A DNA stretch of 64,000 nt from Rhodanobacteraceae bacterium (GTDB lineage: Bacteria > Pseudomonadota > Gammaproteobacteria > Xanthomonadales > Rhodanobacteraceae), in NCBI GenBank assembly GCA_016790075.1, contig JAEUPP010000006.1, positions 248,001 to 312,000 on the forward strand. The letters are read 5' to 3'. This document shows positions 1-64,000 of this stretch, piece by piece; the stretch's first letter is position 1, and every line of letters begins with the position of its first letter. Both the position numbers and the translations under genes were made by a program. The notes under the pieces are model-generated. The model was not told the DNA's origin. It ran no database searches and worked only from the letters and a program-made list of their open reading frames with translations.

Positions 1-233
1 TGACCGCGATCCAGCGTGGCAACGAGACGCGCATCGAGGTCGCCGACCGCGGCTGCGGCATGAGCGAAGCGGTGCTGGCCAATGCATTGCTGCCGTTTTA
101 TTCGACCAAGCGCTCGGGGTCGGGGCTAGGCCTGGCGCTCGCGCGCGAGATTGCCGAAGCCCACGGCGGCCGTATCGCACTTGTCAACCGCGATGGCGGC
201 GGTCTGAGTGTGACCCTGGTACTGCCGCGCTGA
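1..233 (+). CDS. Sensor histidine kinase, C-terminal end (partial)
   Basis: The gene enters from the left edge; only the last 76 residues are visible. They contain the later ATP-binding boxes of a histidine kinase (HATPase_c fold): a G1-type DRGCGM, an F-box FYSTKRSG and a G2-type GSGLGLALAREIAEAHGG, then a short beta strand and the stop. This is the catalytic half that binds ATP and phosphorylates the dimerisation-domain histidine. The N-box, HisKA domain and sensor region lie outside the window, so the signal is unknown. Spacing of the G2 box and the short C-terminus resemble NtrY/PilS-type kinases, but that is only an impression. The next gene starts 121 bases downstream with its own ribosome binding site. 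Confidence 0.85.
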   Translation, partial: TAIQRGNETRIEVADRGCGMSEAVLANALLPFYSTKRSGSGLGLALAREIAEAHGGRIALVNRDGGGLSVTLVLPR

Positions 234-354
234 GGCTCGCCGGCGCTCCGGCACGAGTCCGCTCTGGGCCCAAACTGCTGGCGCCCGTTACGCCAACCCC
301 CATCGACCCCGGCGCCAGTTGCTATGATCCGGCCGACGGAGGAAGTCGCTTGCC

Positions 355-3300
355 ATGCCCCAGACGCCGGTAAAGATTCCTGGATATGAATTCCTGCGCC
401 AGCTTGGCTCGGGAGGCATGTCCACGGTCTGGCTGGCGGTGCAGGAGTCGCTGCAGCGCAAGATCGCGATCAAGCTGATGAAGCGCGCGCACGACAGCTC
501 GTCGGACGATGCGCGCCAGTTCGAGAAGCGTTTCCTGCTCGAAGGCCGCACCATGGCGAAGTTGCCGCATCGCAATATCGTTGCGGTCTACGACATCGTT
601 TCTACCGATGACGTCGCCTATATCGCGATGGAATACCTGGAGGGCGGCACGCTGTCGGAGCGTATGCAGGCCGGCCTCTCGCTGGCCGATGCCATCAGCG
701 TTGTCGTGCAGATCGCCGGTGCGCTCGATTTTGCCCACAGCCAGGGCATAGTGCATCGCGACCTCAAGCCCGCGAACATCATGTTTCGCGATGCGACTAC
801 GCCGGTCCTGACCGATTTCGGCATCGCGCGGCAGCAGGATCAGGCGGCGACGCGGCTGACCCAGACCGGGATGCTCGTCGGCACGCCGAACTACATGAGC
901 CCGGAACAGATCAGCGGCAGCGACATCGACGGCCGCTCCGATCTCTATAGCCTCGGCGTCATGTTCTATGAGCTGTTGTCAGGCAGCACGCCGTTCAACG
1001 GCGACACGCCGATTGCAGTGATGATGGCGCATCTGACCCAGCCGCCACCGCCGCTTGATGCAGAATTCGCCCACTTCCAGCCTGTGCTGGACAAGATGCT
1101 CGCGAAGAACCGCGACGAGCGGTATGCCACCTTGCATGAGTTCGTCGTTGCGCTGAAACAGCGTGTGGTCGCTAGCGATACCCTGCTGATGCGCCTGCAG
1201 CTGACGCCGGGCATGACCTCGTCGGAGCAACTGCGCCAGCTCGGCTTTACAGCCAGCGATCCCGCCGGCAGCGGCCTGCGCAGTGCGGCCAGCTTGCAGC
1301 AGTCCACGCCGCTGCCGCGCCCACAGGACGTGGCAGCACGCAAGACTGGCGGAGCTTCGTCACCGGCTCGTCCGGCGCCAGCACCGCCCACGCCGACGGC
1401 AAGGCGTGCCGCCGCACCGACAGCGCTGCCGCCGTCGCGCCCACCGCCTCCGCGTCCATTGCTCTGGCCATGGCTGGCCGCCGCTGGCGTGCTGTTGCTG
1501 GGGCTTATCGGCGTCGGCATCTGGAGCTGGCAGGCCGGCTCGGGCCTGTCGGCCGAGGAGCGAGCACTGGTTGGCTACTGGATCAAGGACGCCGAGCGCA
1601 TGGCGGGGGAAAGCAAGTTCGTTTCACCGCCTGGCGATAACGCTTACGAGGTTCTGCAGAAAGTCCTGCAGAAGGATACGGAGAACGAAGCGGCTCAGGC
1701 GCTGCTGGAACGCATCGCACAGGCGCTGCGTGCGGAGGCCGAAGCCGCCCTGACCAAGGGCGACTATGCGCTGGCCCGCGATCGTGCCGATCAGGCGCTG
1801 TTCGTGCGCAAGGACGACGCTGATCTTTCCGCGCTGAAGCAGCGTATCGATGCGGCGGTGGCGAGCGAAGAGCGCAGGAAACAGATCGAACAACTGTTGG
1901 CCGGATCGGCTGCGGCCGACAAGGCCGGCAAGCCCTTCGGTCCGGACGGCAGTTATGCGCTGCTGGTAAAGGCGCGCGACCTCGCGCCCGACGACGCGGC
2001 AGTCAAGCAGCGCGTTGATGCGTTTATCGCAGCGCAACTCGCGCCCGCACGCGAGGCGTTGGCCGGGGGCAACAGCGAGAGGGCCAATCTGCTGCTGATC
2101 GGATTGCGTCCGGAACTCGGCAACGAGGCCGCGTTTCTGGCGTTGACCAACGAAGCGACCCAGGCGCAGCGTGCGGCCGGCCTTGAAAAGCAGCTCGCGG
2201 CCCTGCTCGAACGTGGCGAAGGCGAATTGCGCGCCGGCCGTCTTGCCGAGCCTAGCGCTGCCAACGCGCTGGCCACATTGGGGCAACTGCGCGAGATCGC
2301 GGCGCAGGACAAGCGTGTGCTCGCCTTTGCCGGACAGCTTGCCGCTGCGCTGGTCGCCGAAGCGCGCCAGTCTGTGGCCAGTGCGCCGCAGCGTGCATTG
2401 GAACGCGCCGAGCTTGCCTTGCGCGCCGACCCTTCGCGTGCCGACGCGACGACATTGAAGAGCGAGATCGAACAGCGCCTGGGTCAGCGTCTGGCCGATA
2501 TCGGACGAGCGCTGTCCCAGGCCAAACAGGCGATAGCCGAGCAGCGTTACCTCGCTCCGGTCGGCAACAATGCGCGGGAAGCGCTGGAGAAGGTGCTTAA
2601 GCTCGACACCGAAAATGCCGAAGCGCGGCAATTGCTGGTCGAGTTGCCACGCCGCGTGGCCGAGGGTGTGGATGTGCGCCTGACTGCCAAGGACACCGGT
2701 GCAGCGCTTGAACTTGCGCGTAGTGGAGCGACGGCGTTCCCGGCGGATGCTGCGCTCAAGGCTTTGCTCGCCCGGCTGGAAGCGCAGGCGCAGACCGAGC
2801 AGCGTGAGGCGGAAGCCAAAGCCTCGCGCGAGCGTATTGCGAATGCGATCGGTGCTACGCCGGTGCGCGTTGATTCGTTGGCCAGCGCCGCCGCAGCGTT
2901 GAATGCGTTGCTCGCGGCGGATCCGCGCGATGCCGAAGCTTTGGCCTTGCGCACGCGCCTGGCAGAAACCACAGCAGCCGCGCAGCGTGCGGCTGTCAGT
3001 CTCGTCGAATTCGATGCGCTGGCGGGTTTTGTCCGCAGCAATGAAAAGCTGTTGGCGGGCGAGCCGGCGGCGATGGCTTTGCTGCGGGACGCGCCAGCCT
3101 TGCGCCAGAAACTCGAACAGATGGAGCAGGAACGTCTGGCAGCGCTGCAAGGCGAACTGATGCTCAATGCGCAGCCCTGGGCCCAGGTCGAATCCATCGT
3201 TGATGGCAACCGCAAGGCGGTGAGCCTGCCAGGTGAGGCCAGCACCCCGTTCGCACTGAAACTTCCGGCGGGCAACTACGTCATCACCTTCCGTCATCCG

Positions 3301-3417
3301 CAGGCGAGCAAGCCGGTTACGGTCATCGCCAAAGTCGAAGCGCAGCGCCGTGCCGTGGCCAACGCGGCATTCCCCACCATCTCGGCAGAGGACTATTTCT
3401 CGCGTGCGGGCTGGTAA
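355..3417 (+). CDS. Transmembrane Hanks-type Ser/Thr protein kinase with repeat-rich periplasmic part
   Basis: This 1020-residue protein has an N-terminal PknB-like kinase domain (about residues 10-265). The glycine loop is GSGGMSTV, the ATP lysine is near K40, the catalytic loop is HRDLKPAN (D136), and DFG lies at 154-156 followed by GTPNYMSPEQ, so the kinase looks active. A Pro/Ala/Arg linker (about 320-365) precedes one membrane segment (about 370-390, LWPWLAAAGVLLLGLIGVG). The remaining 600 residues are helical TPR-like repeats and probably periplasmic. At least two copies of a PPGDNAYEVLQKVL / PVGNNAREALEKVL module (near 422 and 730) match the TonB transducer at 18149. The last 90 residues resemble a PEGA-type beta domain (LPAGNYVITFRHPQASKPV). 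GGAGGAAG at 339-346 fixes the ATG. The stop overlaps the next gene by 14 bases, so the two are probably co-translated. Confidence 0.93.
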   Translation: MPQTPVKIPGYEFLRQLGSGGMSTVWLAVQESLQRKIAIKLMKRAHDSSSDDARQFEKRFLLEGRTMAKLPHRNIVAVYDIVSTDDVAYIAMEYLEGGTLSERMQAGLSLADAISVVVQIAGALDFAHSQGIVHRDLKPANIMFRDATTPVLTDFGIARQQDQAATRLTQTGMLVGTPNYMSPEQISGSDIDGRSDLYSLGVMFYELLSGSTPFNGDTPIAVMMAHLTQPPPPLDAEFAHFQPVLDKMLAKNRDERYATLHEFVVALKQRVVASDTLLMRLQLTPGMTSSEQLRQLGFTASDPAGSGLRSAASLQQSTPLPRPQDVAARKTGGASSPARPAPAPPTPTARRAAAPTALPPSRPPPPRPLLWPWLAAAGVLLLGLIGVGIWSWQAGSGLSAEERALVGYWIKDAERMAGESKFVSPPGDNAYEVLQKVLQKDTENEAAQALLERIAQALRAEAEAALTKGDYALARDRADQALFVRKDDADLSALKQRIDAAVASEERRKQIEQLLAGSAAADKAGKPFGPDGSYALLVKARDLAPDDAAVKQRVDAFIAAQLAPAREALAGGNSERANLLLIGLRPELGNEAAFLALTNEATQAQRAAGLEKQLAALLERGEGELRAGRLAEPSAANALATLGQLREIAAQDKRVLAFAGQLAAALVAEARQSVASAPQRALERAELALRADPSRADATTLKSEIEQRLGQRLADIGRALSQAKQAIAEQRYLAPVGNNAREALEKVLKLDTENAEARQLLVELPRRVAEGVDVRLTAKDTGAALELARSGATAFPADAALKALLARLEAQAQTEQREAEAKASRERIANAIGATPVRVDSLASAAAALNALLAADPRDAEALALRTRLAETTAAAQRAAVSLVEFDALAGFVRSNEKLLAGEPAAMALLRDAPALRQKLEQMEQERLAALQGELMLNAQPWAQVESIVDGNRKAVSLPGEASTPFALKLPAGNYVITFRHPQASKPVTVIAKVEAQRRAVANAAFPTISAEDYFSRAGW

Positions 3418-4258
3418 AGGAATCTGCGCCCTGATCGTGGCGCTCATCGTGGCGTCGCCGACGGCGGCCGACTACAAGGACAGTTACAGTCGCGGGCTGG
3501 AAGCGGCGAAGGATGGCGACTGGGCGACAGTGCGCGCACGTATGCAGGAAGCGATGGCGGACAATCCCGCCGCCGCGCCGCGTGTGCGCCTCTACGGTCA
3601 GCGTTGGGAGCCGTATGTGCCGCAGTATTATCTCGGCCTCGCCGCGTTCAAGCAGGGTGACTGTGCCACCGCGCTGGCGCAGTGGCGTTCATCGGCGAAT
3701 GCCGCGGTCATAGGCAGCGTGCCAGGCCTCAAGGCCGATCAGGACCGTGACAGTGCGAGCTGTGATACGCGGCTTGCTCAGCAGACCAGGCCCGAACCTG
3801 TGAAGCCTGACCCCAGGGGCAGCACGACGCCTGTTGCGCCGGACGGTGACCGCGATACCCCCAAACCGCCGCCCAAGCCCGAGCCGACAAAACCCGAGCC
3901 GCGGCCTGAACCGGTCAGGCCGGAGCCGGCAAAGCCGCCGCCGAAACCGGCAGAAACGCCGATCGCACAACGTGTGCCAGCGCCGTTGCTGGACGCGTTT
4001 CGCAATTACCTGAGTGGTCGCTACGCCGATGTGGTGCGTATCAACCCGGACAGCTATACCGATGCGCGCGCACGCGCCCAGGCCTATCTGATTCGTGCGG
4101 CCGCGCGGCAAATCCAGGCCGAGCTCGACAATTCGCCCGCGGGGCTCGATGCCGCACGTGCCGACATCCGCGCAGTGCGTGCGGCGAGTCCGAATCTGGT
4201 GCCGGACCCGGCGCTGTTCTCGCCGCGCTTCCGCAGTCTTTATAACGCGACGCGCTGA
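3404..4258 (+). CDS. Exported proline-rich protein, kinase partner candidate
   Basis: Hypothetical protein of 284 residues. I chose the GTG at 3404, inside the end of the kinase gene, because AGAGGA lies just upstream and the product then begins with a clean signal peptide (MRAGKGICALIVALIVASPTAA). An in-frame upstream ATG at 3350 would hide that signal. Residues about 25-120 look like a TPR-like pair of helices (YYLGLAAFKQGDCATALAQW). A low-complexity Pro/Lys/Glu hinge of PKPEPTKPEP type follows (about 140-190), suited to spanning periplasm or wall. A second short helical domain closes the protein. The translational overlap suggests it works with the kinase, perhaps as a periplasmic partner of its repeat domain; that is inference. 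No enzymatic motif is visible. Confidence 0.75.
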   Translation: MRAGKGICALIVALIVASPTAADYKDSYSRGLEAAKDGDWATVRARMQEAMADNPAAAPRVRLYGQRWEPYVPQYYLGLAAFKQGDCATALAQWRSSANAAVIGSVPGLKADQDRDSASCDTRLAQQTRPEPVKPDPRGSTTPVAPDGDRDTPKPPPKPEPTKPEPRPEPVRPEPAKPPPKPAETPIAQRVPAPLLDAFRNYLSGRYADVVRINPDSYTDARARAQAYLIRAAARQIQAELDNSPAGLDAARADIRAVRAASPNLVPDPALFSPRFRSLYNATR

Positions 4259-4432
4259 CAGGCGAGCGTCCGTACGGCATTGGCGTCGTCGCGCTCTGTA
4301 GGCTAGGCAACGATCGCGCGTAGCCGTACCTGTTCGTGTATGGCTGTCAGCGACGTTGCATTGCGGCGCACCGGCGACTGCGCTAGCGTGGCGCGGCCGG
4401 ACAACGGTGTGGATCTGGCGATGGGAGGCACT

Positions 4433-7267
4433 ATGCGTGGGTTGATTCTGGCCGTGATGGCTATTGCAGGTATATGGTCCGGCGGCCTGACCTATGCGGG
4501 AACACCGCCGACAACGTTTACGGACCGTCTTGAGGGCGATGCGCCGGGAACGGTGCAGGTAGGCACTAGTATCGCCTTGGGGTGGGCCGCAATTTCACCC
4601 GCCTGCAGCTATGACGGCAGCACCTTTCCTGCCGGGGTCCGCTTCGACAACTGGCCGGTCAATGCCGGCGGCCCCACGACCGCTCCGGTCTGCAACAACA
4701 CGGCGAGTTGTTCGGCGCCGCACCCGACGACGCTGTTCCTGTCCGTGCCCGGCAGCTATCGGTTCGTTGTCACTTGCCTCAGCTTCGGCGGACCGCAAGC
4801 CACGTCCAGCATCGACGTCATCGCGGTCCAAGCCCCAACTTCCGAACGTGTTGCGCTGAACTTGTCGGCCAGCACGCCGGGTCCGGTGCGACCTGGGGCT
4901 TCGTTCGACTACACGTTGTCGCTGAACAACAACGGCGGTTTTCGCCTGAGCGCACCGACGACGACCCTGGCCTTGCCGGGTGAAGTCGGTTTCGTCAGCA
5001 GCACTTGTGCAACCGCGAGCAGCGGCAACGTGGTCTGGAGCCTGCCTAATGGCCTGGCTGCGGGTGACAATGCACGTTGCAAGGTTTCTGTGCGCCTTAA
5101 CAGTATTCCGGCCGGCGACGTGATTTCCGCGTCGGCAAGTACGAGTTTTTCCATACTGTCGTCATCGTTTTCCTTGCGCGCAACCGAACAGATCAGCACG
5201 CTGCGGCGTTCACGTCCATTGAGCCTCAGGCGCGACGGCGCGCCGACCACATTGGATTCCGTATCGCCGGTGATTAGCGGGGACGGCAGCTTAGTTCTGT
5301 TCTCGACACGCCAGCGCGGGTTGACGGCCGATGACAGCAACACCGGCGGTGCCGATATCGTGCTGAAGAACCGCCGTGACGGATCCGCGCGTGTCGTCAG
5401 TGTGCGCACCAGTGACGGCGTCGCGCTACGCGGTAGCAGTACGTCGCCGACCATCTCGGCGAATGGCCGCGCCCTCGCCTTTGTCTATGAACCACTTGCG
5501 CCGACCGGATTGAAGGCAGGCGAATCTGGCCAGCTTTGCAGCGCCCCGCCTAACGGTTTGTTCCGCCCGACCTGCACGACTACGGCTCCTAATGGCCAAC
5601 CTCTCTCGGGCCCAGCGGAAGGGCCGAGCATGTCCGCTGACGGCAAGCTAATGGCTTTCTGTTCATCGGCGAGTAACTGGGTAAACGGTGATGGCAACGG
5701 TGCAAAAGACGTATTCGTCATGGACATGACCAGCAGCGCGGTTACTTTGGTCTCGACCAATGCTGCGGGAGTCCAGGGCAATGGCGACAGCTGTGATGCG
5801 ATGATTTCCGGCAATGCCAAATACGTCGTGTTCCGCACGCGCGCGACTAACCTCGGCGGTACCTCGAACTGGCAGGTCGTACGCAAGAATCTCGAGTCGG
5901 GGCAGATCGAACGCCTTAGCCAGGACAGCGCAGGAGCCGCGGCGAACGCCGATGCGGGCCGTCCTTCCGTCTCCTACAACGGTCAGCGCGTTGCCTTCGC
6001 GTCGCGTGCCAACAACCTCGTTGCCGGTCTGCTGGGGGGCAACAATAAGGTGTACATCTACTACACCCCCGGAGGAGCTGCGATCGGGCTCGACGGTGGC
6101 GTGACCAAGGAGATCGGCAACGGCCTGTTCGGGGTGCGCAATACCGTCGGCAACACGCCGAACGGCGATTCCGATGATCCGGTGATTTCCTGCAACGGCG
6201 GTTCCGTGGCGTTCGGATCCAGCGCCAGCGATCTGATCTCCGGTGATGTCGGTGGCACCAAGGACGTGTTCGTCGTCGATGCGCAAACCGGATCAGCCCG
6301 CCGTGCGCAGGCGACCGGCAGCGGCGAACCGAACGGACCGTCAACCAGCCCGGCGATGAACTGCGAGGGCACGGCCCTCGTATTCCAGTCCAGTGCAAAC
6401 AATGTGGACCCGGGTGATCCAAACCCGAATACGGATGTTTATGTTCAGGAAGATCCGCAGGGCGCCGACGGCGGCACACCAGGCACGCTTGGCGGAGCCG
6501 TCAGCGGCAACTGGTTCAATCCGGGGCAGAGTGGTCACGGCTATCTGGTCGAAGCCTTGCCCGATGGCCGCTATTACCTGACCTGGTATCTTTATGTCGA
6601 CGGGCAGCCGCTGTTCCTGCAGGGCGTGGGTCCGGCGCAAGGCAACGTTGTTGATGTGCCCGTATACAGCACGCGTTCGACCGGATTCCCCGTAGGGACC
6701 AGTGGTGTCACCAACTCAAGCTGGGGACGCCTCAAGATGACGTTCAACAACAACGACACGGCGTCTGTGGAGTGGACCCCGACCGCGTTCGGGTTCTCAG
6801 CCGGAACCATGACCTTGCGCCGCCTGACGGTGCCGGCGTTGGCCCAGTCCGATCCACCGGGCGCTGTTATCAAGGCCTGCTATAGCGGCATCTGGTTTGA
6901 GCCGGCTCGCTCGGGCTACGGCTTCAATCTCGAGGTTATCGAGCAGGGTGAGGGCAACCGGGCTGTAGTGGCGTACTGGTACACCTACCGGCCTGACGGC
7001 AGTCCGCTCTGGCTTAGCGGCGTGGGGCGCCCGGCGGGCGGCCAGGTGCGTGTCGACCTCTATCAGGGGGGTGGAAGTGGTGCGCAGTTCCCCTTCAACT
7101 TCGTCTCCGATTCGGTGACGCAGACATTATGGGGCAGTGCGACCTTGCGCTTTACCTCGAACAATACGCTGGAAGTTGCCTATACACCGGCCTTGAGCGG
7201 CTATGCCGCCGGCAGCGCGAATCTCGTGCGGTTGACCGAGCTGTCCGGACGCGCCTGCGTGAACTGA
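4433..7267 (+). CDS. Large secreted protein: DUF11-like domain, beta-propeller and two C-terminal modules
   Basis: The ATG at 4433 has GGGAGG seven bases upstream and gives a 944-residue protein with signal peptide MRGLILAVMAIAGIWSGGLTYAG. An upstream in-frame ATG at 4340 lacks a binding site and would bury the signal. After an N-terminal all-beta region comes a DUF11-like stretch (about 140-260). Next are PD40/TolB-like propeller blades with repeated forms such as ISGDGSLVLFSTR, MSADGKLMAFCSSASN and VSYNGQRVAFASRANNLV (about 260-680). Two related modules end the protein: GNWFNPGQSGHGYLVE near 692 and SGIWFEPARSGYGFNLE near 818, each followed by a WY-x-Y-x-DGxPLWLxGVG pattern. I know these modules from many xanthomonad secreted proteins, but their role is not established. 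It is probably extracellular or surface-bound; substrate unknown. Confidence 0.85.
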   Translation: MRGLILAVMAIAGIWSGGLTYAGTPPTTFTDRLEGDAPGTVQVGTSIALGWAAISPACSYDGSTFPAGVRFDNWPVNAGGPTTAPVCNNTASCSAPHPTTLFLSVPGSYRFVVTCLSFGGPQATSSIDVIAVQAPTSERVALNLSASTPGPVRPGASFDYTLSLNNNGGFRLSAPTTTLALPGEVGFVSSTCATASSGNVVWSLPNGLAAGDNARCKVSVRLNSIPAGDVISASASTSFSILSSSFSLRATEQISTLRRSRPLSLRRDGAPTTLDSVSPVISGDGSLVLFSTRQRGLTADDSNTGGADIVLKNRRDGSARVVSVRTSDGVALRGSSTSPTISANGRALAFVYEPLAPTGLKAGESGQLCSAPPNGLFRPTCTTTAPNGQPLSGPAEGPSMSADGKLMAFCSSASNWVNGDGNGAKDVFVMDMTSSAVTLVSTNAAGVQGNGDSCDAMISGNAKYVVFRTRATNLGGTSNWQVVRKNLESGQIERLSQDSAGAAANADAGRPSVSYNGQRVAFASRANNLVAGLLGGNNKVYIYYTPGGAAIGLDGGVTKEIGNGLFGVRNTVGNTPNGDSDDPVISCNGGSVAFGSSASDLISGDVGGTKDVFVVDAQTGSARRAQATGSGEPNGPSTSPAMNCEGTALVFQSSANNVDPGDPNPNTDVYVQEDPQGADGGTPGTLGGAVSGNWFNPGQSGHGYLVEALPDGRYYLTWYLYVDGQPLFLQGVGPAQGNVVDVPVYSTRSTGFPVGTSGVTNSSWGRLKMTFNNNDTASVEWTPTAFGFSAGTMTLRRLTVPALAQSDPPGAVIKACYSGIWFEPARSGYGFNLEVIEQGEGNRAVVAYWYTYRPDGSPLWLSGVGRPAGGQVRVDLYQGGGSGAQFPFNFVSDSVTQTLWGSATLRFTSNNTLEVAYTPALSGYAAGSANLVRLTELSGRACVN

Positions 7268-7314
7268 GCCCTGCAGCCGTGGAATGCCGTCAACGGTGTT
7301 TCGTGGCTGCCGTG

Positions 7315-7353
7315 GCAACAAAAAACGGCGCTCATGGCGCCGTTTTTTGTTGC
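7315..7353. terminator. Bidirectional intrinsic terminator
   Basis: Perfect 17-bp inverted repeat (7315-7331 with 7337-7353) with a 5-base loop. The stem carries six A on one side and six T on the other around a GGCGC core. It lies between the convergent genes ending at 7267 (+) and 7368 (-), so it can end transcription both ways. Confidence 0.92.
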
Positions 7354-7367
7354 GCTAGGGCAGTTGC

Positions 7368-8663
7368 TCAGAAGCGATAAACGCCTGAAACCGAATACGT
7401 ATCGAGACCATCGGAGAGGTCGGCGGCAAAGTCGAGCTGGAAGCTCTTGAACGCCCAGCCGCCGCCAAAACTGTAATGATTCTCCGAGCCGCGGCCGCCG
7501 GCGAACAACGTTGCGAGCACCGCTTGTGTGGCATCGGCCGGGGTGCCGCTAAAGCTGACCGAGTGGCGCGGGTCGTGCCACATGCCAGCACGCAGGCTGA
7601 ACGGGGCGGACATGTTGGCAAATGTATACTCTGCGCCAAGATGAACTTCGGTGCCGTCTTCAAGGTTAAGGCGGTTCGCCGCTTGCTGTATGTTAAACAA
7701 CGTGTTGATGTCGTCAGTCAGCTGCGAATACATGACCCGGTCAAGGTCGAAGTTCACGACGAGGGCATCGGTGGGGCGCCACGACAGGCCGATGCCGAAA
7801 ATGTCCGGAATATCAAAGCGCACATTGCGCAGCGAGGCGACGGTCTGCGGCTGCGGCAGCGGATTGCCCTCGACGTCGCTGTACAGCACGTTGACTGCGC
7901 TGTAGTCGAAACGCGGCGCCCTGCGGTAGGTCGCGCCGAGGCTCAGCGCATCGCTGAGTTTGAAGCGCGCACCGATATTGAAGCCAAAGGCATTGTCGTC
8001 GCCGTTCTGAAACTGGCGCGACGCGACCTTGATGTCGTTCGGATCAATGTCGTCGACGCGCACGGTCGCCGTGTCAAAGCGGAAATCGTAGCGAGCCAGG
8101 CCGAAACCCAGCGAAACGCCGTCGCCAGCCTTGAATGCCGCAGCCGCGCCGAGGCTGACGATCTTGAGGTCGGCGATCGAGCGGAACGGGAACAGACGGA
8201 AATCACCGACATCCGCGCCGCTCAGGGTTGCGAAATCCGTATCGAAGCGAGCCAGCTCGTGGCGGTAGAACGCGAACGCCCAGCGATCGCGTGGAATCAC
8301 GACCGATAGATAGGAAGGGTTGGTGTTCGAGCTGTCGGCCTCGCTGATATTCAGGCCGTTGGCACTAAACGGGCTGATTGCAGCGCTGCCGCCGTCGATA
8401 TAGGGCGTGCTGTAGGCCGTGTGACGGGCTTCGAGCGAAACTTCGGTCTGAACAAGCTGGGTCAGGCCAGCGGGATTGGTATAGGCGGCGGTGGCATCGT
8501 CGGCAAGCCCGAGAAACGCGCCAGCCATACCAAGACTGCGGGCACCTGGGCTGGAGAAACTGAACGGAATACTCGCGTTCGTTTCCGAATCGGTGATCGC
8601 GAAAGCGCTGCTGGCGCAACTGAGCAGGGCGCTACTGACGGCAAGACAAAGAACACGCTTCAT
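7368..8663 (-). CDS. FadL/OmpP1/TodX-family outer membrane transporter
   Basis: A 431-residue outer-membrane beta-barrel. The start MKRVLCLAVSSALLSC is preceded by GGGAGA (8672-8677 on the complement) and gives a signal peptide ending at SAFA; a longer in-frame extension to 8834 is unlikely. The mature N-terminus has the FadL-family hatch signature: SFSSPGARSLGMAGAF followed by ADDATAAYTNPAGL. The rest is amphipathic strands, ending in the aromatic YRF typical of barrel insertion. The family moves hydrophobic compounds such as long-chain fatty acids or aromatics across the outer membrane. No fatty-acid genes sit next to it, so the substrate is open. Upstream genes are divergent. Confidence 0.9.
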   Translation of the reverse strand: MKRVLCLAVSSALLSCASSAFAITDSETNASIPFSFSSPGARSLGMAGAFLGLADDATAAYTNPAGLTQLVQTEVSLEARHTAYSTPYIDGGSAAISPFSANGLNISEADSSNTNPSYLSVVIPRDRWAFAFYRHELARFDTDFATLSGADVGDFRLFPFRSIADLKIVSLGAAAAFKAGDGVSLGFGLARYDFRFDTATVRVDDIDPNDIKVASRQFQNGDDNAFGFNIGARFKLSDALSLGATYRRAPRFDYSAVNVLYSDVEGNPLPQPQTVASLRNVRFDIPDIFGIGLSWRPTDALVVNFDLDRVMYSQLTDDINTLFNIQQAANRLNLEDGTEVHLGAEYTFANMSAPFSLRAGMWHDPRHSVSFSGTPADATQAVLATLFAGGRGSENHYSFGGGWAFKSFQLDFAADLSDGLDTYSVSGVYRF

Positions 8664-8995
8664 GGATGACGTCTCCCTAAGAAAGGTCTGAACAAGCGTC
8701 TGCGGCGCGCTCCTATGCTTGCCGCTTACTTCCACAACCTGGCCAAACGCTCGCCTCGTGAGCACTGGCAGTCCCCCGGCTCCGAAAGCTCCAAGAGTCA
8801 GGACCAACCCCCGATTTGACCAGCGATTCCTCACCTCGGCCGCGAAAGCCGCTATTGCGCTGCGTGGCTATCGGCGACGGCACATGCGACCAATGTTAAC
8901 ACCGAGTTATGGCCACAGTACGCAACGCGCGCGGACGGGTAGGGCCGCCTATACTTGCCGGCGTCACAAGGCGGCAAAAAAGGGGAAAACACGTC
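8664..8995. promoter_or_regulatory. Divergent promoter region between the FadL-type gene and qmcA
   Basis: A 332-base spacer between divergent genes, with no credible gene of its own. On the plus strand a good -10 hexamer TATACT lies at 8950-8955, 41 bases before the qmcA ATG, without a clear -35 at the usual spacing. A short purine run AAAAAGGGGAAAA just before 8996 is the qmcA ribosome binding site. I see no convincing promoter for the minus-strand porin beyond its ribosome binding site at 8672-8677. Confidence 0.5.
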
Positions 8996-9952
8996 ATGGG
9001 CAACACGTCGGTGGCTGTGGTGCTGCTGGTCGTAGCAGTCATTTTCCTGTTCAAGACCATGCGCACGGTGCCGCAGGGCTTCGAGTGGACGGTCGAGCAG
9101 TTTGGCAAGTACACGCGCACGCTGTCGCCGGGCTTTCATATCTTGATTCCGGTCGTGCAGGCTGTCGGCCGCAAGATAAACATGATGGAACAGGTGCTCG
9201 AGATTCCGTCACAGGACGTCATTACCAAGGACAATGCCGTGGTTCGCGTTGATGGTGTCGTGTTCTTTCAGGTGCTCGACGCCGCCAAGGCAGCATACGA
9301 AGTGTCCAATCTTGAGCAGGCGACTATCGCTCTGGTCATGACGAATATCCGCACAGCCATCGGCTCCATGGATCTCGACGAATCGCTTTCCAAGCGCGAT
9401 GAGATCAACGCCAAGCTGCTGCGGGTGGTTGACGATGCCACCCATCCCTGGGGGATCAAGGTCAATCGCATCGAACTCAAGGACATACAGCCTCCGCGTG
9501 ATCTGGTCGAGTCGATGGCACGGCAAATGAAGGCCGAGCGTGACAAGCGTGCTGCAGTGCTTGAAGCCGAAGGCGCCCGGCAGTCGGAAGTACTGCGGGC
9601 AGAAGGCGAGAAGCAGGCGGCGATACTTGAGGCCGAAGGGCGGCGTGAAGCCGCCTACCGGGAGGCTGAGGCGCGCGAGCGTTTGGCCGAAGCCGAAGCG
9701 AAGGCGACGCTGATGGTCTCCGACGCGATCGCAAAGGGCGATGTCAACGCCTTGAATTATTTCATCGCGACCAAGTATGTCGAGGCATTCAAGTCGGTTG
9801 CGACGTCGCCCAACCAGAAGATATTCATGATGCCGGTCGAAGCGACCGGCATATTGAGCTCATTGGCCGGCATCGCCGAACTCGCACGCAGCGCTGGCAC
9901 TGCTTCGGCCGGCGCTGATGCCAAGCGCCCGCCGAACAAGCCGCAGACTTGA
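8996..9952 (+). CDS. qmcA: SPFH/Band 7 membrane protease-associated protein (QmcA-like)
   Basis: A 318-residue stomatin/prohibitin-family protein. The ATG at 8996 follows AAAGGGGAAAA. One N-terminal membrane anchor (TSVAVVLLVVAVIFLFKTM) precedes the SPFH domain, recognisable by RTVPQGFEWTVEQFGKYTRT, the QVLEIPSQDVITKDNAVV strand and NAKLLRVVDDATHPWGIKV. A charged Ala/Glu/Arg coiled coil (about 175-240) drives ring assembly. QmcA-type proteins form large membrane rings that hold FtsH/HflKC-type quality control. An NfeD-family gene follows 12 bases downstream, the usual pairing for this family, so the two are almost certainly one operon and partners in the membrane. Confidence 0.93.
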   Translation: MGNTSVAVVLLVVAVIFLFKTMRTVPQGFEWTVEQFGKYTRTLSPGFHILIPVVQAVGRKINMMEQVLEIPSQDVITKDNAVVRVDGVVFFQVLDAAKAAYEVSNLEQATIALVMTNIRTAIGSMDLDESLSKRDEINAKLLRVVDDATHPWGIKVNRIELKDIQPPRDLVESMARQMKAERDKRAAVLEAEGARQSEVLRAEGEKQAAILEAEGRREAAYREAEARERLAEAEAKATLMVSDAIAKGDVNALNYFIATKYVEAFKSVATSPNQKIFMMPVEATGILSSLAGIAELARSAGTASAGADAKRPPNKPQT

Positions 9953-9964
9953 GCCGGAGCGCAC

Positions 9965-10402
9965 ATGGACCTTGTCTATCTGTGGTGGATTGGCGCGTTG
10001 GTGCTGATTACGGCCGAAATCGTGTTGCCAGGATTCTTCCTGCTGTGGATTGGACTTGCCGCGGCCGGCGTCGGCAGTTTGCTGCTGGTTGTTCCGGGGA
10101 TGAATCTGCTGACCCAGGTCGTGATCTTCGTTGTACTCGCGTTCGCGGCGTGTTTCGGTTACTGGCGTCTTGCGCGGCGCTCGCTGAGCGCGCAGCCGCT
10201 GCCGACCCTGAACCGGCGCGCCGAACAACTCATAGGGCAGCGCTATGTGCTCGACACCGCGATCGAGAACGGCCGTGGCAAGGCGCGTGTGGGCGATTCG
10301 CTATGGCTGGTCGAAGGTCCTGACTTGCCGGCCGGCAGTCGTGTGGCGGTGACGAGCGTTGATGGTGCGGTGCTACGCGTGGCGCCGGTTGATCCGGAAT
10401 GA
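9965..10402 (+). CDS. NfeD-family membrane protein
   Basis: A 145-residue NfeD1b-type protein. Three hydrophobic segments (about 5-25, 30-48, 50-72, beginning YLWWIGALVLITAEIVLPGFFLLW) are followed by a soluble C-terminal OB-fold (about 85-145). The OB-fold is marked by LIGQRYVLDTAIENGRGKARVGDSLW and GSRVAVTSVDGAVLRV. It starts 12 bases after the SPFH gene and has no promoter of its own. The family binds stomatin-like proteins and contributes to membrane protein quality control; there is no catalytic site in this short form. The assignment rests on hydropathy pattern, OB-fold motif and gene pairing, and is secure. Confidence 0.92.
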   Translation: MDLVYLWWIGALVLITAEIVLPGFFLLWIGLAAAGVGSLLLVVPGMNLLTQVVIFVVLAFAACFGYWRLARRSLSAQPLPTLNRRAEQLIGQRYVLDTAIENGRGKARVGDSLWLVEGPDLPAGSRVAVTSVDGAVLRVAPVDPE

Positions 10403-10487
10403 CCCAGTGCACGGGCCGGCGCGGTCATGCACGACCTCGCCGCGTCCAAGCAAGCAGAATCCGGCGGCTGGTGCGTAGCTAATGCGC

Positions 10488-10516
10488 TTGGATTGCCTGA
10501 TAGGGGTCGTGATAAT
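10488..10516 (+). promoter_or_regulatory. Predicted sigma70 promoter for gcvT
   Basis: TTGGAT (10488-10493) and GATAAT (10511-10516) are separated by 17 bases and lie 28 bases before the gcvT ATG. I looked for a glycine riboswitch in this leader; it is far too short for one. Confidence 0.6.
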
Positions 10517-10543
10517 GCGCGACTCCCCAGGACGGACTTACCT

Positions 10544-11629
10544 ATGAGCCAGCAAACCGTACTCAACGCCACTCACCGTGCGCTCGGCGCCAAGATGGTC
10601 GACTTTGGCGGCTGGGACATGCCCATCAGCTACGGCTCGCAGATCGAAGAGCACCACGCCGTACGCCGTGACGCGGGTATGTTCGATGTGTCACACATGA
10701 CCGTCGTCGATTTGCGCGGCCCCAGCACACGCGACTTCCTGCGCCGCCTTGTTGCCAACAGTGTCGACAAGCTGAAGACGCCCGGTAAGGCGCTCTACAC
10801 GTGCATGCTTAACGCCGATGGCGGGGTCATCGACGACCTCATTATCTACTTCCAGGGAGAAGGTGAGTTCCGCCTTGTCGTGAATGCGGCGACGCGCGAC
10901 AAGGATCTCGCGTGGATAGGCGAGCAGGCCAAACCCTTTGAAGTAAACGTTTTGGAGCGCCCCGATCTGGCGATGATTGCCGTGCAGGGGCCGAACGCAC
11001 GCGCCAAGGTGCAGAGTGTGCTGTCCGCAGAGACCGCGGCGAAAGCCGCCAAGATCGGCAAGTTCGTCGCCTGTGAAGGCGATGGCCTGTTCATCGCCCG
11101 CACCGGGTACACCGGTGAAGACGGCTATGAAGTCATCGTGCCGCAGGAGCAGGCGGTTGCACTGTGGAATCGTCTGCACGCCGCCGGCGTCGTACCTGCC
11201 GGTCTGGGCGCGCGCGATACGCTTCGGCTCGAAGCCGGCATGAACCTCTACGGCCAGGACATGGACGAAAGCGTGTCGCCGTATGAGGCTGCTCTGGCCT
11301 GGACCGTGGCGCTCGATGAAGGTCGCGAATTCACCGGGCGCGCCGCACTTGAGCGGCAAAATGCGGCTGGAGCGCCACGGGTGATGGTGGGATTGGTCAT
11401 GGATGACAAGGGGGTGCTGCGCCACGGCCAGCGCGTTGCGACCGCCAATGGCGACGGCGAGATTCTTTCCGGTACGTTCTCTCCGACGCTGGGCAAGGCG
11501 ATCGCGTTTGCACGTATTCCCGCAGGCGCGCCGGGAAGCGTTCAGGTCGATATCCGCGGCAAACTCGTGCCCGTGCGGGTCGTGAAGTTCCCATTTGTTC
11601 GGGACGGAAAACCCTGTGAAGGCGTCTGA
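10544..11629 (+). CDS. gcvT: Aminomethyltransferase, T protein of the glycine cleavage system
   Basis: A 361-residue protein, close to the usual GcvT length. It takes the aminomethyl group from lipoylated H protein, transfers the methylene to tetrahydrofolate and releases ammonia. The start ATG at 10544 opens [27 protein letters not shown]. Family hallmarks follow: [44 protein letters not shown] near 190, [22 protein letters not shown] near 225, and a barrel domain at the end. gcvH lies 165 bases downstream with its own leader; the P protein gene is not in the window. The protein is cytoplasmic. Identification is firm. Confidence 0.97.
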
Positions 11630-11794
11630 CCACTCCAAGCTCCGGGTTTGCGCGGCTTGCGACGGCCAGCACAGCACCTGAAGCTGCCTGGCTTGCACCG
11701 AGTCCGGACTCAACGAATTACTGGATCACTCCACTAGCTTCTCGCCGTCGACGTGTAGAATCGCGCCGCGGTGCCTACCTGACAGGACAAGACC

Positions 11795-12193
11795 ATGAAA
11801 GAAAGTCCCGGCGACCTGAAGTTCATGAAATCCCACGAGTGGGCGCGCGTCGAAGACGACGGCACCGTAACGATAGGCATTTCCGACCATGCCCAGGGCC
11901 TGCTCGGTGATCTGGTCTATGTTGAGCTGCCCAATATTGGCGACACCCTGGAAGTTGGCGCCGGATGCGCCGTCGTCGAATCGGTCAAGGCCGCTTCCGA
12001 TGTGTACGCGCCGGTTGCTGGGGAAGTCATCAAGGTCAACTCGGTGCTGTCGGACAGTCCCGAGACCATCAACGAAGACGCCTACGGCGATGGCTGGATC
12101 GTCGTCGTGCGTCCGAGCAATCTCCAGGAAGACATGGAAAACCTGCTCGATCCTGACGCTTATGCCGAGCAAATCGACAACGAAGAAGATTGA
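11795..12193 (+). CDS. gcvH: Glycine cleavage system H protein
   Basis: A 132-residue lipoyl-carrier protein, full length for the family. The lipoylation site is the lysine in the conserved [18 protein letters not shown] hairpin; the N-terminal [18 protein letters not shown] and the C-terminal acidic [14 protein letters not shown] also match H proteins. It shuttles the aminomethyl group between P, T and L proteins in the cytoplasm. The 165-base gap after gcvT contains a TAGAAT -10-like element at 11756-11761, so it may have its own promoter. The gene is followed at once by an intrinsic terminator, and that terminator has been hit by a group IIC intron. Confidence 0.97.
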
Positions 12194-12216
12194 TCACCGT
12201 TCGTTGCTAACCACTG

Positions 12217-12245
12217 AAAAAGGCGCGCCCACGGCGCGCTTTTTT
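12217..12245 (+). terminator. gcvH intrinsic terminator, also the intron target
   Basis: Stem GCGCGC (12223-12228) pairs with 12234-12239 around a 5-base loop. A G-T wobble and an A5/T5 extension lengthen the stem, and the T run ends at 12245. The group IIC intron begins only four bases later, as expected for this intron class, which prefers sites just after terminator hairpins. Confidence 0.9.
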
Positions 12246-12249
12246 CGTT

Positions 12250-13360
12250 GTGCGCCCGGCAGGGCGCACTTGCTTGGAGGTGAAAGTCCTCTACTCGCCC
12301 GGCAAGGGGAAGAGTTAGCGGAAGGCAAGGGCGTTTCGGGTGACTGAGCGTCTGGAGGAAGCTGGAAGCAAAACACTGGCCTGACGAACAGGAAGCGGAT
12401 ACGAGGCGAACACGGCCGCGGCTGAGCAAACGAAAGCGGCGTTGCCAGGGTTGATGGAGGCCGTGGTCGAACGCAGTAACCTGTGGTCGGCGTATCAGAA
12501 GGTGGTCCGCAACGGTGGTGCAGCGGGGGTCGATGGCCTATCGGTGGACGCATTGAAGGACTGACTGAAGGTGTACTGGCCGCGCGTAAAGGCCGCATTG
12601 TTGGAAGGTCGGTATCTACCGGCGGCGGTGCGCGCAGTGGCGATTCCTAAGCCCTCGGGCGGAGAGCGGACGCTGGGCATTCCGACGGTGCTGGGCCGGC
12701 TGATCCAGCAGGCACTGTTGCAAATCCTCCAACCAATCGTCGAACCGACATTCACCGAATCGAGCTACGGCTTTCGGCCTGGGCGCAATGCCCATCAGGC
12801 GGTACGTGCGGCCCAGCGATACGTGCAAGAAGGTCGCACATGGGTTGTGGATATCGATCTGGAGAAGTTCTTTGACCGGGTGAACCACGACAGGCTGATG
12901 TCGCGGGTTGCGCGGTATGTCGATGATGATCGTGTGCTCAAGCGGATCTGGCGTTACCTGGAAGCGGGACTGATGCGCGATGGGGTAATCCAGGCACGTA
13001 GCATGGGCACGCCGCAAGGCGGCCCGTTGTCCCCGCTGCTGTCGAACATCCTGCTGACGGATTGGGATCGCGAACGGGAAAAACGCGGACACGCATTCTG
13101 TCGCTACGCCGACGACGGCAATATCTATGTTCGAAGCGAGACAGCGGCCAATCGTGTGATGGCGAGCATGACGGCGTCCCTCGAGGAACGGTTGTCGCTG
13201 CGCGTCAATGAAGCCAAGAGTGCGAGTGCTCGCCCCTGGGAACGCAAGTTTCCTTGGGTACACCCTGACGCGGCAACTTCATCGTCACTCGTGAACCGCC
13301 GTATGCGGAACCGCATGTACGGTGGTGTGGGAGGGGGCGGGTTGCTGCTGCCTACCCGAT
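12250..13360 (+). mobile_element. Group IIC intron remnant (internally deleted)
   Basis: The 5' end GTGCGCCCGGC and the following GAGGTGAAAGTCCTC are the domain I start seen in group IIC introns such as that of Oceanobacillus iheyensis. The 3' part (about 13293-13328) is a near-canonical domain V, AACCGCCGTATGCGGAACCG followed by CATGTACGGTGG. A domain VI-like hairpin then ends in CTACCCGAT at 13360, with the likely branch A in CTACCC. Total length is about 1.1 kb, against roughly 1.8-2 kb for an intact element with its reverse transcriptase. The missing part is the end of the reverse transcriptase and the maturase region. The ribozyme ends look intact; splicing is untested. Both boundaries are my estimate, good to a few bases. 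Confidence 0.88.
12454..13275 (+). pseudogene. ltrA: Intron-encoded reverse transcriptase/maturase, broken
   Basis: The reading frame from the ATG at 12454 encodes a group II intron reverse transcriptase: AYQKVVRNGGAAGVDGLSVD, then VAIPKPSGGERTLGIPTV, SSYGFRPGRNAHQAV, VVDIDLEKFFDRVNHD, GTPQGGPLSPLLSNILL and the catalytic RYADD box. Three lesions are visible. There is an in-frame TGA at 12562-12564. One extra base around 13251-13252 turns the family sequence KFLGYTLTR into KFPWVHPD. Finally, sequence after about 13275 jumps straight to domain V, removing thumb and maturase (X) domains. The protein cannot be functional. Palm-domain residues are preserved, so decay looks fairly recent. Confidence 0.9.
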
Positions 13361-13811
13361 CCGGTGCATAGGGCAGCGCCGCTGGCGTAGCGTTTCTGGT
13401 CGGCCGCTGCGTGGCTGTCGAGGTATGCGAAATCTGCTGCGTCCAGCCCGTGATGCACTACCGGAGGTAGTACATCACGCGCCCGGCGTAGCAGCGTCTG
13501 GCGCTAGGCAAGTCGGCGCGTCAGCTCAGTCAACCGTACTGCGATCGGTGCGGCGAGGGACGACCGCTGTGGTCGCCGCATGGGGACGCGCGCAGTGATC
13601 GTCGGTGTGAGGTGACGTCGCACGGAGTAGTCGGGGCGCGGTTGCTTTGGCGATCCAGGATCTGCGCACTTTCGCGCAAATCGGCCTGCGACGGACGTGT
13701 CGACAGTCTGCGAGCTGAACGCAAACGAGATCGCCTCGCGGCATTGCTCCGAATTAATCCTCGGAGTGGTTGCGGCGCCGTCGGTCAGATGCTTCCCGAC
13801 ATTGTCGCGGT
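13361..13811. other. Intergenic region with a long imperfect palindrome, no gene seen
   Basis: I find no convincing gene here; short open frames on both strands have no family features or ribosome binding sites. The clear structure is an inverted repeat centred near 13464: 13450-13462 pairs with 13466-13478 (12 of 13), and flanking bases extend it to about 13434-13494 with mismatches. A GGCGTAGC-containing stretch occurs before and after it in direct orientation (about 13383 and 13485). It could be a decayed mobile element end or a transcript-end hairpin. Confidence 0.4.
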
Positions 13812-13817
13812 TTGTGG

Positions 13818-13860
13818 TTAATTATAATTAATAAAATAATTTAATATTAAATTTGTAAAT
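13818..13860. other. AT-rich island upstream of metJ
   Basis: Forty-three bases contain a single G and no C, in a region otherwise near two-thirds GC. It includes TAATTATAATTAATAAAATA and ends just before a cluster of regulatory candidates for metJ. Such tracts are typical of curved DNA, nucleoid-protein sites or UP elements; none is proven here. Confidence 0.6.
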
Positions 13861-13940
13861 TCACTGATTGTCAGGCGAATGCGCGAGTTTTCTTGCACTT
13901 GCCCCGCGACGGCTTGTGCATTGGTTGCGCACGAAGCGCT

Positions 13941-13964
13941 ATCCGTCTAGGCGGCTGGACGTCC
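13941..13964. promoter_or_regulatory. Candidate MetJ operator: three tandem met boxes
   Basis: Three contiguous 8-base units, ATCCGTCT, AGGCGGCT and GGACGTCC, each match the met-box consensus AGACGTCT at six of eight positions and sit in exact 8-base phase. MetJ dimers bind such tandem arrays cooperatively. The array is 167 bases before the metJ ATG and about 107 before the best -35 element, so autoregulation would need an upstream start or distal binding. Confidence 0.5.
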
Positions 13965-14070
13965 GCTAACGCTGGCTCATTGGCAGTGTCAGGCGTGTCG
14001 CCAGTGTGCCCGTTGTGTCGTACCGAGTGGGTGATCTTCGTGCATGTGATTGTCGCGCATCGAAAACTTG

Positions 14071-14099
14071 TTGACACTGCTGGATGACAGGAATAATTT
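14071..14099 (+). promoter_or_regulatory. Predicted sigma70 promoter for metJ
   Basis: A perfect -35 TTGACA (14071-14076) is followed after 17 bases by TAATTT (14094-14099); an overlapping AATAAT (14092-14097) gives a better -10 with 15-base spacing. The metJ ATG lies about 35 bases downstream. Confidence 0.65.
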
Positions 14100-14131
14100 T
14101 CGCGCCGTTGAAACGCGCGTGTAATGGAGAT

Positions 14132-14629
14132 ATGTCGGAAGACACGTACATCGACCCGTATGTCGAACACGGGAGCAAGTCCGAAGCGGTACGCAAGATT
14201 ACCGTTTCGATCCCGATGCACGTACTCCGGCTCCTCTCTGATGAACGTACGCGGCGGCAGGTCGCCAACCTCCGCCACGCGACCAACAGCGACTTGCTGT
14301 GCGAAGCGTTTCTGCATGCTTTTACTGGGCAACCACTGCCAACTGACGAGGAGCTAAAACGTATGGCCATGAAGAAAGCAACCGCGAAGAAACCTGCCGC
14401 GAAGAAAGCGGTCAAGAAAGCCACTGCCAAGAAGGTAGCGGTCAAGAAAGTCGCAAAGGCTAAGGCTGCGCCGGCCAAGAAGGCGGCGACCAAGAAGGTA
14501 GCGGCGAAGAAAGTTGCCAAGAAGGCAGTGGCGAAAAAGGCCCCTGCCAAGAAGGCAGCAGCCAAGAAGGCGGCACCTGCCAAGGCCGCTCGCGCTACCA
14601 AGGCCGCTAAGCCCACTGCTGCCAAGTAA
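14132..14629 (+). CDS. metJ: MetJ methionine repressor fused to a histone-H1-like tail
   Basis: A 165-residue protein. Residues 1-76 follow E. coli MetJ almost position by position: [20 protein letters not shown] (the DNA-contacting ribbon), [20 protein letters not shown] and [15 protein letters not shown], including the S-adenosylmethionine-binding region. MetJ is a ribbon-helix-helix dimer that represses methionine and SAM biosynthesis genes. From about residue 78 the normal MetJ C-terminus is missing. It is replaced by some 85 residues of Lys/Ala/Pro repeats ([15 protein letters not shown] type), like bacterial H1/HctB-type histones and AlgP. GGAG at 14125-14128 supports the ATG at 14132. 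A second in-frame start at 14363 has its own good binding site. The gene stands alone with its own promoter and terminator. The fold of the repressor part is secure; the tail's role (DNA compaction, non-specific affinity) is inference. Confidence 0.93.
14349..14365 (+). promoter_or_regulatory. Internal ribosome binding site and start inside metJ
   Basis: AGGAG (14349-14353) lies nine bases before an in-frame ATG at 14363 (Met78), exactly where the repressor domain ends and the basic tail begins. Initiation here would give a free 88-residue H1-like protein beginning [10 protein letters not shown]. Confidence 0.45.
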
Positions 14630-14737
14630 GTCGCTTCACGCTGTATCGCAACAACGAGTACAACCAGCAATACGTATCGGATTTGCCACCCCTGCGGTGC
14701 CCAGCGCAGGGGGCGGACTTCAAACCGGACGAACAAG

Positions 14738-14760
14738 AACGCCGCGCAAGCGGCGTTTTT
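14738..14760 (+). terminator. metJ intrinsic terminator
   Basis: AACGCCGC (14738-14745) pairs with GCGGCGTT (14750-14757) around a GCAA tetraloop, and the T run continues to 14760. It closes the single-gene metJ unit. Confidence 0.9.
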
Positions 14761-14852
14761 CGTTGTGAGAACGGGTTCACGACGCCTTAGGCGACAGCGA
14801 TCGTGCCGCGGGCTAGCATGGTGCTATCGCTGGACCGTGCGGAGGTCTTCAC

Positions 14853-15899
14853 ATGCGTCTGCTACTGCGCTTGCTCATGCTGTTGCTGGTGCTGATCACA
14901 CTGCTGGTTGCCCTGGCGTTTGCGCTGCCTGATCACGCTCGCGTCGAGCGCTCCATCACTGTGGCGCGGCCCGCGTCGCAGATCTATTTGCTGTTGAACC
15001 ATGTGCGCCGCTTCAAGGACTGGTCGCCCTGGCACCAGCGTGACCCTGCGACGATTTATACGTACAGCGGCCCCGACAGTGGCGTCGGTGCCAAGCTCAC
15101 CTGGAAAAGTGCGCACCGCGATGTCGGCGAGGGTTCACAGATGCTGGTCGCTGCAACGCCTGATCAGACTGTTTCTTTTGAACTCGATTTCGGCCCGCGC
15201 GGGATGGCGACAGCCCGGTTCGATATAGCTGCACTGAACGGTGAGACCCGCGTGACCTGGTCTTTCGACACCAAGCTGCCACTTCACTTTGACGAGAGCT
15301 TCGGCTGGGGTGTTGCTGGCCGTTACCTCGGCCTGTTCATGGATCGCTTGGTCGGCGCCGATTTTGAGCGTGGCTTGTCCAACTTGAAGCAACTTGCCGA
15401 ACAATTCCCGAACGTCGACATCGCTGGTCTGTCAGCTCAACTGGTCGATCTGCCGGAGCGACGTCTCATCTACGTGGCTGTAGAGGAAGACGTTGACGAC
15501 GCGGCTACCTTGCGTCGCTGGAACGCGGCAGTTGCGCAGCTCACTCGCTTTGCGGCGCAGAACGGTCTTACGATCAGCGGCGCTCCGTTGAGTCTGGTGA
15601 CACGTCAGGATGCGCTTGCCGGGCGTTTCGAGCTCGCGCTGGTGACGCACTACGACGTGATGCCGGAAGACACGCTTGTACGTGGTCGCGAACTGGCGCC
15701 TGCGCGCGCGGCACAGCTGCTGCATCGCGGCGACGCGAGTGGGCGGCGCAAGTCGATCGAGAAACTTCGTGCGTGGATGGCGATTCAAGGGCTGCACGGA
15801 AAAGACCAGCTCATCGAAGAATATGTCGAGGGCGATTTATTGCAGGGAGCAGCGCGTATTTCGATGCCGCTGCAGGCGGAGGCCGTGCAGGCTCATTGA
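14853..15899 (+). CDS. Membrane-anchored SRPBCC-family protein
   Basis: A 348-residue protein with GCGGAGG before the ATG. The first 25 residues are one hydrophobic segment (LLRLLMLLLVLITLLVALAF). Residues about 30-185 have the START/polyketide-cyclase pattern: an N-terminal strand VERSITVARPASQIYLLLNH, then FKDWSPW, a central beta sheet, and a long C-terminal helix LMDRLVGADFERGLSNLKQL. The remaining 150 residues look like a GyrI/effector-binding-type fold (LPERRLIYVAVEEDVDD onward), a common partner of this domain in proteobacteria. Such proteins bind hydrophobic ligands. No partner gene indicates which, and the gene appears to be a single transcription unit. Confidence 0.8.
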   Translation: MRLLLRLLMLLLVLITLLVALAFALPDHARVERSITVARPASQIYLLLNHVRRFKDWSPWHQRDPATIYTYSGPDSGVGAKLTWKSAHRDVGEGSQMLVAATPDQTVSFELDFGPRGMATARFDIAALNGETRVTWSFDTKLPLHFDESFGWGVAGRYLGLFMDRLVGADFERGLSNLKQLAEQFPNVDIAGLSAQLVDLPERRLIYVAVEEDVDDAATLRRWNAAVAQLTRFAAQNGLTISGAPLSLVTRQDALAGRFELALVTHYDVMPEDTLVRGRELAPARAAQLLHRGDASGRRKSIEKLRAWMAIQGLHGKDQLIEEYVEGDLLQGAARISMPLQAEAVQAH

Positions 15900-16006
15900 T
15901 TGGCTCACGGTGGAGTCCGTCAGGCGCCCGGTGCAAATGCCGTGACGCGGTGCACGCTCGTTCGTCCACAACGCGCTAAGCTGACGCGGTTGCAACCGGA
16001 GCCCTT

Positions 16007-17884
16007 ATGCCTGCACGCCTCGTCCTGTTGTTGCTGCTGTCGTTGGTCGGTCTGGATGCAAGAGCTCGAGTCGGGCACGGCCGCTACCCGGAAGCGCCAG
16101 CCCCAGGGTTTCCGGAGCGGAGCTCGGCAGGGGGTGTAGACCGTCCGCTGGTTCAGACCGTCAGCGTAGATATCGCGCAAGAACGCCGGCCGGTTAGCCC
16201 GCTTATCTTTGGCGTGAGTTTTGGTGATGCAGCGACGCTAGCTGCGGTGCGTTATCCGTTGCGGCGCTGGGGCGGCAATTCGACGACGCGCTACAACTGG
16301 CAAGCCGATGTACATAGCACGGCGGGTGACTGGTACTGGCAGAACATTCCCGATAGTCCTGGCGCGAGCGGTTCGCCGCCAGCCGGCAATTCCGCCGACG
16401 AATTCATTGACATTACGCGGGCGAACGGCGGCGAAGCGCTGATCTCGATACCTAGCATCGGCGTCACGCCTATCGACGATCGCAACCAGAAACGCTGGGG
16501 TTACTCGCAGGCCAAGTATGGCCCTCAGCTGCGTGACGAATGCGATGAGCCTGGTTCCGCCGGCTGGTGTACTGCCGACGCAGGCAATGGTGAATGTGAT
16601 CCGGCGCAGAACACGCGCCTGGATCCCCAGGGCAATCGCTATTGTCAGTACTACGCAACGATCCAGGGGCAGCCGCGCTATCGCATCGTCGGCAACACCC
16701 GAGGGGATACGTCCATCGATGTCACGCCTGCTTTCTGGGCGCCGTGGATAGCGCATCTGCAGACACGCTACGGCACGGCTGCAGCGGGTGGTGTGCGTTT
16801 CTACGCGCTCGACAACGAACCCATGCTTTGGAATTCGACGCATCGCGACGTGCATCCGGTTGCGCCGACTTATGACGAGGTCTGGACTCGTGGACGTGAT
16901 CTCGCAATCCGCATCAAGCAGCAGGACGCGGGTGCGCTGGTGTTCGGCCCGGTCACCTGGGGTTATCCCGATCTGTTTACCTCTGCGGCCGATGCCGAGG
17001 ACTGCAATTGCGTCGCCGGACCAGATCGGGCAGCGCACGGCGGCAAGCCGTTTGTACGCTGGTATCTGGAGCAGGTATGCGCCTATCAAGCGGCAAACGG
17101 TGTGCGCCTCGTCGATTATCTGGACTTGCACTACTACCCGCAGGGTGACGGCATCATCGATTTCAACAGCAGCAATCTCGGGTTTTCCGAAAGCGCCGCT
17201 GTGGCTGCGAAACGGTTGCGCTCGCTAAGGGAGCTCTATGACCCGAGTTATGTGTCCGAATCGTGGATCGCTGATCTGCAGGACAACGATGCCAACCATT
17301 ACAGCAAGCCCGGCTTGATTCCGCGCGTCAAGGCCTGGATAGCGCAGGCCTGTCCAGGAACCAAGCTGTCGATCAGCGAGTACAACTGGGGGCCTGATCA
17401 TGGCGCGACCGGCGCACTTGCACAGGCGGAAGCCCTGGCGATTTTTGCCCGCGAAGGCGTTGACGCGGCGATGCGCTGGGGCGCGCCGGAACCTGGCAGC
17501 TATGCCGAAGATGCGTTCAAGCTGTATCTGAATTACGACGGTGCTTTCAGCCGTGTTGGCGGGGATTCTGTGCGCACCACGGCAAGCAACACGGAAATGC
17601 TCTCGGCCTATGCCATTCATCGCAGCGGCGTGAAGCTCTATCTGCTGCTATTCAACAAGTCGACCATGACCCAGGACGTCAACATCAATGTGTCGGCGGC
17701 GATGACCGGCGCGTGGTCCGCTTGGCGTTTCGATGGTTCGCATCATCTCGCTGCTGCCGGTAGCGGCAGCATAGCGGGCGCAAATCTGGCACTTGCTGCC
17801 GTGCCGGCCCGGTCGGCGACAATTGTCGTGTTGCCTGATCCGGTCGGCAGTGACCGTCTGTTCGCCAGTAGCTTCGAGCCCTAG
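16007..17884 (+). CDS. Secreted glycoside hydrolase family 44-like enzyme
   Basis: A 625-residue exported enzyme with signal peptide MPARLVLLLLLSLVGLDARA. The body matches GH44 endoglucanase/xyloglucanase-type enzymes: VSPLIFGVSFGD followed by RYPLRRWGGNSTTRYNWQ near the barrel start. The likely acid/base glutamate is in FYALDNEPMLW and the nucleophile glutamate in LSISEYNWGP. A DLHYYPQG motif lies between them. After the barrel comes a beta-sandwich of about 100 residues. The extreme C-terminus DRLFASSFEP is a motif I associate with exported xanthomonad proteins. The family cleaves beta-1,4-glucans or xyloglucan outside the cell. No other plant-polymer genes are nearby. GGAG at 15997-16000 supports the start. 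Confidence 0.85.
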   Translation: MPARLVLLLLLSLVGLDARARVGHGRYPEAPAPGFPERSSAGGVDRPLVQTVSVDIAQERRPVSPLIFGVSFGDAATLAAVRYPLRRWGGNSTTRYNWQADVHSTAGDWYWQNIPDSPGASGSPPAGNSADEFIDITRANGGEALISIPSIGVTPIDDRNQKRWGYSQAKYGPQLRDECDEPGSAGWCTADAGNGECDPAQNTRLDPQGNRYCQYYATIQGQPRYRIVGNTRGDTSIDVTPAFWAPWIAHLQTRYGTAAAGGVRFYALDNEPMLWNSTHRDVHPVAPTYDEVWTRGRDLAIRIKQQDAGALVFGPVTWGYPDLFTSAADAEDCNCVAGPDRAAHGGKPFVRWYLEQVCAYQAANGVRLVDYLDLHYYPQGDGIIDFNSSNLGFSESAAVAAKRLRSLRELYDPSYVSESWIADLQDNDANHYSKPGLIPRVKAWIAQACPGTKLSISEYNWGPDHGATGALAQAEALAIFAREGVDAAMRWGAPEPGSYAEDAFKLYLNYDGAFSRVGGDSVRTTASNTEMLSAYAIHRSGVKLYLLLFNKSTMTQDVNINVSAAMTGAWSAWRFDGSHHLAAAGSGSIAGANLALAAVPARSATIVVLPDPVGSDRLFASSFEP

Positions 17885-17971
17885 CTCTGGCACCGGCTGT
17901 GTCTGCTGATCGGCACCGCCGGCTTCTACCAGCGCGCGCTGACGGCAATTGCGATGCAGTTGGCACGAGGC

Positions 17972-17989
17972 TTGCGACACTCGTCGCAA
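17972..17989. promoter_or_regulatory. Palindromic operator candidate upstream of the TonB gene
   Basis: TTGCGAC, four bases, GTCGCAA: a perfect 7-4-7 palindrome. Its left arm could serve as a -35 (TTGCGA) for a -10 TACATT at 17997-18002 with 19-base spacing. The position, about 160 bases before the TonB start and overlapping the best promoter, fits a dimeric repressor site. Confidence 0.5.
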
Positions 17990-18148
17990 AATGCGCTACA
18001 TTCGAGCCATCCGCGCAGCGTGGCCATGGGGATTGCACGGCGAAAGCCGCATGGTTGTGCAAGGGAAGTGGCGTAGAGGGAGCGGCGCCGAGGAGGTTGC
18101 GCCGCGTTAGCGCGGAATATCGGTATTCCTCTGTTGCGACGAGAAACC

Positions 18149-19222
18149 ATGGCTGCCCGAATCGATTTCCGCTCCTCTCATCACATGCGCGGCAACGCCG
18201 CTCCCAAAGTCATCGCTGCGGTCGTGGTCGTTGGTGCGCTCGCCGCGGCAGGTTGGTACTTCTTCCTGCGTACCCCTGACGTCAGCATTCCTGAAGCAGT
18301 GACCCAGGCGGTCGACTCGGCGCAGACGGCTCCTGGCCTCGATCCGGTCGTTGTTACTCCCGACCCGGCGGCGCTTGGCAAACTCAACACATTAACCGTC
18401 GATCAGCTTTTCAAAGAGGCGCGTACTGCGCTGAACGAACAGCGTCTTGTCTCGCCGCCGGGTAACAATGCGCTTGAGTTCTATCTGAAGATTCTCGAGA
18501 AGGAACCGGGCAACAGTGGCGCGCAGGATGCGTTGCGAGAGCTGTTCACGTTCGCCGCCAGTGCTGCGGAACAGGACATCAACGCACGCAATATCGACAA
18601 CGCCAATCGCGTCGTTGAACTGCTGACAAAGGCCGACCCGAATAACTACACGCTGACGATCCTGCGTTCCAAACTTGATGCGCAGCGCAAGATAGTTGAG
18701 CGAGAAGCAGCACAGGCCGCTGCCGCGGAAGAGGCAGCGCGTCGTCGTGCTGCGGAATCTGCCGCGACGGCCGCGGCATCAGCATCGCCAGCTACTGGCG
18801 CAACGCCTGACAGCGCTACGGCGGCATCGCCTACAGCGCCTGCCGCGTCGACAGGTACGGGTTCCCGCCCGGCTGCTCCAGCGGCGACGCCGGACCCTGC
18901 ACCAGCTGCGGCCTCGACGGCAACGCCCGTTGCAACTGCTCCTGCCGGCGGCGAATCGCGCGAGGCGGTGCTGGTCAAATCCGTACCGCCACAGTACCCG
19001 AGTGCGGCGCTGCGCCGTCGCCAGGAGGGTTGGGTGCAGGTCGAGTTCACGGTGACGAGCAGCGGCGCTGTTGCCAATGCACGGGTACTGGATGCAGACC
19101 CGCCACGCACCTTTGATCGCGCTGCGCTTGATGCGGTGCAACGCTGGAGCTTCAACCCGGCCATGCGCAATGGTGCTGCAGTCGACACAACCGTGCGTCG
19201 GCGTATTGAATTCAAGATGTAG
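18149..19222 (+). CDS. TonB-family energy transducer with SPPGNNA repeat module
   Basis: A 357-residue protein; I use the ATG at 18149 rather than a TTG 15 bases upstream. It has a short cytoplasmic start and one membrane helix (VIAAVVVVGALAAAGWYFF, about 25-44). The periplasmic region carries RLVSPPGNNALEFYLKILEK (about 93-112), the same module as in the Ser/Thr kinase at 355. A helical Ala/Glu coiled coil and a Pro/Ala/Thr spacer follow. The last 90 residues are a TonB C-terminal domain (VLVKSVPPQYPSAALRRRQE, GWVQVEFTVTSSGAV, ALDAVQRWSFNPAMRNG). Such proteins couple the proton motive force to outer-membrane receptors. No exbB/exbD is adjacent. The TonB-dependent receptor at 24644 is a plausible but unproven client. 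Confidence 0.88.
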   Translation: MAARIDFRSSHHMRGNAAPKVIAAVVVVGALAAAGWYFFLRTPDVSIPEAVTQAVDSAQTAPGLDPVVVTPDPAALGKLNTLTVDQLFKEARTALNEQRLVSPPGNNALEFYLKILEKEPGNSGAQDALRELFTFAASAAEQDINARNIDNANRVVELLTKADPNNYTLTILRSKLDAQRKIVEREAAQAAAAEEAARRRAAESAATAAASASPATGATPDSATAASPTAPAASTGTGSRPAAPAATPDPAPAAASTATPVATAPAGGESREAVLVKSVPPQYPSAALRRRQEGWVQVEFTVTSSGAVANARVLDADPPRTFDRAALDAVQRWSFNPAMRNGAAVDTTVRRRIEFKM

Positions 19223-19242
19223 CGACTGCGGTTGATTGCGCG

Positions 19243-19274
19243 CAAGAGCCTGCCCTGAGTCGGGGCGGCTCTTG
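19243..19274. terminator. Hairpin between convergent genes (possible terminator)
   Basis: CAAGAGCC (19243-19250) pairs with GGCTCTTG (19267-19274); an inner GCCC/GGGC extends the stem past a bulged T. No T run follows on either strand. It sits between the TonB gene (ends 19222) and the serine hydrolase (ends 19301). Confidence 0.5.
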
Positions 19275-19300
19275 GAGCGGAGCGACGCGTGTCCTGGTTT

Positions 19301-20644
19301 CTAGCGCGCCGCCCCGCCGGCTGCCATGCGTTGGCGATCAAGCAGTTCGACGCCCGCCCAGTCGACTTGCGGCAAGCCCAGATAGCGGTCAAAAGCCATC
19401 GGTAGCAGGCCGGTCGGAATGGCGGTTTCGCAATTCCACAGCATGACGATGCCAAAACGCCGCTGTGGCAGGAAGGCGAGTACGCCGCGATACCCCTGCA
19501 CGGCACCCGCATGGAACACCATGGGTTCGCCGGCATAGTCGAATACTCGCCAGCCCAGGGCGTACTGTGCGTTGCGCAGGCGGCTGCGGCGCCATGGTGC
19601 CGAAGTCATTTCAGTAGGCGTGGCGACCACCGGGCGATGCAAGGTCTGCAGCAGATCTTCAGCCAGCACGTCCGGTCGCCCACCCATGTGCCCGATAAGG
19701 TACTGGCTCATGTCCTTGATGCTGGCATTGACTCCGGCCGCCGGCGCTACGTGGTAGTAGTTCTCGCGTGGCTGGAACGGTATCCAGCGGCGGCCACTGC
19801 GCGAATGCGGCCGTGCCCATTCCCGGCTCGATTCCAGCGCATCGCGGCCATAGGTCGCCGTTGTCATACCCAGCGGATGGAAGATGCGTTTTTCGACCTG
19901 ATGGTAGAAAAAGTCGCCAGTCACGGCGTAGGTTACGTCGCCGAGCAGGCTGAAGGCGACGTTCTGGTAGCTGTAGCAGTCGCCGACGCTGCAGATCGGG
20001 TCAATTTCACGCAGGCGATCCACCAGCAGCGGGTAGGGCTCGTCTTGCTCAAGCAAATGGTCGTAGGAGTTATGCGGCAGGCCGACGCGATGGCTCAGGA
20101 TGTCGCGCACGCTGAGCTTTTCAGCCGCGCTCGCATCCTTGAGAGCGAACGTCGGCAGGATGCCGCCGACACGGCTGTCCCAGGAAATATAGCCGTCGTC
20201 GACTAGCAGGCCGGCCAGCGTCGCGGCGAAGGATTTCGACAGGGACGCCAGGCGAAATACTGTGTCTGGTGTGACAGGAATGCCGGCGTTCGCGTCCGCG
20301 TAGCCGATGCCGCGCTGCAACAGAACCTGATTGCCCTCGACCACTGCGACGGCAAGTCCCGCAACCTGGCCGGATCCTTCGATCGAGTCGAGCCAGAGAT
20401 TCATGTCGGTCGCTGTGCTGAGTCCGGCATTCGCCGCTACGTCGCCTGCAACTGTTGCCGTCAAGCTCGCCGCGGCGTGTTCATGTTTGGCCGGTCTCTT
20501 TCTGACAGCGGTCTTTGCCTTTGCCGCGGAAGCATTTGTACGCGTATGGCCGCGTTTCGCCGCCGCATCGGCCGTAGAAGTAAACAGGAATGCCAGCGCC
20601 ATCAATAAGGACGCAACCAAGGTGGAGCGCGGCAGGTGCTTCAT
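19301..20644 (-). CDS. Exported serine hydrolase of the beta-lactamase/EstB family
   Basis: A 447-residue protein starting MKHLPRSTLVASLLMALAFL (signal peptide). A basic Ala/Lys-rich segment comes next (about 29-60), then the class C beta-lactamase/DD-peptidase fold. The nucleophile motif SLSK lies at 134-137 in FRLASLSKSFAATL; the YxN equivalent is in CYSYQNVAFSLLGDV; the C-terminal HAGAVQGYRG provides the third (KTG-like) box. Family members are D-aminopeptidases, esterases or penicillin-binding proteins; the sequence does not decide between them. The in-frame extension to 20920 has no signal-like features and was rejected. The ribosome binding site is weak. The gene is divergent from the regulator at 21200. 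Confidence 0.85.
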   Translation of the reverse strand: MKHLPRSTLVASLLMALAFLFTSTADAAAKRGHTRTNASAAKAKTAVRKRPAKHEHAAASLTATVAGDVAANAGLSTATDMNLWLDSIEGSGQVAGLAVAVVEGNQVLLQRGIGYADANAGIPVTPDTVFRLASLSKSFAATLAGLLVDDGYISWDSRVGGILPTFALKDASAAEKLSVRDILSHRVGLPHNSYDHLLEQDEPYPLLVDRLREIDPICSVGDCYSYQNVAFSLLGDVTYAVTGDFFYHQVEKRIFHPLGMTTATYGRDALESSREWARPHSRSGRRWIPFQPRENYYHVAPAAGVNASIKDMSQYLIGHMGGRPDVLAEDLLQTLHRPVVATPTEMTSAPWRRSRLRNAQYALGWRVFDYAGEPMVFHAGAVQGYRGVLAFLPQRRFGIVMLWNCETAIPTGLLPMAFDRYLGLPQVDWAGVELLDRQRMAAGGAAR

Positions 20645-21199
20645 GTGCCGGTGCCGGATGAGCGTATGGCGGGAACTCCGGTGCTGAAACCTGCATACAG
20701 CGGCGAAACGAAGAACGGTGAAGAGAAAAACATAGGCGGGTCGGGTGCTGGTCGTGCCGGTGGCATTGTCGTGCAGTTGCAGGCCTGTCACAACGGCGTA
20801 GACGCACAAAACATGCGAGTTTTTCTGTAAGAAAAGCGTTAAACGCCGGTTTTTCGCTGTGGGCAGGTCCAGCAGAGGCGGCAGGTATCGTCGTCTTCCA
20901 GACGGCACAGGGACGGCCAACTGTGCAACAAAGGCAACTTGTGCGCACTCGATTGCAGTGACACTGTCGCGGCTGCGCTGTCTGCGGCGATTGGGTTGCT
21001 AGCGCGCCACCGTCTAGTTGCGGTGGCGCATTTTTTTTGCAAATACGGCGGCTGCGTAGTCCGTTGCAGCCATTGTCGACCCGCAGCGTGCTTCAGGCCG
21101 CTGCATCGGTGTTGCGCTGCTTGCGCAACAGTTGTGCCAATCCCACGAACTTGTGGCATGCTCGGCACCAAACTACGAAATCCTTCGTTATTAGGTCCT
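20645..21199. promoter_or_regulatory. Divergent intergenic region, no gene seen
   Basis: 555 bases separate the serine hydrolase and the winged-helix regulator. Open frames can be extended into it from both sides, but they lack family similarity and ribosome binding sites. It probably holds both promoters. I can see inverted GTTGCGC/GCGCAAC elements near 21112-21130 in front of the regulator, a candidate site, and no strong consensus promoter. Confidence 0.4.
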
Positions 21200-23368
21200 A
21201 TGCGCCCCGAGGTCTTCGCCGATACGAGTTTGCGCGGCATCCTCTGCCTGGCCGGGCGGCGTGTCGATGTCGGTGCGCTACGCGTACTGGGGGATGGCGA
21301 GGCACAACGGCTGACCCCCAAAGCAGCGGGCGTATTGCTTGAGCTGGCACGCGAACCCGGTGTGACGCGCACGCGTGAGGAGCTGCTTAGTCGCGTCTGG
21401 GCTGGCCGGGCCGGTGACGGTGATGTGCTGACCCAAGCGGTAAAGGAGTTGCGCCGGGTATTCGGCGACGATCTGTCCTCGCCGCGTTTTATCGAAACTG
21501 TGCCCAGGCTTGGCTACCGCCTGCTTGCGCCCGTGGAGTGGGAAGAACCGGCCCCTTTGCCGAGCGTGGCGGACGTCCAACTGGTTGACTCGTCCACGCT
21601 CACCGCGGCAGCTGTTTCATTGCCCATCGCAACCAAAGCTTCTCGCCGCTGGCCGTGGCTTGTTGTCGTGGCTGCCGCTGCAGCAGTGCTGGCGATTGTT
21701 GCGATACTGATAGCGCTCACAGCGCTGCATGTGAATAACCGGCCTGCCGCAGCGGTCAGCGGCACTCCCTTGATGCTGACTGCTGATCCTGGTGCGGAGT
21801 CGACACCGCGGCTGTCGCCGGATGGGGCGCGTCTGGCCTATGTCGCGATTGACGCCGACAGCGGTCGCCAGCGTGTGCACCTGCGTGGTGTGAATGCGTC
21901 GACGACATTGTTTCCTACCAGTGGCATAGGCGAGGAATCCTGGCCGGTCTGGTCCGGCGACGGTGCGCAGCTGGCATTCGTGCGACGCGCAGAACAGCGT
22001 TGCGAGATGGTTACCGTCGATGCGCTAGGTGGCGTAGAGCGCCTGCGGGGTAGTTGCACACGTGGTCAGTTCGAGAGTTTCGATTGGTCTCCGGACGGGA
22101 GTTCCTTCGTCGTTGCCCGTTTCGACGGTCCGGGGACGGCGCGGCTGGCGCTGAGTGCCGTTGAAGGCGGAGAAGCGCTGCCGTTCGACTATGAGCATGA
22201 TCCGACCGAGCATGATCTCGCCCCGCACTACTCGCCCGACGGGGCGAGTATTGCTTTCCGCCGCGGCCTGTCGCCGTATTGTGATCTTTACGTCGTCGCA
22301 GCGAGTGGTGGTCCGGTACGGCGCCTTACTCGCGTATCGGCGCTGATTCGCGGCTTTGATTGGTTGCCGGACGGCAGCGGCCTTGTGTTTGCGTCCAACC
22401 ACGGCGGTGTCGAGGCCCTATATCGTGTCGACCTTGCCTATGGCCATGTCAGTGCGCTCGGCGTTTCACCGGCGCAGATGCCCGATATCGCAAAGGATGG
22501 TGACGCGCTTGCGTTCGAAGTGCCGCGTACGCGTTCGGTCATGCAGGGTGTAGTACTCGACGAGGGGGGGCGTATGAGCGGCGAGCTCGCTCCGTCGACG
22601 GGTAGCGATAGCTACGCGGCCTTATCACCCGACAGCAGTCGGGTCGTATTTGTTTCGGACCGTAGCGGCGTGCCACAACTCTGGCTCTACGATGCCACCG
22701 AGCGGCAGAGTTTCGCACTCACGCACGGCGAGGGCGCGCTATTCCTGTATCCACAATGGAGTGCCGACGGCCGCCATGTCGTGGTAACGCGAAGGCGCGA
22801 CGGTCGCGGGGAACTCGTGGAGATCGACCTCGACAGTCAGGCGCAACGCGTGGTCTCCGATGCAATGACCGACGTGCGTTTCGGTACCTACGCGCCGGGT
22901 TCGGGGTTCTTCCTTGTTGATCGCGGCGGTCCGACACCGCGGCTGCTGCGCCTGGCGCGCGCGCAAGCTCCGCCAGAACGATTACGCGACAACGTCGCCT
23001 TGGTGGAAACCGACCTGCACAGCGGTCGCGTCTACTACAGCCGTGCCGATGGTGCTGGTGTGCGCGAGCTGCGCGATGACGAACACACAGAAGAAAACGT
23101 CATCGCAGCTGTAGGCAATCGTTTCGCCTGGCATGTGCGCAACGGCGCGCTATGGTATTTCGCAGCCGATGCAACCGATGCCGAAGAAATCCTGCTGCGT
23201 CGTCGCACGCTGGCAGATGGTGTCGATACAGTGATCTGGAGCACTCGCGAGAATTTCGATCATCGTAGCTTCGATGTCTCTTCCGATGCACGCCGTCTGG
23301 TCCTGATCCGCATTACGCGCAACGATACCGATATAGGCTTGTTGCGATTCTTGCGTACGCGGCCATGA
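21200..23368 (+). CDS. Membrane-anchored winged-helix regulator with periplasmic beta-propeller
   Basis: A 722-residue CadC-like architecture. Residues about 10-108 are an OmpR/PhoB-type winged helix: LAGRRVDVGALRVL, then PKAAGVLLELAREPGVTRTR, LTQAVKELRRVFGDD and the wing RFIETVPRLGYRLLAPV. One membrane helix (LVVVAAAAAVLAIVAILIAL) follows near residue 155-175. The rest is a propeller of PD40/TolB-like blades (LSPDGARLAYVAID, WSPDGSSFVVARF, YSPDGASIAFRRG, LSPDSSRVVFVSDRSG). The design puts DNA binding in the cytoplasm and sensing in the periplasm. The start ATG at 21200 follows TTAGG; longer upstream frames have no support. The next gene, an AraC regulator, is in the same direction, followed by a TonB-dependent receptor, so those two are the obvious targets. 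Confidence 0.88.
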   Translation: MRPEVFADTSLRGILCLAGRRVDVGALRVLGDGEAQRLTPKAAGVLLELAREPGVTRTREELLSRVWAGRAGDGDVLTQAVKELRRVFGDDLSSPRFIETVPRLGYRLLAPVEWEEPAPLPSVADVQLVDSSTLTAAAVSLPIATKASRRWPWLVVVAAAAAVLAIVAILIALTALHVNNRPAAAVSGTPLMLTADPGAESTPRLSPDGARLAYVAIDADSGRQRVHLRGVNASTTLFPTSGIGEESWPVWSGDGAQLAFVRRAEQRCEMVTVDALGGVERLRGSCTRGQFESFDWSPDGSSFVVARFDGPGTARLALSAVEGGEALPFDYEHDPTEHDLAPHYSPDGASIAFRRGLSPYCDLYVVAASGGPVRRLTRVSALIRGFDWLPDGSGLVFASNHGGVEALYRVDLAYGHVSALGVSPAQMPDIAKDGDALAFEVPRTRSVMQGVVLDEGGRMSGELAPSTGSDSYAALSPDSSRVVFVSDRSGVPQLWLYDATERQSFALTHGEGALFLYPQWSADGRHVVVTRRRDGRGELVEIDLDSQAQRVVSDAMTDVRFGTYAPGSGFFLVDRGGPTPRLLRLARAQAPPERLRDNVALVETDLHSGRVYYSRADGAGVRELRDDEHTEENVIAAVGNRFAWHVRNGALWYFAADATDAEEILLRRRTLADGVDTVIWSTRENFDHRSFDVSSDARRLVLIRITRNDTDIGLLRFLRTRP

Positions 23369-23515
23369 AATCGAAGCTGGCGCGCAGCGATGCAAAATCC
23401 CACCAACATTTCACCATTTCTTAAGCGCAATCTCGCCGTCGCCTCAGATCGCTTCGGGACTACCGATGCATCGACCGCGTATCTCTCCACGCCAGATGGC
23501 GACGAAGGAGACGGT

Positions 23516-24511
23516 ATGAGAATCATCGGAGAGACCTTGCGTTATGGTGCGCGGCTTGAGCTTGGTGGCGCTGACGCATTGCGCCAGCGCTGCGGCGACA
23601 ACCTGCTTGTCATCGTCGGCGGTGGACGTGGTGCAACACTGGTCACGGGAGGCGACGGAGGCTGCGTCTGGTTGCCATTGCGCGGCAAGCTGCGCATCAG
23701 CGCTGGTGAGCACGGCTTCGTTGTCGAGCCCGGCCAACTGTTTGTCAGCGAAGCCGATCAGCGCCTGCAAGCCAGTGGACGTGGTACAGCGCTATGGATT
23801 GCGCTGGTTGCGCAGCGCCCGGGCTGGCGTCGCGCGTTGATTCGTGCCGGCAGCATGTTCGCGCCGGAGCCGGGTCTGGTACCTGCGGCGCACCTGGCAA
23901 CGCCGACGTTCCGTCGTCTTGCGATGCGCATCGTACGCGCTGTGATCGAGCACCGTGGGGAATACGAGTTGCAGAGCGCGGTTGATGATCTGCTCGGCGG
24001 CATCATCGACTTGCAGGCAGAATTTGCCGGGATGATCGAACGCTGCCCGGGGCGGACCCTGGCACAACGTCAGAATGTATTCCTGCGCCTGCAACGCGTG
24101 CGTAATCTGATGGCGACACGCTGCGAACAGGAACTCGACATCCCAGAGCTTGCGCGCGTCGCCAGCTATTCGCCCTGGCACTTCATTCGCGCTTTTCATT
24201 CGGTTTACGGCGAAACACCACACGCCTATCTGGTGGAACGGCGTCTGGAGCGCGCCCGACGGCTGGTGCGCTCATCGCCACTGGCAATCAGCGAGATAGC
24301 CAGTGCCAGCGGTTTTGAAAACCGCTGCGCGTTCTCGCGTCTGTTCAAACAACGTTTCGGTATCAGCGCCGCCGCGCTGCGGCGCGAACACGGCGTTGGT
24401 ATTCGCCTATCGCGCAACCGACGTTGCGACGACGCTGAATTGCCGCGCCGCGCAGTTTCCGCAACGCCGCCTGCCAACTCGCGACAACTCGGCGCCGCCA
24501 CAGATTTTTAA
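23516..24511 (+). CDS. AraC-family transcriptional regulator
   Basis: A 331-residue regulator. I chose the ATG at 23516 because AAGGAG ends five bases before it; an upstream in-frame ATG at 23390 has none. The N-terminal 180 residues have a cupin-like sensor character (LRYGARLELGGADAL, VWLPLRGKLRISAGEHGFVV, EPGQLFVSEADQRL). The C-terminal 100 residues carry the double helix-turn-helix: DIPELARVASYSPWHFIRAF, HAYLVERRLERARRLV, and AISEIASASGFENRCAFSRLFKQRFGISAA. It lies between the winged-helix regulator and the receptor, all in one direction, and probably controls the receptor at 24644. The inducer is unknown. A Lys/Arg-poor, Arg-rich tail of about 45 residues follows the HTH and looks disordered. 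Confidence 0.9.
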   Translation: MRIIGETLRYGARLELGGADALRQRCGDNLLVIVGGGRGATLVTGGDGGCVWLPLRGKLRISAGEHGFVVEPGQLFVSEADQRLQASGRGTALWIALVAQRPGWRRALIRAGSMFAPEPGLVPAAHLATPTFRRLAMRIVRAVIEHRGEYELQSAVDDLLGGIIDLQAEFAGMIERCPGRTLAQRQNVFLRLQRVRNLMATRCEQELDIPELARVASYSPWHFIRAFHSVYGETPHAYLVERRLERARRLVRSSPLAISEIASASGFENRCAFSRLFKQRFGISAAALRREHGVGIRLSRNRRCDDAELPRRAVSATPPANSRQLGAATDF

Positions 24512-24643
24512 CGTTGTCGTACCGGGTGTTTCCCGGTTTTGCGGCTTTGTCTGCGCGCTCATCGAACGCGTCGGCGCCGCCGTTGCCTCGACCATCGGCC
24601 TGCGGCGTTGCGGTCGATTCGTGAACAATTTCAGGAGAATTAC

Positions 24644-27535
24644 ATGTCCAATCCTTCGCTCCCCCGAGCCGTGCGTTCCGCGCTGACCGCGCCTGGTGTC
24701 GGCGCGGGCGCCGTGCTGCTCGGCTGCTTCGCGTTGCCAGCGGTGGCGCAACAGCCCGAGGCCGCTGCTGATGCCGACAAACTGGAAACTATCGTCGTTA
24801 CAGGGTCGCGCATTCGTCGCGTCGACCTGGAAACGGCGAGCCCGGTATTTGTGATCGACAAGGGGCAGATCGAAAAGACCGGCAAGCTGACGGTCGGCGA
24901 TCTGCTGCAGACGACTCCGGCCATAGCCGGCGGTGCCACGGCAACGAACGGTGCGGTCAACAACGGCGGTGGCACGGGCGCGGCAACCATCGACCTGCGT
25001 GGCCTGGGTACGGCGCGCACGCTGATATTGGTAAACGGCCGGCGTCTGGCCGGCCCGGCGCCGGATGTCAACGCCATTCCGATCAATCTGATCGAGCGCG
25101 TCGAGGTACTCAAGGACGGCGCGTCGGCCATCTATGGTTCGGACGCGATTGGTGGCGTCGTCAACTTCATCTTGCGCAAGGACTATCAGGGCATAGAGTT
25201 TGCCGTCGACTACGGCATTGCCGATGCGGACGATGGTCAGCGCAAAGGCGTGACCATGACGCTGGGGCATACCAGCGACAAGGGCAGCCTTATGGTTGGC
25301 TTCAACTACAACAAGCAGGATGCTGTTTCCGCGGCTGATCGCGAATACTCGGCAAACGCGCTCTATCTTTCGTCAGGTTCGGTCGCGGCCGGTGGTTCCA
25401 GCCGCACGCCGCGCGGGCGCATCTTCCTGCCGAGCAATCTGATTGCTCAATTCAATTGCCCGGCTAACTCAAATGGCTCGGTTACACGCATTGCCGGCCG
25501 CAGCGGTTCATCGGTCAGTGACTACAAGTGCTACGACCCGGCGACAGATGCCTTCAACTTCCAGGCAGTCGGCAATCTGCAACTGACGCCGCAGGAACGC
25601 GGGGCGCTTTTTGTTGTCGGCAACTATCGGCTCAGTGACAATGTGGAAGCGTATGTCGAGGCGTTCCACAACAAGACCCGCGCCGCTTACGCGATCGCGC
25701 CCCTACCGTTCGACGCGCGCAACGACAGCGTGCTGATTTCCGCGAACAGTGTCTATAACCCGTTTGGTATCAACTTTGGTCGTAGTGGCGACAACGACTC
25801 GGGCAACGCATTCTTCCTGCGCCTGCAGGCGATCGGTAACCGCCGCGCCGATACCGGGGTAAACACCGATCAGGTCAATCTGGGCCTGCGCGGTGGTTTC
25901 GGCAACTCAAGCTGGCAGTGGGATGCGAACTTTACCTATGGTCATTTCTCGCAGCACCGCCAGTTCGGTGGCTATATCTTCCAGCCGGCGCTGAGTGCTG
26001 CCGTGGGGCCGTCGTTCATTGACGCCAATGGGGTGCCGACTTGTGGCACGCCAACTGCGCCTATTGCTGGCTGCGTACCGGTCAATCCGTTCAATCCGGA
26101 ACTGACACCCGCCGCGTTCAAACTGCTTGAGGCGCCGTACCGCACCAACACGCTTTACCTGCAGCGTGAAGGTGAAGTCAACGCGAATGGTGAACTGTTC
26201 GAGCTGCCTGCTGGCGTCATCAGCCTGGCGGTCGGCGCTTCATATCGCAAGGAGTACCAGCGCTTCACGCCGGATTTCCTGGTTACTGCCTTGCCGCCGG
26301 ACTATACGAACTGCTTGCTGGCGCAGGAGACTTGTACCTCGCCTATCCTCGGAGACTTCAACGTCAAGGAGTTCTACGGCGAGGCCTTTATTCCCGTTTT
26401 GCGCGACGTCGCGTTCGCGAAAGCGCTGAACCTGACGATCGGTTCGCGCTATTCCAAGTATTCGACCTTCGGCAACTCGACCAACTCCAAGATCGGTATC
26501 GAATGGCGTCCGCTCGATGACGTACTGGTACGCGGCACGATTGCCGAAGTGTTCCGCGCGCCGACGATCTCGAACCTGTTTGCGGCGCCGGCCTCCAACG
26601 CCCCGACCTTCCGCGATCCATGCATAGGTGTCACTTCGCCAGTTGGTGCCAATGCGAATATCGACCGTGCCTGCGAGAACGTGCCGCGTAACGGCAGTTT
26701 TGCGGGGCCACCGAACGGTCAGACCACCGGCATCATTTCCGGCAACCCGAACCTGAGGCCGGAGCAAGGCAAGGCATTTACCTGGGGTCTGGTCTATGAC
26801 CCGAGCTGGCTCGAAGGTCTGTCGACCAGCATCGACGTCTGGCGCTTCGCGCTGAACGACAACATCAGTGCACTTGATGTCAACACTATTGCGCTACAGT
26901 GCTTCAATGCTGGGAACCTGTGCGACTTCATTACTCGCTTCGAGGCCGACGGCCAGGTGTTTTACATCGACCAGCCGACACTGAATCTCGGTCGCCTCGA
27001 TGCGAAGGGCGCGGACTTCAGCATCAAGTACCGCTTGCCGGAAACGCCGATTGGTACCTTCCGTATCGGTCTGGATGCAACCTATACCGCGCAGTTCAAT
27101 CAGCTGATTCGTGACAACAACGGCAATGCAACCGGCACGATCTTTGCGGCCGGCCAGTTCAATCGCCAGCTCGGCAACTATGCGCGCTGGCGCGGTCTTG
27201 GCACTTTGAACTGGGAACTCGGCAATTTCGACGCCAGCTGGACTTCGCGCTATATCCACGGTTTCGATCTGGGTACCCTGCGTCCGGGCGGCGACTCGGC
27301 CGACGGCACATTCCCGAACGTGGTCGTAGGTTATGGTGCGGCGACTTACCACAACCTGCAGGTGGGCTATCGCATCGAACCGATCAACGCACGTGTGGAA
27401 CTCGGTGTCGACAACGCGTTCGACAAGCAGCCGCCTATCCTGTTCCAGAACAACGTAACCAATGGCAATACCGATCCGGTAACGTTCGATACCGTCGGCC
27501 GCTATTACTGGGCGCGTTTCAGCATCAAGTTCTAA
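24644..27535 (+). CDS. TonB-dependent outer membrane receptor
   Basis: A 963-residue receptor; the ATG at 24644 follows AGGAGAA. After a signal peptide (ending near PAVAQQ) comes the N-terminal signature LETIVVTGSRIRRVDLETAS (about 46-65). The plug follows (IEKTGKLTVGDLLQTTPAIA, TIDLRGLGTARTLILVNGRR, IERVEVLKDGASAIYGSDAI), then a long barrel with Oar/CirA-like strands and the end YYWARFSIKF. This subclass in xanthomonads imports carbohydrates, peptides or metal chelates using TonB energy; its substrate cannot be read from the sequence. Several Cys pairs in the barrel loops suggest disulfides. Upstream regulators (winged-helix/propeller and AraC) imply substrate-dependent control. A strong terminator follows. 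Confidence 0.95.
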   Translation: MSNPSLPRAVRSALTAPGVGAGAVLLGCFALPAVAQQPEAAADADKLETIVVTGSRIRRVDLETASPVFVIDKGQIEKTGKLTVGDLLQTTPAIAGGATATNGAVNNGGGTGAATIDLRGLGTARTLILVNGRRLAGPAPDVNAIPINLIERVEVLKDGASAIYGSDAIGGVVNFILRKDYQGIEFAVDYGIADADDGQRKGVTMTLGHTSDKGSLMVGFNYNKQDAVSAADREYSANALYLSSGSVAAGGSSRTPRGRIFLPSNLIAQFNCPANSNGSVTRIAGRSGSSVSDYKCYDPATDAFNFQAVGNLQLTPQERGALFVVGNYRLSDNVEAYVEAFHNKTRAAYAIAPLPFDARNDSVLISANSVYNPFGINFGRSGDNDSGNAFFLRLQAIGNRRADTGVNTDQVNLGLRGGFGNSSWQWDANFTYGHFSQHRQFGGYIFQPALSAAVGPSFIDANGVPTCGTPTAPIAGCVPVNPFNPELTPAAFKLLEAPYRTNTLYLQREGEVNANGELFELPAGVISLAVGASYRKEYQRFTPDFLVTALPPDYTNCLLAQETCTSPILGDFNVKEFYGEAFIPVLRDVAFAKALNLTIGSRYSKYSTFGNSTNSKIGIEWRPLDDVLVRGTIAEVFRAPTISNLFAAPASNAPTFRDPCIGVTSPVGANANIDRACENVPRNGSFAGPPNGQTTGIISGNPNLRPEQGKAFTWGLVYDPSWLEGLSTSIDVWRFALNDNISALDVNTIALQCFNAGNLCDFITRFEADGQVFYIDQPTLNLGRLDAKGADFSIKYRLPETPIGTFRIGLDATYTAQFNQLIRDNNGNATGTIFAAGQFNRQLGNYARWRGLGTLNWELGNFDASWTSRYIHGFDLGTLRPGGDSADGTFPNVVVGYGAATYHNLQVGYRIEPINARVELGVDNAFDKQPPILFQNNVTNGNTDPVTFDTVGRYYWARFSIKF

Positions 27536-27608
27536 GAATGGTCAGGCCAGGCGTCGGCAGTCGTGCGCCAAGGCAATTCAACGCTACAGCATTAGTACAG
27601 TAGTTGCA

Positions 27609-27645
27609 GATGGCCGCCTCAGTTTTGGGCGGCCGTCTTTTTTTT
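27609..27645 (+). terminator. Intrinsic terminator after the receptor gene
   Basis: GGCCGCC (27612-27618) pairs with GGCGGCC (27628-27634). Outer GAT/GTC pairs extend the stem to 27609-27637, and eight T follow. Confidence 0.9.
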
Positions 27646-27646
27646 G

Positions 27647-29029
27647 CTAGGCACGCGAGCGCAAGGCCCATGCCGCAGCGAGCTGCAGCATGGCTGGCGC
27701 GATGTAGTGCCGGTGCACACGATCGATGCTTGCCATGTAGAAGCGGCCGAAGGCATTGCGGCATTGCACGCGTGTGCTCAGGCTCAGGCGCAGGCTGCCA
27801 TCGTCACGAAGTTCTGCGCGTACGCTGGAACGGAAGCGCAGGTGCTTGTCATCGGCGCCGAGCAGCACTTCGGCACAGCGATCGTCGGCAGACACCGTTT
27901 CGGCCAGTACGGGATAACGGGCGGCGAACCGCTGCGACGGCGTCGTACACAGCAACGACGATACCGGACAGCCCAGTGGGCTGGTGCGCAACCCCAGCGG
28001 CCGTACCAGCGTGTTACGCAGGCGCATGAGTCGCGTAACGCCGACCGGACGATTGTCGAGAAAGCCTTGCAGCAGTGCGGATAGCCATGCGCTGGCGGAA
28101 TCGGCGCGCGCTTGCCCAGCAGGAATATCGAGCGCGAACGAATCGCTGTGGTCGCAGCCTCCGGTGAATTCGCGGGCGAGCAGCGAGTTGGTTGGCAGTG
28201 CTTGCATAGTGATCGGGTAGCCGCTGCCGCTGTCAGACAGAAAACCGTGTGAGGCGCGGCGTTGGCGTAGCCAGCCGCGCACGCGGCCCAACAGGCTACG
28301 CAGGCGGCGACAGACTGTGCCCTGCAGCGAGGTGGTTGGGGCATACAGCGAGAGGGCGACGGTCGGCGCTTGCGCCGGATCGTAGCCCGCGTGCTGCAGC
28401 AATGCCGAGACGGCCGGCGGCAACAGTTCGGTCAGCGCCGGTATGGTCGCATCGCCGGCTGCGACACGCGCACGTAGCTCCGTCGGCAGATTGCCGCCGA
28501 GTTCGTTGGTATGACAGGACAGGGCAAACAGCACCGGATGCGTGCCGCTACGGTCGCGTGGTGCGAACTGGTGCCAGGTTTCGCCGGCAAAGCGCACGGT
28601 AAACAGGCTGTCTGGAGGAATGTCGATACAGCGCAGTGCGCGCAGGAAACTATGCGGATCACGTGCAATGTCAGCGTTGCTCGCGCTGGAAAAGCGCAGC
28701 TGCGCACCGCCGCTGCCGGAGATCGCAGTGAATACACGATGGCCTGCGTGGCGGTGAAAGGGATGGCCTTTTGCACCAACGGCGAACGAATACAGCGAGG
28801 TTGCATCACCGCGTGTGAGATCAATGCCGGCGAGCTGCGTCGAGGGTTCGTCGAGTTCGTCGACAAAGTTCGCATGCGCGCTTTGCCGCGCCGTGGCGCC
28901 AGCATAAAGCTGGTCGCCGGCACCGATGCCAAGCTGCGCGATCAACGAAACTTCAACCGGCGGGCCGTCGCCGGCGCCAGGCAACCTTACGGTCGGAAAG
29001 CTGGGTACTACCTGAGTCAAGGCCAGCAT
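27647..29029 (-). CDS. Cupin-like N-terminal domain fused to DUF2867
   Basis: A 460-residue protein whose ATG at 29029 has AAGGAG eight bases upstream. The first 190 residues look like a cupin: YSFAVGAKGHPFHRHAGHRV has a metal-binding-type His cluster, and FTVRFAGETWHQFAPRD supplies the second half. From about 300 the sequence becomes a DUF2867/SRPBCC-like domain: GCDHSDSFALDIPAGQARAD, FLDNRPVGVTRLMRLRNTLV, DDKHLRFRSSVRAELRDDGS and the closing FGRFYMASIDRVHRHYIAPA. No catalytic role is known for DUF2867. An ArsR-type regulator lies 43 bases upstream in the same direction, so the pair probably forms a self-regulated unit. The fusion itself is unusual to me; each half also exists alone. Confidence 0.75.
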   Translation of the reverse strand: MLALTQVVPSFPTVRLPGAGDGPPVEVSLIAQLGIGAGDQLYAGATARQSAHANFVDELDEPSTQLAGIDLTRGDATSLYSFAVGAKGHPFHRHAGHRVFTAISGSGGAQLRFSSASNADIARDPHSFLRALRCIDIPPDSLFTVRFAGETWHQFAPRDRSGTHPVLFALSCHTNELGGNLPTELRARVAAGDATIPALTELLPPAVSALLQHAGYDPAQAPTVALSLYAPTTSLQGTVCRRLRSLLGRVRGWLRQRRASHGFLSDSGSGYPITMQALPTNSLLAREFTGGCDHSDSFALDIPAGQARADSASAWLSALLQGFLDNRPVGVTRLMRLRNTLVRPLGLRTSPLGCPVSSLLCTTPSQRFAARYPVLAETVSADDRCAEVLLGADDKHLRFRSSVRAELRDDGSLRLSLSTRVQCRNAFGRFYMASIDRVHRHYIAPAMLQLAAAWALRSRA

Positions 29030-29072
29030 GGCCGTGCTCCTTGGCGAGGGAAAACGATTCGCAGCCGCGTGG

Positions 29073-29393
29073 TTACAATTTGCTTTCAGTGCGTTTGCGC
29101 ATTTGCGCGCGGCGTTCGCGCTTGATCGGTCCGGCCACGGGGCAAAGTTCAGCCGCCCAGGCGAAGACGGTATTGGCGAGCCGGCTGCGCACCAGCCGGA
29201 AGTAGACAAACTGGCCACGTTTTTCGCGTGCTATGAGGCCGGCTTGCTCAAGTATGCGCAGGTGGCTCGAGAGCGCAGGCTTGCTGAAGTCGAAGCGCTT
29301 GGCGATCTCGCCGGCGCTGAGTTCTCCTGCGCTGAGATAGGCCAGGATCTTGCGCCGTGCAGTAGAAGCTAACGCTTCAAATACCTGCTCCAT
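29073..29393 (-). CDS. ArsR-family transcriptional regulator
   Basis: A 106-residue winged-helix protein, typical ArsR/SmtB length. It begins MEQVFEALASTARRKILAYL; the recognition region is SAGEIAKRFDFSKPALSSHL with LRILEQAGLIAREKRGQFVY as the wing. It lacks the ELCVCDL metal-thiol motif, and the only Cys lies near the C-terminus (AELCPVAG). It therefore resembles the non-metal SdpR/YgaV-like branch that often pairs with SRPBCC genes. It precedes the cupin/DUF2867 gene by 43 bases. A perfect inverted repeat lies directly upstream (29404-29425) and is probably its operator. Confidence 0.92.
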   Translation of the reverse strand: MEQVFEALASTARRKILAYLSAGELSAGEIAKRFDFSKPALSSHLRILEQAGLIAREKRGQFVYFRLVRSRLANTVFAWAAELCPVAGPIKRERRAQMRKRTESKL

Positions 29394-29403
29394 GAGGGTT
29401 CAG

Positions 29404-29425
29404 CAGTTAATGAGTTAGTTAACTG
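29404..29425. promoter_or_regulatory. Operator candidate for the ArsR-type regulator
   Basis: CAGTTAA, eight bases, TTAACTG: a perfect 7-8-7 inverted repeat, ending 11 bases before the regulator's start codon. AT-rich 22-base dyads like this are typical ArsR-family sites, and the position would block the start of transcription. Confidence 0.65.
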
Positions 29426-29569
29426 ATAGTCGATGGCTGGGAGAGGGTCAAGTGCTTGCGCGCGGCTGCGACACCCTGCCGCAGCCGCTGCTGCCCAGTT
29501 TCCTGTCGCGGGAGTGTTGAAATCCAGCCGCCGCTGCAGGGCTGTGGTGGCCGTGCTGTACCAGTGCGG

Positions 29570-30043
29570 TCAGCCCTCGGCGCGTTCGATGCGGGCAGCG
29601 TAGCAGCCGCGCATTGCAAAGTGCGCCTGGATATAGGCTGTCGCCGGGTCTGTGAGCAATCGCCTGATTGCGTCGGCGATCGCAGCGCCGCTGGCAAGTT
29701 CCGCACCGCAGATGAAATGCGCCGCATCGAAGGCGCGCAGGGAAATGACGCGCCGTAGCAGTGCGTCGGGAATTTCGCCCGTGGCGTCGTAGGCGTGTTC
29801 TGCGCCTTCGCGCACGAAGATGGCGTGGCTGGCGCGATAGGGGGTGTCGGCGGGTTGGTGCAGGTGGTTGAGCAGTAGCAAAGTTTCGCCCGGTTCGGCG
29901 TCCCGCAGCTCGATGCGGTCGGGAAAGCCGGGCGAGCGATCGGCGACCTGGCGCTGCACGCCATATGCGCGTAGCGCCAGGTCGGATAGTCCGAACAGAT
30001 GGCGGAATGGAGCAGGCGACAGGCCCAGGATGCGGAAATTCAT
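29570..30043 (-). CDS. DUF1203-domain protein
   Basis: A 157-residue cytoplasmic protein, full length for DUF1203. The family pattern is clear: FRHLFGLSDLALRAYGVQRQ at the start, then PGFPDRIELRDAEPGETLLL, NHLHQPADTPYRASHAIFVR, and the closing FAMRGCYAARIERAEG. The function is not known; the family is thought of as a small beta-rich enzyme-like fold. CGGAG before the ATG at 30043 supports the start. A small hypothetical frame lies upstream; neither neighbour suggests a pathway. Confidence 0.88.
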   Translation of the reverse strand: MNFRILGLSPAPFRHLFGLSDLALRAYGVQRQVADRSPGFPDRIELRDAEPGETLLLLNHLHQPADTPYRASHAIFVREGAEHAYDATGEIPDALLRRVISLRAFDAAHFICGAELASGAAIADAIRRLLTDPATAYIQAHFAMRGCYAARIERAEG

Positions 30044-30136
30044 GCGGCGACTCCGAGGTGATGGAAGTGCTCAGCGTGCGTTGCCCCTGCGCACGTCGCC
30101 ATCCGCATCTTGCGCGTCTGTGGCCTGCGCCGACGC

Positions 30137-30346
30137 TCAGTCTGCGCGCGCGATGCGCCGCAGGTGGGTATGCAGATCGAGTACAAGCGCGCCTTCCTGG
30201 GCGTCAGATGATTCGTTGGCGCTGGCAATGGTGAGCAGGCGGTACAGCCGGCGGCTTGCGCTCGCGCCAGGGCGCGACGGGCGCGACGGTGTCGACGGGG
30301 CAATGAGTTCGGCGAAGCGAAACAACGGAAGCGGGCGATGGGTCAT
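30137..30346 (-). CDS. Small hypothetical protein
   Basis: A possible 69-residue protein, MTHRPLPLFRFAELIAPSTP onward, ending in a helical RLLTIASANESSDAQEGALV segment. I do not recognise it. It could be real because it sits between two same-strand genes with a clean stop-to-start gap, but its Arg/Pro/Ser composition is what GC-rich spacer DNA also gives, and no good ribosome binding site is seen. Confidence 0.35.
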   Translation of the reverse strand: MTHRPLPLFRFAELIAPSTPSRPSRPGASASRRLYRLLTIASANESSDAQEGALVLDLHTHLRRIARAD

Positions 30347-30561
30347 GGGCAAATACTCGCGAGCTGGTGGAATAGGCACCCGGCGCGCGCGCTGCCGCCG
30401 CTCACGCAAGACGGGAGCGGGGAAACGGCGTGTGATATCCAGGGTCGTCGCGATCGCGGCGGCTGCAGGGATTGCCGGCGGGACGACGTCGCGGAGTATG
30501 CCGCTGCGCTATCTCATGGTCTGCGATGCGGCGGCTGCGACGGCCCGCGTCGCAGCAAGGT

Positions 30562-32169
30562 TTAGCTCGCCCTGGCCATGACGGCAGCAGAGGCGTTAAG
30601 CAGCAGATCGCTGGCGCGCTCGGCAATCATGATCGTGGGCGCGTTGGTGTTGCCGCCAGGCAGTACGGGCATTACCGATGCATCGACGACGCGTAGCGCA
30701 TCGACGCCGCGCACACGCAGCTCGCTGTCGACGACCGCCGCATCGTCGTTGCCCATGCGGCAGGTGCCGACCGGGTGATAGATCGATTCGGCCTTGCGCT
30801 GTATGAAGGCGGCGAGGGCAGTATCGTCAACGACGTTCGCGCCCGGAAAGATCTCTTCGCCGCGGTAGGGGGCGAAGGCAGGTTGCTGCAGGATCTCGCG
30901 CGACAGGCGGGCGGCTTCGATCAGCATGCGCAGGTCAAATCCTTCCGCGTCGCTGAGATAGTTTGCGTGGATCAGGACTTTCTGCGTGGGATCGGCTGAG
31001 CGCAAAGCGAGATGGCCGCGACTGCGCGGCCGCAGCGCACAGGCGTGCAGGGTGTAGCCAAATCCCGGCAGACGATTGCGGCCGTGATCGTCAAGCAGCG
31101 CCGGCACAAAATGGAACTGCAGGTCGCAGCGCTCATCCGGGGCGAAACGCGAGCGTACGAAGCCGCCGGCTTCGGCGATGTTGGAGGTGCCTATGCCGCT
31201 GCGCCGGAACAGGAACTCCAGGGCGATTGCGACATCATTGGTCTTGTCGTAGGTGATTGGCTGCTTGCAGCGCGTCAGGCTGCAGATGTCGAGATGGTCC
31301 TGCAGATTGGCACCGACCGAGGCATTGTCGACTGCAACACGGATGTCGTGCTTGCGCAGCTGCTCGGCCGGGCCGATGCCGGACAGCATCAGCAGTTGCG
31401 GCGAATTGAGTGCGCCGCCGCTGAGCAGGATCTGGCCGCCTTCGGCCCTGTGCAGCTTGCCGTTGCGGCGGTATTCGACGCCGACGGCGCGGCCTTGCGT
31501 GATTAGCACGCGTTCGGCAACCGCCCGCGTGACGACCTGCAGATTCACGCGGCTGCGTGCTGGCCGCAGATAACCTTGCGCGGTGGAGCAACGCGCGCCG
31601 TTTTTCTGCGTTACCTGGTAGAAGCCGAAACCACTTTGCGTCGTGCCGTTGAAGTCGTTGCTCAGCGGATAGCCCAGCGACCCAGCGGCATCGATGGCCG
31701 CCTGTGACAAGGGGTTGCGGTGGCGCAGATTGGAGACGGCCAATGGGCCTTCGCCGCCGTGCAGGGCGTCGTTGCCGCGTTCGTTGCCCTCACTGCGCCG
31801 GAAATACGGCAGTACGCCGTTCCAGTTCCAGTTCGAGTCGCCGGCAAGTTGTGCCCACTCGTCGTAATCGCGCGCGTCGCCGCGGATATAACACATCGCG
31901 TTGATTGAGCTCGATCCGCCGAGCACCTTGCCGCGCGGCCACCACAGTCGACGCCCGTCGAGATGCGGCTCGGGCTCTGTGGAATAATCCCAATTGACGC
32001 CTTTTTTGCCGACCAGCTTGGCCAGCCCGGCTGGCATGTGAATGAACGGGTGCCAGTCGCTGCCACCGGCTTCAAGCAGCAGGACACGGTGCTGCGGATT
32101 CGCACTGAGCCGGTTGGCCAGCACGCAACCGGCTGAACCCGCACCGACGATGATGTAGTCGTAAGTCAT
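30562..32169 (-). CDS. GMC-family FAD oxidoreductase (choline dehydrogenase-like)
   Basis: A 535-residue flavoenzyme. The N-terminal dinucleotide fold is YDYIIVGAGSAGCVLANRLS with the adenine-binding acid in LLLEAGG. The GMC signatures follow: GKVLGGSSSINAMCYIRGDA near 85, and LLSGGALNSPQLLMLSGIGP near 255. The catalytic histidine region is SIYHPVGTCRMGND, with the terminal PGGNTNAPTIMIAERASDLL closing the FAD site. Members oxidise alcohols such as choline, glucose or aliphatic alcohols. No betaine aldehyde dehydrogenase is adjacent, so choline is not implied. There is no signal peptide, so it is cytoplasmic. Confidence 0.95.
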   Translation of the reverse strand: MTYDYIIVGAGSAGCVLANRLSANPQHRVLLLEAGGSDWHPFIHMPAGLAKLVGKKGVNWDYSTEPEPHLDGRRLWWPRGKVLGGSSSINAMCYIRGDARDYDEWAQLAGDSNWNWNGVLPYFRRSEGNERGNDALHGGEGPLAVSNLRHRNPLSQAAIDAAGSLGYPLSNDFNGTTQSGFGFYQVTQKNGARCSTAQGYLRPARSRVNLQVVTRAVAERVLITQGRAVGVEYRRNGKLHRAEGGQILLSGGALNSPQLLMLSGIGPAEQLRKHDIRVAVDNASVGANLQDHLDICSLTRCKQPITYDKTNDVAIALEFLFRRSGIGTSNIAEAGGFVRSRFAPDERCDLQFHFVPALLDDHGRNRLPGFGYTLHACALRPRSRGHLALRSADPTQKVLIHANYLSDAEGFDLRMLIEAARLSREILQQPAFAPYRGEEIFPGANVVDDTALAAFIQRKAESIYHPVGTCRMGNDDAAVVDSELRVRGVDALRVVDASVMPVLPGGNTNAPTIMIAERASDLLLNASAAVMARAS

Positions 32170-32318
32170 TGCCTACGCCCTGGGGAGGACCGCGCGAGGC
32201 TAGGTGGCGGAGCTAGAGTACATGCTCCATCGCAGTGCAGCATTGCAAGCTGCGGGTGCTTTTCGCGACCACTATGCGTGTGGGCCTTTGGCACGCCGCT
32301 CGTTGCTCTTTGTGCAAC

Positions 32319-33122
32319 TCAGCCTAGCACCTCGACCGGATCCCCGACTGAAATCACGCCGCTACCGCGTGGAATCAGGTTCTGCCCAAACGTAACGCCC
32401 TTGGGTGTGCGGCGGTAGGCGGTCAAGGTCTTGAGCGGCTCACCGTCGGCGTTGCGTTCGCCGCGTAACGGATCCACGGTCGTGAATACGCAGCGCACGC
32501 AGGGTTTGACCAGATCGAATTCGACGCTACCTATGCGCAGGCGTTTCCAGCTGTCTTCTGCATGTGGTTCAGTTCCGGAGACCACGAGATTGGGGCGAAA
32601 CCGCAGCATCGATACAGGCTCGCTCAGGCGGGCGTTGAGGGCGTCGAGCGCTGCCGATGAAATGAGTAGTTGTGGATATCCGTCGGCGAAACTGACTTCG
32701 TCGCCGGGTTGGCTGTAGTCGGGACTGATGCTGCGCTGTGCGGCCTCGTCCATGTAGACCAGCGACAGGTCGGCACCGAGAAAGCGGCTGAACCATGCTG
32801 CCGCTGCGGCGTCGGTGCAGGCGGCGCTGACGGTAGAGTGCCAGATGGTCACGTCGCGCCGTTGGCCATCGGCCGCCGGTAGCGCGATCTCAAGCACAGG
32901 CATTTCCGGTGCTTCAAGACGCAAGCCCTGCGCCAGCGGCGTGGCGCGGACTAGCGGCAGGCGTGAATACAGACGGCCGGTCACGAACTGCCCGTTTGCA
33001 TCGACGACCAGCCAGCGGCGATCGTCGGCAAGGCCGCGGCGTTCCACGCGCACGGACGCTGGTGAAAGGGCTGCGCAGGATTTGACCGGATAGATGTGCA
33101 ACGAGGAGAGTATGGTGGGCAT
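32319..33122 (-). CDS. MOSC-domain protein (YcbX/mARC-like)
   Basis: A 267-residue protein. MOSC_N at the start reads SLHIYPVKSCAALSPASVRV with the GLADDRRWLVVDANGQFVTG loop. The MOSC domain follows, ending in KPCVRCVFTTVDPLRGERN and TLTAYRR, the pattern of YcbX and eukaryotic mARC. These use molybdenum cofactor to reduce N-hydroxylated compounds, including hydroxylaminopurines. Unlike E. coli YcbX there is no C-terminal ferredoxin domain, so electrons must come from another protein. The ATG at 33122 is preferred over one 36 bases upstream because the product then starts at the domain. It is divergent from the transporter-like gene at 33203. Confidence 0.88.
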   Translation of the reverse strand: MPTILSSLHIYPVKSCAALSPASVRVERRGLADDRRWLVVDANGQFVTGRLYSRLPLVRATPLAQGLRLEAPEMPVLEIALPAADGQRRDVTIWHSTVSAACTDAAAAAWFSRFLGADLSLVYMDEAAQRSISPDYSQPGDEVSFADGYPQLLISSAALDALNARLSEPVSMLRFRPNLVVSGTEPHAEDSWKRLRIGSVEFDLVKPCVRCVFTTVDPLRGERNADGEPLKTLTAYRRTPKGVTFGQNLIPRGSGVISVGDPVEVLG

Positions 33123-33202
33123 GCGTGAAGCATGCCATGTCCTGGTGTCGCTACGCATGCATGCTAGGCTTGCGCCGCTCTCCGTTGGTACCTGGGACCG
33201 GT

Positions 33203-34483
33203 ATGCGCGCTTTGCTAGGCAGGCTGGAAATGTATCTGCGCAATACCGTCAAGCAGCATGAATGGTCTGCGCTGTTGGTGGCTGCCGCCTATTTTTTCTG
33301 TGTGCTGGCGGCTTACTACATCATCCGTCCCGTGCGTGATCAGGCTGCGGCGGCAGCCGGATCGACGCAATTGCCCATCTTCTACTTCGCCGTACTTGTC
33401 GCCACCTTGGTGCTGACGCCGCTGTTTGGTGCGTTGGCTGCGCGCTTCCGGCGCAGCCAGTTCCTGCCGGCGGTATACGCCATAGTCGCGGTCTGCACAT
33501 TGGCTTTCATTCCGCTGTTTTCCCTGCAGACCGAAGCCAATGCAACGCTGCTCGGGGCTTTGTTCTTTGTCTGGGGCAGCGTTTTCAATCTGCTGATTGT
33601 TGCGGTGTTCTGGAGCTTCATGGCCGACATTTTCGATCGCGAGCAGGCGCGGCGCCTGTTTCCGCTGATCGCGGTCGGTGGCGCGCTGGGTGCCATTGCC
33701 GGGCCGACGATGACCAAGGCGCTGGTCTTCGTCGTCGGCGTGCAAGGCCTGCTGGTGGTTTCGGGCGCGTTGCTCGGGCTTTGCATAGGCTGCCTCTTCT
33801 GGCTGCTGGGCTGGGCGCGGCGTCACCCGATTCCGGGCGAGCCGGACCGCGATCAGCGTGTGATTGGCGGCAGCATCATCGCCGGTGCGGTCGAAACCCT
33901 GCGCTCCCCCCTGTTGCGCCGTGTCGCGCTGCTGATGTTGCTGGGAGACTGCGTCGGCACCGTGGTCTACGCCTTTCTTGTCGACTACAACCGCGCGACT
34001 TTCCCTACGCGCGAAGCCGGGATTGCATTTGCGTCCAGTCTGGATCAGCTGATCAACGTGCTGCAGATACTTTTCCAATTGTTTCTCACGCGCGAAATCA
34101 TGACCCGGCTGGGGCCCGTCGCGGCGCTGGTGCTCGACGGCATCATCAAGGCGGTGATGCTGCTGGGACTGGTGGTCATAGGGCCGAGCTGGATCGTGGT
34201 CGCTGCCGTGGTCACGCGTGCCAGCGCCTACGGCATCTTCAAGCCGGCGGCGGATTCGCTCTACACCGAGGTTGATGCGGAAACCCGCTACAAGGCGAAG
34301 AACTTTATCGATACGGCAGTCTGGCGTTTCGGTGATCTGGCGGTGACCAGCACCCTCAATCTGCTGCGCAGCGTCGGTGTCGCGACGGCCGGCCTCGCGC
34401 TGCTCACGGCGGCGGCGGGTGCCGTTTCGGCCTGGGTCGGCTGGCGCATGCGCAAGGTGTTGCCAACCGAGCCCCCGCGCTGA
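33203..34483 (+). CDS. MFS/NTP-antiporter-like membrane protein
   Basis: A 426-residue protein with about 12 membrane helices. Its start (SALLVAAAYFFCVLAAYYII, RPVRDQAAAAAGS) and the IRPVRD signature belong to the bacterial relatives of plastid/Rickettsia ATP:ADP antiporters (TLC/Npt), a branch widespread in free-living proteobacteria with unknown substrate. Other marks are MADIFDREQARRLFPLIAVG and GALGAIAGPTM. Translation may start at the ATG at 33203 or at 33230 (MYLRNTV), whose upstream AGGCTGGA is slightly better; the difference is nine residues. Whether it transports nucleotides is unproven. Confidence 0.8.
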   Translation: MRALLGRLEMYLRNTVKQHEWSALLVAAAYFFCVLAAYYIIRPVRDQAAAAAGSTQLPIFYFAVLVATLVLTPLFGALAARFRRSQFLPAVYAIVAVCTLAFIPLFSLQTEANATLLGALFFVWGSVFNLLIVAVFWSFMADIFDREQARRLFPLIAVGGALGAIAGPTMTKALVFVVGVQGLLVVSGALLGLCIGCLFWLLGWARRHPIPGEPDRDQRVIGGSIIAGAVETLRSPLLRRVALLMLLGDCVGTVVYAFLVDYNRATFPTREAGIAFASSLDQLINVLQILFQLFLTREIMTRLGPVAALVLDGIIKAVMLLGLVVIGPSWIVVAAVVTRASAYGIFKPAADSLYTEVDAETRYKAKNFIDTAVWRFGDLAVTSTLNLLRSVGVATAGLALLTAAAGAVSAWVGWRMRKVLPTEPPR

Positions 34484-34623
34484 CGCGACGGTGCGGGTTC
34501 CCGCCACGTCGTGACGGCTTGCCAGCCACGGCGCAGCGGAATGCGGGTGTTTGCCGGTGGTGAACCCCGTAGACTCGCCGCTGTCGTTGCAGCAGTCCCT
34601 TCGCCGCGATCATGGAGCCGGTC

Positions 34624-37600
34624 ATGCGTCGATTTTCTTGTCTGTTGTCGCTTGCATTCACCGCAGTAAGTACCGTGGCACAGGCGCAGATGCCGGTGAC
34701 GGCGCCCGACCCGGTTCCGGCCGTGCTGCGCGACTGGCGCGGCTGGGTGCTCAAGGATCAGGAATTCCGCGCCTGTCCTTTGCTGGCCAATGCAGGCGCC
34801 AAGAACGAGGACGATTTCATCTGTGCCTGGCCCGGTCGCCTGACGCTGGACGCCGACGCAAACGGTCTGCGTTTCGTGCAGCAGTGGCGGGTGGACGCGC
34901 CGAGCTGGATCGCCTTGCCAGGGGATGCGGAGAGCTGGCCTCAGGACGTCACGGTCAACGGTCAGGCCGCGCCGGTGCTTGAACGCGAAGGCGAACCGCA
35001 ACTGAGGCTGGTTCCCGGCAGCTATCGCATCGACGGGCGTATTCCCTGGCAGCGCCGGCCGCAGCAGTTGCAAGTTCCGGCTGCGGTGGCGCTGATCGAC
35101 CTGAGCGTCGACGGAAAGCCGGTATTGCCGCTGGAACGCAGCGGTGACGAGTTGACCCTGGGGCGTGGCGAAGTCGCCGAACCTGAGGCCGATGCGATCG
35201 GGATCGAAGTGTTCCGCAAGCTCAGCGACGATATCCCGGCGCGGCTCGTGACGCGCCTGCGCTTGCATGTGGCTGGCCAGGCGCGGGAAGAAAGCATAGG
35301 GCCAGTGCTGCCCCAGGGCTTCGTGCCGCTTGCGCTCAGTGGCGGGCTTACCGCTCGCCTGGGTAACGATGGGCGCCTGCATATCCAGGTGCAGCCTGGC
35401 GACTGGGACATCAACCTGCTGGCGCGCGCGACCGCACCGCTGGCCAAGGTTACGGCACCGGTGCTGGAAGAACCCTGGCCCGAGCAGGAGATCTGGAGCT
35501 TTGAAGCGCTGAGCTGGCTGCGCGTCAGCGGCGCAAATGGCGATCAGCCGATTGATCCAGCGCAGGCGGGTGTGCCGGAGGACTGGCGCGGCTTGCCCGC
35601 GTTTGCGCTGGTTCCCGATGCCGCGCTCACGATCGAAGAGCGTTCGCGCGGCCTCTCGGGCGAGGATGCGAACCGGTTGACCCTGCAGCGTGAGGTCTGG
35701 TTGCAGTTTGACGGTACGGCGTTCTATGCCAAGGATCGGGTCGCCGGCACCATGCACCGTGACTGGCGCCTCGACATGGCAGCGCCGTACGTGCTTGAGC
35801 GCGCACAGAGCCGTGGTGAGGGCCTCCTGGTCACCAAGTCGACCGATGGCGCGACCGGGGTCGAAATGCGCGAGGCCGCAGTTGAGCTGGGAGCCGGCGT
35901 GCGCGTGGCGCGCGACGGCGCCTTGCCAGTGGCTGGCTGGCGCCAGGCTTTCGACAACATCAGCTGGCGCCTGCATCTGCCCTACAGCTATCGCCTGCTT
36001 GCCGCGCCCGGGGCCGATCGGGCCGAGGGCAGTTGGGTATCGCGCTGGACCCTGCTTGATGTGTTCCTGGTGGCGGTTACCGCATTGCTTGCAGCGCGCC
36101 TGCTGGGCTGGCTTGCCGGCGTGTTGGCGCTGGGCTACCTCGTGCTCGGTTATCACGAACCTGGTGCGCCATTGTGGGCATTGTTGATGGTTGTCGCGCT
36201 TGGCCTGGTGGCGAAAGCATTGCCGACCGGGAAATTGCGCCGAGTAGTGCAGATCGTTGCGGCGGCGTTCTGTGTGCTGCTGGTGATCGTGGCGCTGCCG
36301 TTTGCAGCGCAGCAGGTGCGTTATGCGCTGTATCCGCAACTGGAGACGGGCTACGGCTCGGCGCCTGCGGCTGCGCCGAGTGGAGGGTTCGCCGCGGCTG
36401 ACGAAGCCGCACCGGCGCTGCAGGAAGAGATGGCTCAGTCCAATGTCGCCATGGCGCCGCCCGCTCCGGCGGCGCCTCCGCCGCCCCAGCCAGAATCCGA
36501 CAGGTTGGAGAGGATAGAGGTGACGGGGACGCGCCTGCGCACGACCACGCTGGAAACCGCTTCGCCGAGCTATAAAGTTCCGTCGAAAGCCCGTCAGCAG
36601 CAGAACAATCTGGTGCAGCGTTATGCGCAGAACACCGTGATCCAGGCCGGGCGTGGCGAACCCTCCTGGAGCTACGGGCGGGTCTATGACCTCTACTGGA
36701 GCGGGCCTGTGCTCGCCGAACAGGACGTGCGCCTGCTGATCGCACCGCCCTGGCTGACACGGTTGCTGCGCATAGCAATGCTGGTCTTGCTCGTTATGAC
36801 CTTGGCGGCGCTGGCGCGCCGTCTGCTCGTGGCGTTGCAGCAGCCGGCGGGTGCAACGCCAGCGGCGGCTGCGGGCTGGTTGCTGGTGCTGACGCTGGCG
36901 CTGCCGACGGCAGCACCGCGGGCGCAGGAAACGGCGGCGAGTTCGCGCGCGCTCCCGGACGCCGCACTGCTTGCCGAGCTGCGCACACGCCTGATCGAGG
37001 CGCCGCGCTGTGTGCCGGATTGCGCGCGCGCTGCACGCGCCGCTATCGGTGTGAACGGCGATGCGCTGCAGCTCGCGCTGGATATCCACGCCGGGGAGCG
37101 TGTCGCGGTGCCGCTGCCGGTGGCAGACGGCGGCGCGAGCCTTGATGAGGTTCGCGTCGACGGGGTCATTGCGGAAACGGTAGTGCGCCACGAGGACCAG
37201 GACTGGCTGGCATTGCCTCGCGGGGTGCATAGGGTCGCGCTGAGTTATCGCATCGTCGAGTCCGATCATGTCGCGTTGAAGTTCGTGCTCGCCCCGGCCG
37301 AAGTGCGCCTGAACCTCTCCGGCTGGCAGGCCGGCGGGGTCAGCGACAACCGGCTGCTCGGCGATACGGTTACCTTGGCGCGCGAACGTACCGTTGCCTC
37401 GGCGCCGGCGCGCGGCGGCGCGCAACAGTTCCCGCCCTATGTGCTTGTCGAACGCAGTCTCGCCTTCGATCTGGAATGGCGCGTGCTGACCACGGTGCGG
37501 CGTATCGCGCCGGCCGAAGGTGGTTTCTCGGTGCGTGTGCCGCTGCTTGGCGGCGAGCAGGTCATGAGTTCGGAGACCAAGGTCGAAGGCGGCCAGGCCC

Positions 37601-38817
37601 TGGTTTCCTTCGGTGCAGAAGAAGGCGAAGTGAGCTGGGACAGCACGCTGGCGCGCGGCGAGGTGATAGAGCTGGTTGCGCCAGGTCTGGAGCAGCGTGC
37701 GGAAGTCTGGAGCGTGGTGCTCAGTCCTACCTGGCACGCCGATTTTTCCGGTGTACCGGAGGCACGTCAGGCACCTCAAGGGCAGCAGTGGGTGCATGAG
37801 TTCCATCCGTTACCCGAGGAAAAATTGCGCATCGCCCTGTCGCGGCCGGAAGCGGTAGCCGGCAAGAGCATCGCGATTGATGATGTGCAAGTGACGACCT
37901 CGGCCAGCAAACGTGCGCTCGACACCCTGCTGGAGATTTCTCTGCGCAGCACACAGGGAGGCGAGCACACGATTGCGCTGCCAGCCGGTGCTGAAGTGCT
38001 GTCGGTGGAACAGAACGGCGTGGTCATCAATCTGCGACCACGAGACAACAAACTGAGCCTGCCCGTAGCTCCGGGCAGCAAGCGGTACAAGATCACCGTG
38101 CGCCAGGCGCAGGAGCTCGGGGTCAACGCGAAGACGCCGGCCTTCGATCTGGGACTGCCTTCGGCGAACCTGCAGCTGAATTTGAATTTGCCGGCGGATC
38201 GCTGGGTGTTGTTTACCTATGGCCCGGCGGTAGGACCTGCGGTGCTGTACTGGGGCGAGCTTGTGGTCATGATCGTGCTCGCGTACGCGTTGAGCCGCAC
38301 GCGCCGTACGCCGTTGAAGCTGTGGCAATGGCTGCTGCTGGGCTTCGGCTTTTCCACCGCGTCCTGGTTTGCGCTGGTCGTCGTCATGATCTGGCTGTTT
38401 GCGCTGGATGCGCGCGAACGCTGGAAAACACCGCCGACACTGGCGTTCAACCTCACCCAGATTGCGCTTGTGCTGTTTACCTTGCCCGCGCTGCTGTGCC
38501 TGGTCGGTGCCGTGTACGCAGGTTTGCTCGGCGATCCGGACATGAGTGTTGTCGGCAACTGGTCCAGTGCGCGCAGCTTGCGCTGGTTCGCGGATCAAAG
38601 TGCTGCTGTGCTGCCGCAGGCGGGCGCGCTGACCCTGCCGCTGTGGCTGCACAAGGTGGCGATGCTGGCCTGGGCGTTGTGGCTGGCCTCCGCACTGGTC
38701 GGCTGGTTGCGCTGGGCTTTCGCTGCCTGGTCCAGCGGCGGCTACTGGCGCCGCGATGAACGTGTGCGCGTCAAGCTGCCCGAACCACCAGCACCACCAC
38801 CTCAGGCTGATGCATGA
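34624..38817 (+). CDS. Orphan 1397-residue membrane protein with receptor-like signature
   Basis: I do not recognise this family. The ATG at 34624 (GGAG at 34614-34617) gives signal peptide [22 protein letters not shown] beta-rich exported region (to about 470) is followed by three or four membrane helices (about 478-570). A Pro/Ala linker then holds [20 protein letters not shown] (about 628-647), nearly the start signature of the TonB-dependent receptor at 24644. One more helix pair follows ([40 protein letters not shown]). A second exported beta domain (about 770-1190) contains FRTTVRR-like strands such as [20 protein letters not shown]. Four final helices (about 1200-1380) and a short basic tail close it. 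It may be a sensor or assembly platform. prmC follows with overlap or close spacing, but that is probably fortuitous. Confidence 0.8.
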
Positions 38818-38851
38818 GTCTGGCAATGCCTCATCTAGCGCTGGATTGGCA

Positions 38852-39694
38852 ATGAGCCGCGTGCGCGACTGCCTCTCGGCCGCTGCGCAGCGGCTGGGCG
38901 GCGGCGAGGCGCGGCTGGAAGCCGAAGTGCTGTTGCTGCATGTGCTCGGTCAGCCGCGTGCCTGGTTGTACGCGCATGCCGACGATGAGCTCGCGCCGGC
39001 GCAGTGCATCGCCTTCGATAGGCTGGTTGCGCGGCGTCATGCCGGCGAACCGGTGGCCTATGTCACCGGTTCGCGGGAATTCTGGTCGCTGGATCTCGCG
39101 GTAACGCCTGCAACCCTGATTCCTCGCGCCGATACCGAACGTCTTGTTGAGCTGGCCCTGGAACGGCTGCCGCAGGAGCGTGTCGTGGATGTGGCAGATC
39201 TTGGTACCGGCAGTGGTGCGATCGCACTGGCGATTGCCACGGAGCGCCCGCATGCTCGCGTCGTGGCGACTGACGCGAGCGGAGAGGCGCTTGCCGTTGC
39301 CGATGCCAATGCAAAAAAAAACAACATTTCAAATGTGGTGTTTGCTGAGGGATCTTGGCTGGCTGCCGTGCCGGGCCGGCTTTTCGACCTGATCGCATCC
39401 AACCCGCCTTATATCGCTGCAGACGATATCCATCTGGCGCAGGGTGACCTGCGTTTCGAGCCGCGTTCGGCGCTCGTTGCTGGCGCTGACGGCCTGGACG
39501 ATATCCGGCATATCGTACGCACCGCGCCGGCCCAACTGCGCCAGCACGGCTGGCTGTTGCTGGAACACGGCTACGAGCAGGGCAGTGCGGTCCGCTCGCT
39601 GCTGCTCGCGGCGGGGTTCTGCGACGTGGCGACCTGGCAGGATCTGGCGGGCCTGGAGCGCGTCAGTGGGGGGCTCTGGCGTGGCAACGCTTGA
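38852..39694 (+). CDS. prmC: Release factor glutamine methyltransferase
   Basis: A 280-residue PrmC (HemK). It methylates the GGQ glutamine of RF1 and RF2 using SAM. The N-terminal helical domain reads [20 protein letters not shown] and [23 protein letters not shown] motif I is [19 protein letters not shown], and the substrate-binding NPPY is present in [13 protein letters not shown]. The ATG at 38852 aligns with known PrmC starts; an in-frame ATG at 38810, overlapping the upstream stop, is an alternative adding 14 residues. Usually prfA precedes prmC; here it does not. The stop is followed two bases later by a long hairpin. Confidence 0.93.
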
Positions 39695-39695
39695 A

Positions 39696-39923
39696 GTGTG
39701 ATGGGGTTGGCGCTCCTTCTGTCGACCATGTCTGCTGCCAACCGGATCACACCTCACGGACACGCACAAGGCGGATCAGGAACATACGCTCCAGGCCACA
39801 TGGCTGGTGTGGCCCCCGCCGCGGAGTGATTCATGGCTCCAGTGCACAGCGACTGTCGTGAGGCAGGCGCGGCGGGACCCTCGGCAGGCCGACTTCGGTC
39901 GCCGCCAACGGAACGTGCTCACG
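39696..39923 (+). other. Structured intergenic region, possible small RNA
   Basis: No gene is supported here. The first bases after prmC form a strong stem: GTGTGAT (39696-39702) with ATCACAC (39746-39752) and GGTTGGC (39705-39711) with GCCAACC (39737-39743). A symmetric GG/GG step separates the two, and the loop is 25 bases. A second hairpin, GGCCACA (39794-39800) with TGTGGCC (39808-39814), has a 7-base loop. The region then runs into an intrinsic terminator at 39924. This arrangement fits a small RNA of roughly 250 bases or a structured 3' end of the prmC transcript. It matches no RNA family I can recall. Confidence 0.4.
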
Positions 39924-39949
39924 GCCCCCGCTTCGCGCGGGGGCTTTTT
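39924..39949 (+). terminator. Intrinsic terminator
   Basis: GCCCCCGC (39924-39931) pairs perfectly with GCGGGGGC (39937-39944) around a 5-base loop, then five T. It ends transcription from the prmC side. Confidence 0.92.
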
Positions 39950-40024
39950 ATTGTGGTGCTCGGCAGGGCGTACAGCTCGGGGCATGCGTTCGCTGGTGCA
40001 AGCATGCTTGAGACGGTGCAGCTG

Positions 40025-40630
40025 CTACGACGAGGGACGCTTTAGCTGGTAGATCTCGTACCCGGTTTCACCGACGTCAAGCAGCATGAGCACTCGGTCA
40101 TCACTGATGCCCCAGACCGTGCCAACCGAGTCGCTGCTGCGCGCCTTTTCGCTGCGGGACTTGCTGTAGCCGACCTGTGGCTCGTCGTTGACGGTTGCGC
40201 CGCCGACAAAGTACCAGTCGCCAGACTCGTTCTGCGGCGCCAGCAGAACGCCGCTGCGGCGCTGCGAGCCCGTGGTCTTTTCAAAGAACAGGCCGTCCTC
40301 GCGTCGGGTAATGCTTGCCTTGAACCAGGGGTAGATATAGATGCCGTAGGGACCGCCCTGCAGTGAGCGGACTTTCCACTCGCCAGTGAGTGCGTCTGCC
40401 GCCAGCGGACGATGTGGTTCGGCCAGCAGCTCCTCGACCACGGCCTTGGCATCGGCGTCGTTCGCCGCAATTTCCTTGTTGGCGTTGATCGCTTCCACTT
40501 GCGGTAGCGCAGCATGCAGGCGCTCCTGGTGCTCGGGCCAGAGCTGGTCGAGGCGGGCGTCGCGCGCTTGTGCGGTGGCGGTAAAGGCGGCGAGGCATAG
40601 GGCGAGCAGGGTGTGGTGTGGTGCAGGCAT
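40025..40630 (-). CDS. DUF4893-domain exported protein
   Basis: A 201-residue protein with signal peptide MPAPHHTLLALCLAAFTATAQA; GGAG sits upstream of the ATG at 40630. The body has the DUF4893 pattern: LTGEWKVRSLQGGPYGIYIY, PWFKASITRREDGLFFEKTT followed by GSQRRSG, and VGGATVNDEPQVGYS. The function is unknown; the family looks like a small periplasmic beta barrel. It lies 37 bases after the CdsA-like gene on the same strand and may be the last gene of that phospholipid cluster. Confidence 0.85.
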   Translation of the reverse strand: MPAPHHTLLALCLAAFTATAQARDARLDQLWPEHQERLHAALPQVEAINANKEIAANDADAKAVVEELLAEPHRPLAADALTGEWKVRSLQGGPYGIYIYPWFKASITRREDGLFFEKTTGSQRRSGVLLAPQNESGDWYFVGGATVNDEPQVGYSKSRSEKARSSDSVGTVWGISDDRVLMLLDVGETGYEIYQLKRPSS

Positions 40631-40667
40631 GGACTCGCTCCGTAACGGCGCCGCGTCGGCGCGCGAC

Positions 40668-41603
40668 TCAAGTAGTAAAGAAATACCGCGAAACATGGAA
40701 AAAAATCGGCGCGGCGAAGCTGACGGAATCCATGCGATCCATCATGCCGCCATGGCCTTCGATCATGCTGCCCCAATCCTTGGCGCCAAGGCTGCGCTTG
40801 ACCGCGGACAGGGCCAGACCACCCAGCACGCCGCAGATAACGATCAGCAGCGACATCGCCGCCGACTGCAGGGGCGTGAACGGTGTAATCCACCACATGG
40901 CCGCGCCGATCGCAACGGCGCTGAGGCCGCCGCCGACCAGGCCTTCGACGGTCTTGGATGGGCTGACCAGTGGGGCGAGTTTGCGCCGGCCGAACAGCTT
41001 GCCGAATACGTACTGCATGACGTCGCTGATCTGCACGACCAGCATGAGATAGAGCAGCAGCAGGGCGCCCTGGTCGGTGAAGCCTTTGAGATCGAGCACG
41101 AGCAGCGCCGGCGCGTAGCTGATGCAGTAGATCGCGATCATGACGCCCCATTGGATCTTGGTCGTGCGTTCGAGGAATTGCTCCGTATCACCAGCGAATA
41201 CGGCCAATGCGGGCAGACCGAGAAAGGCGTAGACCGGAATGAAGATCGAGAACAGCCCATACCATTCCAGATGGATCAGCCAGTACTGCAGCGGCACCAG
41301 CAGATAGAACGCAACAGCGAGCGGTCGATGGTCGCTGGCGCGCGTTGGCGTCAGGGTGATGAACTCGCGCAGCGCAAAGAACGAGATCAGGGCGAAGACG
41401 ATCAGGGTGGCGCTAGGTCCAAGCCCGAAACACGCGCCAAGCACGGCGACCATGATCCACCAGGCGCGCACCCGCTCGTTGAGGTTGCGGATGACGCTGG
41501 TCTGTCCTTTGCGTCTAGCCAGCAGCCAGCCGGACGCCGAAGCCAGCGACAGAAGCCCCACTATCCCGGCAAATACCCAGAGCAGTTTCTGTTCTGCGTT
41601 CAT
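40668..41603 (-). CDS. CDP-diacylglycerol synthase-like protein (CdsA/YnbB type)
   Basis: A 311-residue polytopic membrane protein, about eight helices. The C-terminal CTP:phosphatidate cytidylyltransferase signature is clear: SAVKRSLGAKDWGSMIEGHG, GGMMDRMDS, then a hydrophobic end. It makes CDP-diacylglycerol from phosphatidate and CTP. Its ATG at 41603 overlaps the stop of the acyltransferase upstream (ATGA), showing translational coupling. The set resembles E. coli ynbAB, where a CdsA paralogue accompanies a CDP-alcohol transferase. It is therefore probably a second, dedicated enzyme rather than the housekeeping CdsA, which would normally sit with uppS/dxr. Confidence 0.9.
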   Translation of the reverse strand: MNAEQKLLWVFAGIVGLLSLASASGWLLARRKGQTSVIRNLNERVRAWWIMVAVLGACFGLGPSATLIVFALISFFALREFITLTPTRASDHRPLAVAFYLLVPLQYWLIHLEWYGLFSIFIPVYAFLGLPALAVFAGDTEQFLERTTKIQWGVMIAIYCISYAPALLVLDLKGFTDQGALLLLYLMLVVQISDVMQYVFGKLFGRRKLAPLVSPSKTVEGLVGGGLSAVAIGAAMWWITPFTPLQSAAMSLLIVICGVLGGLALSAVKRSLGAKDWGSMIEGHGGMMDRMDSVSFAAPIFFHVSRYFFTT

Positions 41604-42229
41604 GGGCTGACCGCCTGGATCGGTTCCGCCAGCGCGCAGACGGCCGCATGTGCACGGCGCAGAAAGTCTGCGCGTGTCTCGGCGGCGTCGCGTTTCAGCG
41701 GCGCGCCGAAACGCACGTTGCAATACAACGGCAGTGGCACATGCGAGCCTTTGGGCAGGCTGCGGTGCAGAGTGTCGAGATAGACCGGTACGAGGTGCAC
41801 AGCGGGAAACGTCTCGGCAATGCGGAACAGGCCGCCACGGAACGGTTGCGGCAGGCGATCGGGGGTGCGCGTGCCCTCAGGAAACAGAATCAACGAATCG
41901 CCATGCTCCAGTGCGGCAAACACGCCTGTCAGCGGATCGGGGGCCTGCAGGTCACGGCGTCTTTCGATCAGGATCACGCGCAGCACCCTGTTCGCCAGAT
42001 AGCGACGCAGGCCCGGCTGGTCCCAGTAGTCGCGTGCTGCTACGGGGCGCGTGCTGGCGCGCTGCTCGGGCGTGAGCGCGCTCCAGATTGCCAGCGTATC
42101 GAGGTGGCTGCAGTGGTTGGCGAAGTACAGGCATTGGCCCGGTGTCGCTTCGGCGCGCCATTGCGCACGTGCGCCTACCAGGAGCCGGGTGAAGCCCACG
42201 AGTCCCGACGCGACCATTCGCTCCATCAT
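41600..42229 (-). CDS. PlsC-type lysophospholipid acyltransferase
   Basis: A 209-residue acyltransferase. The catalytic HxxxxD is in CLYFANHCSHLDTLAIWSAL; the second block is GDSLILFPEGTRTPDRLPQP (the FPEGTR motif), followed by FRGGLFRIAETFPAVHLVPV. It acylates glycerophospholipid precursors. The start MMERM at 42229 overlaps the previous stop by ATGA, and its own stop overlaps the CdsA-like start, so the three lipid genes are translated as one unit. The length is short for PlsC but complete for the YihG/YnbC-like small forms. Confidence 0.9.
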   Translation of the reverse strand: MMERMVASGLVGFTRLLVGARAQWRAEATPGQCLYFANHCSHLDTLAIWSALTPEQRASTRPVAARDYWDQPGLRRYLANRVLRVILIERRRDLQAPDPLTGVFAALEHGDSLILFPEGTRTPDRLPQPFRGGLFRIAETFPAVHLVPVYLDTLHRSLPKGSHVPLPLYCNVRFGAPLKRDAAETRADFLRRAHAAVCALAEPIQAVSP

Positions 42230-42867
42230 GCGCGCTGCTCCAGCTGTGCCGCGATGGCCCGTAGCCGCGTGCAGCAGGTGATTGCCGAACCTGCCGCAAT
42301 CAGGGCGGCGGCGATGAGCAGGGTATTGGCCTGAGGCAGAAGCTGCAGTTGCACTGGTGCGATCAGACAGGCGACAACCAGGGTCCACATGCGATGCGGC
42401 TTGGCCATGGGGCCGCGGAAGTCCTGCGCCAGCCCGAGCGCGCCGCCCAGTGTGCGCACATAGGCGGTCAGCGCGGCAAGCAGCGCGCCGAGCCAGCCTA
42501 GCCAGGGCTGGCCCGCGGCCATGCCCAGGGCGACGATAAACAGGCTGTCGGCGATGCGGTCCGGCACTTCGTTGTAGAGCGCGCCGGCCGGAGTCTGGCG
42601 GCCGCCTTCAACTGCAACCAGGCCGTCGAGCAGGTTGCAAAGCAGGCGCAGTACCGCTGCGGCCGCGCATAGCCAGGTATTCCAGGGTGTCGGTAATTGC
42701 AGCAGTGCGTAAGCGCCTGCGGCGGCAAACCCTATGCTCGCGACGGAAATGGCGTTCGGCGACAGTCCGCTGCGCATGAGCAGGGTCGCAGCTTGGTGGA
42801 CCAGCGCGTTGTCGCGTGCTGCGATCGGACGGCGGTTGGTTGCGGCGGAAGGTGAGCTCTCGGGCAT
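42226..42867 (-). CDS. CDP-alcohol phosphatidyltransferase (YnbA-like)
   Basis: A 213-residue membrane enzyme with about six helices. The active-site motif is NLLDGLVAVEGGRQTPAGAL followed by YNEVPDRIAD. The acidic residues of the DGxxA...G...D...D motif are kept, while the usual AR is replaced, as in the YnbA branch (NALDGMLARECNQQT by memory). It would transfer a phosphatidyl group from CDP-diacylglycerol to an alcohol that cannot be read from the sequence. It is the first gene of the coupled phospholipid unit. Confidence 0.88.
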   Translation of the reverse strand: MPESSPSAATNRRPIAARDNALVHQAATLLMRSGLSPNAISVASIGFAAAGAYALLQLPTPWNTWLCAAAAVLRLLCNLLDGLVAVEGGRQTPAGALYNEVPDRIADSLFIVALGMAAGQPWLGWLGALLAALTAYVRTLGGALGLAQDFRGPMAKPHRMWTLVVACLIAPVQLQLLPQANTLLIAAALIAAGSAITCCTRLRAIAAQLEQRA

Positions 42868-42916
42868 GCGGGCTCAATAGCGACTGCGTTCGGCGGCGTC
42901 AAGCCGATTGAGCCGG

Positions 42917-43909
42917 TCAGGCTGCGAAGCGCAGGGCGGCTCCGGCGATCAGTGCGTCGAAGTAGTCGCCTGTCAGGCCCAGTTGCGCTTCGGCCGTTTC
43001 CGCGCGATTGACGATGGCGCGGAACGCGGCGTTTTCCGGCCTGTCCTTGGCATACCAGCCAAGATGCTTGCGCGCGATGCGCACGCCTTGCGTTTCACCA
43101 TAGAACGCGTGCAGTGCGTGCAGGTGTCCCAGCAGTATCTCGCGGACCTCTGCAAGTGTCGGTGCCGCAAGCACCGCGCCGTGATCGAGGTAATGCGCGA
43201 TCTCGCGGAATATCCACGGCCGCCCCTGAGCCGCCCGGCCGATCAGCAGGCCGTCGGCACCGGTATGTTGCAGCACCTGGTGTGCCTTCTGTGGTGAATC
43301 GATATCACCATTGGCGAGCACGGGAATGGTCACGGCCTGCTTGATCGCAGCGATGGTGTCGTATTCCGCCTCGCCTTCGTAAAGGTCGGCGCGGGTGCGT
43401 CCATGCACGGCAAGCGCAGCGATTCCTGCGTCCTGGGCAATGCGAGCAATGCTCACGCCATTGCGATTGTCCCGATTCCAGCCGGTGCGGATCTTCAAGG
43501 TCACGGGGACCTCGACGGCTGCGACGACGGCCTTGACGATGCGCGCGACCAGCGGCTCGTCCTGCAGCAGTGCGGAGCCGGCGTAGACGTTGCACACCTT
43601 CTTGGCCGGGCAGCCCATGTTGATGTCAATGATCTGCGCGCCATGGGCGACGTTGTAGCGTGCGGCCTCGGCCAGCATGGCCGGGTCGTAGCCGGCAATC
43701 TGCACGCTGATTGGCGCGGGTTCGCCGACATGGTCCATGCGTGACAGCGACTTGCGCGTTTGCCACAGCCGCGGATCGCTGGTCGTCATTTCCGATACGG
43801 CGAGTCCGGCACCCAGGCGCTTGCACAGCTGGCGGAAGGGCTTGTCCGTGACGCCGGCCATGGGCGCAAGGATCAGGGGCGGAGCAATGAGGTGTGGACC
43901 GATTTGCAT
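42917..43909 (-). CDS. dusB: tRNA-dihydrouridine synthase B
   Basis: A 330-residue FMN enzyme that reduces uridine in the tRNA D-loop. The barrel starts PPLILAPMAGVTDKPFRQLC. The catalytic cysteine is in IDINMGCPAKKVCNVYAGSA, the FMN phosphate site in IPVLANGDIDS and GADGLLIGRAAQGRPWIF, and the C-terminal RNA-binding helices contain RKHLGWYAKD. In enterics dusB precedes fis; no fis follows here. It is 50 bases upstream of the phospholipid genes on the same strand, perhaps by chance. Confidence 0.95.
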   Translation of the reverse strand: MQIGPHLIAPPLILAPMAGVTDKPFRQLCKRLGAGLAVSEMTTSDPRLWQTRKSLSRMDHVGEPAPISVQIAGYDPAMLAEAARYNVAHGAQIIDINMGCPAKKVCNVYAGSALLQDEPLVARIVKAVVAAVEVPVTLKIRTGWNRDNRNGVSIARIAQDAGIAALAVHGRTRADLYEGEAEYDTIAAIKQAVTIPVLANGDIDSPQKAHQVLQHTGADGLLIGRAAQGRPWIFREIAHYLDHGAVLAAPTLAEVREILLGHLHALHAFYGETQGVRIARKHLGWYAKDRPENAAFRAIVNRAETAEAQLGLTGDYFDALIAGAALRFAA

Positions 43910-43997
43910 GGGCGCGGATTGTACGCAGGCCGCGGCGCTGCGAAAGCGCAGGCTGCTCAGCCCGGTCCATTGCCGCGGGACTCATACGGAGGTTTGC

Positions 43998-44486
43998 ATG
44001 AAGCGGTGGTTAGGGTTGGCAATACTGGGCTGGGCGGCGGCCGGTGCCGCGCATGAAACTCCTGAGGCTGCCGTGGATGCCTTCTGGCGCGCGCTGTCGC
44101 ATGGGCCCGGGGCTGGTGCGGATGGCAACACGCTGCGTGATCTGTTCGCGCCGGGGGCTCAGGTCTACGGCCTCAGCGAACGCGAAGGCCGCACCGTGTT
44201 GCGCCAGCGCAGCGCGGCCGAGTTCATCGACGCGCAGGTGCGTGTTGACGCAAAGGCGTTTGACGAGCGCGAGATTCATAGAGAGGTACGTCGCTATGGC
44301 GCGTTTGCGGAAGTGTTCGCAACGGTTGAGTCGCGCACGGATCGCACCGCCATAGCGGCCGATTTCACCGGCATCAATAGTCTGCATCTGGTGGAGCAGG
44401 ACGGACGTTGGCGCATTATCGGTCTTTACTATGCGCTGGAACGCCCGGGTCAGCCCTTGCCATTAGCCTGGCGTGGCGAACGCTGA
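43998..44486 (+). CDS. Exported NTF2-like (SnoaL/DUF4440-type) protein
   Basis: A 162-residue protein with GGAGG before the ATG and a signal peptide MKRWLGLAILGWAAAGAAHE. The mature part is an alpha+beta cone: TPEAAVDAFWRALSHGPGAG for the first helices, EFIDAQVRVDAKAFDEREIH and YGAFAEVFATVESRTDRT for strands, then LHLVEQDGRWRIIGLYYALE. This is the NTF2-like pattern used for small-ligand binding or enzyme scaffolds. No catalytic residue can be assigned. It converges on ribokinase, the stop codons seven bases apart. Confidence 0.8.
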   Translation: MKRWLGLAILGWAAAGAAHETPEAAVDAFWRALSHGPGAGADGNTLRDLFAPGAQVYGLSEREGRTVLRQRSAAEFIDAQVRVDAKAFDEREIHREVRRYGAFAEVFATVESRTDRTAIAADFTGINSLHLVEQDGRWRIIGLYYALERPGQPLPLAWRGER

Positions 44487-44493
44487 TCGGGTT

Positions 44494-45453
44494 CTAACCG
44501 AATCGCTGCTGCACCTGTGCTCGCGTTGGCATGGCGAGGGCGGCACCGGCCCGTTCCGTGCTCAGTGCAGCGACACGGCCCGCCTGCAGCAGCGCCTCGC
44601 GCAGTGCGCGCCGCGGCTGCCGCGCTAGCTCGGCAGCGAGCGCGCCATTGAATGCATCGCCTGCTCCCGTGGTATCGCAGACCTGTACGCGTTCTGCGGC
44701 CAGGCGATAGCAGCTCGCCGGGTCCTGCCAAGGGGCCGGATCCGCATGCGACACAAAGCAGCCGCGTGCACCCAGGGTGACGATGAGACTGATGTCGCCC
44801 AGCCGGCGGCAGAGCGCGTGCAATTCCTCGTCGCCGAGTGCGGCGATCGCTTCAGCAGCGATGTGCGTGTCCGCACAGCGCGCCAGCAGTTCGGCGAACT
44901 CGGTTTCATTCGGGGTGATCAGGTCGGCATCTGCCAGCAGACTGGCATCCCATTCGGCGTGCACCGGTGCCGGATTCAGCACGCGCAGGCAGCCGGCGCT
45001 CGCGCTGGTGAGTGCGGCGCGGATGGCGCCCATGCCGGTTTCCATCTGCACCAGTACGACGCGCGCAGTGGCAAACAAGTCGGACTGCGCGCGAACGAAT
45101 GTCGCGGTCAGGTATTCGTTCGCGGCGAGATCCAGCACGATCTGGTTCTGCCCGTTCGCGTCGACCAGGATGCCGCAGGAACCCGTCGAGACGTCAGGGC
45201 AGGCCTGCCAGCGGGCCGCTATGCCCTCGGTCGCAGCCAGTTCGCGTGCGGTGCGTGCTAGTGCGTCCTCGCCGAGTGCGCCAATGAATGCGGTCGGCGC
45301 GCCCTGACGTGCGCTGGCGACGGCCTGATTGAAGCCCTTGCCGCCGGGGCCGGTAGTGAAGCCAAGGCCACGCCGTGTTTCCCCCGGCTGCGGAAACCGG
45401 TCTATACGCCAGACATGATCCTGGTTGTACGAGCCGACGACGAGGACGTGCAT
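44494..45453 (-). CDS. rbsK: Ribokinase
   Basis: A 319-residue PfkB-family sugar kinase. VVGSYNQDHVWRIDRFPQPG and GPGGKGFNQAVASARQGAPT form the sugar-binding part. DTTGAGDAFNGALAAELARQ contains the catalytic aspartate and anion hole of the second PfkB signature. It phosphorylates ribose to ribose-5-phosphate in the cytoplasm. It is the third gene of a minus-strand group with a small membrane protein and a CNT nucleoside transporter, fitting recycling of ribose released from imported nucleosides. A nucleoside hydrolase is not present in the window. Confidence 0.93.
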   Translation of the reverse strand: MHVLVVGSYNQDHVWRIDRFPQPGETRRGLGFTTGPGGKGFNQAVASARQGAPTAFIGALGEDALARTARELAATEGIAARWQACPDVSTGSCGILVDANGQNQIVLDLAANEYLTATFVRAQSDLFATARVVLVQMETGMGAIRAALTSASAGCLRVLNPAPVHAEWDASLLADADLITPNETEFAELLARCADTHIAAEAIAALGDEELHALCRRLGDISLIVTLGARGCFVSHADPAPWQDPASCYRLAAERVQVCDTTGAGDAFNGALAAELARQPRRALREALLQAGRVAALSTERAGAALAMPTRAQVQQRFG

Positions 45454-45474
45454 GAGTAGGACCGTGATACGAAG

Positions 45475-45798
45475 TCAGGGACTGGCGGGCATCGCCCGCA
45501 GGCGCGCCGCGCGGCGATTCCAGCAGCGGAACAAGGTAAGTCTTGCGGCGACGTAGAAAAACGTGAACGTCAGGGCCGCGATCGATACCACAGCGAGCAG
45601 CAGCGGTTCACCGAACAACAGGTAGAGCAGAAGCACCGCGAACACCGCACAGAGGCTGCCGAACACCAGGGTGATCACGAACAGGCGGGCTTCACTAAGG
45701 GTCTGGTCGCGTCGCGGTCGCAGCGCAAGCAGCGGCCACCAGGCCCAGTCCTGGTCAGACAGGGCGTTGATGCGATCCTCGAAGCGATGTGCGCTCAT
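45475..45798 (-). CDS. Small two-helix membrane protein
   Basis: A 107-residue protein I do not recognise. A charged start (MSAHRFEDRINALSDQDWAW) is followed by two hydrophobic segments (FVITLVFGSLCAVFAVLLLY and LLLAVVSIAALTFTFFYVAA) and a basic tail rich in Arg. It is packed between the nucleoside transporter (four bases away) and ribokinase (21 bases), so it belongs to this operon and may modulate the transporter or simply ride along. Confidence 0.75.
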   Translation of the reverse strand: MSAHRFEDRINALSDQDWAWWPLLALRPRRDQTLSEARLFVITLVFGSLCAVFAVLLLYLLFGEPLLLAVVSIAALTFTFFYVAARLTLFRCWNRRAARLRAMPASP

Positions 45799-45802
45799 GG
45801 CC

Positions 45803-47335
45803 TCAAAGTTGATTCAGCACGCCGGCGATGGTTGCGGTCATGAAGGTGGCGAGCGAGCCGCCGAGCACGGCGCGCAAGCCGAAACGGGCGAGGTCGGCGC
45901 GCCGGCCGGGCGCAAGGCCGCCGATGCCGCCGATCTGGATTGCGATCGAGGAGAAGTTGGCGAAACCGCAGAGCGCGTAGGCCGCAATCACGCGGCTGTG
46001 CTCCTGCAGCAGATGCATGTTCTTGGAAAGATCCACATAGGCGACGAATTCGTTGAGCACGACTTTTTGCCCGATAAAACTGCCGACCAGCACCGCGTCC
46101 TTCCACGGTGTGCCGATCAGCCAGGCGATCGGGGCGAGCACGTAGCCAAAGATGGTCTGCAGGCTCAACGAGACCGGTATGCTCTTGCCGGCCGAAAGCC
46201 ACGCATTGATAGTGCTGCCCTCGGCCGCGTAGGCCGCGGCGGTCAGCAGCAAGGCCAGTACGCCCAGAAGTGCACAGGTGACAACGCCGCCGGTGACGGC
46301 GCTGGAACGTGCTGCCGCCTGTGGCGGCTCGCTGTTACCCGTTGCCGGTGCCGCGGCTCCGCGCTGTCCTGCACGGCGGTAGAGTGCTGAGGCGCCTGCG
46401 AGCAGTCCGACACCGACAGCAAACGACAACGCTATCATCCAGCCCGACCAGGTGATGGTGCCGAAGTACTGCAGTGGCGCATTGAGCATCGCGATCAGCG
46501 CGATAAAGGCCAGCAGCATCGCGCCGACATTCAGGGCAAGCTTGAGTCCGTCGCCGGCTCCACTGGCGGCCGCATCAATGACGTTTGCGCTATGGCGTTC
46601 GACTTCTATGCGTACGGTGCCGCGGGTCAGCGGCTCGCGGGTTTCCGGAATCAGGATCTTGGCCAGCACCAGGGTCGCTGGCGCGGCCATGATGCTAGCG
46701 GCCAGCAGGTGTTTGGCGTACTTGGCCATCTCGGCGGGGTCGTTGCCGCCAAGCAGGCCCACGTAGGCGGCAAGCACGCCACCGGCTATATGCGCCATGC
46801 CGCCGATCATGACCGTCATCAACTCCGACTCGGTCATTTTCTCCAGGTAGGGGCGCACGGTCAGCGGGGCTTCGGTCTGGCCTATGAACACGCTGGCGCA
46901 AACCGAGGTGGTTTCCGCGCCGGATACGTTCATGACTTTGGTGATCGCCCAGGACATGCCTTTCACGATCTGCTGCATCACACCCAGGTGATACAGCACC
47001 CCCATAAGGGCAGCGAAGAAGATGATGGTCGGCAACACCTGGAACGCGAAGATGAAGCCGAAAGTGTTCGCGTCCAGCAGTTTGCCAAAGATAAATTCGG
47101 AGCCGACCTTGTTGAACTCAAGCAGATGGACAAAGCCCTTGCCGAGTCCGTCGAACAGTGTCGCGCCGAGCGGCACCTTGAGCACGAAAGCGGCGAACAG
47201 GATCTGCAGGGAAATGCCCGTTGCGACCAGTTTCCAGTCAACCGCGCGGCGGTTGTTGGAGAACGCATAGGCCATCAGTACGAGTACGAACAAGCCGAAA
47301 AAGCCGAACAGAATGTGCCCAAGGGCAGCCAACAT
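45803..47335 (-). CDS. Concentrative nucleoside transporter (CNT/NupC family)
   Basis: A 510-residue polytopic membrane protein. The start MLAALGHILFGFFGLFVLVL at 47335 follows GGGGAAA; a longer frame to 47626 has no support. CNT marks include QVLPTIIFFAALMGVLYHLG, SVFIGQTEAPLTVRPYLEKM, TESELMTVMIGGMAHIAGGV and, near the end, a second elevator motif VGSFIGQKVVLNEFVAYVDL. It is longer than NupC (about 400 residues) because of an insertion after the seventh helix (about 300-410, SNEPPQAAARSS region), so it resembles the eukaryotic-like longer CNTs found in Xanthomonadales. It imports nucleosides with protons or sodium, and heads the operon with ribokinase. Confidence 0.92.
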   Translation of the reverse strand: MLAALGHILFGFFGLFVLVLMAYAFSNNRRAVDWKLVATGISLQILFAAFVLKVPLGATLFDGLGKGFVHLLEFNKVGSEFIFGKLLDANTFGFIFAFQVLPTIIFFAALMGVLYHLGVMQQIVKGMSWAITKVMNVSGAETTSVCASVFIGQTEAPLTVRPYLEKMTESELMTVMIGGMAHIAGGVLAAYVGLLGGNDPAEMAKYAKHLLAASIMAAPATLVLAKILIPETREPLTRGTVRIEVERHSANVIDAAASGAGDGLKLALNVGAMLLAFIALIAMLNAPLQYFGTITWSGWMIALSFAVGVGLLAGASALYRRAGQRGAAAPATGNSEPPQAAARSSAVTGGVVTCALLGVLALLLTAAAYAAEGSTINAWLSAGKSIPVSLSLQTIFGYVLAPIAWLIGTPWKDAVLVGSFIGQKVVLNEFVAYVDLSKNMHLLQEHSRVIAAYALCGFANFSSIAIQIGGIGGLAPGRRADLARFGLRAVLGGSLATFMTATIAGVLNQL

Positions 47336-47590
47336 AGATTTCCCCAAAAGCCCGAGCTGGCGCGGGCATAACCGCGCGGCATAAGTTGGACGAGCGTAGT
47401 TCATGCTTGAACGGCGAGGCAAGGCGCCTGCAGCGACGACTGGGTCCGGTGCCCTCGCCCGGGCTAGGACACAGCGCCTGCTCGCCGGGTGGGGCCGAGG
47501 TGAATTCCGGGTTTTTCCGCGACTTGCGCAAGTTTGCCTATACTCGGACTTCGCAGGCGTCAGGCGCGGCGCGCGAAAGGGGGGCAGGGC

Positions 47591-49012
47591 GTGCTGACAA
47601 TCAAACGGCGGTTGTTGCTGAGCCACCTGGCAGTCATCCTGCTGGGAGCCGGCGCACTTGGTGCTTATCTGTATTGGGCCATCTCGAACCAGATGCTGGA
47701 GGCGGTTGCGCAGCGGCTGCTCGATAACGTGCGTCTGGTTGAATCGGCTCTCGACGTCGAGGACATACGGGCGTTGGGCGATCGCGCCGACTCAAGTGCT
47801 GGCGAGCGAGTTGCCGGTCGGCTGCGCAATGCGGTGCGCCTGAATAGCGATCTGGCCAGCGCCTATGTCGTCGAGCCGCTAGGGGATTCGCTGCGCGTGC
47901 TTGCGACCAGCATCAGCGACAGGCAAATCGCTGCCGATTTCCTCAGTGCCGAGGAAATCGGCATGCTGCACCGCGGCATGGACAAGGCAATGGTCAGCAA
48001 TATCCGTGTCGCTGCCAGCGAGCGTGCTGAGCTCACCGCGTTAGCTCCGGTCGGCACGGCGCCGCACTCGTATATCGTCGGTGTGCGCCTTGATGCCGAT
48101 AGTTTGCAACGCAGCCTCAACCTGCTTCGGCTATCCCTGCTTGGTGCGATCCTGTTCGGTGTGCTGCTGGCGCTGGTGTTGTCGCGTTTGCTGGCCGAGC
48201 TGCTGCAGCGGCGCATTCGTCTGCTGGGTGAGCGCTGCCGGGCGCTGGCTGCCGGCGAGCCGCTGCCTAGCGGGCAGGCTCCTATTGGCGATGAATTCGA
48301 CCGGGTCATTGCGGACTTCGATGCCACGGCGCAGCGCCTGCGCGAGACATCGCTTGAGCGTGAGGGGGCGCTTGCGGCGCTGACCGAGGCCAATACGCAG
48401 CTCGAATTCCGCGTCCAGGAGCGTACGCGGGCAATCGAGGAAGCCACGCATCAGCTCAAGAGCGAAATAGAAAATCGGCTGCAGGTCGAAGCGTTGCTGG
48501 CCGAAGCAGCGCTGACCGACGGCCTTACCGGGCTACTGAACCGGCGCGCCATGCTGGAAATGCTGGCGCAGGCGGTTATGGCTTCGCGTGGCAATGGCGG
48601 CTTCAGCATGATTCTTGCGGATGTCGACCATTTCAAACATATCAACGACCGCTACGGCCACGGCATCGGTGATCAGGTACTGAGCGCGGTCGCGCGCGAA
48701 CTTGAGCAAGTGCAGGGGGACAGCCGCCATGCAGCTCGCTGGGGCGGTGAGGAGTTCTTCATCGTGTTGCCTGGCACTTCGTTGATGGACGCCTGTCGCC
48801 GGGCCGAGGAACTGCGGACTCGTGTTGAACGTATGCTGACACCAGTGCGCGGCCTGCGCGTGACCGTGAGCCTGGGGGTGGCCGAAATGCAGCCCGGCGA
48901 GGTGCTGGACGACTGCCTCAAGCGCTGTGACCAGGCGCTCTACCGGGCCAAGGACGCGGGCCGCAACGCGGTTGTTGCCGCGCGTGGCAACACCTTTGCC
49001 ACCATGTCCTGA
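47591..49012 (+). CDS. Membrane diguanylate cyclase (sensor-HAMP-GGDEF)
   Basis: A 473-residue protein; the GTG at 47591 is preceded by AAAGGGGGG. An N-terminal helix (LAVILLGAGALGAYLYWAIS) and a second one (LRLSLLGAILFGVLLALVLS, near 190) flank a periplasmic sensor of about 140 residues resembling a CHASE4/CACHE fold. HAMP (about 210-260) and a coiled coil (about 270-310) follow. The GGDEF domain starts ALTDGLTGLLNRRAML, has metal ligand FSMILADVDHFKHINDRYGH and an intact active site RWGGEEFFIVLP. The inhibitory RxxD site five residues upstream is absent (SRHAAR there). It makes c-di-GMP from GTP on an outside signal. No partner gene indicates which. Confidence 0.93.
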   Translation: MLTIKRRLLLSHLAVILLGAGALGAYLYWAISNQMLEAVAQRLLDNVRLVESALDVEDIRALGDRADSSAGERVAGRLRNAVRLNSDLASAYVVEPLGDSLRVLATSISDRQIAADFLSAEEIGMLHRGMDKAMVSNIRVAASERAELTALAPVGTAPHSYIVGVRLDADSLQRSLNLLRLSLLGAILFGVLLALVLSRLLAELLQRRIRLLGERCRALAAGEPLPSGQAPIGDEFDRVIADFDATAQRLRETSLEREGALAALTEANTQLEFRVQERTRAIEEATHQLKSEIENRLQVEALLAEAALTDGLTGLLNRRAMLEMLAQAVMASRGNGGFSMILADVDHFKHINDRYGHGIGDQVLSAVARELEQVQGDSRHAARWGGEEFFIVLPGTSLMDACRRAEELRTRVERMLTPVRGLRVTVSLGVAEMQPGEVLDDCLKRCDQALYRAKDAGRNAVVAARGNTFATMS

Positions 49013-49504
49013 AGTGCCTTGCCTCGTCCCGGTGTCCGGTGACGCGCTACGGTGTGCGCGGCTATTTGCGTGAAAATCGCCGCTGCTTTTCAAGCTGAAC
49101 GCGTGTTGTCAGGGGTGTGCTCCACGCTTCGCCCGGTGGGGGTATTCGCGTTTCCTGTGTTTTTTGTATTGTGAAATAAGCATTTAATTGGAAATTGAAA
49201 ACAATATCAATGACGATATAGTCCCGGGTCGGCAATCGTCTGCGGGTGCTCCCGCGTGCTGCGTGCAACGCAATTGCAATCCGGTCGGCGTAATTTCGCT
49301 GCCCGGTCCGCGATGGCTGGTTGTTGTGGATTCCATAAGCTCGCACTGGGACTTGGGGCGAGCCGGAGCCGGCGTTGGTCGCTGGGGTTGCTGAGTCTGG
49401 GGCAAACGCCTGCGCAGCAGGTTCCTGGCGAAATCACGGGGGGTGGCAGTCGGACTCGGGGCTTGCCTGCGGACACTTGTTCAGACCTTCATAGGGAGTT
49501 GGAT
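49013..49504. promoter_or_regulatory. Intergenic region with AT-rich promoter
   Basis: About 490 bases without a convincing gene. An AT-rich stretch (49160-49222) contains TTGAAA (49195-49200), 16 bases, then TATAGT (49217-49222), a good sigma70 promoter. It would leave a leader of about 280 bases before the ATG at 49505; the frame is open through part of this leader but shows no signal or family features. Confidence 0.45.
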
Positions 49505-50113
49505 ATGCGCATCATCGGAACGATGATCGTGGGCGCGCTTGCCTTCTCGGTCGCTGGTCAAGCCCATGCCTGGGCGCAGGAAACGCACCGTCGCATCGTG
49601 CTCGATGCCGTGCAGTACATGAAGAACAACCCGGCGACGACGCGCTACGCCGCGCTGGCGGCCTGGGCGCAGAGCGCCAGCATCAGCATCGATCAGCTGG
49701 CCCAGATACTGGCGCAGTCGGCCTACGACGTCGATGATTTTGCCGACACTTAAGTACAGACTGTGTCGCTCGACGGAGCCAACCGGGTGGTGCTGCGTTG
49801 CTTTTGTCCACAGCGCTCGACGCGGGTGGCAACAGCAACGGACTGTGTCGTGCTGGAAATTGCGGCCACTTACGATAGCGTCGGTTACCACGGCAAGCAG
49901 GAAAAACCCGAGCGAATCGAGGACACGCGGATGCGGTTCGTCACCAGAAGGGATGGTGACGCACTCGTGCTGGAGAGCCGCGAGCGAAGCATGATGCACC
50001 ATGCATTCGTGCTCAACCGAGTCGACCTGGCTTTGCCCGATGGAGTAGCCCTTCAGCTGGAGCTGATTTCGTCGAGTGCGCTCGAAGGCCGCCATGTCGA
50101 GGAAAGCCGCTGA
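49505..50113 (+). pseudogene. Truncated exported protein, probably a decayed gene
   Basis: GGGAG precedes the ATG at 49505, and an 82-residue product runs to a TAA at 49751-49753. It has a signal peptide (MRIIGTMIVGALAFSVAGQAHA). The mature start AWAQETHRRIVLDAVQYMKN resembles the N-terminus of zinc-dependent phospholipase C / S1-P1 nuclease-type enzymes, where Trp1 and His ligands begin the mature protein. The rest of the enzyme is missing. After the TAA the same frame stays open to 50113 for 119 codons (TVSLDGANRVVLRCFC, then RMRFVTRRDGDALVLESRER). That second part does not look like the enzyme. Either one gene was broken and rearranged, or the first is a tiny exported protein and the second an unrelated frame beginning GTG at 49763. 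I favour decay. Confidence 0.45.
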
Positions 50114-50704
50114 GGCTACATACCGGCGCGTTGCTACCTACATGTGTGCAACGCCGTGCCGTACGCAGTTTGACACTTCGTGCAGAACTGGGTGTGATGT
50201 GGCAGCGGTTTGTCAAGGGGCGAGCCCTTCCTGGTTCGTTTGGATAGAACCCGTTGCCGCGATTGTTCGTGAAAACTGGTCGGTTTGGGTGCGGTGGTTG
50301 GATTCAAAGCGCTTAGGCTGCAGCGGCCAAAATCGACAATTACAGATTGGAACCTCGCTTCGTCATGCGGCTCGCTGTTGCCTGGCCGCAGCGCACTTGT
50401 GTCGGTCAGCTTGCCGAGAGACTTGCCTGCTGGCGTGGGCTGGATGCTGACCGGGTTCCGGTCGCATGCCCGTCTCACCAAAATACCGCGCACTGCTATT
50501 TGGTTTTCAACTACAGCAAATTCCGCATCTGCCACACTTTGTTCCTGCCGCTTCTGTTTAATCCGGCTGCTGGTGTGATTCCGGTCCTGGCAAATTCGCA
50601 ACTACGCTTGCGTAAATGCACAATGCTGGAGCCAGTGCGAGACTTTCCTGCCGTTTCGCGTTTACTATCACCCGTTTTCATCTGCCACTGCCAGCGAGGC
50701 CGTT
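50114..50704. other. Gene-free region, nothing clear seen
   Basis: About 590 bases. Open frames exist on both strands, but they are short, Cys- and Arg-rich and unlike their neighbours in codon use, with no ribosome binding sites. Base composition drops somewhat compared with genes. It may be the remains of the gene that ends at 50113. Confidence 0.5.
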
Positions 50705-51247
50705 ATGCCCAACATTGCCACTGCATTTAAGGAAGAGATTTCCCGTCTTTGCCGCAAGGAGATGCGCAAGCATTTGGAGCCGTTGCGCAAGGCGTCCACG
50801 GCTTACCGCAAGGAAATCGCGGCGCTCAAGCGCAAGCTGCAGGAGTCCGAGCGCCGCGTCGGCGCGCTGACCAAGCGTGGCGGCAGGAGCCAGGCCGACA
50901 CGACCGAGACCTCGCCAGAAAAGCGGACACGCTTCGTGCCCAAAGGTCTGAAATCGTTGCGTGTTCGTCTTGGCTTGTCGGCGGTAGAGCTGGCTGGTTT
51001 GCTCGGGGTGACAGGGCAGTCGATCTATAACTGGGAACAAAAGAAGTCCACGCCGCGAGCAGCGCAGCTTGCGCAGCTCGCCGAGTTGCGCGAGCTTGGC
51101 AAGAAAGAAGTGCGCGCCAAGCTTGACGCAGCTGCCGGCGAGAAGCCTGCGCGCGGCCGCAAGGCGCGTCAGGCCGTTGTAGCGGACAAGCCAGTGCGCG
51201 CGCGCCGCAAACGTCGCGCGCAACCGGTGGCAGACGCCGCCCAGTAG
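50705..51247 (+). CDS. Helix-turn-helix DNA-binding protein with coiled coil and basic tail
   Basis: A 180-residue protein starting MPNIATAFKEEISRLCRKEM. Residues 1-60 form a basic coiled coil (LRKASTAYRKEIAALKRKLQ), and residues about 75-130 an XRE-type HTH (LKSLRVRLGLSAVELAGLLG, VTGQSIYNWEQKKSTPR). The last 45 residues are Lys/Arg/Ala-rich (EKPARGRKARQAVVADKPVR, ARRKRRAQP) like a histone tail. I know of similar MPNIA proteins in beta- and gammaproteobacteria without a defined role. The start has no strong ribosome binding site, only GCGAGG upstream. It shares with the metJ product the addition of a disordered basic tail to a specific DNA-binding domain. Confidence 0.85.
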   Translation: MPNIATAFKEEISRLCRKEMRKHLEPLRKASTAYRKEIAALKRKLQESERRVGALTKRGGRSQADTTETSPEKRTRFVPKGLKSLRVRLGLSAVELAGLLGVTGQSIYNWEQKKSTPRAAQLAQLAELRELGKKEVRAKLDAAAGEKPARGRKARQAVVADKPVRARRKRRAQPVADAAQ

Positions 51248-51340
51248 GCGGTTGTGCCTGTGGACTGACGCGCCGGACCTCAAGAGGCCGTGCCGATCTG
51301 GTCGCCACGGTGCTGAGTGTGGTGCCGGAGTTAGCTACTG

Positions 51341-51365
51341 CGGGCGCCAGCTTCGGCGGCGCCCG
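51341..51365. terminator. Hairpin between convergent genes (possible terminator)
   Basis: CGGGCGCC (51341-51348) pairs with GGCGCCCG (51358-51365) around a 9-base loop. There is no T run, so termination is uncertain. It lies between the HTH gene (ends 51247) and the Hpt gene (ends 51395). Confidence 0.45.
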
Positions 51366-51394
51366 GCCTGATTCTGTATAGACCTGTAGGCCGC

Positions 51395-52042
51395 CTAGCT
51401 GACGTCGGCATCGCCGCTGTCGTTGTTGGTGCGGGCTGGCGGCATAACCTCGCGTGTAGCGGCTCTGCGTACGGCCTGAACAGCCTGCGCGGCCGCGCCG
51501 GGGTCGGCTGCCTCGGTGCTGGTGCGTAAAGGCCGTACAACGGCGCGCTCGCTCTTGATCAGACGGTCCGCGGTTTTCATGATTCCGGCGATATCGGCGC
51601 GAGGGGGGCGTATCCCCTCAAACTGCGTGAGTAGTTCAGGCAGGGCTGCCACAGCCTGTTCGACCACGGCGACGACCGCCGCGTCCGGCGTCAGGGACTT
51701 GTCGATAACACGGTCGAGCAAGCGCTCAAAGCGCGCATTGAAATCACCTAGCGTTGGAACTCCAACCATGCGGCTGCTGCCTTTGAGGGTATGAAACGAG
51801 CGCCGCAGCGGCATTACCCGGCTGAGGTTGCCCGGCGCAGCCTTCCACAACATCAGGTTGCGACGCAGATTGCCGATCTCGGACTTGACCTCGGCGATGA
51901 ACACCCCGCGCAGATCGTCGTCGACCTCGTTGCCGCCACCGGGGGTTTGGTCTGAGATCGAGGGACGCGACCGCCCGCGCCCTAGCCAGATGCCAAGGCC
52001 GACCAGAATGACCGCGACTGCGGCGAACAACAGGTAAATCAT
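51395..52042 (-). CDS. Membrane-anchored stand-alone Hpt phosphotransfer protein
   Basis: A 215-residue protein. An N-terminal membrane helix (IYLLFAAVAVILVGLGIWLG) is followed by a linker and an Hpt domain (about 45-165): GVFIAEVKSEIGNLRRNLML, then PLRRSFHTLKGSSRMVGVPT, where the histidine of FHTLKGSS is the phosphate acceptor. The remainder is a low-complexity Ala/Arg tail. The Hpt resembles those of ChpA/PilL-type chemosensory kinases, but here it stands alone with no kinase or receiver next to it. Anchoring an Hpt module to the membrane is uncommon. It may collect phosphate from a hybrid kinase encoded elsewhere. Confidence 0.85.
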   Translation of the reverse strand: MIYLLFAAVAVILVGLGIWLGRGRSRPSISDQTPGGGNEVDDDLRGVFIAEVKSEIGNLRRNLMLWKAAPGNLSRVMPLRRSFHTLKGSSRMVGVPTLGDFNARFERLLDRVIDKSLTPDAAVVAVVEQAVAALPELLTQFEGIRPPRADIAGIMKTADRLIKSERAVVRPLRTSTEAADPGAAAQAVQAVRRAATREVMPPARTNNDSGDADVS

Positions 52043-52218
52043 GAAGCCCGCCTCCCGACGGCACTACCCCGGGGACGTTTTACCGGTGCGCGCAGGCGCT
52101 TGTAAACGCATCAGGGATCTTTTGTACCAAGCTTGCGGTCGCAGACCGCGGTGGCTAATGCTGCCGCTTGGGCGATATCGGCGGGCTCTTCCGCCGCGGC
52201 GATGGGGGAGGACCTGCC

Positions 52219-52746
52219 ATGACCTTGGTCGAGTACCGGTCGTTATCGCGTTTTGCACTGGGGCTGGGCATGCTGATTGCCACCCCGCTGGCTGCGCAGG
52301 AGTCCGCCATGTCACAAGCCGGACCCGTCGCCGAGGTCGTGGCGGTTGCATCTACGGCTACGTGGTTGCTCCGTTGTGCCGTGGCGGTGCCATTGGTGCC
52401 GGCGGCGGGGAACAGGGGGCTGCGCCAGCGTCTGGATGCCCTCGCACCGGGGCGCGAAGTCCATCTGATCCTGGATCGCCTGCGTGTCGACGTGGACCCG
52501 GGGGCATTGTATCGGGTGGAACTCACCGGCACGGCGAAGTCTGCTCCGGTGGTTGCCGTCGGCAGCTTTGCGGTGTTCGGGGTTTCGCACCGGGAAGGTG
52601 CAACCGCGCAGCGTAGCTTTGTGGTTACCAGCGCGCTGCGCCAGCTTGTCGATAGCGGCGGCATCATTGTGCGCTTCGTGCCTGATGTCGCAGCTGCTGC
52701 CGACGCGCGGGTGAGCGTCGGCAAGATTTCTCTCGTCGAACAGTGA
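52219..52746 (+). CDS. Exported stand-alone paralogue of the tyrosinase C-terminal domain
   Basis: A 175-residue protein; GGGGGAGG precedes the ATG at 52219. A signal-like start (SLSRFALGLGMLIATPLAAQ) leads to a beta domain. From about residue 79 it aligns with the last 115 residues of the tyrosinase at 52849: GREVHLILDRLRVDVDPGAL here against EQRAFLVLSKLEAQVQPEVL there, then YRVEL against YHVYL, SFVVTSALRQL against SFDVTDLLRRL, and VGKISLVEQ against VGTIELQMQ at both C-termini. In plant and bacterial polyphenol oxidases this domain (PPO1_KFDV-like) covers the copper site. The gene is 102 bases upstream of the tyrosinase and in the same direction. It may shield, fold or metallate the enzyme in trans. 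It is unlike MelC1 caddie proteins. Confidence 0.75.
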   Translation: MTLVEYRSLSRFALGLGMLIATPLAAQESAMSQAGPVAEVVAVASTATWLLRCAVAVPLVPAAGNRGLRQRLDALAPGREVHLILDRLRVDVDPGALYRVELTGTAKSAPVVAVGSFAVFGVSHREGATAQRSFVVTSALRQLVDSGGIIVRFVPDVAAAADARVSVGKISLVEQ

Positions 52747-52848
52747 ACGGCGACGAGCCATATTTCGTGCGTTGAAGTTGGTTTTGTGTGGGTGTATACC
52801 TGTGGCGTTTTTCATTGTCCAACCGATGCCGCCATAGGGGAGAACGCC

Positions 52849-54336
52849 ATGACCAGTATTTCCCGCCGCGATTTCGTTCGCGGCGCCGCTGCCGTTCCGC
52901 TTTCGTTCTGGTTGCTCAAGTACGCTGGTGCGCAGGAGCCGCGTGTGCGTTACGACGCGCGCAGTCCCAAGGGCCAGGAAATGCTCAAGATCTACGCTGG
53001 CGCCGTAAAGAGCATGCAGGCGCTCGCGGCCACCGACCCGAGCAACTGGACCTTCCAGTGGTATACACATTTCGTCAAGGGATCGACAACCAAGAGCGCC
53101 GAGATAAGCCGCATCTTTGGCCCCGCGCCCAGCCCCCACAAGGATCTCGCGCTGGCGATGTGGAACACCTGCCAGGCGCATAGCGGTCAGAACGAGAACC
53201 TGTTCCTGCCCTGGCACCGCATGTTCGTGCTGGCGTTCGAGAACATTGTCCGCGCGGTAAGCCAGCGCAATGACTTCACCTTGCCGTACTGGAACTATTC
53301 GGTCAGCGGCCCTACGCATGGCGTGCTGCCGGATCAATTCAGAATGAAGGATGATCCAGTTTTTGGTCCACTTTACGTGGCCGAGCGCAATTCTTTGGCC
53401 AACGCAGGCAAGCCCATTGATCAGGGGCAGCCGAACAACCCGCTGGGTCTGCAGGCACTGAACCAGCCACAGTATTCCCCCAGTGGCGCGCTGCAGGGCT
53501 TTTGCCTTGCACTGGACTCCGGCCTGCACGGCAACGTACACGTGCTGACCGGCAATACTCAGAACATGGGGGCAGTGCCTTGGGCCGCCCGCGACCCCAT
53601 CTTCTGGCTGCACCACTGCAATATCGACCGGCTCTGGGCGAGCTGGAACGCGAACGGAGGCGTGAACCCGAAGGCGCCGTGGAATGACGACACATTCGTG
53701 TTCGCTGATCCCAAGGGCAATCGCGTCGTCGCCAAGGTGTCAGACTATTTCAACATCCGTGCACTGGGTTATTCCTACGACCGGCTGGAGCCCAAGCCCA
53801 GCCGGTCTCCGTTTGCACTCGCCGCTGCGTCCGCCTCGTCGCGCAAGCCGCAGCGCACTGCGCGCGTCAGCGTCGACGGCGGTGTAGCGCTGGGGGCTGC
53901 GCCGGTACGGGTACAGCTGGACACGGCGGGCATGCAGGAGTCCGCGCCGCCGCTGTCCCAGACTTTGCAGTTGGCCGCCAAGGAACAGCGCGCGTTTCTG
54001 GTGCTGAGCAAGCTTGAGGCGCAAGTGCAGCCCGAAGTGCTCTATCACGTATACCTGGAATTGCCGGAGGGCACGACGCCCGAAAAAGGTGTCGACTACT
54101 ACGTCGGCACGCTGACCTTTTTCGACGCGCTCAAGCTCGATCATGGCGATGCTGAACACAGCGCTCACACCGGCGGCGAGGACAAGTTCTACAGCTTCGA
54201 CGTGACCGATCTCCTGCGCCGGCTCCGGGTGAGCAAAGTTCTTGGCGAGCGGCCATCAGTGACGATAGCGCCGGTTGGTGAGCCCGCCAGCGCGGCCAAA
54301 GCCGTGGTCGGGACGATAGAGCTGCAGATGCAGTAA
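52849..54336 (+). CDS. Tat-exported tyrosinase / polyphenol oxidase
   Basis: A 495-residue type-3 copper enzyme; GGGGAG precedes the ATG at 52849. The start SISRRDFVRGAAAVPLSFWL is a twin-arginine signal. CuA ligands are probably H74 (WYTHF), H111 (NTCQAHS) and H123 (NLFLPWHRMF); Cys108 is placed to form the Cys-His thioether seen in catechol oxidases. CuB ligands are H227 and H231 (GLHGNVHV) and H256 (FWLHHCNIDRLW). After the catalytic domain (to about 300) a Ser/Pro/Arg linker joins a C-terminal beta domain (about 340-495) like that of plant PPO, whose paralogue is encoded just upstream. The enzyme oxidises mono- or diphenols to quinones with oxygen, in the periplasm or outside. Confidence 0.93.
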   Translation: MTSISRRDFVRGAAAVPLSFWLLKYAGAQEPRVRYDARSPKGQEMLKIYAGAVKSMQALAATDPSNWTFQWYTHFVKGSTTKSAEISRIFGPAPSPHKDLALAMWNTCQAHSGQNENLFLPWHRMFVLAFENIVRAVSQRNDFTLPYWNYSVSGPTHGVLPDQFRMKDDPVFGPLYVAERNSLANAGKPIDQGQPNNPLGLQALNQPQYSPSGALQGFCLALDSGLHGNVHVLTGNTQNMGAVPWAARDPIFWLHHCNIDRLWASWNANGGVNPKAPWNDDTFVFADPKGNRVVAKVSDYFNIRALGYSYDRLEPKPSRSPFALAAASASSRKPQRTARVSVDGGVALGAAPVRVQLDTAGMQESAPPLSQTLQLAAKEQRAFLVLSKLEAQVQPEVLYHVYLELPEGTTPEKGVDYYVGTLTFFDALKLDHGDAEHSAHTGGEDKFYSFDVTDLLRRLRVSKVLGERPSVTIAPVGEPASAAKAVVGTIELQMQ

Positions 54337-54355
54337 TCGTATCCTGGCCTTTAGA

Positions 54356-54383
54356 GCCGGGTTCCGCACTGGCGGAACCCGGC
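54356..54383. terminator. Intrinsic terminator between tyrosinase and YIP1 genes
   Basis: GCCGGGTTCCGC (54356-54367) pairs perfectly over 12 bp with 54372-54383 around an ACTG loop. T runs on either side are short (two or three). It separates convergent genes. Confidence 0.75.
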
Positions 54384-54391
54384 TTGGGTGC

Positions 54392-54976
54392 TTAGCTGAC
54401 AGCCATGGTGCTGATCGCGGCGCCTATCATGATTGCGCTGATGATGAAGCCGGTAACGAAGCTCAGCACAATGGCGATGACCAGAACGACCGCGAAATAT
54501 CCACCGGTTTTTTCCGGTGGAGACTTCATGGTGCAGGGCAGGGCCAGATAGAGCTGGACCAGCGAATAGATACTGCCTGCCAGCGCGATGATCCAGCCAA
54601 GGAAAGGAATCAGCAGAAACACGCCGGCGACCCAGCTCGCGGTCGAGGCATAGACGACGGTCTTGTGCGCCTGGATGGTGCTCTTTTGCGCACCAAACGT
54701 CGGAGCGAGCGCGTCGACGATCAGCGCCAATGCAAAGGTCAGGCCTATGGCTATGGCGTATTGCAGGATCATGACGACAAACAATATGCCTATGCTGCCC
54801 GGAGCGAATACCACGCTGCCGAGGAACCCGAACACGGCCGGAATCGCCGCCAGTATCATGGCGTAGCCCGTATAAAGCGTGGCGACATCGGTGTGTTCCT
54901 GCGCAATCACCGGCCACTCCGTCTTCGGCGAGAGCAGCACGTTCTTTACGCGTTCGATAAGTTTGTTGATGTCCAT
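54392..54976 (-). CDS. YIP1-family membrane protein
   Basis: A 194-residue membrane protein; AGGAGAG sits before the ATG at 54976. It begins MDINKLIERVKNVLLSPKTE and WPVIAQEHTDVATLYTGYAM, the standard YIP1 opening, then five membrane helices, with GWIIALAGSIYSLVQLYLAL near the middle. Bacterial YIP1 proteins have no settled function. It is a single-gene unit. Confidence 0.88.
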   Translation of the reverse strand: MDINKLIERVKNVLLSPKTEWPVIAQEHTDVATLYTGYAMILAAIPAVFGFLGSVVFAPGSIGILFVVMILQYAIAIGLTFALALIVDALAPTFGAQKSTIQAHKTVVYASTASWVAGVFLLIPFLGWIIALAGSIYSLVQLYLALPCTMKSPPEKTGGYFAVVLVIAIVLSFVTGFIISAIMIGAAISTMAVS

Positions 54977-55173
54977 AGCTCTCCTATCCCCAGTCGATGG
55001 TGGCTCAGGGCGCGGCCACCGGCGCAAACAGGGCGATTCTAGCCCTGCCGGCCGCAAGCGTGTGGCGGATTGGTTGCACCCCACTTGTGATCGGTCACCG
55101 GCACAAAGCGTGCATCCGATCACAGGATGTGAGCTGCTAAACTCGTGCGCTTTCGCGAATTCCGGAATATCTC

Positions 55174-55383
55174 ATGGCCAGACCCAACCCTGCGGTGGCG
55201 AAGACGATTCCCGCCAATGCCGAGAGTCGTTACGAAGTGACACTGGCGGACATCCCGCTCTCCTGTCCTATGCCGGGCATGAGCCTTTGGAACTCCCACC
55301 CCAAGGTTTATCTGCCCATCGAAGACGAAGGTGGTGAATCGGTTTGTGCCTATTGCGGGGCACACTACGTGCTCAAGCGCTGA
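55174..55383 (+). CDS. Zinc-finger CHCC-type small protein
   Basis: A 69-residue protein homologous to the NDUFS6/zf-CHCC family. SCPMPGMSLWNSHPKVYLPI holds the first Cys and the His, and SVCAYCGAHYVLKR the last two Cys. It binds zinc. The mitochondrial relative helps assemble complex I; the bacterial role is unclear. It sits 11 bases before, and may be coupled to, the glycosyltransferase gene, as often in Xanthomonadales. Confidence 0.92.
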   Translation: MARPNPAVAKTIPANAESRYEVTLADIPLSCPMPGMSLWNSHPKVYLPIEDEGGESVCAYCGAHYVLKR

Positions 55384-55393
55384 ACGGTTGTTT

Positions 55394-56539
55394 GTGCAGG
55401 GGCGTAGGCTCACGGTGGTGCAACTTGTCCCGGCCCTGGATACGGGTGGGGTAGAGCGTTCCACGCTCGAAGTCGGAGCCGCTCTGGCTGCCGCTGGGCA
55501 TCGTTCCGTTGTGGTCTCCGGTGGCGGCCGTCTGGTGCCCCGTCTGCTGGCTGAGGGCAGCGAGCATGTCCAGCGTTCGATAGGCGCGAAGTCGCTGCTC
55601 ACGCTGCGTCATGTCGCCGGGCTGCGCAGCCTGTTCCATGATCTCAAGCCCGATATCGTGCATGCCCGTTCGCGACTGCCGGCATGGCTTGCCCACTTCG
55701 CCCTGAAGAGCGGCCCTCCGACGACCCACTTCGTGACCACGGCGCATGGGCTCAATACCCCCGGGCGCTACAGCGCGATCATGACGCGTGGCGAACGTGT
55801 CATTGCCGTGTCGCACACGGTACGCGACTACCTGATCAGTCATTACGAGATCGATCCAGAGCGCATAGTCGTGATTCCGCGCGGCATTGATCTCGACGAG
55901 TTCCCGTACGGCCATCGCCCTGACGACGAATGGCTACGTGGGTTCTACGCTGACTATCCGCGCCTGCGTGGCGCACCGTTGCTGACCCTCCCGGGCCGGG
56001 GAACGCGGATCAAGGGCCATGCCGACGCGATCGAACTCATTGCTGCGCTGAAGACGCGCGGCATTGCGACGCGGTTGCTGCTGCTGGGTGTAGTTGAGGC
56101 CAGCCGCGGCAGTTATGTCGCGGAACTGCAGCGTCTTGCGGATGAGCGCGGCGTCGCCGACGACGTGGTCTTTGCCGCGCCACGCTCGGACGTGCGCGAT
56201 GTATATGCAGCCAGCGCACTCGTGCTTCAGCTGTCAAACAAACCGGAAGCATTTGGGCGCACGGTAATCGAGGCGCTCGCGCTTTGCCGGCCCGTACTCG
56301 GCTACGCGCACGGCGGTGTCGGCGAGTTGCTGACCGAGCTCTACCCCGCCGGGCGTGTGCCTTTCGAGGATTTTGGTCGTCTCGTCGAACGTGCGGCGGA
56401 ACTGCTGCGCCTGGCGCCGGCGATTCCGCCGCTGCGCCGCTATCAGCTTGCCGACATGCAGCGCGCGACGCTCGCGTTGTACAGCGCCCTCGTCAATAAC
56501 GACGAAAGCAGCCTGCGCTCAACCTATGCCATGAGTTGA
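55394..56539 (+). CDS. GT4-family glycosyltransferase
   Basis: About 381 residues of a GT-B fold glycosyltransferase. The start is uncertain: GTG at 55394 is chosen, with TTG 55388 and GTG 55415 possible. The N-terminal domain has VVQLVPALDTGGVERSTLEV with GGVE, the acceptor part HARSRLPAWLAHFALK and TAHGLNTPGRYSAIMTRGER. The C-terminal GT4 motif is LSNKPEAFGRTVIEALALCR with the EAFG...E catalytic pair and VLGYAHGGVGELL. It likely adds a hexose during LPS-core or O-antigen assembly, given the O-antigen ligase and GT2 genes that follow on the same strand. Confidence 0.9.
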   Translation: MQGRRLTVVQLVPALDTGGVERSTLEVGAALAAAGHRSVVVSGGGRLVPRLLAEGSEHVQRSIGAKSLLTLRHVAGLRSLFHDLKPDIVHARSRLPAWLAHFALKSGPPTTHFVTTAHGLNTPGRYSAIMTRGERVIAVSHTVRDYLISHYEIDPERIVVIPRGIDLDEFPYGHRPDDEWLRGFYADYPRLRGAPLLTLPGRGTRIKGHADAIELIAALKTRGIATRLLLLGVVEASRGSYVAELQRLADERGVADDVVFAAPRSDVRDVYAASALVLQLSNKPEAFGRTVIEALALCRPVLGYAHGGVGELLTELYPAGRVPFEDFGRLVERAAELLRLAPAIPPLRRYQLADMQRATLALYSALVNNDESSLRSTYAMS

Positions 56540-56706
56540 CCGCGGTGTGCCGGATGTGGCCGAGTAGTGCGGTGTGCGTAGGACTCATGCACGACCGCGC
56601 CGTGGCTGCGCTAGCCCTTGGCCAGTAGCAAAGGCAAGCAGCTCGGTGTATTGGCTGTGTGGCCAGCACTGGGGCTGACCTTTCCCACGGTATCATCGCG
56701 CCCCGC

Positions 56707-57969
56707 ATGAGTATCCTGTTGCTGCGCGAGCGAATCGCGACTGTACTTCCCTCCGCGCTGCTGCCGCTTCTGGCTGCCGCGTTGTTGTTGCCGTTCGGCC
56801 GTGCGGCTGAATTCGGCGTGCTGCTCTGTTTCATCGCCGGTAGTCTGGGCTTCCTGCGCGGAACCCTGGCATGGCCGGTGTGCGCCGATGTGCGCCTATT
56901 TGTCTTGCTCTGGCTTTGCTACACCGCGGCTGCGGCATTATCAGCCTTCGATGCGGTAAATCCCTCCAAGAGCTGGGGCACGGTGCTGGCTGCACTGCGG
57001 TTTTTGCCGCTGGGCATCTACGCACTCTGCGCCGTATCGGCCCCGCGCAGCCAGCAGCGGCTACGCGACGGGGTGGGCGCAATCGTGGCGATCTGGCTGC
57101 TCGATGCCTGGGTGCAGGCCTTGACTGGCTGGAGCCTGGGAGGAGCGCCCGAGGCGGAGCGTCTGAGCGGCCTGTTCGGTGCCGACAACCTCAAGCTGGG
57201 CCCCGTGCTGGCGACCTTGTCACCCTTCCTGCTGCTCGCTGTGCGGGAGCGCTGGGGGCGCCGTGGTCTCGCGCTCGCATTCGCCTTCGTGTTTTTGCCG
57301 GTGCTGCTGGCGGGGTCCCGCGCGAGCTGGTTTGCACTTGCGCTCGTTGCGCTGGTGTTGCTCTGGCGCGAAATCCGCAAGCCACTGCGTTTCGCGGCGG
57401 CGCTTGGTGTGCTGGGGCTTGTGATTGCTGCTGCCGTAGCTGCCGCCTGGAGCAGCTCTGACGCATTCCAGGCGCGGATGCAGCGTACTTTGCAGGCCCT
57501 TGAGGGCACGCCCGGTGAACTTGATTTCGCGCTCGCCGGGCGTGCTCAGATCTGGCAAACGGCTACGGCAATGATTGCGGCGCATCCGCTCAACGGCGTT
57601 GGTGTGCGCGGGTTTCGTTATGCCTACGCGGACTATGCGCTGCCCGGCGATACCTTTGTACAGCGCGACGGTACTGGTGCTGCGCACGCCCACCAATGGG
57701 TGCTGGAAGTGCTCAGTGAAACCGGGATGCTCGGTCTGGCGCTTTGGCTTGCCGGCATTGCTGCCGCGATACGCGCCTGGCGGCGTGCCAATGTGGTGCA
57801 GCGTAACGCCGCGTTGGCGCCGGGTCTCGCTCTCGTTGCGATGGCATTTCCGTTGAACACGCATCTTGCGTTTTATTCGGCCTGGTGGGGGTTGCTGTTC
57901 TGGTGGCTGATCGCGCTGTATTGCGCAGCGCTGGCGATCAAGAGTCCTGCGGAGATGTCCGATGCGTGA
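56707..57969 (+). CDS. O-antigen ligase-like membrane protein
   Basis: A 420-residue polytopic protein (about 11-12 helices) of the WaaL/Wzy_C family. The large periplasmic loop contains DFALAGRAQIWQTATAMIAA, HPLNGVGVRGFRYAYADYAL, and the conserved HAHQWVLEVLSETGMLGLAL, in which the histidine and glutamate are family hallmarks. It would join O-antigen or another glycan to lipid A-core in the periplasm. The ATG at 56707 has no strong binding site; a longer frame begins at 56659. It overlaps the next gene by eight bases. Confidence 0.88.
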   Translation: MSILLLRERIATVLPSALLPLLAAALLLPFGRAAEFGVLLCFIAGSLGFLRGTLAWPVCADVRLFVLLWLCYTAAAALSAFDAVNPSKSWGTVLAALRFLPLGIYALCAVSAPRSQQRLRDGVGAIVAIWLLDAWVQALTGWSLGGAPEAERLSGLFGADNLKLGPVLATLSPFLLLAVRERWGRRGLALAFAFVFLPVLLAGSRASWFALALVALVLLWREIRKPLRFAAALGVLGLVIAAAVAAAWSSSDAFQARMQRTLQALEGTPGELDFALAGRAQIWQTATAMIAAHPLNGVGVRGFRYAYADYALPGDTFVQRDGTGAAHAHQWVLEVLSETGMLGLALWLAGIAAAIRAWRRANVVQRNAALAPGLALVAMAFPLNTHLAFYSAWWGLLFWWLIALYCAALAIKSPAEMSDA

Positions 57970-58723
57970 AGCGCTGAGTCTCGTGGTCACGACGCTCAAC
58001 AACGCCGGCACCTTGCGGCGCTGCCTGGCAAGCGCGGCTTGGGCTGAGGATATCGTCGTGCTGGATTCGGGTTCGACCGATGCCACGCTGGTGATCGCCG
58101 CTGAATTCGGTGCACGCGTGTTTCACGAGCCGTTCAAGGGGTATGCAGCGCAGAAACAGAGTGGGATCGACAAGGCCCGGCATCGCTGGATCTTGCTGCT
58201 TGACGCGGATGAAGCGCTGACAGCCGCCGCGCGCGCTGCAATTGATGCAGCGTTGCTGGCACCGGGCGTCGCCGGATTTCGCCTGCCGCGGCGGGAACAG
58301 GTGTTCTGGACCTTCAACCATGCCGGCGTGCGCCTCAACACGCACTTGCGCTTGTTCGATCGCATGCGCGTGCGCATGAACGATGTGCCGGTACATGCGG
58401 CACCCGAAACGCACGCAGCCGTTGCCACGTTGCGCGACGCCGTATTCGAGCACTATGGTGAGCCCGATCTCGCGACCAAGATTGCGAAGATCAATGCCTA
58501 TTCGACTGGACTGGTCGAGCACAAGCGCAGCGGGCGCAAACGGTTTCTCGCGGCACGAATGGTGTTGTACCCAGGCGTGTTCTTCCTGCGCCAGTACTTC
58601 GGCAAGCGCTGGTTCCTCGATGGATGGGCTGGCTACATCAATGCCGTCACTGCGGCTTATTACGTATTTATCAAATACGCCAAGGTGTACGAGGCTCAGC
58701 GCAGGAGTGAGCTCGGGCAATAG
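57962..58723 (+). CDS. GT2-family glycosyltransferase (WaaE/KdtX-like)
   Basis: A 253-residue GT-A fold enzyme. LSLVVTTLNNAGTLRRCLAS at the start and DIVVLDSGSTDATLVIAAEF form the nucleotide-sugar site; the DxD-like motif is WILLLDADEALTAAA. The C-terminal half (AKINAYSTGLVEHKRSGRKR, FLDGWAGYINAVTAAYYVFI) matches the WaaE/KdtX lipopolysaccharide core beta-glucosyltransferases. It overlaps the ligase gene by eight bases and so is co-translated. It probably adds glucose to the inner core. Confidence 0.92.
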   Translation: MREALSLVVTTLNNAGTLRRCLASAAWAEDIVVLDSGSTDATLVIAAEFGARVFHEPFKGYAAQKQSGIDKARHRWILLLDADEALTAAARAAIDAALLAPGVAGFRLPRREQVFWTFNHAGVRLNTHLRLFDRMRVRMNDVPVHAAPETHAAVATLRDAVFEHYGEPDLATKIAKINAYSTGLVEHKRSGRKRFLAARMVLYPGVFFLRQYFGKRWFLDGWAGYINAVTAAYYVFIKYAKVYEAQRRSELGQ

Positions 58724-58788
58724 CGGCTTGCGGCATGTTGCCGGAGGTTTCTTGCGCCGGTGAAGCGGCGGCTCGGGCACCGCATCAG

Positions 58789-60162
58789 TCAGCTATCTTC
58801 GGACTTGAGCAAACGCAGTGCCATCGCGACCACGAGCAGTGTCGCGGCGACAAGTACGAACCAGAGCAGCACGTTACGCCAGTCCGGTTCGCGCTGCTTC
58901 GGCGGCGGCACGAGTGCGGCTTCGCCGCTGATGGTGCGGCTGCTCTCGGGGATGGCTGGATAGGGGTTCCAGTCGGCGCCATGGCGTCGCCGCAGTGCGT
59001 CCAGCAAGGCCGTGATCGGCGCGTCGCGGCGCTGTGTCTTCGCGCTGCCCGCGGCTATGGAATAGGGCCCTTCACCTTGGGCAAGAAACACCAGCACTTC
59101 GGGGCGATAACCCAGTACCAGCGAAGGTGGCGTGTTCGGCGTCGGAGCGGCGTCGACTCGCCATTCGCGATCGCGGGTGGTGGCATTGAGGTGCTGCGGT
59201 ATGGAACTTTCCACCGCATCGCCGGTGGCGACACGATAGCCGGTCCAGGGGCCGGCCCGTGAGGTCCAGGGCCGGGTGTCGATATCGCGGCTGCGCACGG
59301 TCCATGTCGCGACACTGTTGCTGCCGCCGATCTTTACATCGAGTTGCTGCGCAGGTATCCGCGCTCCGGTGCGGTAGACATAGTAGACGCGTTCGCCTTC
59401 CTGCCGCTGCTCGGCGACCAGGCTGAGCCAGCGCCATTCGGGCTCGGGCGGTGGCGGCGCGGTTTCGGCGCGGACCGCTTGCAGCGGTGGCAAGGCACTC
59501 GTGGTCGCGGTGACGCGTAGGTAACGGAAACCGCGTTCTCGGCCGATTTCCAGCTGGTCGCGGCGCATCCGCAACGGGCCGTTACGCAGATCTGCGATGA
59601 CCCCGTTGCCTAGCGTATTCCAGTGCTGCAGGTCGTCGCTGGCCGACAGGGTGACGCTGGTCCGGAATGCCGGCACATCGTCAGCCCAGACCAACCGTAG
59701 CGCGGCGAGCGGGATCTGGACCTGGCTCAAGTCCAGCAGCAGCTCGCGTGCCGGCTCGGCGGCTGCAGCAGGAGTGACACTGGCCTCGACACGCAGCACG
59801 CGGCCTTGCGCATCCCGCTCAGTGCGTAGGTTCCAGTCCGAATCCACTTCGCCGGGACGCAGTGGCGGTAGCAGGAACCAGGGTAGATCAAGCAACTCGC
59901 GCGGCCATTCCTGGGCACTCGCCCCTTCCGGCCCCAGCAAGGCCGCGGGCAGCGACTCGCCGGCCGCATTGAACACCTCGATGTCAGCCAGATCACGGTC
60001 CTGAGCTGCCCGGTATATGGCTTCACTGAGTACGACACGAAACGCGCCGCCGTCGGCCCGTGCAAGGCGCAGGGGCCATTCCTGGGAATAGTCGCTGCGT
60101 TGGCCGGCAGATGCGGCGTAAGCCGCGAGGCTTAGCAGTGCCAGCAGGGCCGCGCGCTTCAT
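58789..60162 (-). CDS. DUF3999-domain exported protein
   Basis: A 457-residue protein with signal peptide MKRAALLALLSLAAYAASAG, beta-rich periplasmic body and a single C-terminal helix (NVLLWFVLVAATLLVVAMAL) with a short basic-acidic tail. DUF3999 marks are YSQEWPLRLARADGGAFRVV, LADIEVFNAAGESLPAALLG and SLVLGYRPEVLVFLAQGEGP. It overlaps the DUF2339 gene upstream by ATGA, a conserved pairing in proteobacteria. The function is unknown; the pairing suggests a membrane complex. Confidence 0.9.
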   Translation of the reverse strand: MKRAALLALLSLAAYAASAGQRSDYSQEWPLRLARADGGAFRVVLSEAIYRAAQDRDLADIEVFNAAGESLPAALLGPEGASAQEWPRELLDLPWFLLPPLRPGEVDSDWNLRTERDAQGRVLRVEASVTPAAAAEPARELLLDLSQVQIPLAALRLVWADDVPAFRTSVTLSASDDLQHWNTLGNGVIADLRNGPLRMRRDQLEIGRERGFRYLRVTATTSALPPLQAVRAETAPPPPEPEWRWLSLVAEQRQEGERVYYVYRTGARIPAQQLDVKIGGSNSVATWTVRSRDIDTRPWTSRAGPWTGYRVATGDAVESSIPQHLNATTRDREWRVDAAPTPNTPPSLVLGYRPEVLVFLAQGEGPYSIAAGSAKTQRRDAPITALLDALRRRHGADWNPYPAIPESSRTISGEAALVPPPKQREPDWRNVLLWFVLVAATLLVVAMALRLLKSEDS

Positions 60163-63140
60163 GATTCGGACTCGGCTTGTCTGGGGGGATTCGGCGCGAA
60201 GTAGCCGACCAGCATGAGCAAGCTGCCGACGGCGAGTACGCCGAGGATGGCGTACAGGTCTTTCAGATGCGTGCGGTCGATCAGGATCAGCTTCACGATG
60301 ACGAGGCCTACGAGACAAGCACCACCGATCCAGATCGGGCGCGAGCGGCGGCGTGCGCCGGTGAGCATCGCGGCGAGGCCCGCCGTGCACCAGATTACGG
60401 ACAGACAGGCCTGGGCCAGCGCGGAACGCAGCATCGCGTCGCTGTTCCAGTCCACACCGCCGAGGAAGTGCACCGCGCGCAAGGTCATGCTGGTCATCAA
60501 GGCGAAGCCTAAGATTGCCAGCAACTGGGCGCGCAAGGCCGGGTCCAGCAGCGTGTTCCCTTCGGCGTTGGCTTGGCGCAACCAGTGCAGTAACGCAAGC
60601 ACGAAGCCGAGCTGTGCGAGTTCCAGCGGGTTGGCAATCGGCAGATAGGGCAACGGCGCCGGATCGCCCGCGGCGATCAGACCTATGACCCAGAATGTGC
60701 CCAGCAGTGTCGAGAGTATGCCGAGCAAGGCTGCACGTGCCATCTCGGCCGGCACATCCAGCGGCAGGCGCAGCACGCGCCAACGGCCCAGCGTGCCGGC
60801 AAACGCAAGCGCGAACGGGGCCAGGCCTAGCAGCACCTGCCAGATCATGCTGAGTTGCCAGGTATCGCGCCCAAGATGGGTGAGCTGGGTGGCGAGCACG
60901 CCGGTCCAGGTGAACACGTGTACGGCATAAGCCCCACTGAGTCCGGGTGAGTGGGTCGCGTCAAGATTGCGTTGTGCCCACAAGCTGGCCGCGAACCAGC
61001 CTAGCCAGGCGGCCAGACCAGGGCCGGACAAAGGACCGCCACCGTTGGCCGCTGTGGTGCCGACGATGAACAGTGGCGCGGCGAAGATGGCAAGCAATGC
61101 TGGCCAGCGCAGATCGTTCCAAAGCAGGCGGCGCGCGCCTTCGCTGGTCAGCAGTGTGGTCAGTGCGACGAAACCCAGCAGCCAGTTGGCTGCCGTGCCA
61201 GGTGATGCGAAACGGTCGATTTCGTTGCAGCCAAGCGCTAGCCACCAGCCCAATGCCCAGATCAGCATCAACTGAGCCATGCCGCTGGTCTCGCTGGCGC
61301 GGCGCAGCAGTGCACTGCTCGTGAAACCCGCGGCACTCAGCAGCAGGATGGCGAGGAAGTCCCCGTTGAGCAGCGCCGTCTGGGCCGCGAGTCCGCTGCG
61401 GTCGACGAGCACGCTGATCAACGACAAGCCTGCAGCGAGCTGCAGCAGATATCCGATGACGCGCGGTAGCTGGCGCTGCTGACGCAGGCCCAGCCAGATC
61501 AGTGCAGCGCCTTCGACGGCCCAGGCGCAGGCCGTAGCACGCGCCGACAGCGCGAGCGGCACCGCGAGTGTCGCGAAACCGAGTGCCAGCAGGGCATGCG
61601 ACTGGCCTAGCAGGGTCATGCTAAGCCGGCGAAAAGCGTACCAGGCAATGCCGATGTGGGTGAGCGCCAGCACCAGTGCGGACAGGGCAAGCAGCTTGGT
61701 GTCGCCATCGAGCAGCGCCGCCTGCAGTGGGAAGGCCAGCAGCGGCGTGCCGAATACGAGACTGCCGTCGACAAAGCCGCGCCGTTCTTCGGGCTGACGC
61801 AGCGCATAGAGCAGCGGGATTGCGAGGTAGAACGCATAGAACAGGATCAGAAACGGCTCGGTGGTCGCAAACAGCTCTGGGCGGTACTTCAGGAAGCCCC
61901 AGGCTGTGCCTATGCCGAAAGTGAAGACAAAACCCAGCAGGTTCAGTGCGCGCCAGGGCTTGACCCAGGCGATGCCCAGGATGGCTGCATTAAGTACGGC
62001 GTAATAAGTGAACAGCGCCACGTGGTTGCCGCTGTCACTGGCGGTCAGCACCGGCGCGAGGAAGCCGCCGACGATGGCGAGCAGCGCCAAGGCCAGCGCG
62101 TCCTGCGCAACCGCCATGATGCCGGCCGCGCCCACGATGAGAACGAGCAGCAGGAACGCGAGTCCAGGCGGCAGCAGGTGGTAGAGCTTGTAGCTGCCAA
62201 ATACGACCAGCAGCAGAATGCCGATGGCGCCGCCCTGCAGGGACAAGGCGAACGCCCGATGACTTTCACGCTTGCGCCAGCCGAATACGAGGCCGGCGAG
62301 TGCGGCTGCAGCGATGCCGGCCAGGCGTACTTCGATAGGTACATAGAACCAGCCCTGGTCGGCGGCGTACTTCATGAGTGCACCCACGCCGAGGAACAGG
62401 ATCAGCACACCGATCTTGACCGGGATGTTGCCTTCGGTGAACCAGCGCTTGACCGCTGCGAACGCGCGCGCGAGCGGGTCGGGTGTGTCAGCACGTGCTG
62501 CGCGCGGCGGGATGGACGTGGCAGCGCCGACTGGGCGCTGCATACGCGGTTGCGGCTGCGGGCGCGCTGGCGGGGGTTCGCCTATCGTGAACACAGCGCG
62601 TTGCGGCGCTGGCGGCGGTGGGGGGGTAGCCATGCTGCTGAAATCCAGGTCGAAATCCGAGGCTGCTGAAAAATCCGTAGTGGCGGGCCCGGATGTGGCG
62701 ACGGGTGCGTGCTGCTGCGGCGGCGCAGCGTTCGCAGCAATCGGCGGTGAGGCGGCGTCACTGGAGGTTGCCGCGGGGGTTTTCTGCCCCGTGTACTCAA
62801 ACGGCGGCAAGTCCCCTGACGGTGGCTCCGTGACCGGGTGCATGGCGGCGCGTGACGCAGGCGGAGGTGCTGCTGCGGTCGGCGCGGCAGGTACGGGCGG
62901 CGGCGCACGACGAGGCGCGGGTTGATCGCCCAGCGATACGGCCTCGGACCGCGCCATTAGCTGTTGCGTTGCCACCGCATCTTCGAGTTTGCTGACACGG
63001 CTGTGCAATACGCTGATGCGGCCGAACAGGACTCCGGCCAGCGCACCAAACACGATGCCTATGCCTACGCCGTGCCCGAACAGACTGGCGCCAAACAGGG
63101 CCCCGCAAAAAAGACCGATCAGACCGAAAAGCCAGGGCAT
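60159..63140 (-). CDS. DUF2339-domain polytopic membrane protein
   Basis: A 993-residue protein. A first helix pair (IGLFCGALFGASLFGHGVGI) and a short coiled coil (about 45-60) precede a Pro/Ala-rich linker (about 75-230). More than 20 membrane helices follow, beginning IPVKIGVLILFLGVGALMKY and LAGLVFGWRKRE, which are DUF2339 hallmarks. It ends in LILIDRTHLKDLYAILGVLA and a cytoplasmic tail. The function is unknown. It is translationally coupled to the DUF3999 gene. Confidence 0.92.
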   Translation of the reverse strand: MPWLFGLIGLFCGALFGASLFGHGVGIGIVFGALAGVLFGRISVLHSRVSKLEDAVATQQLMARSEAVSLGDQPAPRRAPPPVPAAPTAAAPPPASRAAMHPVTEPPSGDLPPFEYTGQKTPAATSSDAASPPIAANAAPPQQHAPVATSGPATTDFSAASDFDLDFSSMATPPPPPAPQRAVFTIGEPPPARPQPQPRMQRPVGAATSIPPRAARADTPDPLARAFAAVKRWFTEGNIPVKIGVLILFLGVGALMKYAADQGWFYVPIEVRLAGIAAAALAGLVFGWRKRESHRAFALSLQGGAIGILLLVVFGSYKLYHLLPPGLAFLLLVLIVGAAGIMAVAQDALALALLAIVGGFLAPVLTASDSGNHVALFTYYAVLNAAILGIAWVKPWRALNLLGFVFTFGIGTAWGFLKYRPELFATTEPFLILFYAFYLAIPLLYALRQPEERRGFVDGSLVFGTPLLAFPLQAALLDGDTKLLALSALVLALTHIGIAWYAFRRLSMTLLGQSHALLALGFATLAVPLALSARATACAWAVEGAALIWLGLRQQRQLPRVIGYLLQLAAGLSLISVLVDRSGLAAQTALLNGDFLAILLLSAAGFTSSALLRRASETSGMAQLMLIWALGWWLALGCNEIDRFASPGTAANWLLGFVALTTLLTSEGARRLLWNDLRWPALLAIFAAPLFIVGTTAANGGGPLSGPGLAAWLGWFAASLWAQRNLDATHSPGLSGAYAVHVFTWTGVLATQLTHLGRDTWQLSMIWQVLLGLAPFALAFAGTLGRWRVLRLPLDVPAEMARAALLGILSTLLGTFWVIGLIAAGDPAPLPYLPIANPLELAQLGFVLALLHWLRQANAEGNTLLDPALRAQLLAILGFALMTSMTLRAVHFLGGVDWNSDAMLRSALAQACLSVIWCTAGLAAMLTGARRRSRPIWIGGACLVGLVIVKLILIDRTHLKDLYAILGVLAVGSLLMLVGYFAPNPPRQAESES

Positions 63141-63240
63141 GTTGTATTCCTGTGCGGGAAAGCGGCGTCTGCACTCTAGCTGCTGACGGTCCCGGCGTCG
63201 TGTTGTCGTGCGTCGGTATCAGGCACCGATACTTCGCGGA

Positions 63241-64000
63241 TCAGTAAATGGGCGGGGTGCCGGGCGGGCGGGTCTTGAAGCGCTTGTGCAGCCACAGGTA
63301 CTGCGTCGGCGCCTCGCGCACCATGCGCTCGATGGCGGCGTTCACGCGCTGTGTGTCGGCGATCACGTCGTCGCTGGGAAACGCGTCCAGCCCAGCCTCC
63401 AGCCGCAAGCGGTAACTGCCGTCGGGGTCTCGCCGATGGAAGAACGGTAGCACCAGCGCACCGGACAGGCGTGCGAGGTGATGCGTTGCGGTAATCGTTG
63501 ACGCCGATACCCCGAAGAACGGCACGAATACGGCGTCCTTGCCGCGCATGTCCTGATCCGGCGCATACCAGAGCGTCCCGCCGCGTTTCAGGTATTTCAC
63601 GCTGGCGCGCAGTTCGTCCTTGGTAAACATGGCCTCAGCGTAATGCAGCCGGGCCGCGAGTACTGCCTGCTCGAATACCGGATCGTCCATGACGCGATAC
63701 ATGCCGCTGATGCGTATGCGTTGCGACACCAGTCGTGCGCACAATTCCAGATGGGAAAAATGTCCACCGACCAGCAGCACGCCGCGGCCCTGTGCCCGGG
63801 CGGCCGCAAGATGTTCGAGACCTTCAATATGGCAGGGGATCGCAGCGATCTTCCTGTCGCTGCCGAACCAGGCCAGAGCGAACTCAACGAGCATGCGGCC
63901 GCTGTCACTCAAGCTGTCGGCCAGCAGGCGCGCGCGCGTGGCAGCATCGAGTTCGGGGAAACAGAGGGAAAGATTGCGGGCAGCGACGTGCTTGCGCGTC
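63241..64000 (-). CDS. LpxL/HtrB-type lipid A acyltransferase (partial, start outside window)
   Basis: The gene continues past the right edge; at least 253 residues are visible. Reading on from the edge gives TRKHVAARNLSLCFPELDAA and LLADSLSDSGRMLVEFALAW, the LpxL-family ARRNL..CFPE motif, so the true start lies outside. The acyltransferase HxxxxE motif is LLVGGHFSHLELCARLV. DQDMRGKDAVFVPFFGVSAS and YLWLHKRFKTRP also match lauroyl/myristoyl-ACP transferases, which add secondary acyl chains to lipid A at the inner membrane. Two same-strand genes precede it with about 100 bases between. Confidence 0.93.
   Translation of the reverse strand, partial: TRKHVAARNLSLCFPELDAATRARLLADSLSDSGRMLVEFALAWFGSDRKIAAIPCHIEGLEHLAAARAQGRGVLLVGGHFSHLELCARLVSQRIRISGMYRVMDDPVFEQAVLAARLHYAEAMFTKDELRASVKYLKRGGTLWYAPDQDMRGKDAVFVPFFGVSASTITATHHLARLSGALVLPFFHRRDPDGSYRLRLEAGLDAFPSDDVIADTQRVNAAIERMVREAPTQYLWLHKRFKTRPPGTPPIY

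Follow-up and report, generated by a model that had tools for sequence, protein, structure and literature searches.

The metJ gene of the window (the whole 64,000-nt stretch of DNA analysed here) encodes a methionine repressor core that continues in one open frame into a basic, histone-H1-like tail, and it probably also contains a nested gene for an H1-like protein. The strongest signal, which goes beyond an earlier interpretation of this DNA from its letters (the sequence-only reading), is a conserved internal Shine–Dalgarno (SD) sequence and start codon at the junction of the two parts; it points to production of the tail on its own as well. We assign a probability of about 0.63 to the reading that this one gene has two products, a tailed, autoregulated repressor of the SAM type and a free H1-like protein from an internal start. 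No published MetJ–H1-like fusion or internal start in metJ was found in the literature covered, which comprised partly available sources and excluded most subscription journals.

In the two-product reading, translation from 14132 would yield a ribbon-helix-helix MetJ repressor in which the usual C-terminal end is swapped for a basic Lys/Ala tail. With SAM as corepressor, the tailed protein would bind tandem MET boxes and repress metX-metB-hom, cysJI, cysG and its own gene, while its tail would add non-specific DNA contact. A second, in-frame start (GAGGAG at 14348 and ATG at 14363) would give the tail alone, an 88-aa histone-H1-like DNA-binding protein. With a single MET-box-controlled transcript as the source of both products, their amounts should follow methionine/SAM status. 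A more speculative extension, which we consider rather doubtful, is that methyl-donor status sets how much chromatin-like protein is made and in what ratio tailed repressor and free tail occur, so that nested starts and MET-box autocontrol would couple one-carbon and sulfur metabolism to nucleoid compaction across the family. A link to nucleoid structure, or extra affinity for operators, had been put forward in the sequence-only reading as a possible role of the tail. The fusion and its conservation, the MET boxes at the targets and upstream of metJ, and the signatures of an initiation site were all computed.

If the two-product reading is right, annotated tailed transcription factors may hide separate nucleoid proteins. 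MetJ would moreover act in an order for which, in the available part of the report, a four-genome regulon survey reconstructed no MetJ regulon, and a link between SAM status and chromosome structure could be tested directly.

The MetJ core, its basic tail and their spread

MetJ is a textbook one-domain repressor. The open frame at 14132..14629 (+ strand) encodes a full-length product of 165 aa, in which profile and alignment matches identify a ribbon-helix-helix MetJ core (residues 1–77; 14132..14362, + strand) that lacks the canonical C-terminal region. The Pfam MetJ profile matches residues 5–83 (E = 1.2e-39; 134.7 bits against a cut-off of 25) and the NCBIfam MetJ model matches residues 4–84 (139.7 bits against a cut-off of 110). 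Crystal structures of E. coli MetJ span the core region of the frame, and an ungapped alignment of residues 5–80 with the E. coli protein from the PDB gives 55 identities in 76 positions (hand count); this bears out the claim of the sequence-only reading that the N-terminal 76 residues, ribbon and SAM region included, are close to E. coli MetJ. Lys22, Thr24, Arg41, Glu58 and Phe64 align with Lys23, Thr25, Arg42, Glu59 and Phe65 of E. coli MetJ, which we take to be ribbon and pocket residues, and all five are identical. The search of the window's own genome (G000; 5.6 Mb in 83 contigs) gave a single MetJ match.

The canonical C-terminal region (about residues 82–104) is absent from the frame, and the Lys/Ala tail stands in its place. 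We do not count this region as defining MetJ, because genomes of another family (f12) have MET boxes together with a short MetJ that lacks it. In another order, that of genome G643, 44 of 59 genomes contain MetJ. Most of the genes read there are canonical, but others differ at the C-terminus, with open frames of 87–92 aa; such variability across MetJ genes argues that the C-terminal region is replaceable. Two further loci of that order (L144 and L145, in genomes G750 and G774) carry an unrelated, non-Lys/Ala extension at the C-terminus of the MetJ core, in an open frame of 213 aa.

The tail itself comprises residues 78–165 (88 residues) and is rich in Lys and Ala. The sequence-only reading had described 76 MetJ residues followed by about 85 residues of Lys/Ala; the fusion is upheld, and the lengths are corrected to 77 and 88. 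We call the tail H1-like by composition alone: its matches to HC2 (PF07382; 27.4 bits, cut-off 40) and to the Burkholderia-type H1-like model NF038053 (32.9 bits, cut-off 80) are weak and do not reach the curated cut-offs. Among the complete tails of the family of the window's genome (f1; n = 112), Lys and Arg together make up a median fraction of 0.41 (range 0.29–0.50) and Ala a median of 0.35, and the length ranges from 34 to 309 aa with a median of 92.5. Judged from these comparisons, the tail is of old standing and shared by the whole family, although its length varies greatly, and it is probably disordered. NF038053 matches occur in 53 of 61 genomes of the order, none above the cut-off, a count that includes the metJ tails; because they are so widespread and also occur in genomes without MetJ, there is nothing unusual in the mere presence of a basic H1-like protein.

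Small proteins annotated 'Histone H1' in Xanthomonas, of 83 and 86 aa in the available part of the source (PMC8578834), are of comparable kind. The HC2 and Burkholderia-type proteins resemble the tail in composition and size as well as in the weak profile match, whereas the window tail scores below the curated cut-offs and, unlike stand-alone H1-like proteins, is encoded inside another gene. Mycobacterial HupB is likewise a DNA-binding protein with a Lys-rich tail. To our knowledge, neither HupB nor Streptomyces HupS nor actinobacterial TopA is a SAM-responsive repressor. HupS and TopA, as described in the accessible portions of the literature, also join a DNA-binding domain to a basic low-complexity stretch, and those portions mention no internal start at the tail. 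The tail of MetJ is predicted to bind DNA as well.

The fusion recurs throughout the family. When the window's genome and 60 relatives were searched, MetJ was matched in all 37 genomes of the family, in open frames of 137–278 aa, and the family-wide search matched it in 227 of 233 genomes. A total of 118 family loci were read, drawn from the matches listed among the 227 genomes and from the 61-genome set; they probably hold one genome twice, as L031 and L157, both on contigs of length 38104, are apparently the same record. Of the 117 loci that were parsed, all 112 with a complete tail continue from metJ into a basic tail. In the remaining five the contig stops within the gene, and four more short metJ frames (G073, G098, G062 and G063) likewise lie at contig ends. 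The locus outside the 117 (L155) has a junction protein of the same kind, but its codons were not counted. The sequence-only reading had named a sequencing error that joins two genes as the finding that would overturn the fusion; with the same join throughout the family loci and all 112 complete tails basic, the fusion is real and no sequencing artefact. As to whether the tail tracks the lineage across Xanthomonadales, the lineage that carries it is one family and not the whole order.

Outside the family, 2 of the 24 genomes of the 61-genome set contain MetJ. Both belong to f12, and the protein is tail-less in both (79 aa in L032). In L032 and L033 the start codon of the short metJ overlaps, as ATGA, the stop codon of an upstream gene that by eye is secretin-like. 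Short tail-less metJ genes were also found in three genomes of two further families (G313, G349 and G408; f8 and f9), each through a three-mismatch match of the 23-nt pattern described below; MetJ is therefore not wholly absent from families that were negative in the 61-genome set. Among the relatives, seven loci (L034–L040) replace the motif DERTRRQ by DLRT(H/Y/S/E)RQ, which changes Arg41, the equivalent of E. coli Arg42. The latter is, we assume, a SAM contact, and SAM binding may be altered in these seven proteins. Their genomes (G010, G035, G024, G023, G026, G021 and G028) retain 2–12 MET-box pairs each.

The junction and its candidate internal start

For the codon statistics, 58 loci were reduced to 42 at 92–93% identity, and for the synonymous, SD and structure statistics 117 were reduced to 63; L059 (at a contig end) and L028 are excluded from both sets. 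Codons are numbered from a HATNSDL anchor, so that codons 0–4 lie at about 14276–14290. A block of 15 MetJ codons (14318..14362, + strand) hardly varies across the family, even at synonymous positions. Codons 16, 17, 21, 24 and 25 read ACT, GGG, CCA, GAG and GAG in all 42 deduplicated loci, and at codon 27 Arg is AGA in 38 of 38 loci, the other four having Lys. The excess synonymous identity averages 0.72 over codons 14–28 against 0.15 before codon 10 (63 loci). Equivalent codons of 30 canonical MetJ genes have no such excess, so the constraint belongs to the fusion. A second, weaker peak, of up to 0.50, lies farther upstream at codons 0–4.

The block runs into the internal SD sequence GAGGAG (14348..14353, + strand), present in 116 of 117 loci, and an in-frame ATG follows 9 or 12 nt on, as codon 29 or 30, in 115 of 117. 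In the window the proposed start is the ATG at 14363..14365 (+ strand), with a second ATG at 14369–14371. The nested in-frame ORF (14363..14629, + strand) would encode a putative free histone-H1-like protein of 88 aa. The two exceptions lacking the ATG are L028, which has GTG at that codon, and L059, where the contig ends. A 23-nt pattern of the block was found in 124 of 125 genomes of the family, the sole non-match being the genome of L028 (G013). The window's genome has one copy at up to three mismatches; outside the family, none of 273 genomes has a match within two mismatches and six have one at three. A repeat or cassette that occurs elsewhere is ruled out by this single copy and the lack of closer matches outside the family.

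The internal SD sequence is predicted to pair strongly with the 16S end. The mean duplex energy is −10.05 kcal/mol, compared with −4.59 at metJ's own site, −2.63 for the gene average and −5.15 for synonymously recoded sequences (63 loci). Because recoding gives an equally strong SD with a mean chance of 0.11 per locus, it is only the conservation of the SD that is compelling. Given how far the internal site exceeds that of metJ in strength, the free tail would probably outnumber the full-length product. The mRNA is also open around the internal ATG, at about −5 kcal/mol from −36 to +12 against −8 to −12 in adjacent stretches (63 loci). The region of metJ's own start is similarly open (−5.0 to −6.3 at −252 to −228 relative to the internal ATG). 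Within the MetJ part, at −168 to −156, structure dips a third time (−5.7, −5.9), and a mean fraction of 0.20 of the coding positions equals or exceeds the internal ATG in openness, so the low structure is no more than supporting evidence. In L028, by contrast, the junction is strongly structured (−18.8). The second and fourth Lys codons of the tail are AAA with frequencies of 0.92 and 0.63, compared with 0.03–0.13 from the ninth on, and the first and third are mostly AAG (63 loci). From these signatures we infer internal initiation.

These features must be weighed against the view that a single tailed MetJ is made, in which the tail raises DNA affinity or oligomer bridging and the conserved block serves a different purpose as an RNA or DNA element, for instance as a small-RNA target, an mRNA processing site or a protein-binding site. 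This we regard as unlikely, although it is the best of the alternatives. Its case includes the absence of a stop between the two parts in 116 of 116 loci tested, despite the 4–8 single-base changes per gene in codons 16–35 that would create one, an observation that also argues, within the two-product reading, that the fused form is probably kept too. It is favoured as well by L028, which has lost the internal ATG, one GAG of GAGGAG and the codon conservation but keeps the fused tail, so that at least one lineage can do without the internal start, and by conservation extending well 5' of the SD. What a single tailed product leaves unexplained is why the block should end in an almost invariant SD and ATG, with low mRNA structure and frequent AAA at two of the first four Lys codons of the tail.

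The conserved region reaches about 45 nt upstream of the internal ATG, which is more than an SD sequence needs. This excess length would fit an internal transcript, with a promoter as well as a ribosome site in the block and the H1-like protein translated from its own mRNA, independently of MetJ autoregulation; TTTTACT at the 5' end of the block is, by eye, a weak −10-like string. A consensus scan for promoters of the sigma-70 type found none on the + strand in 13800–14850, and no conserved −35 was seen by eye at the right distance. We judge an internal transcript improbable, less so than the explanation to which RNA motif searches point. There, a type II hammerhead ribozyme in the block would cleave the transcript so as to separate the metJ part from the tail part; a 181-base search with Rfam gave a full-length Hammerhead_II match at 14299–14359 (19.7 bits, E = 0.065). 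The score falls far short of the gathering score (37), and several base pairs of the model are disrupted. Positions that presumably belong to the hammerhead catalytic core vary at codons 9 and 22: 23 of 42 loci have GAG for the GAA triplet, and 7 of 42 have CCGA for CUGA. The region folds no better than shuffles. A ribozyme here can be virtually dismissed.

A stable RNA fold in the block was rejected more generally, with z-scores of −0.19 to 1.31 in the six element-bearing loci among the seven folded. L028, from which the element has been lost, folds better (z = −2.07), and single-strand folding does not explain the conservation of some 45 nt upstream of the ATG. A conserved peptide in the +1 frame was likewise rejected, since by reading of the alignments the tolerated changes alter that peptide.

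Nested genes of the proposed layout have precedents. N-terminal proteoforms in Salmonella, in the available part of the report (PMC11005335), are likewise two proteins in one frame with a common stop and an internal start, and two-polypeptide phage endolysins and Cas11b are described, in the portions accessible, as in-frame nested products from an internal start. Unlike in those genes, the nested product proposed here is a nucleoid-type protein inside a metabolic repressor.

MET boxes and the surroundings of the locus

Box-pair scoring places three degenerate tandem MET boxes, ATCCGTCT AGGCGGCT GGACGTCC, upstream of metJ (13941..13964, + strand), where they probably form an autoregulatory operator. 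The best pair in the window is weak (12 of 16 matches, at −191). Of 65 deduplicated loci, 31 have a pair upstream of metJ that matches in 13 or more of the 16 positions, at −147 to −189, where block shuffles predict 0.1, and 48 have one that matches in 12 or more, where 0.8 are expected. These boxes are predicted to control metJ.

With up to two mismatches, the window's genome has six tandem MET-box matches against two for a reversed-pattern control. Strict sites lie upstream of metX-metB-hom (three boxes; hom encodes homoserine dehydrogenase), cysJ-cysI and cysG. At three mismatches the matches are rarer than the control (10 against 29), so the strict sites alone count. The strict matches of the own genome also include three MET boxes (L075:3151–3174) that adjoin a gene for a 956-aa secreted protein with PKD and PPC domains, an unexpected candidate target of MetJ.

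At up to two mismatches, pairs occur in 36 of 37 genomes of the family (140 forward matches against 23 for the control, hand sum) and in both genomes of f12, each with MetJ (16 matches each, 32 in total, against 3). In the 22 of 61 genomes that have no MetJ match, pairs were found in two genomes only (2 matches against 23 for the control). Within the genus of the window's genome, eight genomes together have 21 matches against 13 for the control, a slight excess, and G001 has no pair. MET boxes thus occur almost only where MetJ occurs. The natural reading of these patterns would be a MET-box repressor of sulfur and methionine genes and of its own gene, and the boxes at those genes and upstream of metJ support, at the level of sequence, the earlier claim of a working sequence-specific repressor.

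The window protein shares with the E. coli met repressor (MetJ, PF01340) its family, the aligned DNA-contact and SAM-pocket region and the MET boxes at methionine genes. It differs in the Lys/Ala tail after about residue 77 and in the internal ribosome site and start. SAM would be its ligand by family membership.

The literature on the order is mixed. The available part of Leyn et al. 2014 (PMC4239095) lists four Xanthomonadales genomes without a MetJ regulon and reports SamR there, and metJ is described as missing from Xanthomonas campestris strain 8004 in the accessible text of another report (PMC6230763). In contrast, MetR/MetJ control is apparently conserved in many Gram-negative bacteria, including Xanthomonas, according to the part available of a further source (PMC7270179), and MetJ of Rhodanobacter sp. 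R12 is described, in the excerpt at hand, as putatively repressing methionine synthesis (PMC12146267). The tailed family (f1) may be Rhodanobacteraceae or a close neighbour.

The glycine-cleavage genes gcvT and gcvH precede metJ, and a TonB-type gene lies downstream of it. Relatives share this setting: of 15 other loci, most with flanks of only about 1.5 kb, 9 have gcvH and 8 have TonB. In the window, two genes separate metJ from tonB. A reverse transcriptase ORF (RVT_1; 12571–13371) between gcvH and metJ, which may belong to a group II intron or another retroelement, was not seen in the 15 loci used for comparison, whose flanks are short. A promoter-like pair, TTGACA (14071–14076) and AATAAT (14092–14097), was noted by eye (14071..14097, + strand) and its role is uncertain; the 15-nt spacer falls outside the 16–18 nt that the consensus scan required, and the scan did not list the pair. 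A long leader of about 170 nt separates the MET boxes from the metJ start (13941–14131), with similar spacing in relatives, and the promoter-like pair sits far nearer to metJ. Downstream of the gene, an inverted repeat with an 8-pair stem and then a short T run (14738..14757, + strand) is the likely metJ terminator, the stem having been listed by the scan for the − strand only and the T run seen by eye.
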